Of a stretch of 52,856 nucleotides of DNA, positions 1 through 52,856 are shown in pieces (positions within the stretch are counted from its first letter, which is position 1; the number at the start of each line of letters is the position of its first letter). Position numbers and translations under genes: made by a program. The DNA comes from a virus. The notes under the pieces are model-generated. The model worked only from the letters and a program-made list of their open reading frames with translations, did not search any database and was not told the origin of the DNA. The stretch is from positions 1 to 52,856 of the IMG/VR virus record IMGVR_UViG_3300040751_001956; one strand, 5' to 3'.

Positions 1-1490
1 AATTAGGTGTTGGGCTCGGTGATGGTGTCGGTGATGCCGTTGGTTCTGCCGTAGCCGGTGGTGTTGCTGTTGGATTAGGTGTTGGTTCAGGAGTTGCGTT
101 AGGTGTTGCTGTTGGTGTAGGGGTTGATATGTTTACATCAACTCCGAAGTCACAATCCGCAGTTGCTGATGGTGATGGGGTTGGAGTAGGACTTGCAGTT
201 GTTGATGGTGTAGGGGTAGGAGTGCTACTTGGACTTGGTGTTGGTGTAGGAGTTGCAATATCAGTATCTACACCGAAATCACAATTAGGAGTACTACTTG
301 GAGTAGGACTTGCAGTAGGTTCAGGTGTGTTACTTGGTGTTGGACTTGGTGTTGGGGATGGGGATGGTGTAGGTGTTGGTGTTGTAATAATAATATCTAC
401 CCCGAAGTCACAATTAGGTGTTGGAGTAGGACTTGCGGTTGTCGAAGGAGTTGGGGTAGGAGTCGCTGTAGTTGACGAAGTCGGTGTTGGTGTTGCAATA
501 TCAGTATCCACTCCGAAATCACAATCGGCTGTTGCTGAAGGTGACGGAGTTGGTGTAGGGCTCGCAGTTGTTGAAGGGGTTGGAGTTGGAGTTGCAATAT
601 CAGTATCCACTCCGAAATCACAGTCCGCAGTTGCCGTTGGACTTGGTGTTGGAGTAGGACTACTACTTGGTGTAGGTGTAGGAGTTGCGATATCAGTATC
701 TACTCCGAAATCACAATCTGCGGTCGCCGATGGACTTGGTGTTGGTGTTGGACTTGCGGTAGTTGAAGGTGTAGGGGTTGGGGTTGATATGTTCGTATCT
801 ACTCCGAAATCACAATCTGCGGTTGCCGTTGGGGTTGGTGAATGACTTGGTGTAGGAGTTGGTGTTGCAATATCAGTATCTACTCCAAAATCACAATCGG
901 CAGTTGCTGAAGGTGATGGAGTTGGAGTCGGTTCCTCGGTTACACTTGGACTCGGAGTTGGAGTAGGATCTGCAGTTACACTTGGACTCGGAGTTGGAGT
1001 AGGATCTGCAGTTACACTTGGACTTGGACTCGGAGTTGGAGTAGGAGTTGAACTTTCTGTTGGTGATGGTGTTGGTTCAAAATATTCTTCAAAATCACCG
1101 TCAATGTCACAATCCTGTGTTACTGTTGGGGTTGGAGTTGGTTCAGGAGTACTTGTGCCTGTTGGTTCAGGTGTACTACTTGCCGTTGGTTCAGGAGTAC
1201 TTGTAGATGTTGGTTCAGGTGTACTACTTGCCGTTGGTTCAGGTGTTTCTGTTGTGGTTGGTGCCGGTGTTGCCTCAGGTGTACTACTCGCAGTTGGTTC
1301 AGGAGTACTTGTGCCTGTTGGTTCAGGTGTACTACTTGCCGTTGGTTCAGGTGTTTCTGTTGCGGTTGGGTTTGGTGTTGCATCAGGTGTACTACTTGGG
1401 GTTGGTGTAGGTTCAGGAGTACTACTCGGAGTAGGACTCTGAGTTGGGTATGGTGTCGGTGTTGGTGTGGATGTTGGTTCGGGCATTCTT
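1..1490 (-). repeat. Pro/Thr/Ser-rich tandem repeat region in the giant protein
   Basis: On the coding (minus) strand this is a long run of [23 protein letters not shown] and [12 protein letters not shown] units. From plus 897 leftwards, eight copies of a unit reading (D/N)CDFGVD, most followed by T-(D/N)-I, punctuate the linkers; they lie at about plus 881, 801, 701, 611, 511, 401, 272 and 141. Spacing is about 80-130 bp and the array is still going at the window edge. A divergent relative, [10 protein letters not shown], sits at about plus 1080-1115. The plus strand of the region is a low-complexity Gly/Val-coding sequence and is not a gene. Confidence 0.9.
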
Positions 1491-4400
1491 GTCTGTCCAA
1501 CACAATATCTACTAATCTCATATGTGATTGAACCGTCATTTACGATATCAATGATTTCATAACAATCATTGTTAACATATTGAATCACATTTGCACTTTG
1601 AGTGATTAATTGTATTTCAACAAAATCACCTATAGAGTAATTGGAATCGTATACCGCGTATTTTATATCACCTAAATTATAGTTACGTAATTTAAACGCG
1701 GTTATCTCATTACAATCTATGTCAAAGACAGGTCTTTCCAAGTCATTGATATGTGGTATATCCTTACAATCAAGTTCATCTTGGAAATACTGTTGTGTAT
1801 TCAGATCTAAATTTTCAAACTTCTGTTCTGTGTGTTGTAATAAAATTAAATCTTCTCCATCACCGTTAAAGATAACAACAGTATCACATGGAAAATCCGT
1901 GTGTCCTGTCGGAGTATTTAATACAGTTACATTTAAATGATAATAAAGATCTCTACTACAATAGTCCAAATCCAATGAAGTAACCTCCACCGGAAATCCA
2001 AATTCATTAATTAAGTAATCACCATTCTCATAGTAATCCTCATCATAACTACAACATGGGTCTACACCTTCTTCAGGTCTAACTGTTAATTCTTCAGGAT
2101 ATTTCTCAATAAATTCAAAACGACCACTATCATTTGTTAATACCCTTACCTTACTATTGGGAAGGACACTGAATCTATTATTAATTCTATTAACCTTAAT
2201 GGACCCCATACAATCTTTATTATCGACTAAGACTGTTTGGTACCACATAGAGAATCCATAACCCTCTATAGGTGAATCAAAGAAAGATTGTGAACCATAT
2301 GGACAATCTTTGTAAGATGCCGATAGTAAGTGATCCCCAATTCTAATATCTTCTGAATTTATATATGTCGCATCCCCCGAATCAATGTGTGTTTGAATGA
2401 CTCTCCAATCATCAGTTTCCCCAATGATAAGACCATCATTTAATTTTAAGACTTTAGTATTTTGTCTAATACCATAATCGAATGTTGGTCTGTATTGAAC
2501 CTTAGGATGTAATGTATATCCAAAGTAGTTATCACAATATGTTACTCCACTCTGAGATTCAATTGGGTTTTGATTTTCATTAGGTAAAAAAGAATCTATA
2601 GTGTAATTGAAATAATGGCTCTTACCTGTGGGGTCCCACTCCATTTTTTGTTGGAGACCTTCTATCCTGATTTTTTGATCACAGTTCGCCGCATCAGTAA
2701 TGATGACATCAAAAACGTCCGTCTCTTTAACATCTCTAATAACAAACGTACATGAATTTATACCGTTAGATGCTGAACCTGAGGACCCACCCTCATCAAA
2801 GTCCGCACCCATAGCACATGGACCTAAATATTCAACAGTGTATCCTGTGATGGCCTCATTGTACCCACCTACACAATTCAAGAATATATTTACCGGCCAA
2901 TCGGTATTGTATGGTGGACAATCAGTACATGGGTCACCATCATCTACAGTATCTTCATTTCCAAAAGTAATACCTGAAACTTCCAAGTAAATGTCAGAAG
3001 ACAATGTACAATTATCTTCATCTTCAGGTAAAACATACATATCTCCTGTACCACGAACACTAACCTGTGGGTCACATTCGGTACTTCCTGTCAAATATGC
3101 AGATGACCAATAAAAATCAAACGTAGATGGATCGATACAATCGAAGTCAGTTTCTAAGTACTGATCACCATTGTATGGCCAATTAGGGTTTAAAGTGTAA
3201 AGTTGTACATCATATTTGTACGGTACTATCTTGATCTTTCTAACACCATCACTATCAGTGTATATTTCAAAACTTAGTATTGGTGCAATTTCATAATCAT
3301 ATTGCTCACTATTAGACGTTAATTCAGTATTGAAATTTGTGTCTGTTTCAGTATTTCCCGTTGAATATTCGAACCATCCCGCATGATGAGATATCGTATC
3401 ATATCCCGTGTACTTGGTTCTCTTATAGAACATCTTATTGATTTGATTATCAATAATGTCTCTAAGTTCGTTCTCCCATAAACAATCAAGTATCTCTCTC
3501 TGTGGATTCAAGTGACACTTAAAATCACAAAGAAGTGGAAGGTGTCTCGTTTTATCAAACTGAACACCATTAAAATCAACCTCCTGTATTGAGGTACAAT
3601 CCGATGTTATCTCAAATGGATCAAATAATCCCGCATGTGTGTACTGTTTTGTGATTTGATCACAAGTCATACCACTTTGTATGTTGATCGTTTCACCACT
3701 TAGAGTGATTGTATCATCACCGGTGAAAGTTAGTCCATTAAAATCGATGTGAAGGGTATAAGTGACCCCACTAATAATTGTTAAACCCCTGAAAACATCC
3801 TTATCACCAAGGATTAGTGTTTCTAAATCTTCTTCAATTGCAGTTTCAAATTCAGGAAAAACAACATCAGTGTACTCATTAATTCGACATGGTTTTTCAT
3901 AGTCATATTTTGATCTACCAAATGCATGGTTCTCAATGACATTACCCCCTGTCCATAATGTGGTTGCAGGAACAAATTGTTCAATGATCTCAACCCAATG
4001 AGGACTAATTCTATTAACAAACTCGTTAATTGTTGGGTTACTGTATGGGTTAGGTACGGTTTCTAAATAACTTGAATAGATATCCTGTAATTGGATGTAT
4101 GATTTTTGGAACCTAACCGTATGTGAGTTTCTTATTTGTTCATTTAAAACCTGATCTAAGAATTCCGCAAACGTAAAACCTGTTTGTGGGGGTAGAGTAT
4201 TGGTACCAAATGATACCTCTAACTCTCTCGATTGTCTATAAATGTCGTATTCAATACCCTGAGCGGAAGAAACATATATCTGTATGTTCTTTCTATTGAG
4301 TGTTTGTGAATCTTCATCACCTAATAACTCCGCCTTTAGGTTATCAATTGTGTTATGCAATTCATAACCGTAATCAAGACCATAAAACTGTCTATGTAAA

Positions 4401-6214
4401 TCAAAATAATCCTCACCGTAGGTAAAGTCTTTATTTTTGGTTTTAATAATCTTAGGATTTACCGTTAGATCTGAATTTTCCTCGTCTAATTCAAGACTTG
4501 ACCTGTGTTCTAAAGTTTCTTCGTACCAACCCGCACCTTTTTGGAAGAACACATCATTATCTTCACTGATGATTGGTTGTACATCACCGAATTTAGTTGT
4601 CCCTGTTAAGACTATTGGGTATTCATTAGTATTGTACGATGTTGTCCCCGAAGTGACCGAAACACCATAGGTAAAACCTGTTGTACTTAACTCACCTATT
4701 GTAAATGTCTTAGTACCTTGTGTAAGGTCGTAGATATCACTATCAATGTCAATATCATTCTTTCTTACATCCTCAAATTTATAGGTGTGTTCGTTGATTT
4801 TAATCAACGGTTCAGGTGCACCAATAAATCTTAAAAAGAATTCTATTGCTTTCCTTGTACCTTTAGATTTATATATGTGGACAAGATTAATAACTAATCT
4901 TCTGTAGAACTCTATCTCCGCCTCAACGACGTTCATCCCAAGACTTACCCCATCAAATTGACTTTCAACTCTCGAATACAGGGTTTGTTCTAATCTTTTC
5001 TCATCAAAAAGGTTTACGTTATCTAAACCTAATGTGTTGGATAGATTCTTTAATAGGGTGTCAGGTATATTATTGATTTTATCATAACTCACATTTCTCA
5101 TGTAAGCTATGTTGTCAATAAATTTCTTTATACTATCAAACCCACCACCATAAATTTGGAATATAGACCCCATTCTTTGGTCCTCAGTATCAAATTCATT
5201 TAAAGATGCTGTGGTTAAGAACCTTGTGATGATATTGGATTTATATTGATCTACCTCATCACCTATTGTTTTTAGTTTATCGAGATATCCCGCATATTGA
5301 GTACCTGCAATCTTAATATTCCAACCGTCTTTAAAGATCGGCCAACTTACACGTGTTATTGTGGTTTCTGTTTTTGACCCGTCTAAACTATCTTGTGGTA
5401 ATTTAAACTCGATTGTGTATTTAGGGGTACTCTCTCTATCTATAATGAGTGATTCTAAATCATCTAAACCCCCGTAGAATTCCTCTACAATTGAATCAAT
5501 AGGTCTTACTAAATAACTTTGATCGTATGTTGACCCCGTAAAGGGTTTACCTTTAACTGTTAAGGTTATTAAACCATCATTACCCGCTTTTTGGTAATTG
5601 ATGATATCGAATGTCTTACCCTCAACTGATAAGGTGTATTTTTTATATTTTGAAAAGAAGTTTCTAAACTCATTTATGACCTCGGGTTGTGTATTACTTT
5701 GAGGTTTATCAAGTACAATATCCAACGGATTGAATATTTTAGACTTCTCTAATTTAAAGGTTGTGATGTGACTACCTGAATTGTAGTTAATATTCTCAGC
5801 GGTGTATTGTGAGAATGATACGGGAGTATCTTCATCAATGTAGAATCCCGCAGGAAACTTCTCAATGATTCTTTTAACTGACGCAGAAAGTCTTTTACTT
5901 AATGACCCATATAAAGTTTTGTTACCTCCGTCTTTATTGGATCTGAAAGTTACCTTCTTGTCTTTTGTTTTTTGTGATGTTGATGATTGTGTTTGTGGGG
6001 CTTCTGTTTCCTGATTTAAATCATCTAATGTTAAAAATTCAGAGAACGGAAGACTCTTAAAACTTTTATTATCTCTCTCAGGAATGGATTTTTCTACAGA
6101 AAAGTTAGTGGCAGTAAGTTGTGACGACCCATCGGTAATTTGATTACCGACCAAGTTGTCGTTAAAGGTTTCCCTTCCACTTGCTACCTGACTTGGAACT
6201 TTTCTTTTCGCCAT
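1..6214 (-). CDS. Giant tail/fibre-like protein, C-terminus cut by window edge (at least 2,071 aa)
   Basis: The reading frame opens at ATG 6214 ([15 protein letters not shown]) and stays open to base 1 without a stop, so the gene is 3'-truncated by the window. Its start overlaps the stop of the previous gene by one base (TAATG), implying translational coupling. Residues about 1-600 look like a tail structural protein; the stretch around plus 4830-4880 reads [20 protein letters not shown], which resembles the 'KGT-x-x-x-I-x-x-x-L' signature of P2 gpI-like baseplate/tail proteins (family knowledge, my recognition). The middle (plus about 4000-1540) is rich in Asp, Asn and Cys with scattered single cysteines. 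From about plus 1490 down it becomes Pro/Thr/Ser-rich repeats with a periodic CDFGVD unit. A role as a baseplate-attached long fibre or adhesin is inferred from position and composition only. Confidence 0.85.
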
Positions 6215-7128
6215 TATTCTGTGATGTCGTCAAAATTTTTAGTTTCATCAATTTCGTCCCTTTCTTCCCTCACCTCGAACAGTGTCTCATTGAACTCATC
6301 TCTCACTTCAAACAGGTTGAATTGTTTGTAAATGTTGTTTTCCGCATCGTAAATTGTGTAGATACCGTCAGAAATAGATTTCGTTTGGTTTCCATAGAAT
6401 GCGTGTGCTAAGGTTGACTCGTCGTGTTCAACCATTTCAACCTCGATCGTGGTTGGGTTAAAAAATGTATTTGATAGAATGATATTTTGTGACGGTTCAC
6501 CAATAAATGGTACTGTGTTAGGTCTACTCGAAGGTGCCGAAGATGGTGTTACCGTCAAAAACAAAAGGTTTGTTGATTGATCGGTGTATTGGTATCTAAT
6601 TGCCTTTTGAGTAGTACTCGTTAGATTCGATGTGATCGGAGTACAGTAAAATGAGGAAGTAACCACCCTATAAAAATTAGGTATTTTACTACCATCACTG
6701 TTTAAATACTCAATTCTATACCCTACTAAACCTTGGGGTGTGAATTTATTTCTGTCATCAGACGGTACATTACTTAAATCGATAATAATACCTCTCACTG
6801 ATGGTAAAGACGCGAGAACACCACAATCCGTTATAGATGTTCTAATTTGTTTTGGTCTTAGATGTAATGTGTAAACACCCAACTCATCAAAATCGGACGA
6901 GTCTAATTTTAAATTGTACATTCCACCTAAAATTTCAGTGTCGACGGCATCAGTAGCATCTGTCGTATCTGAATTGTGAAAGACAGGTGTTAATACATCT
7001 TCTGAGTCTAATTTTTTAAGAAGGACAGGTGCCGTAGCAGTTCTTCCCGAAACGTAATGGTAGAAAATTTCTACATCCGCGGGTGATACATCTGCCGGTC
7101 TAACTGTCCCGTAACTACCTACTGCCAT
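6214..7128 (-). CDS. Unknown tail/fibre-region protein, 304 aa
   Basis: I do not recognise a family. The protein begins [19 protein letters not shown] and has a mixed, mostly beta-like composition, with an SSAPSSRP linker near residue 197 and a very acidic C-terminal tail (about the last 45 residues, many Glu/Asp). It lies between the PKD-containing gene and the giant fibre-like gene, and its stop overlaps the giant gene's ATG. An octamer TATTTATT lies 12 nt upstream of its ATG, so it probably heads a two-gene late unit with the giant protein. It may be a connector or chaperone-like partner of the giant protein; that is inference from adjacency only. Confidence 0.75.
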
Positions 7129-7140
7129 AATCTTTTAATT

Positions 7141-7148
7141 AATAAATA
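7141..7148 (-). promoter_or_regulatory. Candidate late-promoter octamer (TATTTATT)
   Basis: On the minus strand TATTTATT ends 12 nt before the ATG at 7128. It belongs to the set of TATTTATA-like octamers in coding orientation at structural gene starts in this window. Confidence 0.45.
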
Positions 7149-7153
7149 TTATT

Positions 7154-8068
7154 CTATTGTTTTTTAACTTGAAAAAATCCATTACCGTAGATATCTATTT
7201 CACCTACGTTGTCTATTTCTCCAAGTCTCAAATTCATTTCTAATACCCCTTGTTTTCCTCTTTCCACAAATACATCGGAGTAAATGTCAGGTTCGTCTAT
7301 AAAACCAATAAAATGTTCGTTCCTCGTTAACATCTCATTGAAGACCTCTTCCTTGTAAAAATTGGTGGTGGAACCTGTAATAGTCGTTGCACCATTATTG
7401 TAATCCCTATAGGTTAAATTATCAATGGTGTATTCTGTATATGTACCCACAGAGTCAGATCCTAATGTTGTGCCTTGATATGTATTTTCACCATATCTCT
7501 TTAATTCACTTAACCTACTTCTTCCCATAGCCGCAAAGTATATTGTTGCATCCGCATCATTATCAGTCACATCAAGGTCATTGATGTAATTCTGTGATGT
7601 GGTTATATTGGTATAGGGAATGGTAAAAGGACCAAACGTACCGTCTTGGTTAGTGACTGTTGTATTCTCAGGAACTGTAATTTTTTTAGATATTTTTCTC
7701 TGAGTCCAACTATTTTCTAATTCAATACTTACCTCGTAAGTTCCTGCAGATGGAAAAGTGTGTTGTACATATGAAAGGTTAGTACCTGTACTTACTCCAA
7801 TTGTCTGTGTGTTTCCGTCACCCCAATTAATCGTGAAATTTTCATTTCTGATTATTTTTAGTTTATCTCTATTAACAGTATTGTAAAATCTAATAGTATT
7901 ACCTCCTGTATGTTGGTAGTGGAAATTGGTTATCTGTTCAACTTGTTCGATATCACCATCAAAACCAACCATACCACCCATTTCATAGGCAGTAGAACTT
8001 AAATAAACAGGTAAATTATATGTTGTACCTGTGGTTGTTTTTAATATTTTATGGTAATTCTTTTTCAT
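7154..8068 (-). CDS. Tail/fibre-region protein with PKD-like domain, 304 aa
   Basis: Residues about 77-135 read like a PKD/Ig-like fold: NWGDGNTQTIG, then HTFPSAGTYEVSIELEN, the usual W-G-D-G ... H-x-F/Y-x-x-x-G-x-Y-x-V pattern. The rest is beta-rich, Thr/Tyr/Asn-heavy and unrecognised. PKD-like domains are common in surface-exposed, carbohydrate-contacting proteins and on phage virions (family knowledge). The gene follows the 421-aa gene with a 1-base gap and no promoter-like octamer of its own, so it is probably the last gene of the unit starting at 15004. Role as a fibre or baseplate decoration protein is inferred. Confidence 0.8.
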   Translation of the reverse strand: MKKNYHKILKTTTGTTYNLPVYLSSTAYEMGGMVGFDGDIEQVEQITNFHYQHTGGNTIRFYNTVNRDKLKIIRNENFTINWGDGNTQTIGVSTGTNLSYVQHTFPSAGTYEVSIELENSWTQRKISKKITVPENTTVTNQDGTFGPFTIPYTNITTSQNYINDLDVTDNDADATIYFAAMGRSRLSELKRYGENTYQGTTLGSDSVGTYTEYTIDNLTYRDYNNGATTITGSTTNFYKEEVFNEMLTRNEHFIGFIDEPDIYSDVFVERGKQGVLEMNLRLGEIDNVGEIDIYGNGFFQVKKQ

Positions 8069-8069
8069 T

Positions 8070-9335
8070 TTATTGATTACTTACTGAGGTTGAAATGACT
8101 CCAAAGGAATTAGAACCGCTTATTGTTAATATTGATGTTATAGTGTATGTATATGTCCCCGTTGGAACCGTAAGTGTTGATGGTAGACTTGTTGAACTCT
8201 GATTACCTGAAACTGTCTGCGTCGATATACTACCAACACCATTTACCGAAATGGATCCATACCCTATATTGTCAAAACCCGTTTGATGGGTTACGGTAAT
8301 ATATAGGTTAGCAGGACCGTTAGTAACTGTCAACGTTCCCGTGGTTGTTCCTGTAGATGGATTATCGCCGGGAAGTACCTCACTATGATTCATTGAACTA
8401 CCATTACTCCATGAAAGAGTCGTAGTTGTTGTAGAAGGTGTGGGGGTTAACACTACAGTAGATGATGGGGTGGGGGTTGGTGTGAGGACTGTTGTTGATG
8501 ACGGGGTTGGTGTTGGGGTATTACCACTTCCAGCATTACCACCTATTTCATAAAATTTAATTGGATCGGAACTCTCTCCTCTTCTATTACCCCTTACAGT
8601 TCCCGTACTATCATAATCCCTAACTTCATAGTGATATGTTGGGGCATCATCCCTATTCATCTCTACTAAGAAATACATATCGTCTTCTTCGACGAATGTA
8701 GTTGAATCCGATACTTGTTTATTTGCAAATTGTATTTTACTACCATCAACCGCATTATAGAACTTAGCGGTCATATAAAAAGTGGTCCCTGTTAGTGTAG
8801 TTTCTTCCAATACGGTGTCGTCATGAAACCAAAAAAGATACATATTCTCTTTGTTTCTAATACTCGACCCCACAAAAACGGGCACATACAGTTTTTCTAA
8901 TTTTCCCGTTATCAAAACCCTCTCCCCAACAGGAGCAGATAAGTTCTTTGCAAAAACTAACCTCCTATTCGACCTGTTTGGTGGTTCGTTGTTTGGTGTT
9001 TTATAAAATTCTAACCTGAAGAAACTATTCTTTAAATCAGAAAGCAACTTATTTGTTTGGGATATACCAACAGATTTATAGTCTAAAGTGTAGTTTCCCG
9101 ATTCATTAATAAAATAAAAATGGAACCATATATCTGTTTGGTCGATACCGTTAGATGATACATATGGTTTATGTATGTACCTATTAGTTTCATAGTTCTC
9201 AATAGGATTTATAATTGATTCTAATATTTCATCTTCGTAAACTTGGAAACTTTCCTCCCAACCCAAATCAGTTCTAAATGTCTGATTGTTATTTAGTATT
9301 AGATTGTTTTCCCCCGAATTAAACCTTAATTTCAT
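8070..9335 (-). CDS. Tail/fibre-region protein with PTPTPS linker, 421 aa
   Basis: The N-terminal 265 residues are unrecognised and beta-like (MKLRFNSGENNLILNNNQTF). Residues about 268-310 form a linker of PTPTPSST and VLTPTPST repeats, the same style as the repeats in the giant protein. The C-terminal ~110 residues are a Ser/Thr/Gly-rich beta domain (for example GYGSISVNGVGSISTQTVSG) that could be a small lectin-like or Ig-like module. Start and stop abut neighbours (upstream stop ends at 9336), so it is in the middle of an operon. Shared linker style suggests exchange of modules with the giant gene; function as a fibre component is inferred. Confidence 0.78.
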   Translation of the reverse strand: MKLRFNSGENNLILNNNQTFRTDLGWEESFQVYEDEILESIINPIENYETNRYIHKPYVSSNGIDQTDIWFHFYFINESGNYTLDYKSVGISQTNKLLSDLKNSFFRLEFYKTPNNEPPNRSNRRLVFAKNLSAPVGERVLITGKLEKLYVPVFVGSSIRNKENMYLFWFHDDTVLEETTLTGTTFYMTAKFYNAVDGSKIQFANKQVSDSTTFVEEDDMYFLVEMNRDDAPTYHYEVRDYDSTGTVRGNRRGESSDPIKFYEIGGNAGSGNTPTPTPSSTTVLTPTPTPSSTVVLTPTPSTTTTTLSWSNGSSMNHSEVLPGDNPSTGTTTGTLTVTNGPANLYITVTHQTGFDNIGYGSISVNGVGSISTQTVSGNQSSTSLPSTLTVPTGTYTYTITSILTISGSNSFGVISTSVSNQ

Positions 9336-11081
9336 TTAACATATAGAATCATTTTCTTCTGTGAAATTTTTGATACCGTCAGTTTTGTTCATGAAGGTTT
9401 CTTCATTTCTTAAATAGAAGTTTATGTCATTCTTGACGTAGTGTTGTCCGTTCGTAAAAGGATGGTTAGTCCCGTAACCATCGGGATCTATGTAACCATG
9501 GTCGTATAAATCTCTCCATTTCCATAAACCAATACTTTCATCGTATATGGTGTTTTCAGGTAGGTTCAATATATCATCAGTATCTGATGTTTCAATGTAT
9601 GGTGACAACTCCCTTAACTTAACTCTATGGTGTGGTTGATAAAACAAACCTTTAGGGTTTGTAGTTTTTGACCCATCATTTGGGCTAATTTGATCATGAT
9701 CAAATATGATGGGGTTCATTGTGAATTTATGTAGTGATTCCGAAAGAATTGTTTCTTTAAAATCAGATTTATTATATTCCACAAACGCACCGACCATAGT
9801 GTCATCAACTTGAAGTCCTGTGCCCTGAGTAAATGTTACCCCATTGTTTTGGAATGTTGTTGATGGCAGTCCTGTATCTGAAGATGTGAATGAGGTGTCA
9901 AATTGGTCATCCACCCAAGTATTATGAAAATTAAACTTCCACCCTAATCTTGGTGGGTAATTAAAATATCCATTACCATTTTTAAGAACCGTTGTTACAT
10001 ATAAATCAGTTACGGTATACCCTAAATTATTTATTAATCCTGTAATATCCACTTCATCCTTAAAATGATAGAGAACGGTTTCGGGTCTGTTTTGGACCGT
10101 ATAAATATTATTTCTATTATCTGCGGTTTCGAATTGTAACTTCCTCTCTATCTCAAAGATAGGTGTTTCAAAACCCGTTCTATCAACGATACACCCATCT
10201 GAATCAGTTAATATTTTATGTTTGTGGACATAATATTGTGAGGTGGTTTCCGATATATTTTCTTTGTCTAAACACCTTTTACCAAAAACAACCCCATTAA
10301 TGGATTGTGACGATGTAAAGGATGATTTTTGTACGTTTATTACGTATTTTTCGGAATCATATATTTCATTCCCAACGGAAGAGATAGGAAAAATCCTACT
10401 CGATTCATTCCCACTGTTAATACTTGTTCCTGATAATACCACATATTCGCCCTGAGACATATTATGTGGGATAGGACTTACCAATTCATAATGGTTGGAA
10501 TAGTCATTAACCCTAAATGGTACCCCATTTGACGATGTAAAATCATATACTGTTGATCCCGATAACGTATATCTCATTGGGTAATTATCGTCTTGATCAT
10601 ACACATATGACAAGTGGAAATTCCAATTTGTTGAGGCTATATCTATCTCATTTATTCCCCTGTGTGATGTATCACCCGCAATCGTTATGTTTGGGTTATA
10701 GTCCCCTACGGTAGATCCTGTTGGATTACTCACCTCTCTCAGATAATCATTTCTTATGAACGCAAATTCGTTGTAGGGTAAGTACCCGGTAAAGTCACCA
10801 TCAAGTCCATCCCCAATAACATATAGGTTATTTTTTAATGGGTCATATGTTGTAGTACCACTGTACGTATTTCTAAAAACCATGTTAGTTTTACCATAAA
10901 TCCTATACTTTGTACTTTGGTTTCTTTCTTTTCTATACAACTCGGCAATGTCAAGTATAATAGTTCTATCACCTTCCCTTAATAATTCCTCGTCTCTTTC
11001 AAACCCAACTCTAACCTGTAAATCCTCAGACTCCGATTTAGCGTGTCTTTTTTCAGGATGTAAAATCTTCTTATTTATCAT
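9336..11081 (-). CDS. Unknown baseplate/tail-region structural protein, 581 aa
   Basis: No family recognised. The protein starts MINKKILHPEKRHAKSESED and contains many short Tyr/Asn/Gly-rich, beta-like stretches, no evident signal peptide and no transmembrane segment. Its ATG overlaps the TGA of the 1308-aa gene (ATGA), indicating translational coupling, and its TAA is directly adjacent to the next gene's start. Position downstream of gp6 matches where T4 carries wedge genes 7-12, so a wedge or short-fibre role is possible, but I see no sequence signature that decides it. Confidence 0.75.
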   Translation of the reverse strand: MINKKILHPEKRHAKSESEDLQVRVGFERDEELLREGDRTIILDIAELYRKERNQSTKYRIYGKTNMVFRNTYSGTTTYDPLKNNLYVIGDGLDGDFTGYLPYNEFAFIRNDYLREVSNPTGSTVGDYNPNITIAGDTSHRGINEIDIASTNWNFHLSYVYDQDDNYPMRYTLSGSTVYDFTSSNGVPFRVNDYSNHYELVSPIPHNMSQGEYVVLSGTSINSGNESSRIFPISSVGNEIYDSEKYVINVQKSSFTSSQSINGVVFGKRCLDKENISETTSQYYVHKHKILTDSDGCIVDRTGFETPIFEIERKLQFETADNRNNIYTVQNRPETVLYHFKDEVDITGLINNLGYTVTDLYVTTVLKNGNGYFNYPPRLGWKFNFHNTWVDDQFDTSFTSSDTGLPSTTFQNNGVTFTQGTGLQVDDTMVGAFVEYNKSDFKETILSESLHKFTMNPIIFDHDQISPNDGSKTTNPKGLFYQPHHRVKLRELSPYIETSDTDDILNLPENTIYDESIGLWKWRDLYDHGYIDPDGYGTNHPFTNGQHYVKNDINFYLRNEETFMNKTDGIKNFTEENDSIC

Positions 11082-14000
11082 AATGGACCAAAGTTTTTAA
11101 CGAATTTATTCCAAGATGATTTACCTGTTCTCAAACCAAAATAGAAGAAGAACGGTCCCCCAATTGGGATTTCAGTTGCCGAGTAATTATCGTCGTCACA
11201 ATCTCTAAGTGGTGGTAAAATACTCCCATCATAATAATGACTATTTATGTTATCGGTTGGGTCGCCCCCCGCATCGCCATATGGGTCGTTCTCCATTAAT
11301 CCCGAATAAACCCAACCTCCTTGGTATTTGGTGGTATGTATCGTTCCTAAACTCCACTCTTGTTTTTCGGAATTACCACCGTTGGACCCGAATCCGTCAC
11401 CTCTTTTGTTCCATTTATAATAGGGAACTTCTTGGGCGGTCTCTGTAAGGTTACCCGCGGCATTTATACATAACCTAAGTAGTGTTCCGTCTTTTTCAAC
11501 AATTTCAGTATCTTCATCATCTTCCGAAAATACGAAGTCAATACCCACAGGACCGTACCCATCGTATAGTGTCTGTCCTGACACATAATATGGACTCTCA
11601 TCGTCTTCGTCATTATACCCATATATCCCTACCTGAGAATTAAAATTAAGTAGTTGGGCAATATCACCATCAATCTTACCACCACCTCTTCTATCAAACA
11701 AGTCTTGGACATTTAGTCTCCCTTGTTCTTTAACTTCTTTAGAGGCAATAATATACTCCATAAGGTCGTTTATGTCTTGGTAAGATGTCGATCCAATACT
11801 TTTAGATACAGAACAATTAACATCTAATTCAGGATCAACACATATTTCATTTATGAACATATTTCTTGGTCCCAAATCCATTATAGTAGTGGGGAATAGT
11901 ATTTCCCCGTACCCACTTTCACCAATTTCACCAATAAAATTACCGTTATGATAGGGTGTAGATCTATAGTAGTAATGTACTCCATTATCATCTTCGTTTC
12001 TGTAAATTAAATCTTTACAGTATCTTGCGGAATCACCCCCTCTCCTCCTTCTAAATTGGAAGAAATATAATGATCCATTTAACCAACTGTTACCAAAACT
12101 ATATGATGTGATTCCTGCACACATCAACGTACCAAGTAGTTTTCTTCTTGAATAATTTTTAATTAGTTTCGAATTTTTTCCCGCAGCAGCAACAAGTGCG
12201 TATTGTCCGTCCGCAAATTCAGAATACCCTGAAGCAGTTGCGTCTCGATCTTCTACAGGTAATCCCACTATACTTCCCCAACCTTGTTTTAAGGCAAGTC
12301 TTCTCGGCCAACGTTCACCCACCCAATTATTGTCAAGATAGTCGTTCTCGGCAGATTTACTGAATGTTGCTACAATATCGGGTATCGGTGGTGGCGTATC
12401 ACAAGGGTCCTCGTTTCCATCATAAAAAATATCGGGATATGGGTCGTCCTGACCGGGGTTTTCCTTAAAATAATCATACGTTTTGCTACCATTATCATTA
12501 AGATATGCCCTTAAAGACATATCGTTATCGGCATCGTATATTGTATCATATTTTTCACATCCACTCTCCACGGGAGTATTTACTCCCGATGATATTTCTG
12601 TTAATTCAGAAATAAAATAAACTTCCTTTATGACGATATTTCCTGCCCCCTGAAGTGCTGTCCCACTAACAGACGTAGGTTTAGGGTCCTGAGATGATAA
12701 ATTATTTGCGTCGTAAACATCGTAATGTATATCATCCGCAAAATCAATAAATGTGTTTGTTGTACCTTCGGGTGGATACGAACTTGCATACCCTATAAAC
12801 CGATATTTATATTCCTCGGGGATTCCAACCACCATTATATCGGTAAGACTTGTAGCGGGGGCCCCACCCTGTGGACCATCGAGGGCAGTGAAGTCACCAT
12901 TATCAATATTTTCCTGTGTTGCGGTAACCTCCTGAACACCCGCAACTATTACATACTTTATAACATAATTTTTTGTGTTTGTTAATCCGGGTATATTAAT
13001 CGTAATGGTATTTGGTGGTGGGTCTGAAACAGTAGAGTTTGGGTCGTAGTCATGAACACAACTAAGTGATGTTGTAATTGGACTTAATGGTGTGTTATTT
13101 AAAGGATGATTACCATTAACATAATCTTCCTCATCTCCTTCACTAATGGTGACGTATTCATACGTATTCTCCTGACCTCCTTGGGATTGTTCATTAGTGC
13201 CCGGATCTGTATTACATTCATAACAATCGGGATAATTAACTAAACCCAATCTTCTTAAAGTTGTGATTTGTATTTTTTTTGCGGTTTTAGCTAATCTCGT
13301 AGCGGGTGTCTCAAAAAACCTCCAAGTCTTATTAATTGGCCAACCAATAGATAATTTAAATCCATATAATATTTCTGATAAATCAAATAAGAACTCGACA
13401 ATGAAATCTAAGGCAAACTGAGTAACTAATAGATAGATTCTTTCTAAAAAATTCAGAATAATAATGATTAAAAATTTAAACTTAAAATTACTAACCGCAT
13501 CATTTATAGGGAAATATTCGTTATTGTTTGCACAGTCCTCCTCAAGTGATGGTTGTATCTCTTTAATCCCAATAAAAGATTCATTTTTATCTTTAGTAAA
13601 TAAAGAGAATGTTTTCTCCCACCAACCCTTATTATAATATTGATTTATGAAGGAGGATACCGTATATACTCTATTATATCTAAATGAATAAAAGTAATCA
13701 TTGGAAAATCCGTTATTGTTTATTCCGGTAATATCATCTATTGCTTCTATTGGGTAGTCGTCTAAATTTGTTGAGAACGCATATGATTTGGGGTTCGTGT
13801 AAAGAAAGGGAACTGTCCCAAGTTGGTGTTCCTTTATTTGAGGTACTAAGTACTTTCCTCTATATTGTTTTCTTGCTCCATTATCATTTTGTAAGGATAA
13901 TCTAAATCTATACGTACCTCTTGTTGGTATCCCCCTCTGTGTATTCTTGGTTTCGACTAATTCACCAAATTCATTGGTTACATAATATCCCATATTCATG

Positions 14001-15004
14001 GGTACCCTAAAAAAGAAATTACCATTCTCGTTAATTTGCGAGTCTAACTGAATTGCCTCAAGTATCGGTCTGTTGTAATTAGGTGTCCCATCCACATCGT
14101 CTTCGTATAAACCGGTAAACCTAATTGCCTCAATATCACCCTCCCCCGTAATTAGACTACATTTCTCACCCATTTGATTGTCAACATTACATCTGACTCT
14201 TACAGAATCTTTGCCCGAATCAGTAAATGTTCCACCCATCATTATAGAATAGGGTTCAATACGTATACCCTGTTCGGTAAGGTCGTAGTCCGTTCTTGTA
14301 ATACCAATTTCACATAAATCCTCATTACCCCAAAAAGGATAAACCTCCACACTTTCTTCGAAAGTTATTGTTTGAGGTAGTCCGGCAATATCAGAATCAG
14401 ATCTAAATGTGTAATTATTTTCAAACTTTTCCTCTGATACACCTTCGTAGATGAAATCATATGGAACTAAAGATTGACATCCCATGTCCGATAAATCCAC
14501 ATCGACGTGTATAGTCTGAGTCCCTACAGGAACTCCCCATATCATGAAGTCACCAGCATCATTAGTCTTTACTGTGTATTTGTAATATTTTTCATAAACA
14601 TATAACACCTCTTCTCTCGTAAGAATATCTTCTTGGTCAGGAAAGGTACCTGTTGGTGTGTGTCCTGTATGTTGTTTTCTCTTGGGGAATAAATTGTATT
14701 TGTACCCTTCCTCAGACATATCCTGAGTACTTTTATATGGGTATAGTTTAGACACCACGGGGTCTTCTTCATCAACATCATCTAAAGGAATGAAAATGGA
14801 AACCCTTGCATTTGCAACACCGTACCCCTGATTTGCGGTAATCCTACCACAAACGACACCATAATCCGCACATAAAGACGTGTATATATCTTTTTGTGTG
14901 AATTTAAGTGACAAGATCTCTAAAAGATCATAATCCTGTTTTAGTTCAACAGTTAATCTTTGATCCTTACCAATTTCTGTACGTATTCGGTGTCTCTGCA
15001 TCAT
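11078..15004 (-). CDS. Large baseplate/tail-region protein with carboxypeptidase-regulatory-like domain and hydrophobic helices, 1308 aa
   Basis: Residues about 40-175 look like a CarboxypepD_reg/Cna-B-type beta sandwich: GRITANQGYGVANARVSIFI near the start and TNDAGDFMIWGVPVGTQTI near its end. Residues about 505-555 are strongly hydrophobic (FKFLIIIILNFLERIYLLVT, then FALDFIVEFLFDLSEILYGF), unusual for a virion protein and compatible with membrane insertion or buried helices. A CYEC motif follows at about residue 595-600. The rest is unrecognised. ATG at 15004 is immediately followed by a second ATG. An octamer TATTTATA ends 4 nt upstream of the start. Position after gp6 suggests a gp7/gp10-like wedge or fibre-attachment role; that is inference. 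Confidence 0.8.
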   Translation of the reverse strand: MMQRHRIRTEIGKDQRLTVELKQDYDLLEILSLKFTQKDIYTSLCADYGVVCGRITANQGYGVANARVSIFIPLDDVDEEDPVVSKLYPYKSTQDMSEEGYKYNLFPKRKQHTGHTPTGTFPDQEDILTREEVLYVYEKYYKYTVKTNDAGDFMIWGVPVGTQTIHVDVDLSDMGCQSLVPYDFIYEGVSEEKFENNYTFRSDSDIAGLPQTITFEESVEVYPFWGNEDLCEIGITRTDYDLTEQGIRIEPYSIMMGGTFTDSGKDSVRVRCNVDNQMGEKCSLITGEGDIEAIRFTGLYEDDVDGTPNYNRPILEAIQLDSQINENGNFFFRVPMNMGYYVTNEFGELVETKNTQRGIPTRGTYRFRLSLQNDNGARKQYRGKYLVPQIKEHQLGTVPFLYTNPKSYAFSTNLDDYPIEAIDDITGINNNGFSNDYFYSFRYNRVYTVSSFINQYYNKGWWEKTFSLFTKDKNESFIGIKEIQPSLEEDCANNNEYFPINDAVSNFKFKFLIIIILNFLERIYLLVTQFALDFIVEFLFDLSEILYGFKLSIGWPINKTWRFFETPATRLAKTAKKIQITTLRRLGLVNYPDCYECNTDPGTNEQSQGGQENTYEYVTISEGDEEDYVNGNHPLNNTPLSPITTSLSCVHDYDPNSTVSDPPPNTITINIPGLTNTKNYVIKYVIVAGVQEVTATQENIDNGDFTALDGPQGGAPATSLTDIMVVGIPEEYKYRFIGYASSYPPEGTTNTFIDFADDIHYDVYDANNLSSQDPKPTSVSGTALQGAGNIVIKEVYFISELTEISSGVNTPVESGCEKYDTIYDADNDMSLRAYLNDNGSKTYDYFKENPGQDDPYPDIFYDGNEDPCDTPPPIPDIVATFSKSAENDYLDNNWVGERWPRRLALKQGWGSIVGLPVEDRDATASGYSEFADGQYALVAAAGKNSKLIKNYSRRKLLGTLMCAGITSYSFGNSWLNGSLYFFQFRRRRGGDSARYCKDLIYRNEDDNGVHYYYRSTPYHNGNFIGEIGESGYGEILFPTTIMDLGPRNMFINEICVDPELDVNCSVSKSIGSTSYQDINDLMEYIIASKEVKEQGRLNVQDLFDRRGGGKIDGDIAQLLNFNSQVGIYGYNDEDDESPYYVSGQTLYDGYGPVGIDFVFSEDDEDTEIVEKDGTLLRLCINAAGNLTETAQEVPYYKWNKRGDGFGSNGGNSEKQEWSLGTIHTTKYQGGWVYSGLMENDPYGDAGGDPTDNINSHYYDGSILPPLRDCDDDNYSATEIPIGGPFFFYFGLRTGKSSWNKFVKNFGPL

Positions 15005-15008
15005 ATCA

Positions 15009-15016
15009 TATAAATA
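15009..15016 (-). promoter_or_regulatory. Candidate late-promoter octamer (TATTTATA)
   Basis: Minus-strand TATTTATA ends 4 nt before the ATG at 15004, after a 60-nt gap from gp6. If it acts as a -10 element, transcription would begin at or inside the start codon, giving a leaderless or nearly leaderless mRNA. Confidence 0.5.
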
Positions 15017-15064
15017 GATTGGAACCTATTTTCCCTTAATTAATAATAATACAGAAAAGAAAAA

Positions 15065-16897
15065 TTAAAATGTAGTGGAACCGAGAGTTTTGACTCTAAT
15101 TTTTATGTCTTTATTCGGAAATCTTACTTGGTAGATTTGATTACTCTTCATAAAAATTGTAGAGTCGGATTGTGAAATCTCTTTTGTGTCCTCATCATTA
15201 TACCCTTGTGACACTTCTGCTGAAGAATATTCACCCCCTGTTTTACCATAAACTCTAAGATCAACTACGTTAACAACCCCTGTTATCTCGGAAATTGTTT
15301 TTTGTAACTCACCAACAAATAGTGGGTCGCCCATTTTTCTTTTGTCTATTGAGAAGTGTTCCGATGCTGATGATATTACATCTTTTAAAATGTCTGTTTG
15401 GTTGTTGTTCTTATCAACTAATAAGTCTATTTCTAACCCTAAATCAATTACCTCACCACTTACGATATCGATATAATCATTTATCATTCTATAATTGGTT
15501 AGGTACCTAAGAATGTTATTCTTTAGTGTGTTAGATACAGTATCAGTTAAATTACCCGAATCATCGTATGATAATAACTTAATTCTAATCTTATTATCTT
15601 CCTCCATTACGTTAACCTTCGCAGGTGCACCATATGTAGATGGCATTGTCTCAATTAACGTTTTATAATCGTTAAGTGTAACCGCTCTATTTTGTGCTGC
15701 GAAATTATAACCAACCATGTTTCTTATTTCTTCTATTGTTGGTTGATCTGCACCACCCACTGCCGGTGTGACATTAGTCACATTCAATGATTGGATAACC
15801 TGATTATTTACGTTAGTTAGTGGTCCTGTGACGTTGAATTCAACATTATCCACACTTGTAACAACATTTACTCCTAAATTGGTATTCTTACCTCCACCAA
15901 CTCTATATTTTACGAATAGTGTTGAGTTAGTTTTAGGTGTTGCCCCTAATGATAGGTTATTCAAGTATGTTGCCAAATTAACTTTAAGACTACCATCATT
16001 AAATGAATCTAAGTTATCTAACGGGTCTACACTACCCGACCCAAACGTTACTGACATATACCCTTCAGGAGTATATTCAGTTATGAATTTATTTGTAACT
16101 CTTTTGTAATCCCCCGCAGTAAAATTAGATGTGTCTGAAGATGATGTTTTATTAGGAAGGAATACTTTATCTTCCATTAAACTCTTCACCTCATACCATC
16201 TATTTGATTCTGAACTAAATTCAGATGACGTTGGGTTTCCATTGTAATTTGTACCCTCTTTATGAATTATCGAAGTTACCCCTAAAACATTTTGTTCAGG
16301 TAAGTAGATTTTAAAGAATGGTTTCTGATCCTGTGGTCCAATGACCCTTCTGAAAACTCTTGAGACACCGTTTACGACCGCATCTCTCTTGGTTATGGTA
16401 TACGATACTAATTTGTTATTTGAATCGAAATTAGGGATCTTAAGTCGATTTGGTTCTCCTTTACTATTAAATGGTGTTGAGAAGTCAATATCTTCTATTG
16501 TTTCGAAAGTCTGTCCACCACCCGAAATCTGAGCACCCGCCTTTAGAATACCTAAGTATCTCTCATCTTCTTTATCCCCTCTCACAGGAACATTAATTGA
16601 GAAATCACATAATGAAACTGACGGTCTATTACCGGGTATTCTAATACCATAAGTTTTTGCAATATGAAAAAGAGATCTTCTTTGTTGAGCAAAGTCCAAC
16701 ATAGTCTCTTGCCAAACTCTATCAATATGATAATGTAGGTTATCACCAATTGCGGCATTTAGATCTAATAACACAGAATAGATTGATGCGTCGTTGGTAT
16801 TCTTTATTAAATCAGGATAGTAATCTTTAGTAAGATTAACCAACTCTTCTCTTAGTCCCGCAAAATCTCTTTTAGCGTATGAAATCTTTTTTGCCAT
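15065..16897 (-). CDS. 6: Baseplate wedge protein, gp6-like (Baseplate_J family), 610 aa
   Basis: The N-terminus (YAKRDFAGLREELVNLTKDY, then NDASIYSVLLDLNAAIGDNL and a run ending HIDRVWQETML) is the classic start of gp6/Baseplate_J-like wedge proteins, and the C-terminal half (LNDYKTLIETMPSTYGAPAK) matches the J-type segment. In T4, gp6 dimers form the inner ring of the wedge around the hub (established). Length of 610 aa is close to T4 gp6. It starts 1 nt after the stop of gp25, the same pairing seen in other contractile tails. No octamer lies before it, so it should be cotranscribed with gp25. Confidence 0.92.
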   Translation of the reverse strand: MAKKISYAKRDFAGLREELVNLTKDYYPDLIKNTNDASIYSVLLDLNAAIGDNLHYHIDRVWQETMLDFAQQRRSLFHIAKTYGIRIPGNRPSVSLCDFSINVPVRGDKEDERYLGILKAGAQISGGGQTFETIEDIDFSTPFNSKGEPNRLKIPNFDSNNKLVSYTITKRDAVVNGVSRVFRRVIGPQDQKPFFKIYLPEQNVLGVTSIIHKEGTNYNGNPTSSEFSSESNRWYEVKSLMEDKVFLPNKTSSSDTSNFTAGDYKRVTNKFITEYTPEGYMSVTFGSGSVDPLDNLDSFNDGSLKVNLATYLNNLSLGATPKTNSTLFVKYRVGGGKNTNLGVNVVTSVDNVEFNVTGPLTNVNNQVIQSLNVTNVTPAVGGADQPTIEEIRNMVGYNFAAQNRAVTLNDYKTLIETMPSTYGAPAKVNVMEEDNKIRIKLLSYDDSGNLTDTVSNTLKNNILRYLTNYRMINDYIDIVSGEVIDLGLEIDLLVDKNNNQTDILKDVISSASEHFSIDKRKMGDPLFVGELQKTISEITGVVNVVDLRVYGKTGGEYSSAEVSQGYNDEDTKEISQSDSTIFMKSNQIYQVRFPNKDIKIRVKTLGSTTF

Positions 16898-16898
16898 C

Positions 16899-17351
16899 TT
16901 ATATGTTAATTATAATAAAGTCTGATGACGAAAACGCACCATTATTAACTGTATAGTCTATTTTAACCTTAGCCGTGTATGGTTTTGTACTTTCATCCGC
17001 CAATCTGAATAATCTCTCATCATCTTCTTCATCAACGGTAGTGACAGGATTAGTATCATCCTCCGCAGAAATAACTCTAATTGAATTGATATCAAGATTT
17101 GGTAAGTACTTTTTACACCCTTCTCTAATCTCTTCCTCAATTAAATTAAATGTGATCATATCGTTTTGATCGAATATGTATTCATATATCCTTGTACCGA
17201 AATCAGGTAAATAGAACCTACTTCCCTTCTTGGTTAGAATTAGATGTATCAAGTTTGACCTAACCTCTCTTTCGGGAGAAGTAGTCATGCTTAAATAATC
17301 ACCTGTAATACTTTCTCTAAATGGAAAGTCTATTCCATACTTTATTGCCAT
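16899..17351 (-). CDS. 25: Baseplate wedge protein gp25-like (GPW/gp25 family), 150 aa
   Basis: The core RSNLIHLILTKKGSRFYLPD followed by GTRIYEYIFDQND is the diagnostic gp25/GPW signature (membrane-free, wedge-initiating protein with the EPR-type loop region). An upstream in-frame TTG at 17402 would add a hydrophobic 17-residue leader, but that leader is encoded by the U-tract side of a terminator hairpin, so I place the start at ATG 17351 (MAIKYGIDFPF). An octamer TATTTATT ends 3 nt upstream of this ATG. The gene starts the wedge operon with gp6. Confidence 0.9.
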   Translation of the reverse strand: MAIKYGIDFPFRESITGDYLSMTTSPEREVRSNLIHLILTKKGSRFYLPDFGTRIYEYIFDQNDMITFNLIEEEIREGCKKYLPNLDINSIRVISAEDDTNPVTTVDEEDDERLFRLADESTKPYTAKVKIDYTVNNGAFSSSDFIIINI

Positions 17352-17354
17352 ACT

Positions 17355-17362
17355 AATAAATA
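17355..17362 (-). promoter_or_regulatory. Candidate late-promoter octamer (TATTTATT)
   Basis: Minus-strand TATTTATT ends 3 nt before ATG 17351 and lies between the nrdA terminator and gp25, which is where a promoter for the late wedge operon is needed. Confidence 0.5.
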
Positions 17363-17383
17363 TAATCAATGTTAAAATGAGGA

Positions 17384-17415
17384 TAAATAAAAAACCCCTC
17401 AAAAAAGAGGGGTTT
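17384..17415 (-). terminator. Intrinsic terminator after nrdA
   Basis: A perfect 9-bp stem AAACCCCTC / GAGGGGTTT (plus 17392-17400 and 17407-17415) with a 6-base loop is followed on the minus strand by TTTTATTTATCC, a good U-tract. It lies 25 nt beyond the nrdA stop and would end the replication/RNR transcript before the gp25 operon. Confidence 0.88.
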
Positions 17416-17439
17416 AAAAAATAGAGTCAAAAAAATCAA

Positions 17440-19893
17440 TTATGAACCACAACCTTCACATTCAAAAGGTGAATCGTCAGGTCTTATAGTTGGTTGTGAA
17501 ACCATTTCAAGTTCTTTATTGTCACTGATTAGTGAATTTGAAGTTGGTGATGGATTCTCGGTTTGTTCCGATACCACTTCTTTTTGTACCTCAGGTTTTG
17601 GTTGTGATTTACTTGTATTCACACCCAACCCTTTAAGTGGATCCACCGCCGAACGAGTTCTTAAGTAATACATACCTGTTTTCAATCCTAATGACCACCC
17701 ATGTAAGTGTGCCGCCAATAGTTTCGCCTTAGTTGCATTACTAATGAACAAGTTTAAAGATTGTGATTGGTCAATAAACACAGATCTCCTCGCCGCCATA
17801 TTTAATAATCGTTTCTGTGACATCTCCCAAACAGTCTTATAAATCTCCTTTATTTCAGTTGGGATCTCAGGGATGTTCTGTACCGAGCCATTTTCTAAAA
17901 TCAATTTATCCTTGATCTCATCATTCCATAAACCTGAATCCATAAGTTCTTTAACAAGGTGTTTGTTTATTACAATAAACTCACCACCCAAAGTTCTTCT
18001 CGAATATAGGTTAGATGTAAATGGTTCAAACGCTTCATTGTTACCAAGAATTTGTGCTGTTGACGCTGTTGGCATCGGTGCAAATAATAATGAATTTCTT
18101 ACACCAAATTTAACCACTTCTTTTCTTAATGATTTCCAATCCCATCTTCCTGATAAATCACCATCTTTTAATCCCCACATTTGGTATTGGAACACACCCT
18201 TTTCTATTGGTGATCCTGAGATACTCTCATATGCTCCTACTTCCTTAGATAAGTCTTTAGATGATGTCATCGCTGCGAAATAAATGGTTTCAAATATTTC
18301 GGTTTGTAAATCATCAGCAACTTCACTTTCAAATGGTAATCTTAGTTTACAGAATACATCCGCTAACCCTTGAATACCAAGTCCAACGGGTCTATGTCTA
18401 AAATTAGAACGTTTAGTCTCCTCAGTTGGATAGAAGTTTAAATCAATTACGTTATTTAAGTTTCTAACAACCTGATAAACATACTCATACAGTAGTTGGT
18501 GATTAAACTCACCATCGACAATATACTTAGGTAACGCAATAGATGCAAGGTTACATACCGCCTGTTCTGTTGGTGAACTGTATTCAATAATTTCAGTACA
18601 AAGGTTAGATGATTTAATAGTACCTAAATTTTGTTGGTTAGATTTAGCGTTCGCAGAATCTTTATACAACATATATGGAGTACCTGTTTCGATCTGTGCG
18701 GTTAGGATGGCGTCCATTAATTTTCTCGCCTTAACCGATCTTCTTCCTTTTCCTTCTTTTTCGTACTGTGTATAAAGTTTAGTGAAGTCTTTGGATTTTG
18801 GTGAATCAAAAACATCGGAAAGACCCGGTGCTTCATCAGGTGAGAATAAAGTCCAATCCTCATCATTTTTAACTCTCTCCATAAACAGGTCAGGTGTCCA
18901 CATTGCAAGGAATAAATCTCTTGCTCTCATTTCTTCCTTACCGTGATTCTTTCTTAATTCAATAAATTCAAATACATCTGCGTGCCATGGTTCTAAGTAG
19001 ATAGCAAAAGAACCCTTTCTCTTACCACCTTGATTAATCCATCGCGCCACTTCGTTGTATGTTTTCATCATAGGGATAAGACCATCTGACTCACCACCCG
19101 TACCTTTAATGTAAGAACCCTTTGCCCTAACATCATGTACGTGGAGGCCAATACCTCCCGCCCATTTTGAAATATTCGCAACATCTTTAACAGTATCGAA
19201 TAAACCATTAATATCATCACCTTTATTCCCAATTAGGAAACAAGATGACATCTGTGGTCTTCTTGTACCCGCATTAAATAGTGTTGGTGTTGCGTGTGTA
19301 TAGAAGTGTTGTGATAGGTCATCATAGATACGTAGACCCATTTCAAGGTCTCCATTACATATACCTAAAGCAACCCTCATATACATGTATTGGGGTCTTT
19401 CTACAATCCTGTTAGAAATTCTTAAAAGATATGATCTTTCAAGGGTTTTAAATCCGAAATAATCAAATTCAAAATCCCTCTCTTGTACAATTGCACCATC
19501 AATCGCCGCTCTGTTCGCCTTAACAAAGTCGTACAGTTCGTCAGAAATTAAAGAAGATTCTTTACCTGTTCTCGGTTCAATAAAAGAGTAAAGTTCTTTA
19601 ATCGATTGAGAAAACTTCTTTGGTGTTGTTTTATGTAAATTAGTAACTGCTAATCTCCCCGCTAATTTTGCATAGTCAGGGTGAGTAGTTGTCATTGACG
19701 CCGCGGTCTCCGCAGCTAATTGATCTAATTCTGTAGTTGATATTTCATCATAAATCCCTTGTGTAACTTTTAAGGTGATATATGTTGGGTCAACATAATC
19801 AATATTGAGATCTGAACACAAGGCAGAAATTCTCCTTGTGATTTTATCATATCTCATTTCTTCTAACGATCCGTCTCTCTTTTTTACCTTCAT
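17440..19893 (-). CDS. nrdA: Ribonucleoside-diphosphate reductase large subunit, class Ia, 817 aa
   Basis: Reduces ribonucleoside diphosphates to deoxy forms for phage DNA synthesis, with NrdB as radical donor. Visible: ATP-cone at residues 1-95 (VKKRDGSLEEM, DKITRRISAL); first redox Cys in MSSCFLIGNKGD (about 215); the catalytic NLCTE motif (about 430), with partner Cys in AVCNLAS; the paired Tyr in MYYLRTRSA (about 740); and a C-terminal CEGCGS tail that regenerates the active site. A 60-residue Ser/Pro/Glu-rich linker precedes the tail. Stretches such as GTPYMLYKDSANAKSNQQNL are close to the eukaryotic RRM1 type rather than the enterobacterial type. It starts 11 nt after nrdB and is followed by a strong terminator. 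Confidence 0.97.
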   Translation of the reverse strand: MKVKKRDGSLEEMRYDKITRRISALCSDLNIDYVDPTYITLKVTQGIYDEISTTELDQLAAETAASMTTTHPDYAKLAGRLAVTNLHKTTPKKFSQSIKELYSFIEPRTGKESSLISDELYDFVKANRAAIDGAIVQERDFEFDYFGFKTLERSYLLRISNRIVERPQYMYMRVALGICNGDLEMGLRIYDDLSQHFYTHATPTLFNAGTRRPQMSSCFLIGNKGDDINGLFDTVKDVANISKWAGGIGLHVHDVRAKGSYIKGTGGESDGLIPMMKTYNEVARWINQGGKRKGSFAIYLEPWHADVFEFIELRKNHGKEEMRARDLFLAMWTPDLFMERVKNDEDWTLFSPDEAPGLSDVFDSPKSKDFTKLYTQYEKEGKGRRSVKARKLMDAILTAQIETGTPYMLYKDSANAKSNQQNLGTIKSSNLCTEIIEYSSPTEQAVCNLASIALPKYIVDGEFNHQLLYEYVYQVVRNLNNVIDLNFYPTEETKRSNFRHRPVGLGIQGLADVFCKLRLPFESEVADDLQTEIFETIYFAAMTSSKDLSKEVGAYESISGSPIEKGVFQYQMWGLKDGDLSGRWDWKSLRKEVVKFGVRNSLLFAPMPTASTAQILGNNEAFEPFTSNLYSRRTLGGEFIVINKHLVKELMDSGLWNDEIKDKLILENGSVQNIPEIPTEIKEIYKTVWEMSQKRLLNMAARRSVFIDQSQSLNLFISNATKAKLLAAHLHGWSLGLKTGMYYLRTRSAVDPLKGLGVNTSKSQPKPEVQKEVVSEQTENPSPTSNSLISDNKELEMVSQPTIRPDDSPFECEGCGS

Positions 19894-19904
19894 CTGTATT
19901 CGTA

Positions 19905-20879
19905 TTAAAAGTCCATGTCTCCGAACGCAGAATCAAGGTCTTCTTCGGTATCGTTATTCACTCCCGCTTTTTGGTATTCCGCAACTCTTTTTTCAAAGAA
20001 GTTGGTTTTACCTTGAAGTGCAATGTTTTGCATAAAGTCAAATGGGTTTTCAGAATTGAAGTGTTTAGGAACACCTAACGAATCTAATAACCTATCAGTA
20101 ACAAACTCTAAATATTGAGACATTAGATCTGAATTCATACCAATCAGTCTAACAGGTAGTGCTTCGAGGATGAACTCTTTCTCGATCTCAAGCGCAGAAA
20201 GAATAATCTCTTTAATTCTATCGTTTGAAAGTTTATTTTGAATATGACTATTATAAAGGTGGCACGCGAAGTCACAGTGTAGTCCTTCATCTCTTGAAAT
20301 CAACTCATTAGAGAATGTAAGTCCCGGCATTAATCCTCTTTTCTTTAACCAAAAGATTGAACAGAATGATCCCGAAAAGAAAATACCTTCAACAGCAGCG
20401 AACGCAATTAGTCTTTCCGCAAAACTTGGTGATTCGATCCACTTAAGTGCCCATTTAGCCTTCTTCTCAATTGCAGGGATCGTCTCTATTGCATTAAATA
20501 ACCTATTTTGTTCATCAGTATCCTTAATATATGTGTCGATCAATAACGAGTATGTTTCGCTGTGGATGTTTTCCATTGCAATTTGGAATCCATAAAAGAA
20601 CTTTGCCTCGGTGTATTGAACTTCATTAACGAAGTTTTCTGCGAGATTCTCATTAACAATACCATCTGACGCAGCAAAGAAGGCCAATACGTGTTTAACG
20701 AAATGTTTTTCATCGTCGTTTAACTTGTTCGCCCAATCACTTACGTCTTGGTTTAAGTCAATTTCTTCCGCAGTCCAAAAGGATGCTTCTTGTTGTTTAT
20801 AGAACTTCCATATGTCATGGTGTTCAATAGGAAAAAGGACAAAACGTCCCGGATTTTCTTGTAAAATCTTTTCTGTCAT
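19905..20879 (-). CDS. nrdB: Ribonucleoside-diphosphate reductase small subunit (R2), 324 aa
   Basis: Class Ia R2 subunit carrying the di-iron centre and tyrosyl radical. The metal-ligand and radical region is intact: [33 protein letters not shown] (E-x-x-H and the radical Tyr), [10 protein letters not shown] and [11 protein letters not shown]. The sequence is strikingly like mammalian RRM2 over nearly its whole length, including [20 protein letters not shown] and [10 protein letters not shown]; it ends GDMDF, like the DADF-type tail that docks on the large subunit. Bacteroidetes also carry this R2 type (established knowledge), so a host origin is plausible. Starts 21 nt after the helicase stop. 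Confidence 0.97.
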
Positions 20880-20900
20880 CTTATAAAATTTAATTGTTAA

Positions 20901-22295
20901 TTATTCTAAACCTTGTGATTTTTTGTAAACTTCCGCAGCTCTCTTCAAACCACTTTCTTGTTTCTTAAGTTGGTGACCTAACAGTGTATCCTGTTCTGTT
21001 ACATCAAATTTCATCATCTCATTATCGAAGAGACAATTATTAAATGTTACACCATCTCTACCTATTCTTGATTTAACCAAGGTTAGGTTCGCTCTCTTAC
21101 CTTCTTTTTGTTCGAGAGTCTTTGCTATTGAAAGGATAATATGTGCAGTTTGTGCTTTCTTAATCGATCCACCCATATCATCTATATTTACGATGTCCGC
21201 CGATATTGAACCTCTATTACCTTGAGATGCGGTCCAAAATGCGAAGTCAAAATCGGTACACATGGCATCTAATTGTCTGATAATACCACCTTCACCTTTC
21301 CATTCTTCATCAAATCCTCTACCTCTTTCAGCAATTAAACAATCAACATAATCTAAGACCACCATATCTATCTTATAACCTTGTGATTGTAACTTCAAAA
21401 GTTTTCTTTTAACGTCACCAACGGTAGTGTTACCGTTTTGCATTTTTATGAATTTGATGTTACCGAAGGTCTCACGATTAATCGCCTCTTTGTATCGTTC
21501 AAGGGCCATTGCCTTATTTTCTTCAGTTTTGACTTGTTCTTTAGCACTCATCTCTGACCAAACAGTAATGTGTTTTTGTCTGATCTGTTGTGTTGTATCC
21601 TCAAAAAATATCTGAACGACATTGTGTCCTGTGTTGGCCGCACTATTTGCGAACTTAGATAAGATAGTAGATTTACCCACACCTGTTGGTGCCAAAATCA
21701 TACCTAACTCACCCTTACCGAGACCACCCTCTAATAGATCGTCTAAACCGTCAATACCTGTTGGAATAGGTACTCTTGGATCTAAGTCTAACGCAAAGTC
21801 CACATCATCAAAAATGTCAATAATATCGTCATCAGATGTCCCAACCTGTAGAGACTCTTCAATCATTTCTGTGATTTTATCATATGATTCGAAGTCACCC
21901 TTTTCAATGATTTCATTAACCTTTTTTAGAGTTTTTTTTAGGTCCTGTTGTTTACAGAAATTAAGTGACTTGTCTTTAACGTATGTTGGTCCAACCACAG
22001 GATCCTGAGCATCTTGAATGTTTTGTAGTGTATCCGCATGAAGTCTACCTGCAAGTGGGTTGTTTGAATTCTCTTCTGCAATTTTTTGTTTAAGGGTCAC
22101 GTAATTAGGAATGGACCTATAGGTTTCGGTGTATTCCTTTATGTGTGTTACAATATATTTGAAAGAATTATTATCAAAGTACTTACTTTCTAAAACCTCT
22201 ATAATCTGTTCACCATATTTTGGGTCTTCAATTATTGATTTTATTAATGTTTGTTGGAATTGGAATCCTAATTTACCGAAGGTCATCTCACTCAT
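20901..22295 (-). CDS. 41: Replicative DNA helicase, gp41/DnaB-like, 464 aa
   Basis: Hexameric 5'-3' helicase of the phage replisome. A Walker A loop, ILAPTGVGKSTIL, is at about residue 200; a Walker B-like stretch KIDMVVLDYVDCLIAE is at about 310; a DnaB-type RecA core continues through ASQGNRGSISADIVNIDDMG and LTLVKSRIGRDG. The N-terminal ~170 residues resemble the DnaB/gp41 N-terminal domain (YRSIPNYVTLKQKIAEE). Length is like T4 gp41 (475 aa). No separate primase was seen in the window. It sits 6 nt after the 150-aa unknown gene, in the same transcript as uvsX, the exonuclease and nrdBA. Confidence 0.93.
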   Translation of the reverse strand: MSEMTFGKLGFQFQQTLIKSIIEDPKYGEQIIEVLESKYFDNNSFKYIVTHIKEYTETYRSIPNYVTLKQKIAEENSNNPLAGRLHADTLQNIQDAQDPVVGPTYVKDKSLNFCKQQDLKKTLKKVNEIIEKGDFESYDKITEMIEESLQVGTSDDDIIDIFDDVDFALDLDPRVPIPTGIDGLDDLLEGGLGKGELGMILAPTGVGKSTILSKFANSAANTGHNVVQIFFEDTTQQIRQKHITVWSEMSAKEQVKTEENKAMALERYKEAINRETFGNIKFIKMQNGNTTVGDVKRKLLKLQSQGYKIDMVVLDYVDCLIAERGRGFDEEWKGEGGIIRQLDAMCTDFDFAFWTASQGNRGSISADIVNIDDMGGSIKKAQTAHIILSIAKTLEQKEGKRANLTLVKSRIGRDGVTFNNCLFDNEMMKFDVTEQDTLLGHQLKKQESGLKRAAEVYKKSQGLE

Positions 22296-22301
22296 AGTAC
22301 T

Positions 22302-22754
22302 TTAATTTTTTAATAGTTCGTAGTTCAAATATTTTGTTGTTATATCGTTAGAAGAGAAGGTTTCACTAAGTCCACCGAGTACTCTTCTTAAGATTGGTCT
22401 GATGTCCACAGAATATCTCACCTTAGGGTGATAAATATGTGCGGGAAACACTCTTGAAATAAATACATCGTCATTTTGCTTAATCTCTAATTGGAAGTAC
22501 TCTTCGGTGTCCGGACCTTCATGGTTAGAAGGGTCGAAAACGGGAAAATAATTTGGATTTTCGTGTAGAAATTCCAAAGTTTTTTCTTTCAAATTTTCTT
22601 CAATTTCTTCACAAATTTTTTTGACTTCATCATTTAACTCTAAAGATTTTCTCACATTTGGATTATATCCTTTTACGTTAAAGAATCTTTGACAGATAAT
22701 GTTCCCACTTAAGGTGAACAAAAATTCTAATTTAGTAGTTTCGTTGTTACTCAT
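22302..22754 (-). CDS. Unknown protein in replication operon, 150 aa
   Basis: Not recognised. Starts MSNNETTKLEFLFTLSGNII; has an acidic, coiled-coil-like helix at about residues 40-65 (EVKKICEEIEENLKEKTLEF) and a conserved-looking basic C-terminal part (HPKVRYSVDIRPILRRVLGG). Its start overlaps the exonuclease stop by 8 nt and it ends 6 nt before the helicase, so it is translated with replisome genes. A helper of the helicase or of recombination (helicase loader-like or UvsY-like) is conceivable from position, but no motif supports it. Confidence 0.75.
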   Translation of the reverse strand: MSNNETTKLEFLFTLSGNIICQRFFNVKGYNPNVRKSLELNDEVKKICEEIEENLKEKTLEFLHENPNYFPVFDPSNHEGPDTEEYFQLEIKQNDDVFISRVFPAHIYHPKVRYSVDIRPILRRVLGGLSETFSSNDITTKYLNYELLKN

Positions 22755-23763
22755 TTGTTTTAAATTTTATTACTCTTTTATTTTTCTCTTTACGGGTTAG
22801 TCGTAAAAAGGGGTTGAGGAATTTAATCCACGCATCATCTGATTTTGGTAAGACTGTAAACAACCCATCTTCCATCATCATCTTCATCGTGTTCTTGTAG
22901 GATCTTCCCTCGGGATCCAATTCTTCATTTATAAGAGCGGTGATTGTTTCTCTTGCCTCGTCGGTGAGAAACGGTTGGTCTAAACTGACAATACTTTCAT
23001 TTAAAGTAAAGAACTCCTCCCCAAATACACCATACTTGGTTACGCCTGTTAGAAGGTTCGCTACTGTCTTGTTGTTTTTGTCTTCTTCAAACATCTTGTT
23101 GGATTTATCAATCACTTCTTGAATAGTGATTGGTCGTTCTCTCAACTCAGGGAATAGGGAAAGGAATTTTTTAATCCCCATATTTTTAATCCCTGCGATG
23201 TTGTCGGATCGATCCCCACATATCATTTTAACGATTTTAACGTTCTGTATGTGGATTTCTTCGTGTTCGTAAAGGATTTTATCGTCCATCTCATAAAGAA
23301 GTCTATGAGAGGGGTTATACACCTTTGTACGTTCTGAAACTAATTGGGTAAGATCCCCATCAGAAGAGTAGACGATCGTATTTTCTTGACTATTCTGTGA
23401 GTAGTATGCAATACAATCGTCAGTTTCACAGTACTGAAATTCCCCTTGTCGGACATAGAGTTCTTCGAGGTACTGTTGTATTCTTCTTCTCTGTCGTGTG
23501 TAAGATTCTTTTTCTTTATCAGTTCTAAGTCTTTGTCGACGATTTTCTTTGTACTTGTGGTACATTTTTCTTCGAGTAACCGCACCATCTTCTCCATCCC
23601 AAAAAACCACAATCTTATCAAGTCTGTAGTTTTCAAAAGATCTTCTTAGTACGTTTAGAAAGTGATAAATACCACCTATGTGTTCTCCTTTATAGAAGTA
23701 ATTTTTTACTCCATAAAAACCAATAGTAAGTAAGTTATCTCCGTCTACTAATAAAACTGACAT
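22747..23763 (-). CDS. rnh: RNase H / 5'-3' FEN-type exonuclease, 338 aa
   Basis: PIN-like 5'-nuclease that would remove RNA primers of lagging-strand fragments. Acidic metal-binding residues are in LLVDGDNLL (about 4-12), VVFWDGEDGA with the basic helical arch MYHKYKENRRQ after it, ETDDCIAYY, and VYSSDGDLTQLV. The helix-3-turn-helix DNA-binding part is MICGDRSDNIAGIKNMGIKK (about 180-200). T4 RNase H is 305 aa. It begins 27 nt after the uvsX stop; a small palindrome sits in that gap. The Cys-rich zinc motifs of larger exonucleases are absent. Confidence 0.93.
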   Translation of the reverse strand: MSVLLVDGDNLLTIGFYGVKNYFYKGEHIGGIYHFLNVLRRSFENYRLDKIVVFWDGEDGAVTRRKMYHKYKENRRQRLRTDKEKESYTRQRRRIQQYLEELYVRQGEFQYCETDDCIAYYSQNSQENTIVYSSDGDLTQLVSERTKVYNPSHRLLYEMDDKILYEHEEIHIQNVKIVKMICGDRSDNIAGIKNMGIKKFLSLFPELRERPITIQEVIDKSNKMFEEDKNNKTVANLLTGVTKYGVFGEEFFTLNESIVSLDQPFLTDEARETITALINEELDPEGRSYKNTMKMMMEDGLFTVLPKSDDAWIKFLNPFLRLTRKEKNKRVIKFKTNE

Positions 23764-23768
23764 TAATT

Positions 23769-23783
23769 AACCTTTAAAAGGTT
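23769..23783. repeat. Perfect palindrome between uvsX and exonuclease
   Basis: AACCTTT-A-AAAGGTT is an inverted repeat with a single central base, ending 5 nt before the exonuclease ATG. With no loop it is a better candidate for a protein-binding site than for a terminator. No function can be assigned. Confidence 0.4.
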
Positions 23784-23790
23784 CAACACT

Positions 23791-24786
23791 CTATTCTTCG
23801 TCTTTGATATCAAAATCACCTTCAATACCAAGTTGGTTTTTCCAAAATTCAGAGTATTCTGATTTGTAACCTTCCAACGACTTTTTCTCCTCCGCGGCAT
23901 CTTTCCCTTTAAGGAAACCATGTGCGGTCACAATGATTCTACCATCTTCATATCCAAGTCCATTGACGTGGTTTTTCATAATAGAAATCTTTGTTCTTGT
24001 TGCGAATTTTACCTTTCTCTTATCCTTAACGGCAGAGATTGGATTTGTACCCGCATTCTTTTGATTACCGAATCTGAAAACTAAGGTTGAGTTTAACCAA
24101 ATAGACTCACCACCTTTTGCTTTAATCTTCGGTTGACTAAATGGGTTATCAGGTAGTTCGACCCATGGTTGGTTTACAATAACAAGAGTATTTGTAAACT
24201 CAGAATCCACTCTTCTTGAACCTGAAACTCTTTGGTTAAGTCCCATACCAATTTTATCGGATAGAACCGATGCATTGTGTTGTTTACCACCTTTACCATC
24301 AAAGGTCATCTTACATGGTACAGAACCTACCGAATCCCATAAGAAAAGAAGATCATACTCTAACTCTCCTTTTTGTTGGGCATCCAATAACTCATTTATG
24401 TAATCTGTGATCTGTTCTATATATTGGAACTCATTGTTAAACAAGAAGAACCCATCATATTCGATCTCACCTGTCGATTCATCAACCACCTCTTCAATTT
24501 CGAGTCCCATCAATTTTGCGTGAGGGAAATCCCATTTTTGTTCAGTAATGATGAATACAGGTAATACACCTTTCTTTTGTGCGTCCACTGCAGTTTTTAC
24601 AAGTGCAGTTGTTTTTCCCGTATCAGAATGTCCGAGGAACATATTGATGTGACCCATTGCAGGACCCGGTAAACCGGTAGCATCTAAGAAAGCATCACCT
24701 AAATCAAAGAACTTGTCGGCCTTAAACTTCGCCTGTTTAGAGAACTTTGATTTAATACTTTTAAAATCTTTCTTTTTAATTGCCAT
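23791..24786 (-). CDS. uvsX: UvsX/RecA-like recombinase, 331 aa
   Basis: Strand-exchange ATPase for recombination-dependent replication. Walker A GHSDTGKTTALVK lies at about residues 50-62 after the typical GLPGPAMGHINMFLG lead-in; Walker B is LLFLWDSVGSVPC; further RecA-core motifs are NTLVIVNQPWVELP (L2/ATP-sensor side) and KFATRTKISIMKNHVNGLG. At 331 aa it is shorter than T4 UvsX (391 aa). The C-terminus is acidic (EGDFDIKDEE). It follows gp32 across a 104-nt gap filled by a folded RNA element. Confidence 0.95.
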   Translation of the reverse strand: MAIKKKDFKSIKSKFSKQAKFKADKFFDLGDAFLDATGLPGPAMGHINMFLGHSDTGKTTALVKTAVDAQKKGVLPVFIITEQKWDFPHAKLMGLEIEEVVDESTGEIEYDGFFLFNNEFQYIEQITDYINELLDAQQKGELEYDLLFLWDSVGSVPCKMTFDGKGGKQHNASVLSDKIGMGLNQRVSGSRRVDSEFTNTLVIVNQPWVELPDNPFSQPKIKAKGGESIWLNSTLVFRFGNQKNAGTNPISAVKDKRKVKFATRTKISIMKNHVNGLGYEDGRIIVTAHGFLKGKDAAEEKKSLEGYKSEYSEFWKNQLGIEGDFDIKDEE

Positions 24787-24797
24787 ATTGTCTTTTT

Positions 24798-24882
24798 AAA
24801 AAGGACCCACCCACTCAGGGACCGACTTAGTCGGCATCAACTCCACCACGACGTTTCCGTCAAATTTATTTGGGGTGGGTCC
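24798..24882 (-). ncRNA. Branched, GC-rich RNA structure between gp32 and uvsX (terminator or attenuator)
   Basis: On the minus strand a perfect 10-bp closing stem, GGACCCACCC with GGGTGGGTCC (plus 24873-24882 and 24803-24812), encloses two hairpins: GACG-GAAA-CGTC (plus 24850-24861) and CCGAC-TAA-GTCGG (plus 24822-24834). The closing stem is followed by TTTTTAAAAAG, so it could terminate transcription. A GGTGG in the middle can alternatively pair with CCACC of the 5' strand, excluding part of the closing stem. It begins 9 nt after the gp32 stop and ends 16 nt before uvsX. The fold is seen in sequence; function is inferred. Confidence 0.6.
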
Positions 24883-24890
24883 GTGTTTAA

Positions 24891-25736
24891 TTAAAATGGT
24901 AGATCGTCGTCCGCTTCTTGTGTTAATTGTGGATCCTCTACCGCTACCTTAGGTGTAATATCACCTCCGAAGTCACTTTCCTCTTCATTCTGAGAAACAA
25001 ACTTACTTGACTCCTTACTCCACACAGGTGTTTCACCTAACGCTACTAACTGTAGGTATTCTTGTGGTTTAATAGAGTAAACGTCTCTCCAAGTATCAGG
25101 ATGACTTACCCACTCACTAACTACTTCTGAATCAGTATGTAGTGGTGACTTATCCTCTTGAATGATAGAGTTAATTGATGTATACTCTCTACCATTAGGT
25201 GCTTTGTTCAAAGACAACGAGATGATAAGATCTCTACCTTCTTGAGTATCGGTAATATCACCTTTACTTCTAATGATTGGGATAATCTTATCTAATGGAC
25301 CATCTCCTTTGTAGTTGTGTTTAAATCTCCAAAATTTTGGTCCGTCTGCTTCATTCTCTCTATCGATAACCTTAACGATGTAGAATTTTCTTGCTCTGTA
25401 GTTTCTTGCTAACTTCTTGTCATCTTCACTCCCTGTTGCAAGTAATGTTTTTCTTACTTCATTAAGTGGTGATGGTTCTCCATCTTGCGACGGATCATAA
25501 AGTTTCATCCATTTCCCGTCCACTTGAATTTCGTGGAACTCAACCTCTTTGAATGGTGAAGTACCATCTGTGGTTGGTAGGATTCTAATTCTCTTCTGAC
25601 CATTGGACGCTCCCTTTGGTAGAATTGTTGTGAAGTACCTTTTGAGTCGATCTTCAGACGACATTTGGTTGCCGCTTGCGGCTGGTTGCGTGTTCTTCTC
25701 ATATTGAGATAAAATCGCATCAAGTGAATTGCTCAT
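24891..25736 (-). CDS. 32: Single-stranded DNA-binding protein, gp32-like, 281 aa
   Basis: Coats ssDNA at the fork and during recombination. The central block GQKRIRILPTTDGTSPFKEV followed by HEIQVDGKWMKLYDPS, and then RARKFYIVKVIDRENEADGP and FWRFKHNYKG, matches the gp32 OB-fold order. The T4 zinc ribbon (His and three Cys) has no counterpart: the protein contains no cysteine. The acidic C-terminal tail ends DDDLPF, like the DDDIPF tip of bacterial SSB that binds partner proteins. It heads the replication cassette, immediately after a terminator on its upstream side. Confidence 0.9.
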   Translation of the reverse strand: MSNSLDAILSQYEKNTQPAASGNQMSSEDRLKRYFTTILPKGASNGQKRIRILPTTDGTSPFKEVEFHEIQVDGKWMKLYDPSQDGEPSPLNEVRKTLLATGSEDDKKLARNYRARKFYIVKVIDRENEADGPKFWRFKHNYKGDGPLDKIIPIIRSKGDITDTQEGRDLIISLSLNKAPNGREYTSINSIIQEDKSPLHTDSEVVSEWVSHPDTWRDVYSIKPQEYLQLVALGETPVWSKESSKFVSQNEEESDFGGDITPKVAVEDPQLTQEADDDLPF

Positions 25737-25777
25737 AATTATAAATTTTAATTTATTAACGTGTTATAAAAATATAC

Positions 25778-25812
25778 AGAAAAAAAGTCTAAGAGTCAAC
25801 CCCCTTAGACTT
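25778..25812 (-). terminator. Intrinsic terminator upstream of gp32
   Basis: A perfect 9-bp stem AAGTCTAAG / CTTAGACTT (plus 25785-25793 and 25804-25812) with a 10-base loop runs into a TTTTTTT tract on the minus strand. It lies 27 nt past the stop of the 121-aa gene and separates the late tail operon from the replication cassette. Confidence 0.9.
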
Positions 25813-25839
25813 CATAAAGTGAAATATTTTGTAAAAAAA

Positions 25840-26205
25840 TTACCTAAGTGTCAGTAAATAAGAGAGTTTGTTGATTTCTGCCAACATCTCATCTTTGATG
25901 TTAAGTAAGTCTGTGTCTTTAGGGTTGATCTCCATCTCCTGAAGAGATACCCTAACAGTTTTGATCATACTTAATACATCCACATCAGAAAGATTCTGAA
26001 TACTTAGTTGTCTATCTTCCTCACCTAAAACAAACCTACCGTAGATTCCCATCGCAATTTCAACAAAATTATCGATTAGATCATCCAACTTATCGTAAGT
26101 CTCACCAAACGCAATATGTTTAGCATGACTTTTAGTTTGCCAGTGCAAGACTTTTAATTGTGATTGTAATTCTAAAAAAGTTCTGACATTACCACTCAAC
26201 TTCAT
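25840..26205 (-). CDS. Small ferritin/Dps-like helical protein (DUF5856-type), 121 aa
   Basis: The motif LKVLHWQTKSHAKHIAFGET, then YDKLDDLIDNFVEIAMG, resembles the first helix pair of Dps/ferritin-like proteins (H-W ... H ... D-x-x-x-E) and the phage family DUF5856 as I remember it. The second half, with two helix-like stretches ending KDEMLAEINKLSYLLTLR, lacks a clear second E-x-x-H, so iron binding is doubtful. The start overlaps the preceding gene by 17 nt. It is the last gene of the late unit before a terminator. A virion or assembly role is only inferred. Confidence 0.75.
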   Translation of the reverse strand: MKLSGNVRTFLELQSQLKVLHWQTKSHAKHIAFGETYDKLDDLIDNFVEIAMGIYGRFVLGEEDRQLSIQNLSDVDVLSMIKTVRVSLQEMEINPKDTDLLNIKDEMLAEINKLSYLLTLR

Positions 26206-26854
26206 TGTCTTCGTCAGGTTCTATATTAAATGAGTCTCTCATTTGTTTATCGCTGTAATCTTGAACATCTTGTTTTGTGATTACGTATTCGTTCTTACCA
26301 CTTGCCTGCATGTCGAGTTGTTTCTGAGAAAAGAACTCTGAAGGTTTTTGATTAAAAGGATATGAATCCAAAGACCTCATCTCAAGTTTTTCCTGTGGGG
26401 TTGGTTCTTTCATGTTCTCAACCTTACCTTCAAGACCGTCAATCTTTGCAATTACATTGTCCATTTGTGACAACTTACTTTCTAAATCATCTAACTTAGA
26501 GAATAGGTCACCCATTTTACCAACTACTTCGTCATTGTCTGATTTCTTAGCATCAAGTTCGTTTTTGATGTTCTGAGTCATATTCACTAAATCAGTGATG
26601 TCGATCTCTTCCACATCGAAGTCACCTTCACCACCCTCAACCGGTGCATCTCCCGCAGGTTCTTCTGCCGGTACATCTTCCACAGGAGCATCTCCCGCAG
26701 GTTCTTCAATTGCAGGAATGTCCTCAATAGGATCATCCCCTGTTGGAATATCTTCAGGACTTACTTCTTCCTGTTCGCTGATGACTTTCTTACCATAGTT
26801 GTTAATACTATGATGTCTCGCCAATTCCTCTTGTAGTTTTTGTTCTAAGTTCAT
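26189..26854 (-). CDS. Acidic Pro/Ala/Glu-repeat coiled-coil protein, 221 aa
   Basis: Not recognised by family. Residues 30-80 are an acidic low-complexity stretch of EEPAGDAPVEDVPAEE-like repeats; residues about 95-150 form a predicted coiled coil (MGDLFSKLDDLESKLSQMDN, VIAKIDGLEGKVENM). The C-terminal 60 residues are charged (YPFNQKPSEFFSQKQLDM). It begins 2 nt after the 67-aa gene stop and overlaps the Dps-like gene. Its composition fits a virion internal or assembly protein, or a scaffold-like factor, but nothing decides this. Confidence 0.75.
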   Translation of the reverse strand: MNLEQKLQEELARHHSINNYGKKVISEQEEVSPEDIPTGDDPIEDIPAIEEPAGDAPVEDVPAEEPAGDAPVEGGEGDFDVEEIDITDLVNMTQNIKNELDAKKSDNDEVVGKMGDLFSKLDDLESKLSQMDNVIAKIDGLEGKVENMKEPTPQEKLEMRSLDSYPFNQKPSEFFSQKQLDMQASGKNEYVITKQDVQDYSDKQMRDSFNIEPDEDNEVEW

Positions 26855-26856
26855 AA

Positions 26857-27060
26857 TTAATCACTTAATAATTGTCTACCGTCTTCGGTTATGTATTTTT
26901 TATTAATTCTCTCAACAAGACCATCTTTACTTCGGATAACGTAACATTCACCTGTGTTCATGTCACATACTTCTTGTTCGGTACCTTCCTCATTAAGGTT
27001 TTTTACTCTCTTATTACCTAAGAAATTATCTAATGCCGATCCAACTTTTAAATTATCCAT
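26857..27060 (-). CDS. Small unknown protein, 67 aa
   Basis: Starts MDNLKVGSALDNFLGNKRV; contains two Cys in CDMNTGECYVIRSKDGLVER. Not recognised. It is supported as a gene by its promoter-like octamer TATTTATA 13 nt upstream, by an A-rich leader (AAAAAGATATT) just before the ATG, and by tight spacing (2 nt) to the next gene. It heads a three-gene unit that ends at the 25.8-kb terminator. Confidence 0.7.
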   Translation of the reverse strand: MDNLKVGSALDNFLGNKRVKNLNEEGTEQEVCDMNTGECYVIRSKDGLVERINKKYITEDGRQLLSD

Positions 27061-27073
27061 AATATCTTTTTAC

Positions 27074-27081
27074 TATAAATA
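27074..27081 (-). promoter_or_regulatory. Candidate late-promoter octamer (TATTTATA)
   Basis: Minus-strand TATTTATA ends 13 nt before the ATG at 27060, followed by an A-rich leader. Confidence 0.5.
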
Positions 27082-27111
27082 TCAAGTTTTTAGTAATTGT
27101 CCTCAGAATGT

Positions 27112-30100
27112 TTATTGTCTGATGTCAAAGTAAACAACATCACCCTCTTGTAGTCTTAAGTCTTTCATAAGTTTAGGTGACATCCCCATACCCGTAATAA
27201 CCTTTGTACCACTACTATCACTAATAGTCACACTATTAACATCCACGGGTCCTTCGATATATGGATCCCCTACAGAGATATTTAATTGGGCATCGGAATC
27301 AACAGTTTTAGTCCTACCGTTTAATGGGTTTTTGAAATCAGTTTTACAATTAAAAACAAGATCTTCAGGAATATTACCCGTCTGTACCTTCTTCTTATCA
27401 AAATCTAAGAAGTAATAATAATTACTGTTCGGGGTAATATTGGTGTACTTCATATTAGATGGATTAACTAAACGACCACTATTCGTTATAAGTAGAGGTA
27501 ATGCCAATGTATTAGGTGTATTTTCATTAATCTTAGTTACCCTCGTTTTATACCAAATTTGACCCTTATACTTAACCTTCTCTATTGTTTGGTTACCGTT
27601 ATATCCATTGAATGGGACTGCAAATTCAGTCACACCACTATCTGATGTTTTAACCTCACCCGGTATAGTAATGGTTTCTTTTAATTTTGGTCCATTTGTA
27701 ATGTCTTTATCCGACTCCAATTCCGTTTGTGCCTTGATTTTCGCAAGTGCACTGTTCATTATCTTATCATATAATATTCTATATGACGCACTGAACGAAT
27801 CTTTAGGATTAGGTAAACCATCTTTTGGCATTCTAACCCCCGTAAAACTCGTAGTAATGTTATTGTTCTCTATTCTATGTGAAACCTCAACGATCCAATA
27901 TGCACCTTCAAATAGTGGTACGTTCTTTAATTGGAAATACATTGTGGGTTGTATCATCACGTCACCCATCATTTCAACAGAACAACTGTATGATCTTGTT
28001 TTATATATGTCATATAGTTGTGTGTCCACTTGTGTAATACCCGATCCCGATTCAGATCTCGCAGTATTCTCAATGGCGAGGTTACTCTCGAATGTGGATT
28101 TAAATTGAGATTGATCCAACTTGATACTTTTAAAAATCCCTTGATTCTGATCACCAAAACTCACTTCAAAGGCAACAACCTTATTTGAATTTTTAATGTC
28201 CTCCCTTTCAAAATAGTTAGGATCTGTGATTAATACAGGGTTGTCATTAGTACCCCCAACGTTGAATGTGTCATTTTTGAATTTATAGTCTTTGTTAATC
28301 GATGATGCATCAACATGTGATGATGGTTTACCCACATATTGAATGATAATCTTAGGTAATGAGTATTCAACATCAACATCTAAGAACTTACCAAATAGTA
28401 GTGATGCCACATCACTTGAGGTTTTAGTTTTACCTCTTCTTGTATCATTACCATAGAAATTCACGTATGAAGGTAGTGGACGTATGTCAAGATTGTTTCT
28501 CGATAGTAATTGGGAAATTGCGTTATATAATCTTAAGTTTTGACTTTCTGGCATTCCTAATGGTATGAGTTTCTTAACATCGAAGAAAAGGTCGTTTCCG
28601 ATATCTCTATTTGCCTTATCTAAGAATAAGAACTCTTCCATTATTAATCTCTGACCTAACGAGTTACCTGCGGTCCATCTATCATTAAATAATTTAAAAT
28701 TATTGTAGACCTCTAACTTAAGTGGGTCCTGACCGAAACTTTTAATGATACCAAGATTATTATTTTTATCCTGTACCCTCTCTAAACCACTCATTCTTGA
28801 TAGTAATCTATTAAGGAACATGGATAGTCTTTCTTCATGTGGTACAAGTATTTCTGTTCTTAAGTATTCCTCAAAGTTTGTTCTACTTGGTTGTTCCCCC
28901 GATTGTCTCCAACCCGCATAAGTCTGAATAATTTGTCTGTGTGATAAGACATTATCCTCACTTAACTCAATATTACTCACTGAGAAGAATTCTTGGTAAT
29001 ACCCATCCATGTCTTCTCCGAGATATAGTTCAATGTATTTAGTGTTATTTGTTAATTGACTAACATTAAACTCACCATTTACAGTTCTTTCAGAAACACC
29101 GACATATGAATTTAATTTCTCTAAGTTCAATTCCTTAGGGTTTGTTATGGTCAACTTCATTAAGTTATTACCACTAAGAATGTTACTCGTTATCGTTGTT
29201 TGTTTCTTTTCCTGTCTAATTGATATTGCTCTTTCAATTGTCTCAAGATTGGTTAAATCGTCCCCATCAACTTTTTCAACGGTAACAAGTTCCTTTAAAA
29301 GATTTTGGAATCTGTTGTATGTCATATTAGGGTATCTACTAAGATCAACCTGAGTGTCCACAACTTCAGTTGAGAACTCTAAGAATGCACTTTCGAATTC
29401 ATCTAATATGTAAGGGTCAAAAGTTGCAATTAAATCGATTACCTTTTTCGTATTTGATTCTATGGATATGGTATTATTGGTCGACACCAATTTCTGATTG
29501 TACGATGGGAATGTGACCGTATCAAATTGGAATTCATCTTTGTGATCCTCAACCCAATCTACGTTGAAATTAAATTGTTCACCAATACCAAAGTCCGTTG
29601 AGTATGGGTATTGTCCATTTACCGAAGAAACCCTTATTTTTTGTCCATGAGACGGTAATATCGTATATCTCTTATCATCAACATCATACCTACTATTATC
29701 AACAAAAGAATTATAGTAATTAAAGTCACCAACCTTGAAGGACCTAATCTTTAGTATGTTATTAGTGATTGAATTTTCAAACGAATTAGAAGTGGTATCT
29801 GTTACGTCATAGTACAAATACCCATTAACCACTTGATGGTATATCGATGAATAATATGGATGTAGTCCAATATCTGTTTGGTTGGACCTTGTAATTCCTG
29901 TGAATGTTAGATTTAGATTGTTGTCAAAGTATTCACCCCCATCAATTTGGGTTGTTATATTATCCATTATATCCACACCTTCAAGAATGTACTTCTTATA
30001 TCTGTGATATATTGATCCCCATTTTAAGATTAAGTGGTATGGTATATAGTGTGACGAACCAATTTCTCTAAAGAGGTTTGACATCCTAACCTTATTACCC

Positions 30101-32736
30101 CCTAATTTAATCTCCTGATCCAAATCATAGAAAGGAAGGGAGTTTAATAAGAGATAAGATGATTTTGCATATTTACCCTTCGCATTTGATTGGAAGAAAT
30201 CTTCATATACCGCCTTATGGAAATAAGGGGTATTAATCATACTTGTTGTGTTCCCATCGATATTCACGTTGGTGAACATATTGCTATGGTAAACAGTGTT
30301 AATCCATTCTTTCGGTTTTATTGGTGATGATATGAATCCATTAGATGTGTCAACAACAAACGTATCTTTAATATTTAAATCTCCTTTAGTGAGTGTTGTT
30401 TTACCTATATATCCCAAGTATTCCTGAGAATTATATGGGTACATATTTACCCTATAATCCTCTACTTCATAATTAAGTAAGTCACTACTTAGTTTTGGGT
30501 ATTGATCGTCTAAAGTATTACTGTCAGGACCCCCATATTCATCTAAAATAAATGATTCATTAATCCCGTCTCTCATGTATGGAATTGTGGGGATACCATC
30601 TTCATAATATGGATATCTTTCAAAGGGTGAGAAACCTTGTAAGTACTCTTTTAGTTTCCCAACCGTAGTTACTTCTCGTAGTACATCGACAATGAAATAA
30701 TCTTCCTTTACCCTCTCATTCAATGTGTTAAACTCATGTTTTGCCAATTCAGGTAAAACAGTGTCTTTAGTAAAAGTGTCGAAAAGAGTCATGTACCTCG
30801 CTCTTTCCATAATTTCGTAAATGACAGATGCAAATATTTTATCTGTGTATGGGAAATAATCCGTTAATGTATTAAACGTAGATATGTTTTTAATTTGATT
30901 TTCATCCGACGCAGAACTATCAAAGGTAAAAGTTGTCTTATCGAAAGTTCTTTCCTTTTCCGCTAAATTGTCTGTTATTTGTTGTGAGACCGCCATGTAC
31001 TCCTCAACAAATTCAACCTCAGGCCATAACGTTGCATTATCCGAATTTAATTTTCTAATTAAATCCTGATCTGCGGGGTATGCGAGAACCTTTGTGGAAT
31101 CGGCACTTTGTTTTTTCACTTCGGGCCACGGATAAATTGCACCTTCCTCAGTTGATTCATTACTAAACCCAACTAACAGATCCCTTCTTGTATCTCTGAC
31201 ATTATATGCCCTGAAATGGACATTACTCATTAACCTGACATAAGTGTCGGCACCTGCCAAAATAACACCAAAGATGTTTCGTATTGTTGGTTCAAAACCA
31301 AGACCCCCATTACTACTACTCTTTATAATGGTATTCATTGTTTCCTCTACCTTGTCTTGTAATCTTTTCTTTTCCTTATTAAATGAAGATGCGATTTCTG
31401 ATATATCATCAAAGATTTGACCCATTGAAACCCCTATCTTACCGTTTAAATCTGTTTTATAATACAGACTAACATCACTTACAGGATTTCGAAGATTAAC
31501 ATTGAAATTGTTAAACTTATTTTTATTTGATTTACTTCTTAATAAGTCAGTTATTGCCTGTTGTATCTTTTTTATTTCTTTGGATTTTGATTTTAGTATG
31601 GACTCCAATGTTCCACCTGTATCACCAACAATTGTTTTGGTGTTACCTCCGACCTGTTTATTCAAAAAGTAAAATGGTATGTCATCAACTAATTGATATT
31701 CTTTAGTGACATTGGTTGTTCCCCACGATTGTACGGTAGACGCAAAATCAACTATCTTATCATCAAACTCCTTTACCAATCCAAAAAGTTTCATGTCCAC
31801 AATACCATTTTCCCCAAAAATTTCTTTTTCAAGTAATTGGTCAAGTCTTTTTGCCTTTGCAATCAACTCTCTTAGTGTTGGATTAACATTTTCAGGTATC
31901 GTTATCAAACCTTTTCTTCTATACTCTTGATAAACAGATAACATAGTTTGGTATCCCCTTGACGATTTAGAAAGTTTGACTTCGGTTTCTCCTGTGTCTT
32001 CATTTGTTTTACCCTTAGTTGGTATTTCAATACCGTACATATAGGGAGCATTTAAAACAGATGTTAAGGATATGTCATTAAGATATGCGTAGGTTGATCC
32101 CACGAATTTGGCGTTACTCTCAAAGTTTCCGTTTGAATCGTTGTATGAGGTATTAAAACTAACTAAGTGTAGTCTGTACCTTACCGCCTTCCCATAAAAA
32201 CCTTTAACGGTTAGATAGAAAACAGGCCATGGAATGTGGAAAAACGCACCGTAAGGTGATTGTTTAGGTGCGTCAAAAAGGACTTTACCTCTTACATCGA
32301 CAAAATTAATATTGACGTATGGTATAAAGTTTGCACCCTTAACCTCTATTTGAACACTTGTCATTCCAAAAGACTGACCACTTTGGTCTATGTCTTTTAG
32401 TCGATTACCATTATCGTCTCTCCTACCTGAATTTTGGTTAGTGTATAAATCTGTCCACGAAGTGTCTAAGTATTCACCATTTTTATTCTGTAAAAGATTC
32501 AGTGTTCCCTTCGCAATCGAAGTTAGTGTTCCTCCTCCATTATTTGAACTATTAAGTGATGTTCTTGGGATGAGATCCGCTTCGAGATTTACATAGTAGA
32601 CAAAGTTTTCTGCGTTTGTTCCACGAGGTTCTACAACCCCATTATTCACAACAGAGTTTGGGTCGACAAAAATCAGATTGTTCTGATCGACCTTAACTAA
32701 AATGTTTTCACTTTCTGTGGAATCAGTCCTCGCCAT
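27112..32736 (-). CDS. Very large baseplate hub-like protein, 1874 aa
   Basis: Residues about 122-190 (FGMTSVQIEVKGANFIPYVN, then AFFHIPWPVFYLTVKGFYGK) and about 1570-1630 (CSVEMMGDVMIQPTMYFQLK, then VPLFEGAYWIVEVSHRI and TTSFTGVRMPK) have the pattern of phage hub proteins of the gp27/gpD type, in which a 'G-D-x-x-I-x-P-x-M-x-F' strand and 'G-x-Y-x-I-x-x-V-x-H' precede a beta domain (family knowledge). T4 gp27 is only about 390 aa, so the intervening ~1,400 residues are extra. The C-terminus (MKDLRLQEGDVVYFDIR) is a small beta domain. Its start overlaps the gp53-like gene by 14 nt; no octamer of its own. A hub role is probable but not proven. Confidence 0.75.
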   Translation of the reverse strand: MARTDSTESENILVKVDQNNLIFVDPNSVVNNGVVEPRGTNAENFVYYVNLEADLIPRTSLNSSNNGGGTLTSIAKGTLNLLQNKNGEYLDTSWTDLYTNQNSGRRDDNGNRLKDIDQSGQSFGMTSVQIEVKGANFIPYVNINFVDVRGKVLFDAPKQSPYGAFFHIPWPVFYLTVKGFYGKAVRYRLHLVSFNTSYNDSNGNFESNAKFVGSTYAYLNDISLTSVLNAPYMYGIEIPTKGKTNEDTGETEVKLSKSSRGYQTMLSVYQEYRRKGLITIPENVNPTLRELIAKAKRLDQLLEKEIFGENGIVDMKLFGLVKEFDDKIVDFASTVQSWGTTNVTKEYQLVDDIPFYFLNKQVGGNTKTIVGDTGGTLESILKSKSKEIKKIQQAITDLLRSKSNKNKFNNFNVNLRNPVSDVSLYYKTDLNGKIGVSMGQIFDDISEIASSFNKEKKRLQDKVEETMNTIIKSSSNGGLGFEPTIRNIFGVILAGADTYVRLMSNVHFRAYNVRDTRRDLLVGFSNESTEEGAIYPWPEVKKQSADSTKVLAYPADQDLIRKLNSDNATLWPEVEFVEEYMAVSQQITDNLAEKERTFDKTTFTFDSSASDENQIKNISTFNTLTDYFPYTDKIFASVIYEIMERARYMTLFDTFTKDTVLPELAKHEFNTLNERVKEDYFIVDVLREVTTVGKLKEYLQGFSPFERYPYYEDGIPTIPYMRDGINESFILDEYGGPDSNTLDDQYPKLSSDLLNYEVEDYRVNMYPYNSQEYLGYIGKTTLTKGDLNIKDTFVVDTSNGFISSPIKPKEWINTVYHSNMFTNVNIDGNTTSMINTPYFHKAVYEDFFQSNAKGKYAKSSYLLLNSLPFYDLDQEIKLGGNKVRMSNLFREIGSSHYIPYHLILKWGSIYHRYKKYILEGVDIMDNITTQIDGGEYFDNNLNLTFTGITRSNQTDIGLHPYYSSIYHQVVNGYLYYDVTDTTSNSFENSITNNILKIRSFKVGDFNYYNSFVDNSRYDVDDKRYTILPSHGQKIRVSSVNGQYPYSTDFGIGEQFNFNVDWVEDHKDEFQFDTVTFPSYNQKLVSTNNTISIESNTKKVIDLIATFDPYILDEFESAFLEFSTEVVDTQVDLSRYPNMTYNRFQNLLKELVTVEKVDGDDLTNLETIERAISIRQEKKQTTITSNILSGNNLMKLTITNPKELNLEKLNSYVGVSERTVNGEFNVSQLTNNTKYIELYLGEDMDGYYQEFFSVSNIELSEDNVLSHRQIIQTYAGWRQSGEQPSRTNFEEYLRTEILVPHEERLSMFLNRLLSRMSGLERVQDKNNNLGIIKSFGQDPLKLEVYNNFKLFNDRWTAGNSLGQRLIMEEFLFLDKANRDIGNDLFFDVKKLIPLGMPESQNLRLYNAISQLLSRNNLDIRPLPSYVNFYGNDTRRGKTKTSSDVASLLFGKFLDVDVEYSLPKIIIQYVGKPSSHVDASSINKDYKFKNDTFNVGGTNDNPVLITDPNYFEREDIKNSNKVVAFEVSFGDQNQGIFKSIKLDQSQFKSTFESNLAIENTARSESGSGITQVDTQLYDIYKTRSYSCSVEMMGDVMIQPTMYFQLKNVPLFEGAYWIVEVSHRIENNNITTSFTGVRMPKDGLPNPKDSFSASYRILYDKIMNSALAKIKAQTELESDKDITNGPKLKETITIPGEVKTSDSGVTEFAVPFNGYNGNQTIEKVKYKGQIWYKTRVTKINENTPNTLALPLLITNSGRLVNPSNMKYTNITPNSNYYYFLDFDKKKVQTGNIPEDLVFNCKTDFKNPLNGRTKTVDSDAQLNISVGDPYIEGPVDVNSVTISDSSGTKVITGMGMSPKLMKDLRLQEGDVVYFDIRQ

Positions 32737-33049
32737 AATATAAGTTGTACAACTCTACCGCCTTTTTATATTCTTGTAAAGTAGCGACCAAAGGAAACGG
32801 TATTCTTAAAACAAAATTATTAGGTATCTCAAATTCGATACTTCCTGCATTAGGGTTCGCTTGTAAAATCAACCACCCAAAAACAGGACTTCCATAATAT
32901 TCCTGAGATATCTTATCTAATCTGTCCTTTCCTTTTTTGTATTGTACATACTTATCTGTCGATCTGATTGGAATCTCGATACCCGGTACTATTTTAAAGT
33001 CACCATCAGTCTCGAAAAACTCGTATCTGTTGAAATATTCTCTACTCAT
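32723..33049 (-). CDS. 53: Baseplate protein, gp53/LysM-like, 108 aa
   Basis: The core YKKGKDRLDKISQEYYGSPV followed by FGWLILQANPN matches the LysM-like fold of gp53 and tail protein X families, where D-x-L-x-x-I-x-x-x-Y-Y-G precedes a W-x-L-I-x-x-x-N. These proteins clamp hub or wedge components in contractile tails (established for T4 gp53). It is shorter than T4 gp53 (196 aa). ATGA overlap with the upstream 1571-aa gene and 14-nt overlap with the downstream hub-like gene indicate a tightly coupled baseplate operon. Confidence 0.8.
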   Translation of the reverse strand: MSREYFNRYEFFETDGDFKIVPGIEIPIRSTDKYVQYKKGKDRLDKISQEYYGSPVFGWLILQANPNAGSIEFEIPNNFVLRIPFPLVATLQEYKKAVELYNLYYGED

Positions 33050-36000
33050 GGTTTATAGAAATTTAGTTTAGTACCAAGTGTTACTTTACTTGAATGTACT
33101 TTTATCAATTCATCAAGTTGTGTGGATGGTGATGATATTTCAATCTCTTCCACTACACCGAAGTTCGATGGAGATTCATTCTTTTTAGGTTTAAACTTCT
33201 TAAGTCTAATCCTCTCTTCTTTTGTTTCTTCAAAGAAGTTATCGATTTTCTTAGAGATTTTGTTAAAAATCTTTTGTGGGAATATCGTTGTATCTTCTTT
33301 ATAAATGTTCTTAATCTCCTCCTCTTTTCCGTATAATAATACAGATAAAATTTCACTTAGTGTAGTGATGCCCATATTCCCAAGTGAAGTAAAATCTACT
33401 GATGTATCTAAGTCTTTTTCGAACTCGTCATAATTTTTATCGAAGTAGTCAATTATGTGATCATATTGTTCATATAAAGAACTGAAAGTAAATCCTGATA
33501 AATCCGCTTGTGTCCCGTTACCATCATCAATTTTACCATCACTAACGTATTTTGTGAGGTAGTTTAGTTTATCTAAACTCGATATAATTTTATTTCTTTT
33601 AGAAGCGAGATCTTTTAAAGATGATAATGAGATTAATTCATCTAACTTACTCTCAACCAACTCAGTTAATTTTTCCCTTAAGATGTAGTTTGATCTTTCC
33701 AACTTATCCGATGAAAGGAACCTGTCAAATTTCATCATAGTGGAAACATCCAAATCATTAATTGCGGCATTAAGTTTTGCTTTGGTGTCGTTAACCATGA
33801 AATCAAAACTGTTCCTTATTGGATCAAATTCACCAAACATAGTTATCTCTCTCGTGCTTGTATTTGTTGTGTACACATCATACTTGTTTATAGACCTGTA
33901 GTTAGGTGAAAAAACTAATGAGTGTACTTGTGGTCCAAAAGATGTTAAAACGTCGTTATATGTCGTCTTATAGGTTTCAAAGTATCCCTCGACATCATCC
34001 AAAGATGAAATGAGTTCTCCGTAAGAAAGTTCCTCTCCCGATCCACCTATGTATTTTCCTTGTGTTATTTCGTTTTCACTTCCTATTTGTTGTTGGTTGG
34101 GTGTTTGACTTGACGGTCCGGCCTTCTGTAAACTCTCTAAAAATTCTTTAGTAAATTCTGCTGCGTCTTGACCGTCAATTGTACTATTGGTACTTACAGA
34201 TCTTGGGTCATACATTTCTGTGTTTGCGAAGAAATTAGATGATAATGCATTCTGTAATCTCTCAACAGGTTTTTCAAGTCCTTGACCACCAATAAAGTTA
34301 ACTTGCATCGTAACATTTGCAATCATTGGTTGTACCCCAATACCTTCAGGATTCATATCCCATACACCATCATCGTAATTGATGTTTACGTCTCTTACAA
34401 CAATTTTGGAGTGATAGAAATCACCAATCCTTACCACACAAATTGGTGGTGGTCCAAAACTTGTATTCCTCGCGTTTATGTCATTATTATCCGCAATACC
34501 TTTTAATGGTATAGTATCACCCGGTCTAACACATTGTAATAAGAAAGTTAGTCTTGAGTTAAGACCTTCAGGTGTTGTTGAGTGAAATGCGGGGTGAAAA
34601 TATTTTAATTTCTCTGTTAAACTTTTAAATGTTACGGGTGAATCTTCCTCCATTACTTTGAAATAGTAACACTCAGACAATGTCTTCATGATTATCTTTT
34701 TCATTTCATCGATACGAGGTTTCTGTTTCGGTGGTGTGATTGGATCGGGAGTTACCTTAACTCTAATCTTATTTTCAATATCAGGTATAACGTCTGCGGG
34801 TTTCACATCGAACTGAACTATCCCGTGTCTACAGTAGAATGTGGGTGGTGCAGTTCTTTTTAGTGGGCTATTTGATTGGATTTCATCTGTGTGACAATCA
34901 ATGTTAACATCTCCACCACCAAATGTACTTTCATTGGTAGTTGCATTTTCTCCCACACCCTTATATAGTACACTTAAAGACCCTTCCACGCCTTCGTATC
35001 CAAGTTTCTCAAACGTATATGTCGTACCCCCCGATACCACTTCAGTACCTGAGGGTGGTGTTGTGGTAGTAAAATCAATATCAGTTGTTTTTTTAGCTAT
35101 CCTACTTACAACATCTTTATATATACTATGTGCCCTCCTAAGTGATAATTTTACGTTATAGTCATCTCCCGCGATTGAAGAGGTGCTCGAAAATATTTGT
35201 ACCTTAATATCTTTAATTTCACCTTTCTCTATCCTTGAAACAAGTTCGTCTGTTTTATCTGTATAACTCTTATAATCCTTTTTTAAAGTATTGTATGCAC
35301 TTTCGATTTTACTTTTAACGAGTTGATAATCGTCTGTTGTTCCTGTAACGTCAGTTCTACCAAATATTACCTTTTTATCGTTTTTCTTGGTGGCCGTTTC
35401 ACTACCCGAGAAAAGAAGATTTAAACCATTATCTAAATCTTTAAAATATGTCCCATTAGATTGGTCAATGTTGCCATTCCCATCCTCAAACATATTTTTA
35501 TAATTTTCATATTCCTGTTCGTATGTTGTTGGTGATTGAACCTGACTATTCCCTATCCTTGGGAAATCATTAGGGAAATATAAGTTCATTTTAACAGGTG
35601 CCTCTTTTGGTTGTGGTTGTGGACTCGTATCGGGTTTTTCTTCACCCAAATCTTCCGTTTCAATTTTGTATTTTAAAATCTCTTCTTGATCATTACCACC
35701 CTCTAACCATCTTTTAATACTACTAAGGTCGTCTTTTGTTAAAGTGGTATATGTTCTAATTAAAGAATAAAAATCCACCTCCTCACATCCCGCGAAGAAC
35801 GCATTAATGTAGTTTTCCGATTCTTCATCGGACATTCCTTTGAATACTTTTTGTACCAATAAGTTTAATATACTTGGGTGATCGACAACCACTTTAAAGG
35901 ATATCTGACCCGACCTCTCTGTTTGTTGATAGGTATATATCGGTTCAGGTCTTCCTAAAAATGTATTTGTTTCCCATCTCGCATTGTTCTGTTCATTTAC

Positions 36001-37761
36001 TTTAATGTCGTATGGTGGGAACCACATTACTCTACCACCATTAGGTCCTCTTTCACAATATGGTAAATCACTATATGTATAACCCGGTAGTGTTGATGTC
36101 TTCCACGCTAAATTCTCAATAGAGAACATGTATTTTTTAGCAACATAGGAATCACCTTGTTTAACAATATTTGTCGATCCCTCGAAAGAACCTTGACCAT
36201 TGGACATTGGTGCAATGTTTAGGTTCCATGGTTTTGTCATTACACTCGAATCGAACTTCCTAATATTACCCGTTCTCTTCATTGTGTCAGACATATTCAT
36301 ATATGGATCATCTTTTGTCCAAACCCTACAATATTCAACACCCGTTTCTTGACCATATTTATCAACATACTTGACCGCAGAACCTCGAGATATCATTGTA
36401 TTACCCTCTCTAAAAATTCTACTCGTTTGATCAATTGCGTTTGCAACGTGTGATCTTGCGGCACCACCATCAGATGGCATAGTCTCAATTAACTCTTGGG
36501 TTTTACCCATGATAGAATCACTTCTGAAATTGTATCTTGTGGAGAGACTATCTTCTAATTGAGATCTTTCAAAATTATATTCCGCATTACCCTCACCTAA
36601 TTTATTTTGTGATTTGGTGCTGTACCATGTTAAATTACCACCTATAGGTCCTCCCTGAGTGATCGGTCTTTGTCTTTCAAATAACTGAGTCTGAACAGGA
36701 TCAAACATTAAACTTAGATAGTAACTACTTCTTACGATGTTGTCGTTGAAGTCCCCCATCGCATATTTAACGTCTTCACCTCTATCATCACCTATATACG
36801 CCCCTTGAGTTGGTGCACCTAAACCAAGAACGTCGTTTATCGCATCCCCAACTACATTAGGGAAGTTAAATAGTTTTGATGATTGTTGTGACCTTGCTGA
36901 TTTGGAATAGTCAGGTGCATATCTTGAGAATCTTAAATTATCAAATAAAACATCTTTTTGTCCTGAACCCATATAATCTATCATTAGATCAGATGGTTTA
37001 GCACTCAATTTAGGTCTTCTTTGGATACCAATTAATGAACCTAATACCCCTGTAATGTCTTGTATAATTTGTCCCGCGGTTGTTTGTGCCTCGGGCCTAT
37101 AATTGACAGGATTTGCGGGATTGCTTAAATAATCACCCGGTATTTCACTCCACGGGAATTCAACCCCCGCAACTGTTTGTAAAAAATCAATTGCCTTTCC
37201 GGGTAGGGTTTTCGCAACTGTAATCTTATAGTTCTTTTCTACTAAACTTTCTTTACCTGTGATAAGGTTTATTGCCGTTGCGGTATTACCTTCTAACGCA
37301 TCTATAAGTCTTACTCTACCGTAAGTTGCTGCGACTAAATTCTGTGTAATTCTTGCAAGTACGGGTCCTTGTTCGTTTTCCCTAATGTGTCTTGCTGCGA
37401 ACTTCATCATATTTGACTCCTGATCATAGTTGTCAGTAGTCATAATACTAATGAAATTACCATATGAACCTTGTGTGAAATAAGGATACAAACCAAGATC
37501 CTCAAGTCGAGTTAAATCTCTTAATGTTTCAACTGTGTCGAAATTGTCTGCAGTAAAAGTGTTCCTTGTATCGGGAATTGCAAGATATGTTTGTAAGTTA
37601 GTATCTACCTCACCGGGATCAATATTGGGTTGATCTCTTAGGTTTTCTACAGAGTATGCCGAAGACGTAAATGTTTGGGGACCGTTTGGTTGTTGTAACG
37701 TCCTTGCCAATATACTGTCCCTAAACTGTGACGTTGAATTGAAATCTAAATAACTCGGCAT
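33046..37761 (-). CDS. Giant tail-tube cap/baseplate protein with OmpA-like motif, 1571 aa
   Basis: Residues about 505-660 contain AKKYMFSIENLAWKTSTLPG, GGRVMWFPPYDIKVNEQ and FLGRPEPIYTYQQTERSGQI then SFKVVVDHPSI, a tube-like domain resembling gp48/gp54-type tube initiators. Residues about 850-885 (VQIFSSTSSIAGDDYNVKLS then LRRAHSIYKDVVSRI) look like an OmpA-C peptidoglycan-binding signature (Y-N-x-x-L-S-x-x-R-A). The C-terminal third is coiled-coil-like and charged, ending KVTLGTKLNFYKP. It follows the tape measure gene as gp48/54 do in T4. Octamer TATTTATA ends 13 nt upstream. Confidence 0.75.
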   Translation of the reverse strand: MPSYLDFNSTSQFRDSILARTLQQPNGPQTFTSSAYSVENLRDQPNIDPGEVDTNLQTYLAIPDTRNTFTADNFDTVETLRDLTRLEDLGLYPYFTQGSYGNFISIMTTDNYDQESNMMKFAARHIRENEQGPVLARITQNLVAATYGRVRLIDALEGNTATAINLITGKESLVEKNYKITVAKTLPGKAIDFLQTVAGVEFPWSEIPGDYLSNPANPVNYRPEAQTTAGQIIQDITGVLGSLIGIQRRPKLSAKPSDLMIDYMGSGQKDVLFDNLRFSRYAPDYSKSARSQQSSKLFNFPNVVGDAINDVLGLGAPTQGAYIGDDRGEDVKYAMGDFNDNIVRSSYYLSLMFDPVQTQLFERQRPITQGGPIGGNLTWYSTKSQNKLGEGNAEYNFERSQLEDSLSTRYNFRSDSIMGKTQELIETMPSDGGAARSHVANAIDQTSRIFREGNTMISRGSAVKYVDKYGQETGVEYCRVWTKDDPYMNMSDTMKRTGNIRKFDSSVMTKPWNLNIAPMSNGQGSFEGSTNIVKQGDSYVAKKYMFSIENLAWKTSTLPGYTYSDLPYCERGPNGGRVMWFPPYDIKVNEQNNARWETNTFLGRPEPIYTYQQTERSGQISFKVVVDHPSILNLLVQKVFKGMSDEESENYINAFFAGCEEVDFYSLIRTYTTLTKDDLSSIKRWLEGGNDQEEILKYKIETEDLGEEKPDTSPQPQPKEAPVKMNLYFPNDFPRIGNSQVQSPTTYEQEYENYKNMFEDGNGNIDQSNGTYFKDLDNGLNLLFSGSETATKKNDKKVIFGRTDVTGTTDDYQLVKSKIESAYNTLKKDYKSYTDKTDELVSRIEKGEIKDIKVQIFSSTSSIAGDDYNVKLSLRRAHSIYKDVVSRIAKKTTDIDFTTTTPPSGTEVVSGGTTYTFEKLGYEGVEGSLSVLYKGVGENATTNESTFGGGDVNIDCHTDEIQSNSPLKRTAPPTFYCRHGIVQFDVKPADVIPDIENKIRVKVTPDPITPPKQKPRIDEMKKIIMKTLSECYYFKVMEEDSPVTFKSLTEKLKYFHPAFHSTTPEGLNSRLTFLLQCVRPGDTIPLKGIADNNDINARNTSFGPPPICVVRIGDFYHSKIVVRDVNINYDDGVWDMNPEGIGVQPMIANVTMQVNFIGGQGLEKPVERLQNALSSNFFANTEMYDPRSVSTNSTIDGQDAAEFTKEFLESLQKAGPSSQTPNQQQIGSENEITQGKYIGGSGEELSYGELISSLDDVEGYFETYKTTYNDVLTSFGPQVHSLVFSPNYRSINKYDVYTTNTSTREITMFGEFDPIRNSFDFMVNDTKAKLNAAINDLDVSTMMKFDRFLSSDKLERSNYILREKLTELVESKLDELISLSSLKDLASKRNKIISSLDKLNYLTKYVSDGKIDDGNGTQADLSGFTFSSLYEQYDHIIDYFDKNYDEFEKDLDTSVDFTSLGNMGITTLSEILSVLLYGKEEEIKNIYKEDTTIFPQKIFNKISKKIDNFFEETKEERIRLKKFKPKKNESPSNFGVVEEIEISSPSTQLDELIKVHSSKVTLGTKLNFYKP

Positions 37762-37774
37762 ATTATCTTTTTTA

Positions 37775-37782
37775 TATAAATA
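37775..37782 (-). promoter_or_regulatory. Candidate late-promoter octamer (TATTTATA)
   Basis: Minus-strand TATTTATA ends 13 nt before ATG 37761, followed by TAAAAAAGATAAT, the A-rich leader style seen at other starts. Confidence 0.5.
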
Positions 37783-37803
37783 GATTGATGTGTAAATCCA
37801 TCA

Positions 37804-39624
37804 TTAATTATTTGATGTATATGACCTACTATTGTCAACTATCCACTGTTCAGGATTTAATGTCCATTGTTTTTGGAAAGAACCTACGACTTGGTCACTT
37901 TTTACATTGTGTTCATGGATAACCTTCGTTGTTGTTTGAGTTGTTGTTCCCTGAACTTGTTTTCTTCTTTCTTCTTGTTCTTTTATTTGTTCAGTGGTCC
38001 CTAATTTATCTTGGATTTTTCGAATCACCGCACTTCCTTCAAGACCAAAACTCTCTACTAATTTATCAGTACTCATACCAATAATATCACTTATGTTTTG
38101 TCCCGTGTCCTTCGCATCTATCCCAACTAACTTTTCAATTTGATTGTCCGCAACACCCGCAGCCCTTAGTCTCGCTAAGGTTACTAAGTAATTAACATCT
38201 CTATTAATGTTCTCAACCGCGGTTGCTTGTCTTCTAACAATTTCACCTTCGGACATTTGTTTAAACTCGTCTTGGTATTTGAGTAGTGTTTTAGCAACAC
38301 TTTGATCGATCTTATCTAATGATATTGCAGTTGCACCCCCAAACTGTTTTTGTAATTCAGGACTTGTAAGTGCAATACTCATCTTACCGTCCTTCATTCT
38401 GGCGATGTTGGTTAAGAATTCTTCTTGTTCCTCACTTAACCCTAAACCTGACATCATCTGACTCGCTTGCATTCTTTCCTGTTGTGCGATTGCGGTCTGA
38501 GTAAGGTCTTTGACATCCATATTCAACGCTTTCGCAATATCCCTTGCTTGTCTAAGGTTCGCCCCCGTCACTTCGAACGCACCGGTCTCAGTATTATAGG
38601 TTGCTAAATTTTTGGAAACCCCTTCTAATGCACCTTGTAATCCCTCAACCTCATTGGTTGCCATATACATTAACCTAAGCGGATCGTTAAAATCACCAAA
38701 GGCGGCACCTAAAACTTGTAGGTTTGCAGATAGTTCTAACGCACCTTCGGGATCAAATACCTGATCGGCCACTTTAAATACATCTTGTAGGTTCATTCTA
38801 ACCTCAGTGGCCCTACGAACCATCTTTTCTAACCCCTCAACACTATTTTGGAATCCGTACTGATTTAATTTTTCTATATTTTCACTAATACCCTTAATAG
38901 TGGTTTTAGATTGGAGTCCTAATTCTAATGATCTCTCACCCGCATCTGCGATAGATTCTTGTGCCTGTGATGCCCCTATACCAACCTTTTCAAATTCTGA
39001 ATATGAACTAACAATTTCTGCCATATCCATACCGTAGGCTTGTGCTATTTCACCCGCACGTACTAACATATCAGCACCAACTAAGGCAAACCTACCTGTG
39101 GTGTCCACTAATTCTTTTGCCGAGTCAACTAATTCATCAAAAGGGATTCCTAACCTTATAAGTGCGGGTTGGGCTCTTGTGATTTCTTCTCTAAACTCTT
39201 CTGATAGTGTCCCTGTTAGACCTAACTTTTCATTAACTTCAGTTAATAGGTAACTTTGTTCCGCGGCGTAGTCAGCAACCGCCTTAGTTCCAAGTTCCGC
39301 AAGGACAGTACCGATTTTCTCTATTATATTACCACTCTTCTGAGTAGTTATAGCATTTACGGTGTCCATTAGATAATCAGGACCTTGGGGTGCTGATGTT
39401 TGTCTGAGACCTCCTTTTAATATGTTACCGAACCCTTCCATGAGAGTCTCCCCAAACCCTTTACCAAGGTTATTATTTGAATTACCACTACTACCACTAC
39501 CACCACTATCGTTTTGGTTTGATAGTTTTTGTATGATATTCTTATTACTTCGTTTCCACGAATCGTAATCTGCGGCGTCTCCGCCGGTGGATTCATAAAG
39601 TTTCCTTAGATCTCTCTCATTCAT
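37804..39624 (-). CDS. 29: Tape measure protein (gp29-like), 606 aa
   Basis: Sets tail length and is packed inside the tube. The protein is almost wholly helical with repeated Ala/Leu/Gln-rich heptad-like stretches (for example IIEKIGTVLAELGTKAVADY, MDMAEIVSSYSEFEKVGIGA and LEGVSKNLATYNTETGAFEV), typical of phage tape measures. A Gly/Ser/Asn-rich linker is at residues 40-55. T4 gp29 is 590 aa, so length agrees with a T4-like tail. It lies directly after the gp26-like gene and its frameshift extension, which is where tape measures lie relative to tail chaperones in most tailed phages. Octamer TATTTATA ends 4 nt upstream of the ATG. Confidence 0.82.
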   Translation of the reverse strand: MNERDLRKLYESTGGDAADYDSWKRSNKNIIQKLSNQNDSGGSGSSGNSNNNLGKGFGETLMEGFGNILKGGLRQTSAPQGPDYLMDTVNAITTQKSGNIIEKIGTVLAELGTKAVADYAAEQSYLLTEVNEKLGLTGTLSEEFREEITRAQPALIRLGIPFDELVDSAKELVDTTGRFALVGADMLVRAGEIAQAYGMDMAEIVSSYSEFEKVGIGASQAQESIADAGERSLELGLQSKTTIKGISENIEKLNQYGFQNSVEGLEKMVRRATEVRMNLQDVFKVADQVFDPEGALELSANLQVLGAAFGDFNDPLRLMYMATNEVEGLQGALEGVSKNLATYNTETGAFEVTGANLRQARDIAKALNMDVKDLTQTAIAQQERMQASQMMSGLGLSEEQEEFLTNIARMKDGKMSIALTSPELQKQFGGATAISLDKIDQSVAKTLLKYQDEFKQMSEGEIVRRQATAVENINRDVNYLVTLARLRAAGVADNQIEKLVGIDAKDTGQNISDIIGMSTDKLVESFGLEGSAVIRKIQDKLGTTEQIKEQEERRKQVQGTTTQTTTKVIHEHNVKSDQVVGSFQKQWTLNPEQWIVDNSRSYTSNN

Positions 39625-39628
39625 ACTA

Positions 39629-39636
39629 TATAAATA
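39629..39636 (-). promoter_or_regulatory. Candidate late-promoter octamer (TATTTATA)
   Basis: Minus-strand TATTTATA ends 4 nt before ATG 39624. It sits 1 nt after the stop of the frameshift extension, so a strong late start would fall between the chaperone and tape measure. Confidence 0.5.
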
Positions 39637-39637
39637 C

Positions 39638-39790
39638 CTAATCAGAAGGTTTTTCCAACTCGATAATTCGTTCTACATAGTATCTCCTTAAATAAGTGGG
39701 CATCTCAAGAACATCCCTGTGGGTAAACCCCTTTTTAACTAAGAAAATGATTTCAGTATACTGCGCGCTTTTATAGTCCGTAGAAAGGGC
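39638..39790 (-). CDS. 50-residue +1-frame extension of the gp26-like gene (candidate tail assembly chaperone by frameshift)
   Basis: After the slip site TTT-TTT-CGC (plus 39797-39789) the +1 frame is open for 50 codons to TAG at 39640-39638. It encodes ALSTDYKSAQ, then EIIFLVKKGFTHRDVLEMPT and YLRRYYVERIIELEKPSD. The 'G-x-x-x-x-D-V-x-x-M-P-x-Y-L-R-R-Y-Y' pattern is like small gp51-type or tail-chaperone proteins of T4-like phages (my recognition). The frame has no ATG except an internal one that would leave 21 residues. tRNA-Phe on TTT can re-pair with TTC one base on, and the next zero-frame codon, CGC, looked rare: I met none in the parts of the giant gene I translated. The fused product would be 296 aa. 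Confidence 0.6.
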   Translation of the reverse strand, partial: ALSTDYKSAQYTEIIFLVKKGFTHRDVLEMPTYLRRYYVERIIELEKPSD

Positions 39791-40529
39791 GAAAAAAGTC
39801 AACCCCAAAGTCGATTCTAAAAGTGACTTGTTCTCCTGACGGGGCTATAACTTGTTGTGTCAAATCGACACCGGGTTTGTTATCTGCAATATATTTCCTG
39901 AATTTTTGAGAATCAAGAATAGGTAATGTTTCGATAAAGTTCCTAATGTTCATAGGATCAGGATTACCCGCAACAGATTTAATTAATTTTTCCAATCTCT
40001 TCGTTACGATTGGTGGGTTTCCTAAACCATTCCAATTCCTTTCTATCAGACTTAATTCTTCTTCGTCTTTATTGGATAGAAAATTGAAGGTAACATCGAC
40101 ACCCGATTTTTCCATTCTATATGGATAATCACCATTCTCGTCTTCTTTGAGGTTGAATTCTTTATATGTTAATTCAGACAAGTCAACTGTATGTTCAAAA
40201 ACCTCCTCCGTTTTAGGATCTTTAAGACTTAATTTAAGTTCAGGTCCAAATGCGGTGTTCCTTAAAAAAATTAAGATTGCTTGTTGATCTTCTACGGTTA
40301 ATTCCTCTACAGGAACTTCTTTAGTAAGAATCTTTCTTTTAAGTAATTCAGTAATCACATCCCCCTTTGCAACCAAGTTTGGTGAGGATAAGATGTTCTC
40401 ATCCGCAGCAGTTAGGTACGCAACCTTAAGTGCCTTGGTTTTTGAAGGGTACATAAGTCCCCTACTTGGTAATTCAACTACATCATATGCAATTGTTGGG
40501 TCTATCCCATATTGAGGTCTGTCTTCCAT
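39771..40529 (-). CDS. 26: gp26-like baseplate hub / tail chaperone protein, 252 aa
   Basis: The start VELPSRGLMYPSKTKALKVA, then YLTAADENILSSPNLVAKGD, follows the 'L-P-S-x-G-x-x-Y ... T-A-x-x-E-x-I-L' pattern of T4_baseplate/gp26-like proteins of T4-type phages. These sit just before the tape measure, where lambda-type phages encode chaperone G. The zero frame ends RPFYGL and stops at TAA 39771; a frameshift six codons earlier would replace those residues with a 50-residue tail. The gene follows a terminator after the tube gene; its leader contains only an imperfect octamer (GATATTTAATG). Confidence 0.8.
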   Translation of the reverse strand: MEDRPQYGIDPTIAYDVVELPSRGLMYPSKTKALKVAYLTAADENILSSPNLVAKGDVITELLKRKILTKEVPVEELTVEDQQAILIFLRNTAFGPELKLSLKDPKTEEVFEHTVDLSELTYKEFNLKEDENGDYPYRMEKSGVDVTFNFLSNKDEEELSLIERNWNGLGNPPIVTKRLEKLIKSVAGNPDPMNIRNFIETLPILDSQKFRKYIADNKPGVDLTQQVIAPSGEQVTFRIDFGVDFFRPFYGL

Positions 40530-40577
40530 ATAGTTAAAATGTATACATTAAATATCAAAAAGTAAAGTTTATTTAAA

Positions 40578-40609
40578 ATAAAAAAGGGAACCCCGTTAAG
40601 AGTTCCCTT
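40578..40609 (-). terminator. Intrinsic terminator after tail tube gene
   Basis: An 8-bp stem AAGGGAAC / GTTCCCTT (plus 40602-40609 and 40584-40591 read on the minus strand) with a 10-base loop is followed by TTTTTTATTTT. It lies about 24 nt after the tube stop and would give a monocistronic tube transcript. Confidence 0.88.
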
Positions 40610-40633
40610 ATAAATATTAGACAGATTTTTTTC

Positions 40634-41122
40634 TTAGTAAACTTGGATACATCTATCCATTCTCAATGTACAATCGATAGTTGCAAGTGCATCGTTGTTG
40701 TAATCTAATTCGTTGAAGTTCAAATCAGTGATAAATGTTCCTTGTAGAATCCATTTTTCAACTACAACACCTGTTGGGTCTAACATTTCCAACTCAATGT
40801 CTTTCTTGTAACCCGCAGCGTAACCCATTCTACCTGTTACAGACTCTGCGTGTAGTCTGAACCACTCCATCAACGCTTGAGATGCTGAAGGACCAATTGG
40901 ATCTTTGAATTTAACTCTTAATTCATTCCAAACGAATCTACCTGCAACGTAAGTTGATGTATTTAGGAAAGGAATTTCAACAGAGTTGATTTTTGCACTC
41001 GGTCTTGCTGCCGAAGTAACATACCATTCGTTGATACCCAAACTTGAAGGGAATCTAACGATAAATCGGTTAACTCTTTTCGGTTCATAAGGAACCGGCA
41101 TTTTCATTAATAAATCTGCCAT
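40634..41122 (-). CDS. 19: Tail tube protein, gp19-like, 162 aa
   Basis: Main tube subunit. Length equals T4 gp19 (163 aa). Visible: the N-terminal PVPYEPKRVNRFIVRFPSSL, the central SAKINSVEIPFLNTSTYVAG, the 'W-N-E-L-R-V-K-F-K-D-P' strand followed by ASQALMEWFRLHAESVTGRM, and the C-terminal FITDLNFNELDYNNDALATI. All are typical of the gp19/T4-tube family as I know it. The gene stands alone: a TATTTATA octamer 33 nt upstream and a terminator directly downstream, fitting a highly expressed single-gene unit. Confidence 0.93.
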   Translation of the reverse strand: MADLLMKMPVPYEPKRVNRFIVRFPSSLGINEWYVTSAARPSAKINSVEIPFLNTSTYVAGRFVWNELRVKFKDPIGPSASQALMEWFRLHAESVTGRMGYAAGYKKDIELEMLDPTGVVVEKWILQGTFITDLNFNELDYNNDALATIDCTLRMDRCIQVY

Positions 41123-41155
41123 GTCTGTATATTTGTTATCTTTTTATTCTTTTAT

Positions 41156-41163
41156 TATAAATA
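41156..41163 (-). promoter_or_regulatory. Candidate late-promoter octamer (TATTTATA)
   Basis: Minus-strand TATTTATA ends 33 nt before the tube ATG, leaving an A-rich leader (AAAAGAATAAAAAGATAAC). Same long spacing as at the sheath gene. Confidence 0.55.
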
Positions 41164-41375
41164 TATCTCTTATCGAAATATTTTTATTTTGTTTTGGAAA
41201 GTACTTGACTTTGTCAAAAATTTTCCGTATTTTTTTGTTACCCGGTAATATTAGCAAGTAAAATTAAATAAATAATTAAAGTTGCTATTATAATTAGCCA
41301 GTATACCGGGTGTCATCTCAATTTTTACTTTTGGATAGGGGAGGGTCTTACGACTCTCCCTTTTCCTTTTATTAT
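41164..41375. other. Structured non-coding gap between tube and sheath, with plus-strand terminator-like hairpin
   Basis: Three inverted repeats sit in this gene-free stretch. Nested stems GGAAA ... TTTCC and TTGAC-TTT-GTCAA lie at 41196-41226. A distant pair ACCCGGTA (41240-41247) and TACCGGGT (41304-41311) could close a 72-base fold. Hairpin GGGAGGGTC-TTAC-GACTCTCCC (41339-41360) is followed on the plus strand by TTTTCCTTTT. Read on the minus strand the last hairpin has one A-C mismatch and no U-tract. So either a plus-strand small RNA of about 150-180 nt or paired 3'/5' untranslated structures of sheath and tube are possible. No ORF or tRNA seen. Confidence 0.5.
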
Positions 41376-44198
41376 TTAGATGTTCTCGAATGATGCACCT
41401 GTTGGTGTTATCAAGAATTCTACATCAATAAATTCCAATGATCTTGTTGGTTTGACATAAATCTTACCTCTTAGTGTATTTGCATCAATATCCTCAGGAT
41501 CGTTTGATACAGTTACTCGGAATTCGTATAAACCTCTCTCTTTCTTAATTGATTCAAGAATTGGATTTACCAATCTTAAGAACTCATTTCTTACTTGTTC
41601 GTCGTTTTGTTCGAATAATAATCTTACCGCGACTGCCGAAATAAGTTTTCTTGCTCTTAATAACAATCTTCTTACGTTAATTCTATCAAGTGCCGATTCT
41701 CTAACCTGTAAGGTTTTGTTACCCCAAATGATAGTACCCGTATCTGAGAATGTTGCGATTGGGTTAATTCTTGCTTTGTATAGATCATCTCTATTATCCA
41801 AAGTAAGTTTCTTCTTCGCTTTAATTGCGTTTACTAAACCTCTTTGGTAACCCGCTACTGCGAACCAAGGATAAGAAACGTTATCGGTCAATGCGATATT
41901 CTTAACAACTTCACCTGTAGGTGGGATGTATAATTGAGTTGCATTATCCCCATCTCTTACTTGGATCCAAGGCCAATAGGTTGCTGTATAGTTAGTATCT
42001 AAATCAACAGTGTCTAACTGATCAATAATTTCATCAACATCTGACGTGTTAGGTGCGTTTACAATATATAATGAATCCGCTCTATCACCTTCAACCATAT
42101 CGATTGCCTGATTAACCAATGAACTGTGGTTATAGAAATCAATACCCGGTGTTGCGAAGATGTTAATATCTACTGATTCAGGGTTAGAGAATGTTTCAAT
42201 TGCCTGTAAGTATGCGTAGTAATCTGAATTACCCACTGCAGAACTGAATACACCACCGTTGGTTGTGTGTCCACTTACATAAGTGTTCTTACCGAAAATG
42301 TGACCATCTCCATTAGTTCTTGTACCTCTGTAGATATCCCATCCATCGAAACCACCACATACTGCCAATGTGAACTTTCTAAATGATTTTGAATCTAATT
42401 TTCCTTTATCCGCACCTTCTAAATCGTAAGGTGTTGTCTTATAACCTGTCGGTGCATTAACTGATAAGTGGAATCCATGTGAAGTTTGAGACGCCGCATT
42501 TCCTTTATAGTGGAATAAATCAGAATCCAAACCAATTTGACTTGATAAACCTAAAGTTACCTTTCTTACTTTATCACCGTTTGTTAATTCAGGTTCACCT
42601 AAAGAAGAGTACCCAATAACATCACCCGCATCATTGTATTTGGTTTTATATAATATATTACCAATCTTACTTGTACCTAAAAGATCTGAAGTAAATCCTT
42701 TAAATCCAGCAGGGAATGCATCTACAGGGTGATCTTCCGCTAAGTTCAACATAATATATTTAGATCTTAGTTCGTATTCACCATCTGATGTACCAATCTT
42801 TCTACCAATGTACCCCGGTAAATCAGGATTCATTGAACATCTTGAGAACTTCTCAAGTACTGACATATTATCATCAGTGTCATTGAAATCTCTAACGATT
42901 AAATCAAATTCGCCCGTTTCAATATCAATGTTTTGGATTTGTATTTTTACTTGATTGTTTGCTGCGTCACCGTCAGAAATACTTACGATACTAAATAGAT
43001 CTGAAACAGTACCACCTCTCACTTCCGATACGATGGTTGGTGATGCGGGGGTATCCCACTGATTTAAGAAGTCATTGTCGACATCGTGATACACAACATC
43101 AGTAGATAAACCTCTTACTAAACCTAAATCGTGTAAAGATTTTAATAGGTTAGGGTATTCCTCGAATACATAAACAGGGAATTCACCTTTTTTCTTATCA
43201 AAAACATCACTACCCAATACTTTAGATACATACTTTGTTGATGAAACATCTAAAGAACATGTGAATGTTTTAGAACCACTTGTTGATCCAACCGCAGTTA
43301 ATGTGAATTCACCAAGAGGATTAGATCCGATTTCAGTAGATGAAATAGTTATATCGGTATTGCCCGTAACTTCAAGTTCTAATGATTCACCATCATACGA
43401 ACCTCTCGATCTTAATGCCAATACAATCATATTGTCATAGTCGGCGTTTACTTCCGCAGACCACTCATATTGTGAAATGTCCCATCCATTATTTGCTGTG
43501 CTCCACACAAACAAGTATGAATAAACACCATCTATATTTCCTAAACCATCCTCCTTAAAGAATGTGTTGTACCAATTATTATTTGAGTTACTACCAATAG
43601 GTCCTGTGATTTGTAATGAGTCGGTTAATGATGCAGTATCATTCCCATCTACATGACCGATTGTGAACCATGTTCCGTCTTGTACCGTTAATCCTGTTAT
43701 AAAATCAGGGATTGATGTACCGTCGTTTGCTGTTTTGTCAGATAAATCATTGTAGAATGCTGACCCTGCGATACTTAAATCCGTGTTCGCGTTTGGTGTA
43801 GCACCTGATAAACTGTTAACCTGTGAATTAGTTAACGTATCTAAATCTACAGTAATTCCTCCTAATGTTTTAATCCCGAAAGTTTTTAGTGGTTTATATC
43901 CTGTTAAACCTAAAACTCTCGTTACGAAAAGTTGATTTGATTCTTGTAGGTATGATTTTGCAACATATCCTAATTCATATTTAGGGTTACCATCTGAAAA
44001 TTTTACAGGGGAGGTAGGACCAAAATAGGTTTTGAATTCATCAAAATTTCTTATTAGAATTGGTTCAAATGCGGGTCCTTGAATAGTTTCACCCGCCAAA
44101 CCTAAGGTAGTTACACCTACACTTTGAGCTACGAACGTTAGATCCTTCTCTGATGTATACACACCCGGAGAAACGAATACTCTGTTTGAATTTGCCAT
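41376..44198 (-). CDS. 18: Tail sheath protein, gp18-like, 940 aa
   Basis: Contractile sheath subunit. The N-terminus VFVSPGVYTSEKDLTFVAQS and the C-terminal region (LDRINVRRLLLRARKLISAV, then RGLYEFRVTVSNDPEDIDAN and KPTRSLEFIDVEFLITPTGA) are diagnostic of the sheath family. At 940 aa it is far longer than T4 gp18 (659 aa); the extra length lies in the middle (about residues 100-600), where surface-exposed beta domains are usually inserted. Octamer TATTTATA ends 34 nt upstream; the next gene downstream is the tube, as expected. Confidence 0.95.
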   Translation of the reverse strand: MANSNRVFVSPGVYTSEKDLTFVAQSVGVTTLGLAGETIQGPAFEPILIRNFDEFKTYFGPTSPVKFSDGNPKYELGYVAKSYLQESNQLFVTRVLGLTGYKPLKTFGIKTLGGITVDLDTLTNSQVNSLSGATPNANTDLSIAGSAFYNDLSDKTANDGTSIPDFITGLTVQDGTWFTIGHVDGNDTASLTDSLQITGPIGSNSNNNWYNTFFKEDGLGNIDGVYSYLFVWSTANNGWDISQYEWSAEVNADYDNMIVLALRSRGSYDGESLELEVTGNTDITISSTEIGSNPLGEFTLTAVGSTSGSKTFTCSLDVSSTKYVSKVLGSDVFDKKKGEFPVYVFEEYPNLLKSLHDLGLVRGLSTDVVYHDVDNDFLNQWDTPASPTIVSEVRGGTVSDLFSIVSISDGDAANNQVKIQIQNIDIETGEFDLIVRDFNDTDDNMSVLEKFSRCSMNPDLPGYIGRKIGTSDGEYELRSKYIMLNLAEDHPVDAFPAGFKGFTSDLLGTSKIGNILYKTKYNDAGDVIGYSSLGEPELTNGDKVRKVTLGLSSQIGLDSDLFHYKGNAASQTSHGFHLSVNAPTGYKTTPYDLEGADKGKLDSKSFRKFTLAVCGGFDGWDIYRGTRTNGDGHIFGKNTYVSGHTTNGGVFSSAVGNSDYYAYLQAIETFSNPESVDINIFATPGIDFYNHSSLVNQAIDMVEGDRADSLYIVNAPNTSDVDEIIDQLDTVDLDTNYTATYWPWIQVRDGDNATQLYIPPTGEVVKNIALTDNVSYPWFAVAGYQRGLVNAIKAKKKLTLDNRDDLYKARINPIATFSDTGTIIWGNKTLQVRESALDRINVRRLLLRARKLISAVAVRLLFEQNDEQVRNEFLRLVNPILESIKKERGLYEFRVTVSNDPEDIDANTLRGKIYVKPTRSLEFIDVEFLITPTGASFENI

Positions 44199-44232
44199 CG
44201 ATTACTTGAGTTATATTTTTTTATTGTCTTTA

Positions 44233-44240
44233 TATAAATA
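44233..44240 (-). promoter_or_regulatory. Candidate late-promoter octamer (TATTTATA)
   Basis: Minus-strand TATTTATA ends 34 nt before the sheath ATG; the leader contains ACAATAAAAAAATATAAC. Confidence 0.55.
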
Positions 44241-44318
44241 TCTTTGTTTTTAGTAAAGATTTCTCAACTTTTTTATTTTGAGATATTTAAAGATATAATT
44301 GTATCCTTTTTTATCTTT

Positions 44319-44477
44319 ATGAGTATTCGAAAAACAAAAAACCTTAAAATCAGTGATAGGCACCATGATAAACTAAAGTCATACTGTGATGAACATGGTA
44401 TGAAGATTTATAAGGTCGTGGAAATGTGGGTGGATAAGTATTGTACTGATCGAAAAAAGGACCTATATGGTGAATAG
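44319..44477 (+). CDS. Small ribbon-helix-helix-like protein, 52 aa
   Basis: I place the start at ATG 44319 (MSIRKTKNLKISDRHHDKLK), because the longer in-frame start at 44244 adds a hydrophobic, AT-rich leader that looks like intergenic DNA. The pattern 'strand KNLKIS, then helix DRHHDKLKSYCDEHG, then helix KIYKVVEMWVDKYC' resembles short RHH/ParD-type DNA-binding proteins common in phages. It is on the strand opposite to the tail genes and ends one base before the stop of the gp15-like gene (convergent). A regulatory role is inferred. Confidence 0.6.
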   Translation: MSIRKTKNLKISDRHHDKLKSYCDEHGMKIYKVVEMWVDKYCTDRKKDLYGE

Positions 44478-45710
44478 TTAGAATAGATAAGTCACACCAA
44501 TTCTTGCTCCAATTCTCGGTGTCCCTTTCAAAGTAATTTCAGTTCCTGAAGAAATATCAAAGTCTTCCCCTTCTTCTTGTAAAAGACCGTTAATATCTAA
44601 ACTTATTACACTATCAATATTATTAGTCGTGGTGAATGATACTGATGATCCATCATATGTGAAGTATTCGGTAGATACCTGTCTAACGTTACCCTCACTA
44701 TCAACAAAGACACTTGACCTACCTTTATAATAAGTGATGGTTACCTTTGAGTTCTCTCTTGGAGGTTCAACGAATGTAATTTTAGAGGTCAGTGCGACAT
44801 GATAAAAATCAATATCCCTTTCTTGAACAAGACCATTTATTGAAACATTAAATAAAATACCTATGGTTTCTCCTACACTGAATACTGTTTGAAGTCCATC
44901 AGCAGTGAACGTGGCAACAGATATTTCTAAATTTTTAGTGAGATATTTCTTTTCGTAATTATTACTTTGAATAAATTCATTCATTAAGAATAATCTACTC
45001 ACCGCAGGTTTAACCTCGAATTCTTGATCATCAATTAAAAAACCGAGTAAAACGAATCTATAATTTTGAACGTAAAATCTACGAGAATCTAATTCAACGG
45101 GTGTGTTGTCTTCAATATTATCCAATACAATTGGTACATAATGACCTTTCACTGTTGTGTATGCCTGACGTGATGAGAATTTCTGTAGTACTATTTGATT
45201 GAATTTATTTAAATCTCTGAATTTAGTACATACAATACTTACCTCGTAAGTTATATCAATTGCCACGGGTTGAGGTATCTTATATATGTCAGCACCCATT
45301 TGAGTACCATTCCATGTTGGTACTGTTGCATAGTGGAATTGTTGTCTATCAGGTATTGTTCTTTGTAAACTCGGATTAGTTCCCGGCTGTACGTCAGGTC
45401 TTCTAATAACCGCAATAAAAGGTAGGGATGGATTCCCATCCAAATCCGCGAAATCCCACGTGTTTGTAAATTCACCCCATCTCTGTATGGTTAATATTTT
45501 TGGTATAATAGGTACCTGTCCTCCGTCAGATAAAACACTAAAGTTTTGTTTGACAAAGTCTAACATTCCTAAATCCAAATCATCATGAAGTACTGAATCA
45601 GGTAAAAAAGAATCTCCTTGTGTTATTTTATCTAATAACTCCTGTCTTCTCTCCACCAATTCATTTCCTTGGTAAACCTTTACGTTGTTTTTTCTTTTAG
45701 GATATCCCAT
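44478..45710 (-). CDS. 15: Tail sheath stabiliser/completion protein, gp15-like, with tandem C-terminal beta repeats, 410 aa
   Basis: Residues about 65-245 follow the T4 gp15 layout: PVAIDITYEVSIVCTKFRDL (like the T4 'SPIKMIYELSIFTRYEDD' block), then NQIVLQKFSSRQAYTTVKGH and RRFYVQNYRFVLLGFLI. T4 gp15 caps the tail at the sheath end (established). Beyond residue 250 two similar beta modules follow, each with F-T-x-D-G, I/V-x-x-N-G-L-(V/L)-Q-E, D-F and I-T-x-x-x-x-P-R (ending VTITYYKG and IGVTYLF), absent from T4 gp15. The ATG overlaps the stop of the gp14-like gene by one base. Confidence 0.72.
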   Translation of the reverse strand: MGYPKRKNNVKVYQGNELVERRQELLDKITQGDSFLPDSVLHDDLDLGMLDFVKQNFSVLSDGGQVPIIPKILTIQRWGEFTNTWDFADLDGNPSLPFIAVIRRPDVQPGTNPSLQRTIPDRQQFHYATVPTWNGTQMGADIYKIPQPVAIDITYEVSIVCTKFRDLNKFNQIVLQKFSSRQAYTTVKGHYVPIVLDNIEDNTPVELDSRRFYVQNYRFVLLGFLIDDQEFEVKPAVSRLFLMNEFIQSNNYEKKYLTKNLEISVATFTADGLQTVFSVGETIGILFNVSINGLVQERDIDFYHVALTSKITFVEPPRENSKVTITYYKGRSSVFVDSEGNVRQVSTEYFTYDGSSVSFTTTNNIDSVISLDINGLLQEEGEDFDISSGTEITLKGTPRIGARIGVTYLF

Positions 45711-46222
45711 TATACACCTCTAAATTCTGCCTCTTGTGCCGGAACACAAGTTATTGTTCTATAATATGGTTTGAAACCGAACATGTTGTGAGTATTGTCC
45801 GAAGTTACTCTACCATCATTACTTACGGTATAATACCTTATTTTATCCTCTGTTTCAGGATATCCAATGAAGTCACCATATCTAATATCAATACCTAAAT
45901 CCTGTAAGTGATCAATATAAACCGATAAGGTTAAATTACCGGGTTCCAAATATCTAACTGTACCATTCTTATAAGACGAGTTTTTAGGTTGTTCAATTTT
46001 AACTAACGCATTGAACTCGATGGGTGGGAAGAATTTTATCTGATCCTTACCAACCTCCGCATAAACCGCATCGGTATCAGTACTTTCAGTATCAACCCTG
46101 TAAAGAACTAACGTCATATTCAAATCACCGTGTAAATATTCCTTACCCAATTGTAGGTTGAAATCGAAATCCTCATTCGAGAAGAATTTACTAAGTCTTG
46201 TGATTGGTAACTTTTTACTCAT
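45710..46222 (-). CDS. 14: Neck protein, gp14-like, 170 aa
   Basis: The C-terminal half (NLTLSVYIDHLQDLGIDIRY, then GDFIGYPETEDKIRYYTVSN and MFGFKPYYRTITC) resembles the gp14 pattern of 'T-L-S-I ... G-D-L-I-Y-x-P-x-x-x-x-x-x-E-I ... P-F-Y-x-L'. It is shorter than T4 gp14 (256 aa). The gene is directly upstream of the gp15-like gene, as 14-15 are in T4. I start it at ATG 46222 (MSKKLPITRL) rather than 46228, because the TATTTATG octamer overlaps the upstream ATG and leaves the same 3-nt spacing as at gp25. The identification is moderate. Confidence 0.55.
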   Translation of the reverse strand: MSKKLPITRLSKFFSNEDFDFNLQLGKEYLHGDLNMTLVLYRVDTESTDTDAVYAEVGKDQIKFFPPIEFNALVKIEQPKNSSYKNGTVRYLEPGNLTLSVYIDHLQDLGIDIRYGDFIGYPETEDKIRYYTVSNDGRVTSDNTHNMFGFKPYYRTITCVPAQEAEFRGV

Positions 46223-46225
46223 ATA

Positions 46226-46233
46226 CATAAATA
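46226..46233 (-). promoter_or_regulatory. Candidate late-promoter octamer (TATTTATG)
   Basis: Minus-strand TATTTATG ends 3 nt before ATG 46222, in the 52-bp divergent gap shared with the SNF2 gene. Confidence 0.4.
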
Positions 46234-46274
46234 GTTTAAATATTCATTTGAATTCCTTATATTTAAGTAAATGT

Positions 46275-48026
46275 ATGGGAAAGGAAATACCTGAAATAGA
46301 AGCAAGAGAAATACTAACGGGTTATACGGGGTATAATAACCAAATTTTAGAGTGGCAGAAAAGATCTGAGTCCACAAAAAATTATAGTTTAACTCGACCA
46401 CAATCGGATTATATTCTGAAGTATCATGATGTAAAACCGAAAGTGGCGAAAAAGTATATTCAAATTGCAAAACATTTTGGGTCCAAACTTCAGGAAGAAA
46501 GGTTGTTAATGAAACCTGTCGATCAAATTTGGGTTGAGAAACTTCTTTGTGAAACCGATAAAGCATATCACATATGGGGAAACCTCACAAACGAAATGAA
46601 ACCCGTTACAATGTGGATCCCAAAGGCATCGATTATACAGGAAGAAAAGACATTAGATAGAGAAGTTGATTATTCACCATACTCTAAAAGACCCCCAATG
46701 TCTCACCAAAAAGAAGCAATTGAAAAACTTCTCGCCAATGATAGGTTTATTCTTGCTGACGATATGGGTCTTGGTAAAACGACTTCCACTGTAATTGCCT
46801 CTATTGAAAGTAAGGCGAAGAAGGTGTTGATTGTGTGTCCCGCATCACTAAAAATTAATTGGAAAAGAGAAATAGAAAATTACTCAGAAGACCATGTATT
46901 AATTGTCGAAGGAAAAAAGTGGGGTTCTACATTTAAGTATTATATCATTAACTATGACATTCTTAAAAATTTCCACACCACTGAAAATAGTGAGGATAGT
47001 GAAGCATATCAAATCATTTTAAATGAAGGTTTTGATCTCGCCATTGTAGATGAAGCCCATTACATCTCAAATAGTCAAGCACAACGAACTAAACTACTAA
47101 ATGATATCTTGGCTAAGATCCCTAAGGTTTGGTTACTTACAGGTACCCCTATGACCTCGAGACCTATTAATTATTATAACCTACTTAGGATTGTTAATTC
47201 ACCACTTACCCTTAATTGGAAGAGTTATGTGATGAGGTATTGTAAGGGATATCAATTTAGAGTAGGTGGTAGGAAGATTTGGAATACGAGTGGTGCAAGT
47301 AATTTAGATGAATTAAGAGAACAAACTAAGGCGGTGGTCCTTAGAAGACTTAAGACCGATGTACTTGACTTACCCGAAAAAATTATATCCCCAATTTGGT
47401 TAGAATTAAAGAATTCATTCTATGATGATGAACTGACTGAATTTTTAAGGATTAGTGAAGAGAATAAAGAAAAAGAAAGTATTACCGTAACCCTAAACAG
47501 GTTAATGAAACTACGTCAACTCATTGCCATCGAGAAAGTAGAACACACCTGTGAACTAATAGATAAAGTGTTAGAACAAGGTAAGAAAGTTATTGTCTTC
47601 ACAAACTTTACCATGTCACTTGACATGATACATGAAAAGTATAAAAAGAAGTCTGTTGTTTTAGATGGGAGAATGTCTAAAATTGCGAGACAAGAATCTG
47701 TGGATAGGTTTCAAAACGAAGATAAAATTAAAATCTTCATTGGTAATATTAAGGCGGCGGGAGTGGGTATTACCCTTACCGAGGCAGATACTGTTATTAT
47801 GAATGACTTATCTTTTGTTCCCGCGGATCACTCACAAGCGGAGGACAGGGCATATAGATACGGACAAAAGAACAGTGTACTTGTATATTATCCCGTGTTT
47901 GAGAATACCATCGAAATGACGGTATATAACATACTACAAAAGAAAAAGGGTATTATTGATCAAGTTATGGGTGACGGAGAGTATTCCGAAAGTTTTGCAA
48001 GTGAGTTAGTTAAAAGTATTAAGTAA
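46275..48026 (+). CDS. SNF2-family (SMARCAL1-like) DNA-dependent ATPase/helicase, 583 aa
   Basis: Likely acts on forks, R-loops or recombination intermediates. Two RecA-like lobes are complete: motif I FILADDMGLGKTTSTV (about residue 160), motif II VDEAHYISNS (about 258), motif III LLTGTPMTSRP, and the second lobe with KVIVFTNFTMSLDMIHEKY, KAAGVGITLTEADTVIMNDL and motif VI QAEDRAYRYGQKNSV. The short spacing and the QAEDRAYR-GQ motif resemble SMARCAL1/HARP-type annealing helicases. T4 UvsW is a different branch of SF2. I chose ATG 46275 (MGKEIPEIEAR); the upstream in-frame ATG 46158 lies inside the opposing gene. It ends inside the 365-aa gene (21 bp convergent overlap). Confidence 0.9.
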   Translation: MGKEIPEIEAREILTGYTGYNNQILEWQKRSESTKNYSLTRPQSDYILKYHDVKPKVAKKYIQIAKHFGSKLQEERLLMKPVDQIWVEKLLCETDKAYHIWGNLTNEMKPVTMWIPKASIIQEEKTLDREVDYSPYSKRPPMSHQKEAIEKLLANDRFILADDMGLGKTTSTVIASIESKAKKVLIVCPASLKINWKREIENYSEDHVLIVEGKKWGSTFKYYIINYDILKNFHTTENSEDSEAYQIILNEGFDLAIVDEAHYISNSQAQRTKLLNDILAKIPKVWLLTGTPMTSRPINYYNLLRIVNSPLTLNWKSYVMRYCKGYQFRVGGRKIWNTSGASNLDELREQTKAVVLRRLKTDVLDLPEKIISPIWLELKNSFYDDELTEFLRISEENKEKESITVTLNRLMKLRQLIAIEKVEHTCELIDKVLEQGKKVIVFTNFTMSLDMIHEKYKKKSVVLDGRMSKIARQESVDRFQNEDKIKIFIGNIKAAGVGITLTEADTVIMNDLSFVPADHSQAEDRAYRYGQKNSVLVYYPVFENTIEMTVYNILQKKKGIIDQVMGDGEYSESFASELVKSIK

Positions 48027-49103
48027 AATATCTAAAGATTTTCTTAAATCCCCCTCAACAGATTCTATATCTACACCCCCAAACCCAATAGTTATTTGTT
48101 TATTTTTCACATTTAGGTCGACATAAGGTTCAACAGAATCAAAAATGTTAAAAGTGTAACCAATAAGATTACATCTTCTGAAGATATCCATCAACAGTTT
48201 AAGTTGATCATCATTATCCTTTTCAAAAACGTTCGTCAACCTATCGTTAGGTATTGTCGTGGTTGAATTAGTCACTTCTATTGACTCGTCAGTCTCAATA
48301 CCCTGTATATTAAATTCATATATCGTACCGTTGTTTTCAACAACTAAGTAGTCTACGTTTCTATGTTTCCTTTTACTGACACTCGTTGGGATAATAACAC
48401 AATCATTTTCATCGTCTAAAACCACTCGAATAGGGTGATGCGAGGAATCGTTACATCTCTTATGTTGATATTGAATATCAACACCATTGTCGATAATTGA
48501 AAAATCAACCCCACTATTATAATCTTCACCATCACCACGTTCTTTACCATATATTGGTATCATCTTAGTGTCTTTAATGACCATTCTCACATAAGACATT
48601 TCAGATAACATTGAATTATACCACGAATATGATGTTGCAACTGATAATTTATTAGATAATTCTGTCACTTCATATAGACCGAAAACTCTATCAAAATATT
48701 TGTCTATAAATGAGATTATCTGATCACATTCGGTTCTGAATGACTCAGTTAAACCTGCGTAGGTTACTTCCTTATAATTTAGTCTCCCCTTTTTTATTAG
48801 ATCATTATAAAAGTTAACCAACTCGAAGATGGCGGAATAGTTTGTTTCAATAGTGTTAATGTATGACCATTTCCAATCTCCCCTTATTTTTTGCCATACA
48901 CCCCATTTTGGTTGATTCCTATATAAATCCCAAACATCCTCGTTTATATCATACTTTGAGGTTATACCATCATAATCTTGTTTTGATATGACTTTATTAA
49001 GTGAAGAAATAAAATATGACTTATTCTCGCGATTATTAACAAATACACGTTGAATGATTGTTCTATCTAATTTAATATTCCTTTTTAATTTCTGAATATC
49101 CAT
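48006..49103 (-). CDS. Unknown protein, 365 aa
   Basis: Not recognised. I start it at ATG 49103 (MDIQKLKRNIKLDRTIIQRV) because the longer frame begins with TTG. It is charged, without a signal peptide or membrane segment. A central segment, SGVDFSIIDNGVDIQYQHKR, followed by CNDSSHHPIRVVLDDENDCV, has a D ... Q-x-x-K arrangement that could be a nuclease fold, but this is weak. It has its own host-like promoter upstream and lies opposite the neck and SNF2 genes, so it may be an early or middle function. Confidence 0.75.
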   Translation of the reverse strand: MDIQKLKRNIKLDRTIIQRVFVNNRENKSYFISSLNKVISKQDYDGITSKYDINEDVWDLYRNQPKWGVWQKIRGDWKWSYINTIETNYSAIFELVNFYNDLIKKGRLNYKEVTYAGLTESFRTECDQIISFIDKYFDRVFGLYEVTELSNKLSVATSYSWYNSMLSEMSYVRMVIKDTKMIPIYGKERGDGEDYNSGVDFSIIDNGVDIQYQHKRCNDSSHHPIRVVLDDENDCVIIPTSVSKRKHRNVDYLVVENNGTIYEFNIQGIETDESIEVTNSTTTIPNDRLTNVFEKDNDDQLKLLMDIFRRCNLIGYTFNIFDSVEPYVDLNVKNKQITIGFGGVDIESVEGDLRKSLDILLNTFN

Positions 49104-49125
49104 CAAAATATACTAAGGGTTTTTA

Positions 49126-49157
49126 CAAATATAAACTATTTATTGTAATAACACAAG
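49126..49157 (-). promoter_or_regulatory. Candidate host-type (Bacteroidetes sigma) promoter for the 365-aa gene
   Basis: On the minus strand, CTTG (plus 49154-49157) and TATATTTG (plus 49126-49133) are separated by 20 bases. The Bacteroidetes consensus is TTTG, 19-21 bases, TAnnTTTG (established), so the -7 box is perfect and the -33 box is one base off. It is 22 nt before the ATG at 49103. Confidence 0.6.
49137..49144 (+). promoter_or_regulatory. Candidate late-promoter octamer (TATTTATT), plus strand
   Basis: Plus-strand TATTTATT ends 14 nt before ATG 49159. This is the only gene of the virion set on the plus strand, and the octamer is again on the coding strand, which argues that the motif is oriented. 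Confidence 0.5.
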
Positions 49158-49158
49158 T

Positions 49159-50277
49159 ATGGCAAGTACAATTATAACACCCACAAACAAAGAGAAACTT
49201 TATTCTCAAATTTTCCACCTCTTAGGAATGCCTATCAGGTCAGTAGAATTGACTGAAGAACAGATGGACACATTCCTCGAGTTAGCCCTCGATGAATATG
49301 AACAATACGTTAGTGATTGGTTAATAGAATCACAATGGTCGTCTTTAGCTGGGTTAGACGTTGATACACAATCATTAACAAGGGCATTCACAACGAGATC
49401 ATTAGATTATGAGACACAGTATTCTCATTCATATTCTAAGATAGTTGGATTACAAACGGGTGGTGACTCCATACTTAAAAAAGACAAAATTGAACTTATA
49501 CCAAACCAACAGGTTTATGAAATCCCTGCGGGTCGTGAAATCAATGAGTTATTATGGTTTACGAGAGCTGAACTTACTGATTCGATTGTTGACCCATTCT
49601 TAGGTGGTTTCGGTGGTCTTGGTGGTGTAGGTTTCGGTGGTGTCGGTGGATTTGCCCAAATGGGAACTTCAGGTTCATATTTTATGTTACCCGCATATGA
49701 CCTATTGGCTCGTATGCAAGACAGAAACATTAAGAATAGACTTATTGGTGGTGAACTGACCTACCGTGTCACTGCGGGTCCTGAAGGTAAAAAATACGTT
49801 CATTTATATAACGTACCGGGTGGTAGATTCGATTTTGGATCCATCCAACAACACAACCACTATGTGTGGTATTGGTATTACGATACACACGATAGAGATG
49901 ATTGTTTAGATAAAAACAAAGACGTTGTGAAATTACCTTCAGATATTGCAACTGAAGAATTAACATGGGAAACACTTAATAAGCCCGCTCAGAATTGGGT
50001 AAGAAAATATCTTATCGCATATTCTAAAGAAGGGTTAGGTAGAATATATTCTAAATTCTCAGGGGACCTTCAGGTACCTGATAGTCAAGTTAAGTTAGAT
50101 TATAGTTCTCTACTAACAGAAGGAAAGGACGAGAAGTTAAAACTTGTGGAAGAATTAACACAAAGGTTAGAAAGATTACGTCCCGACAAAATGTTAGAGA
50201 GAAAGGGTAATGAAGCTGAGAATTTAAACAAATCTTTAAAGTACAGACCTATTCAGTCTCCTTTTAACATGATCTAA
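49159..50277 (+). CDS. 13: Neck protein, gp13-like, with glycine-rich insertion, 372 aa
   Basis: The N-terminus (YSQIFHLLGMPIRSVELTEE, then QMDTFLELALDEYEQYVSDW) has the 'L-G-x-P-x-x-x-V-x-x-x-x-x-Q-x-x-x-x-x-x-x-A-L' opening of gp13-type neck proteins of T4-like phages. Next come beta strands (DKIELIPNQQVYEIPAGREI) and a low-complexity loop of about 25 residues (FLGGFGGLGGVGFGGVGG); the C-terminal third is helical and basic (VEELTQRLERLRPDKMLERK). In T4, gp13 joins the portal side of the head to the tail with gp14. The end overlaps the polymerase stop by 4 bp, convergent. Confidence 0.68.
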   Translation: MASTIITPTNKEKLYSQIFHLLGMPIRSVELTEEQMDTFLELALDEYEQYVSDWLIESQWSSLAGLDVDTQSLTRAFTTRSLDYETQYSHSYSKIVGLQTGGDSILKKDKIELIPNQQVYEIPAGREINELLWFTRAELTDSIVDPFLGGFGGLGGVGFGGVGGFAQMGTSGSYFMLPAYDLLARMQDRNIKNRLIGGELTYRVTAGPEGKKYVHLYNVPGGRFDFGSIQQHNHYVWYWYYDTHDRDDCLDKNKDVVKLPSDIATEELTWETLNKPAQNWVRKYLIAYSKEGLGRIYSKFSGDLQVPDSQVKLDYSSLLTEGKDEKLKLVEELTQRLERLRPDKMLERKGNEAENLNKSLKYRPIQSPFNMI

Positions 50278-52856
50278 GAGATATCGGTGTGGGTTGCGAA
50301 ATCGTGACCACCCCTTTCTATTATATCACCTTCCCGTGAAGGACTACTATCGACTTTAAAATCAACAGCATCTCTATTTTTTTGTACCCAATAAGGATCG
50401 ACATGTTTGATACTATCTTCTAAATAAAGGAAGTACGGATCTCTCTTAACCTTTTTCCAAAACATCACCTCACTATCAGATAGGGTCATTACTTCATCAA
50501 AATCATCTTGGTGACCTTCTTTCATTGGATAACCATTAACTAATTCGCATTGCGACGATGTAAAGAAAGGACGATCCTTAGGATCTTCAATTAGTATTTC
50601 ATTTCTAATGTCAGGGTGGAACACCACCAACAATGGTTCAATCCTTTTATTAAAAGTACTAATATATCTTGCAACATTGTAATCTCCCTTCATATCAGGA
50701 TTATCATTCAATTCCTTTTCTGTAATCATGAATGAGTTAATCTTAATATAATTTTCAGGGACTTCTGTTCCATGTTCCTCAAAAAATTCTTTTTGGAATT
50801 TTTTCGTAGGTTTAGTGATCTTCTGAACATCACCATCACCTTTACGATCACCATTATTTACGTAGAATATTGTTTCACCTAAACCTGCGGGATAATCATT
50901 TTTAATGATGAGTTCCATATGTGCCTTTCTCGCCTTACTCGCACCACTTTTAGTGGTTGTTTTCATATCTCTTAAGTATGCAGGTATACTTTGTTTTACC
51001 CTTGCCTTATTTGCAATCTTAGCGAGAGGGATGTCCTTATTAAATATCTTTTCTATGTACGAATAATAAACCTCAAGAAATTCCTGACCCTTACCATCTA
51101 AAAGTAATTTTAGACTTTCATCTAAGAAATCAACGATATAACCATGTAGGTTCTTAGACTTAATAGTATTACCTGTTAACTTAAGACCTCCACTTGGTTT
51201 TTTAAGTACATAATTCTTCCTTGCAACATTAACTGTGGATGGTGCAACGTAATCAATATCCAACCCCATTTCATTCCTCATAAAAATGTCATTGAATTCT
51301 GCGGTGTCGGCCTCGGCACCTTTATAGAGTTTACCTCCCACTACTAATTCATTCTTTCCTTTACCTAAGTATTCTCTTTCATCTACATCAGGTGGACATG
51401 AGAAGTTAACCCCATCAGTGTCCATTACGAGTGGTTTATATCCTTTCTTTTGGAAGAACATAATCATCATTCTTAGACTCTGTCTACCAACACACGTAAT
51501 TGTTTCTCCTTTATCCATATCACCCCACGGGAATACATGTGGTGCGGATAATGAACCGAAATACGCGTTAATAAAGATTTTAATAGGTAATTGTTTTCTA
51601 TCAAACTTCTTTGACTGTACAGGATCTGATTTTGAATATTGTGCAGCCAATTTTTTGTATTTGATACGAACATCTCGGAAATACTTTAACATCGACTTCT
51701 GAACCCCCATAACATCACATTCGGGGAACACATCGTAAACAAGTTGTATTGATGGATAAAGTGACGAGTAGTCAAACTTAACAACGTTTTCTGAATACCC
51801 AACAGCAAGTAATCGTGATAAACCACCCGTGATTGCTCTACGTTCTTGTTTTTTAGGTATTGATAAATTGTGTTTATAAGACCACGCTAACATGATCAAT
51901 TTCCATAACGTGGCAGTACCCATCGTAGAAACCCTTTCATATGTCGTAGGTACCAATTTTGAAAGTAGAAATGTTGATTGACTAAACGATTCGTCAACCA
52001 CCATAGTTTCATACAAGTCATCATCAAGATATTGTTCTACGATTTTACGACCTGTCCACACTTCATAACTGTTTGGGAATCTCTGAAGTAAGTTTTCAGT
52101 ACCGGGTTCTCCAATTTTTTTATACTTACCCGTCTTGGGGTTCACATAATAACTTTCATTATCGAGATATATTTTAGAAATCCATGCACCGTCAACGTAA
52201 ACACGATTCTCTTTTTCGGCACCGAGGTATTTCGTAATATACTTCAAACCCCACGATTTAATATCAGAGTTGATTGCTTGTGCTCTACGGACAGAATGGG
52301 CGATATCAAGAATATTCATACCCCATATCATGTGTTGGGTGTATGTCTCAACTTCATTTGCGAGTTTTAACATACCCTCTCTTTCTTTCATTCCTTGATC
52401 AATGAAAACTTTGGTATGTTCTTCTACATTGATACCTAAAATTTCGGCACGTTTTAAAATAAATGGGAAATCGAAGAATGCTGAGTTATATCCCGCAAAT
52501 ATTGTAGGTTTTAATTCCTCTAAGTATTGGAAGAACTCTATAATACATCGTTTCTCTCCGTCCTCACCAAAGGCATCAATGATCTTAACAAAGTCTCGAT
52601 TATCCTTCATTCCTATAAGAATGATTTTATCCGTCTCAGGTTCAAGACCTGTGGTCTCAATATCGAATACTAATCGATGAACATCTTCATATTCTTCGAT
52701 ACCTTTGAATAACCTCTTTTCTTTTTGAATTAGGTATTGTTCTTTCGGATTCAGTAGGATAAAATGTTCTTTTATCATTTTACCGTTGGGTAGTTTCTTA
52801 TCGTCCCACGGATTAATACCTCCTTGTCTAAAGAAACTTAAAAGTTCTCTATAACC
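50274..52856 (-). CDS. 43: DNA polymerase, B family, gp43-like, 5' end cut by window edge (860 aa in window)
   Basis: Replicative polymerase with proofreading exonuclease. In order: exonuclease motif FDIETTGLEP, exo II FAGYNSAFFDFPFI, polymerase motif A KFDYSSLYPSIQLV, motif B KIFINAYFGSLSAP, and motif C VMDTDGVNF (DTDG rather than DTDS). An internal ATG at 52778 is not the true start: the frame continues upstream to the last base and encodes GYRELLSFFRQGGINPWDDK, a plausible N-terminus, so the gene begins outside the window. By comparison with T4 (exo I at about residue 112, here 65 residues into the window) perhaps 50 residues are missing. It is convergent with the gp13-like gene. Confidence 0.97.
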   Translation of the reverse strand, partial: GYRELLSFFRQGGINPWDDKKLPNGKMIKEHFILLNPKEQYLIQKEKRLFKGIEEYEDVHRLVFDIETTGLEPETDKIILIGMKDNRDFVKIIDAFGEDGEKRCIIEFFQYLEELKPTIFAGYNSAFFDFPFILKRAEILGINVEEHTKVFIDQGMKEREGMLKLANEVETYTQHMIWGMNILDIAHSVRRAQAINSDIKSWGLKYITKYLGAEKENRVYVDGAWISKIYLDNESYYVNPKTGKYKKIGEPGTENLLQRFPNSYEVWTGRKIVEQYLDDDLYETMVVDESFSQSTFLLSKLVPTTYERVSTMGTATLWKLIMLAWSYKHNLSIPKKQERRAITGGLSRLLAVGYSENVVKFDYSSLYPSIQLVYDVFPECDVMGVQKSMLKYFRDVRIKYKKLAAQYSKSDPVQSKKFDRKQLPIKIFINAYFGSLSAPHVFPWGDMDKGETITCVGRQSLRMMIMFFQKKGYKPLVMDTDGVNFSCPPDVDEREYLGKGKNELVVGGKLYKGAEADTAEFNDIFMRNEMGLDIDYVAPSTVNVARKNYVLKKPSGGLKLTGNTIKSKNLHGYIVDFLDESLKLLLDGKGQEFLEVYYSYIEKIFNKDIPLAKIANKARVKQSIPAYLRDMKTTTKSGASKARKAHMELIIKNDYPAGLGETIFYVNNGDRKGDGDVQKITKPTKKFQKEFFEEHGTEVPENYIKINSFMITEKELNDNPDMKGDYNVARYISTFNKRIEPLLVVFHPDIRNEILIEDPKDRPFFTSSQCELVNGYPMKEGHQDDFDEVMTLSDSEVMFWKKVKRDPYFLYLEDSIKHVDPYWVQKNRDAVDFKVDSSPSREGDIIERGGHDFATHTDIS

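Follow-up and report, generated by a model that had tools for sequence, protein, structure and literature searches.

A gp26-like gene in the window (the whole stretch of viral DNA analyzed here, 52,856 nucleotides of IMG/VR record IMGVR_UViG_3300040751_001956) very likely specifies a pair of tail-assembly chaperones of the lambda G/GT kind, with the long member produced by +1 ribosomal frameshifting and with the T4 clade having swapped to gene duplication; no peptide or reporter data are available for this reading. A broader proposal, that PF12322 proteins are the lambda G/GT counterpart across T4-type phages, that the shift direction switched between +1 and -1 and that a duplication replaced the shift in the T4 clade, is considered probable.

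The gene lies on the minus strand (39771-40529), and its 252-aa product, hereafter the short form, passes the curated cut-off of the Pfam family PF12322 (T4_baseplate; 29.9 bits vs 24.5) and also matches phrog_150 (baseplate hub, E=9e-9). As read directly from the DNA, its 3′ end is GGG-GTT-GAC-TTT-TTT-CGC-CCT-TTC-TAC-GGA-CTA-TAA (zero-frame peptide ...GVDFFRPFYGL), in which the putative +1 shift site (39789-39797, minus strand) comprises TTT in the E site (39797-39795), TTT in the P site (39794-39792) and CGC in the A site (39791-39789), and the TAA that ends the short form (39771-39773, minus strand) stands seven codons past the P-site codon. The -1 frame at this site was checked and is closed. 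The +1 frame remains open from TTT_CGC for 51 codons plus a stop (the tail, or T domain; 39638-39793, minus strand; codons 39793-39641, stop 39640-39638) and encodes the peptide FALSTDYKSAQYTEIIFLVKKGFTHRDVLEMPTYLRRYYVERIIELEKPSD, so that zero frame and tail, read through a +1 shift, would give a 296-aa long form. The fusion length is as the preliminary description of this DNA had given it.

The gp26-like gene sits between a tail tube gene and an ORF in the tape measure position, as G/GT-type genes do. The upstream neighbor (40634-41122, minus strand) was identified as a gp19-like tail tube protein by phrog_4542 (E=2e-24), with its Pfam gp19 match falling under the Pfam cut-off. On the other side, a 606-aa ORF (37804-39624, minus strand) begins 13 nt past the tail end and is presumed to be the tape measure by position only: family profile searches of this ORF returned zero matches and sequence comparison with annotated tape measures revealed no similarity, while Flavobacterium phage immuto and Listeria phage LIS04 have a gene annotated as tape measure at the same position. 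The location between tube and tape measure proposed earlier thus holds by profile for the tube and by position alone for the tape measure. Further upstream, a 940-aa tail sheath protein (41376-44198, minus strand; phrog_23, E=6.5e-62; Pfam Phage_sheath_1) has a profile match limited to its C-terminal third, which leaves a large N-terminal part without assignment, and the 1571-aa ORF that follows the presumed tape measure (33046-37761) gave weak profile hits only (OmpA-like, YwqH-like).

Relatives were collected from IMG/VR, first with protein patterns placed away from the shift site (80 loci) and then with a wider search that raised the total to 159 sequences including the window, 152 of them complete at the 3′ end. 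These 152 loci are not all independent because some contigs were retrieved by both searches; around the site they comprise 76 different sequences, and 44 representatives remain at <90% nucleotide identity. Since the site peptide was among its patterns, the second search was biased toward the site; the unbiased first search (80 loci) gives the same site conservation. A P-site TTT followed by an A-site CGN was found in 152/152 loci (CGC 78, CGT 62, CGG 8, CGA 4), with the +1 frame open and the zero-frame stop seven codons beyond the P site in every one. The +1 tail is 49-52 codons long in the 44 representatives, and the short-form C-terminus RPFYG is conserved among relatives. A single uninterrupted ORF in the homologues had been named in advance as a finding that would refute frameshifting; the homologues do not have one, both frames and the site being conserved in all 152 loci, and the frameshift interpretation is supported.

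Purifying selection acts on the tail in the +1 frame only: across the 44 representatives pN/pS was 0.106 (~0.11) in this frame, with 0.12 for gp26 itself, and 1.58 and 1.51 when the same bases were read in the two wrong frames. The tail was predicted to fold as three helices (pLDDT 86.6), and an AlphaFold2 model of the 252-aa short form likewise had a pLDDT of 86.6; the two parts were modeled apart, not as the joined 296-aa protein. Neither a comparison of the tail fold with the PDB nor a PDB sequence search produced a match. An alternative is a separate small gene started from a TTG (at 39808 or the one after it) or from the internal ATG at the LEMP motif, and the in-frame TTG of the window, the 24/44 representatives in which TTG is the sole start-like codon before the site, the 3 with ATG or GTG, and the habit of annotators to begin cyanophage gp51 at an internal ATG all speak for it. 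We nevertheless regard a separate gene as very unlikely, as in 17/44 representatives the +1 frame ahead of the site contains neither ATG nor GTG nor TTG, several relatives carry TAG directly upstream in the tail frame, 0/54 cyanophage-type loci have a start codon, selection is equal before and after the internal ATG (pN/pS 0.109 vs 0.102), and the shift site itself is invariant. In the window, the start-like codons ahead of the site are TTGs only, without a convincing Shine-Dalgarno sequence. The suggestion that the tail has no usable start of its own was therefore right in substance, and no start codon is conserved among the representatives.

The A-site codon, previously described as apparently rare, is the rarest sense codon in the window (2/15,351 codons in 31 long ORFs, a count that covers the window only and not the host), and in-frame TTT_CGN occurs nowhere else in those ORFs. 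Among the representatives CGC accounts for 0/171 upstream Arg codons, yet it is the commonest A-site codon (24/44). GGG occupies codon -4 in 44/44 representatives, compared with 31/242 (13%) of upstream Gly codons. Together with the following G it forms an invariant GGGG (39803-39806, minus strand in the window), 8 nt from the P-site codon, which is a possible stimulator of unknown role. As a prfB-like Shine-Dalgarno element its spacing is a misfit (8 nt vs 3 nt), and this point was left open. No conserved stimulatory RNA structure was detected around the site (mean z -0.3 to -1.2), and there was no Rfam match.

According to the mechanism we propose, most ribosomes would terminate at TAA and release the 252-aa short form, and a minority would pause at GAC_UUU_UUU_CGC because CGC/CGU in the A site is scarce; the P-site tRNA-Phe would then re-pair from UUU to UUC and the ribosome would move +1, yielding the 296-aa form with its three-helix C-terminal tail. 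What the sequence itself shows is the gene layout, the site, selection on both reading frames, the chain of homology and the complementarity of copy number; that the shift takes place, that its direction is +1 and not -2, and in what ratio the products are made are inferences only. UUU and UUC are cognate to the same tRNA-Phe, and a rare A-site codon suits +1 movement (PMC3498833). This last property also bears on -2 slippage at the T6 run, which would reach the same frame with one extra Phe and is conceivable inasmuch as the run again offers UUU for pairing when the P site steps back by two bases. The T6 run is, however, broken in two loci that read TTC-TTT-CGC and retain both TTT_CGN and the tail (L147 and L149); at such TTC-TTT sites a -2 step would meet a mismatched UCU partner whereas the +1 step from UUU to UUC stays cognate, and we give -2 slippage little credence. 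Predicted tryptic peptides are IDFGVDFFALSTDYK for the +1 junction, IDFGVDFFFALSTDYK for the -2 junction and IDFGVDFFRPFYGL for the short form.

The broken runs equally count against transcriptional slippage, by which the U count of the mRNA would be altered on T6 and the ribosome would stay in frame. Most +1 loci do have a run of T6 or T7, but L147, L149 and Streptococcus phage GXN1 (TTC-TTT-CGT) have only T3 and retain the tail, and slippage would not require CGN to stay invariant behind the run; slippage by the polymerase is rated a shade lower than the two preceding alternatives. Finally, a sequencing error or recently broken gene, for which a single indel could account in one sequence, is already refuted by conservation, as independent contigs and isolate genomes share the layout of the 152 loci and the short-form end RPFYG is itself conserved.

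The chaperone role of the two predicted products is inferred from analogy and gene order: gene order, the short/long pair and the listing of the T4 homologues as hub chaperones all point to a lambda G/GT role. By this analogy, the tape measure would be coated with many short and few long copies, the latter recruiting tube subunits through their tail. When the short form was compared with the PDB using Foldseek, the HK97 tail assembly chaperone 2OB9 had the top listed probability (0.44, E ~1); this is not significant, and the modeled resemblance is a lead, not proof. Like lambda G/GT, the window gene lies between tube and presumed tape measure, would produce a short and a frameshift-extended protein, and carries a conserved slippery site shortly before the short reading frame ends. 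Unlike lambda, where the programmed shift is -1, the window would use +1 at UUU_CGN, and its family, PF12322, has no detected sequence link to gpG. The site itself matches the UUU_CGN +1 class of influenza A PA-X (PMC3498833) and plant amalgaviruses (PMC5052127), in which CGN is the A-site codon and P-site UUU likewise re-pairs to UUC; those sites belong to viruses of eukaryotes, whereas the window site is in a phage and has an upstream GGGG. The +1 shift of prfB also combines a slow A site with re-pairing in the P site; its slippery sequence is CUU_UGA, and an SD-like AGGGGG lies 3 nt ahead of it (PMC12421855). The prfB A site holds the stop codon UGA; that of the window holds a sense codon, with GGGG 8 nt from the P-site codon. 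If the shift is confirmed, a +1 site of the UUU_CGN type, so far from eukaryotic viruses, would be found in phages, where it is easy to dissect.

Every single-copy relative examined has a homologous tail in a shifted frame, either +1 or -1, across distant T4-type phages of Flavobacterium, Microcystis, Bacillus, Streptococcus, Synechococcus, Vibrio and Sinorhizobium, the Ackermannviridae and jumbo phages (shift sites of single isolates were read by eye). Isolates of the +1 type include Flavobacterium phage immuto (CTT_TGG), Microcystis phage Mel-JY01 (TTT_TGG), Streptococcus phage GXN1 (TTT_CGT), jumbo phage LR756508 (TTT_CTA), Listeria phage LIS04 (TTT-TTT-AGT), Bacillus phage SP-15 (TTT_CAC) and Rhodothermus phage RM378 (TTT_TGG), and they are joined by 63 distinct metagenomic loci; each of these has 62-108 extra codons, and an automatic rule assigned 61 to TTT_TGG. 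The -1 type is represented by cyanophages and Melnitz (54 distinct loci, 54/54 without a tail start codon), with sites T_TTT_TTC (21), TTA (19), TTT (13) or TTG (1), and further by Sinorhizobium phage phiN3, Stenotrophomonas phages Yut2 and RAS14, Aeromonas phage Aeh1, Vibrio phage PG216, Xanthomonas phage XacN1 and jumbo phage LR756511. An open, conserved -1 tail is also present at the end of gp26 in the Ackermannviridae Ag3 and KP6 (L335, L338) and in Vibrio phage D531 (L336). A shifted short/long pair is thus predicted in every sampled T4-related lineage except T4's own, on sequence evidence and without product data; the fusion suggested for the window is supported, and it is not peculiar to this phage. 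The sites of Ag3, KP6 and D531 read ATT_TTC or CTT_TTC, a non-standard heptamer, and their shift route is unexplained. In the jumbo phages RAS14 and XacN1 (L087, L168) the zero frame runs 10-16 codons past the Phe-Phe site, with shorter ends elsewhere; a pattern search for the XacN1 protein in viral contigs found no match.

Separate gp26 and gp51 ORFs had been taken as the T4-like norm, and this view is reversed by the comparison. In T4 there are two genes, located on opposite strands, each with its own start and without a shift, and their products are both listed as hub assembly chaperones (PMC3004832). Both match PF12322, gp51 carrying ~45 extra C-terminal residues, and judged by its sequence gp51 is a full gp26 paralogue plus tail, beyond a small partner; therefore the two-copy arrangement of the T4 clade is the exception. 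Homology of the frameshift tail to the gp51 C-terminus was reached via intermediates in a chain of hhalign tail-profile comparisons: the window tail matched group A at 99%, group A matched the cyanophage tails at 95% and these matched gp51 at 97%, controls with shuffled columns giving at most 4%. The direct match of window tail and gp51 tail is weak (7%). When the first alignment, of 17 sequences, was compared directly with T4 gp26 or gp51 by hhalign, nothing was found; Pfam profiles and intermediates succeeded.

Copy number and shifting are complementary. Two copies of PF12322 are present in T4 and its close relatives RB43, Aeromonas phage 31, PhT2 and Roth67, and one copy in the window and in 17 other phages above the cut-off, with immuto and Mel-JY01 each having one homologue under the model threshold; one-copy genomes have a shifted tail and two-copy genomes do not, no tail-like shifted ORF being found in the region after gp26 in the latter. 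In a tree, all two-copy genes fall into a single clade (96/91) next to the -1 lineages. Inside this clade the gp51 genes and 4/5 gp26 genes group together, and RB43 gp26, which sits on a long branch, has no settled place; 3 changes suffice for the three labels vs a shuffled mean of 19.6. The tree was rooted by midpoint only, and for that reason the order of frameshift first and duplication later is an inference. By this account T4 would obtain the same two products from paralogues, gp26 as the short and gp51 as the long form.

Frameshifting of tail chaperones in long-tailed phages has been described as conserved "except T4" (PMC5009743). No report of frameshifting in gp26/gp51 was found in the open-access papers, to which the search was limited; the principle is already known, and what appears to be new, as judged from this literature, is that it extends across T4-type phages, that a phage has a UUU_CGN site, that the direction changed and that duplication took its place. 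The "except T4" gap would then be closed, T4-type phages shifting too and T4 having split the function over two genes, and the family would offer a natural case of a frameshift that changed direction and was then replaced by duplication. If true, this would explain gp51, which is essential in T4 and was said in 2010 to have no known function, and would assign gp51 and gp26 a joint role that can be tested. According to Sullivan et al. 2010 (PMC3037559), a paper that does not mention frameshifting, gp51 of cyanophages and vibriophages lacks its ~200 N-terminal residues and Aeh1 has no gp51. Our analysis indicates that the "short gp51" of these phages is the -1 frame tail downstream of gp26, with the predicted shift at U_UUU_UUN where the window would shift by +1; both the "truncated" cyanophage protein and the absence in Aeh1 would be accounted for if gp51 there is the tail that frameshifting adds to gp26. 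In three relatives (L337, 3268-3399; L167, 5756-5899; L083, 4827-4937) the ORFs annotated as "gp51" or as small hypothetical ones start inside the tail, and public annotation shortens the tail because these ORFs begin at its internal codons.
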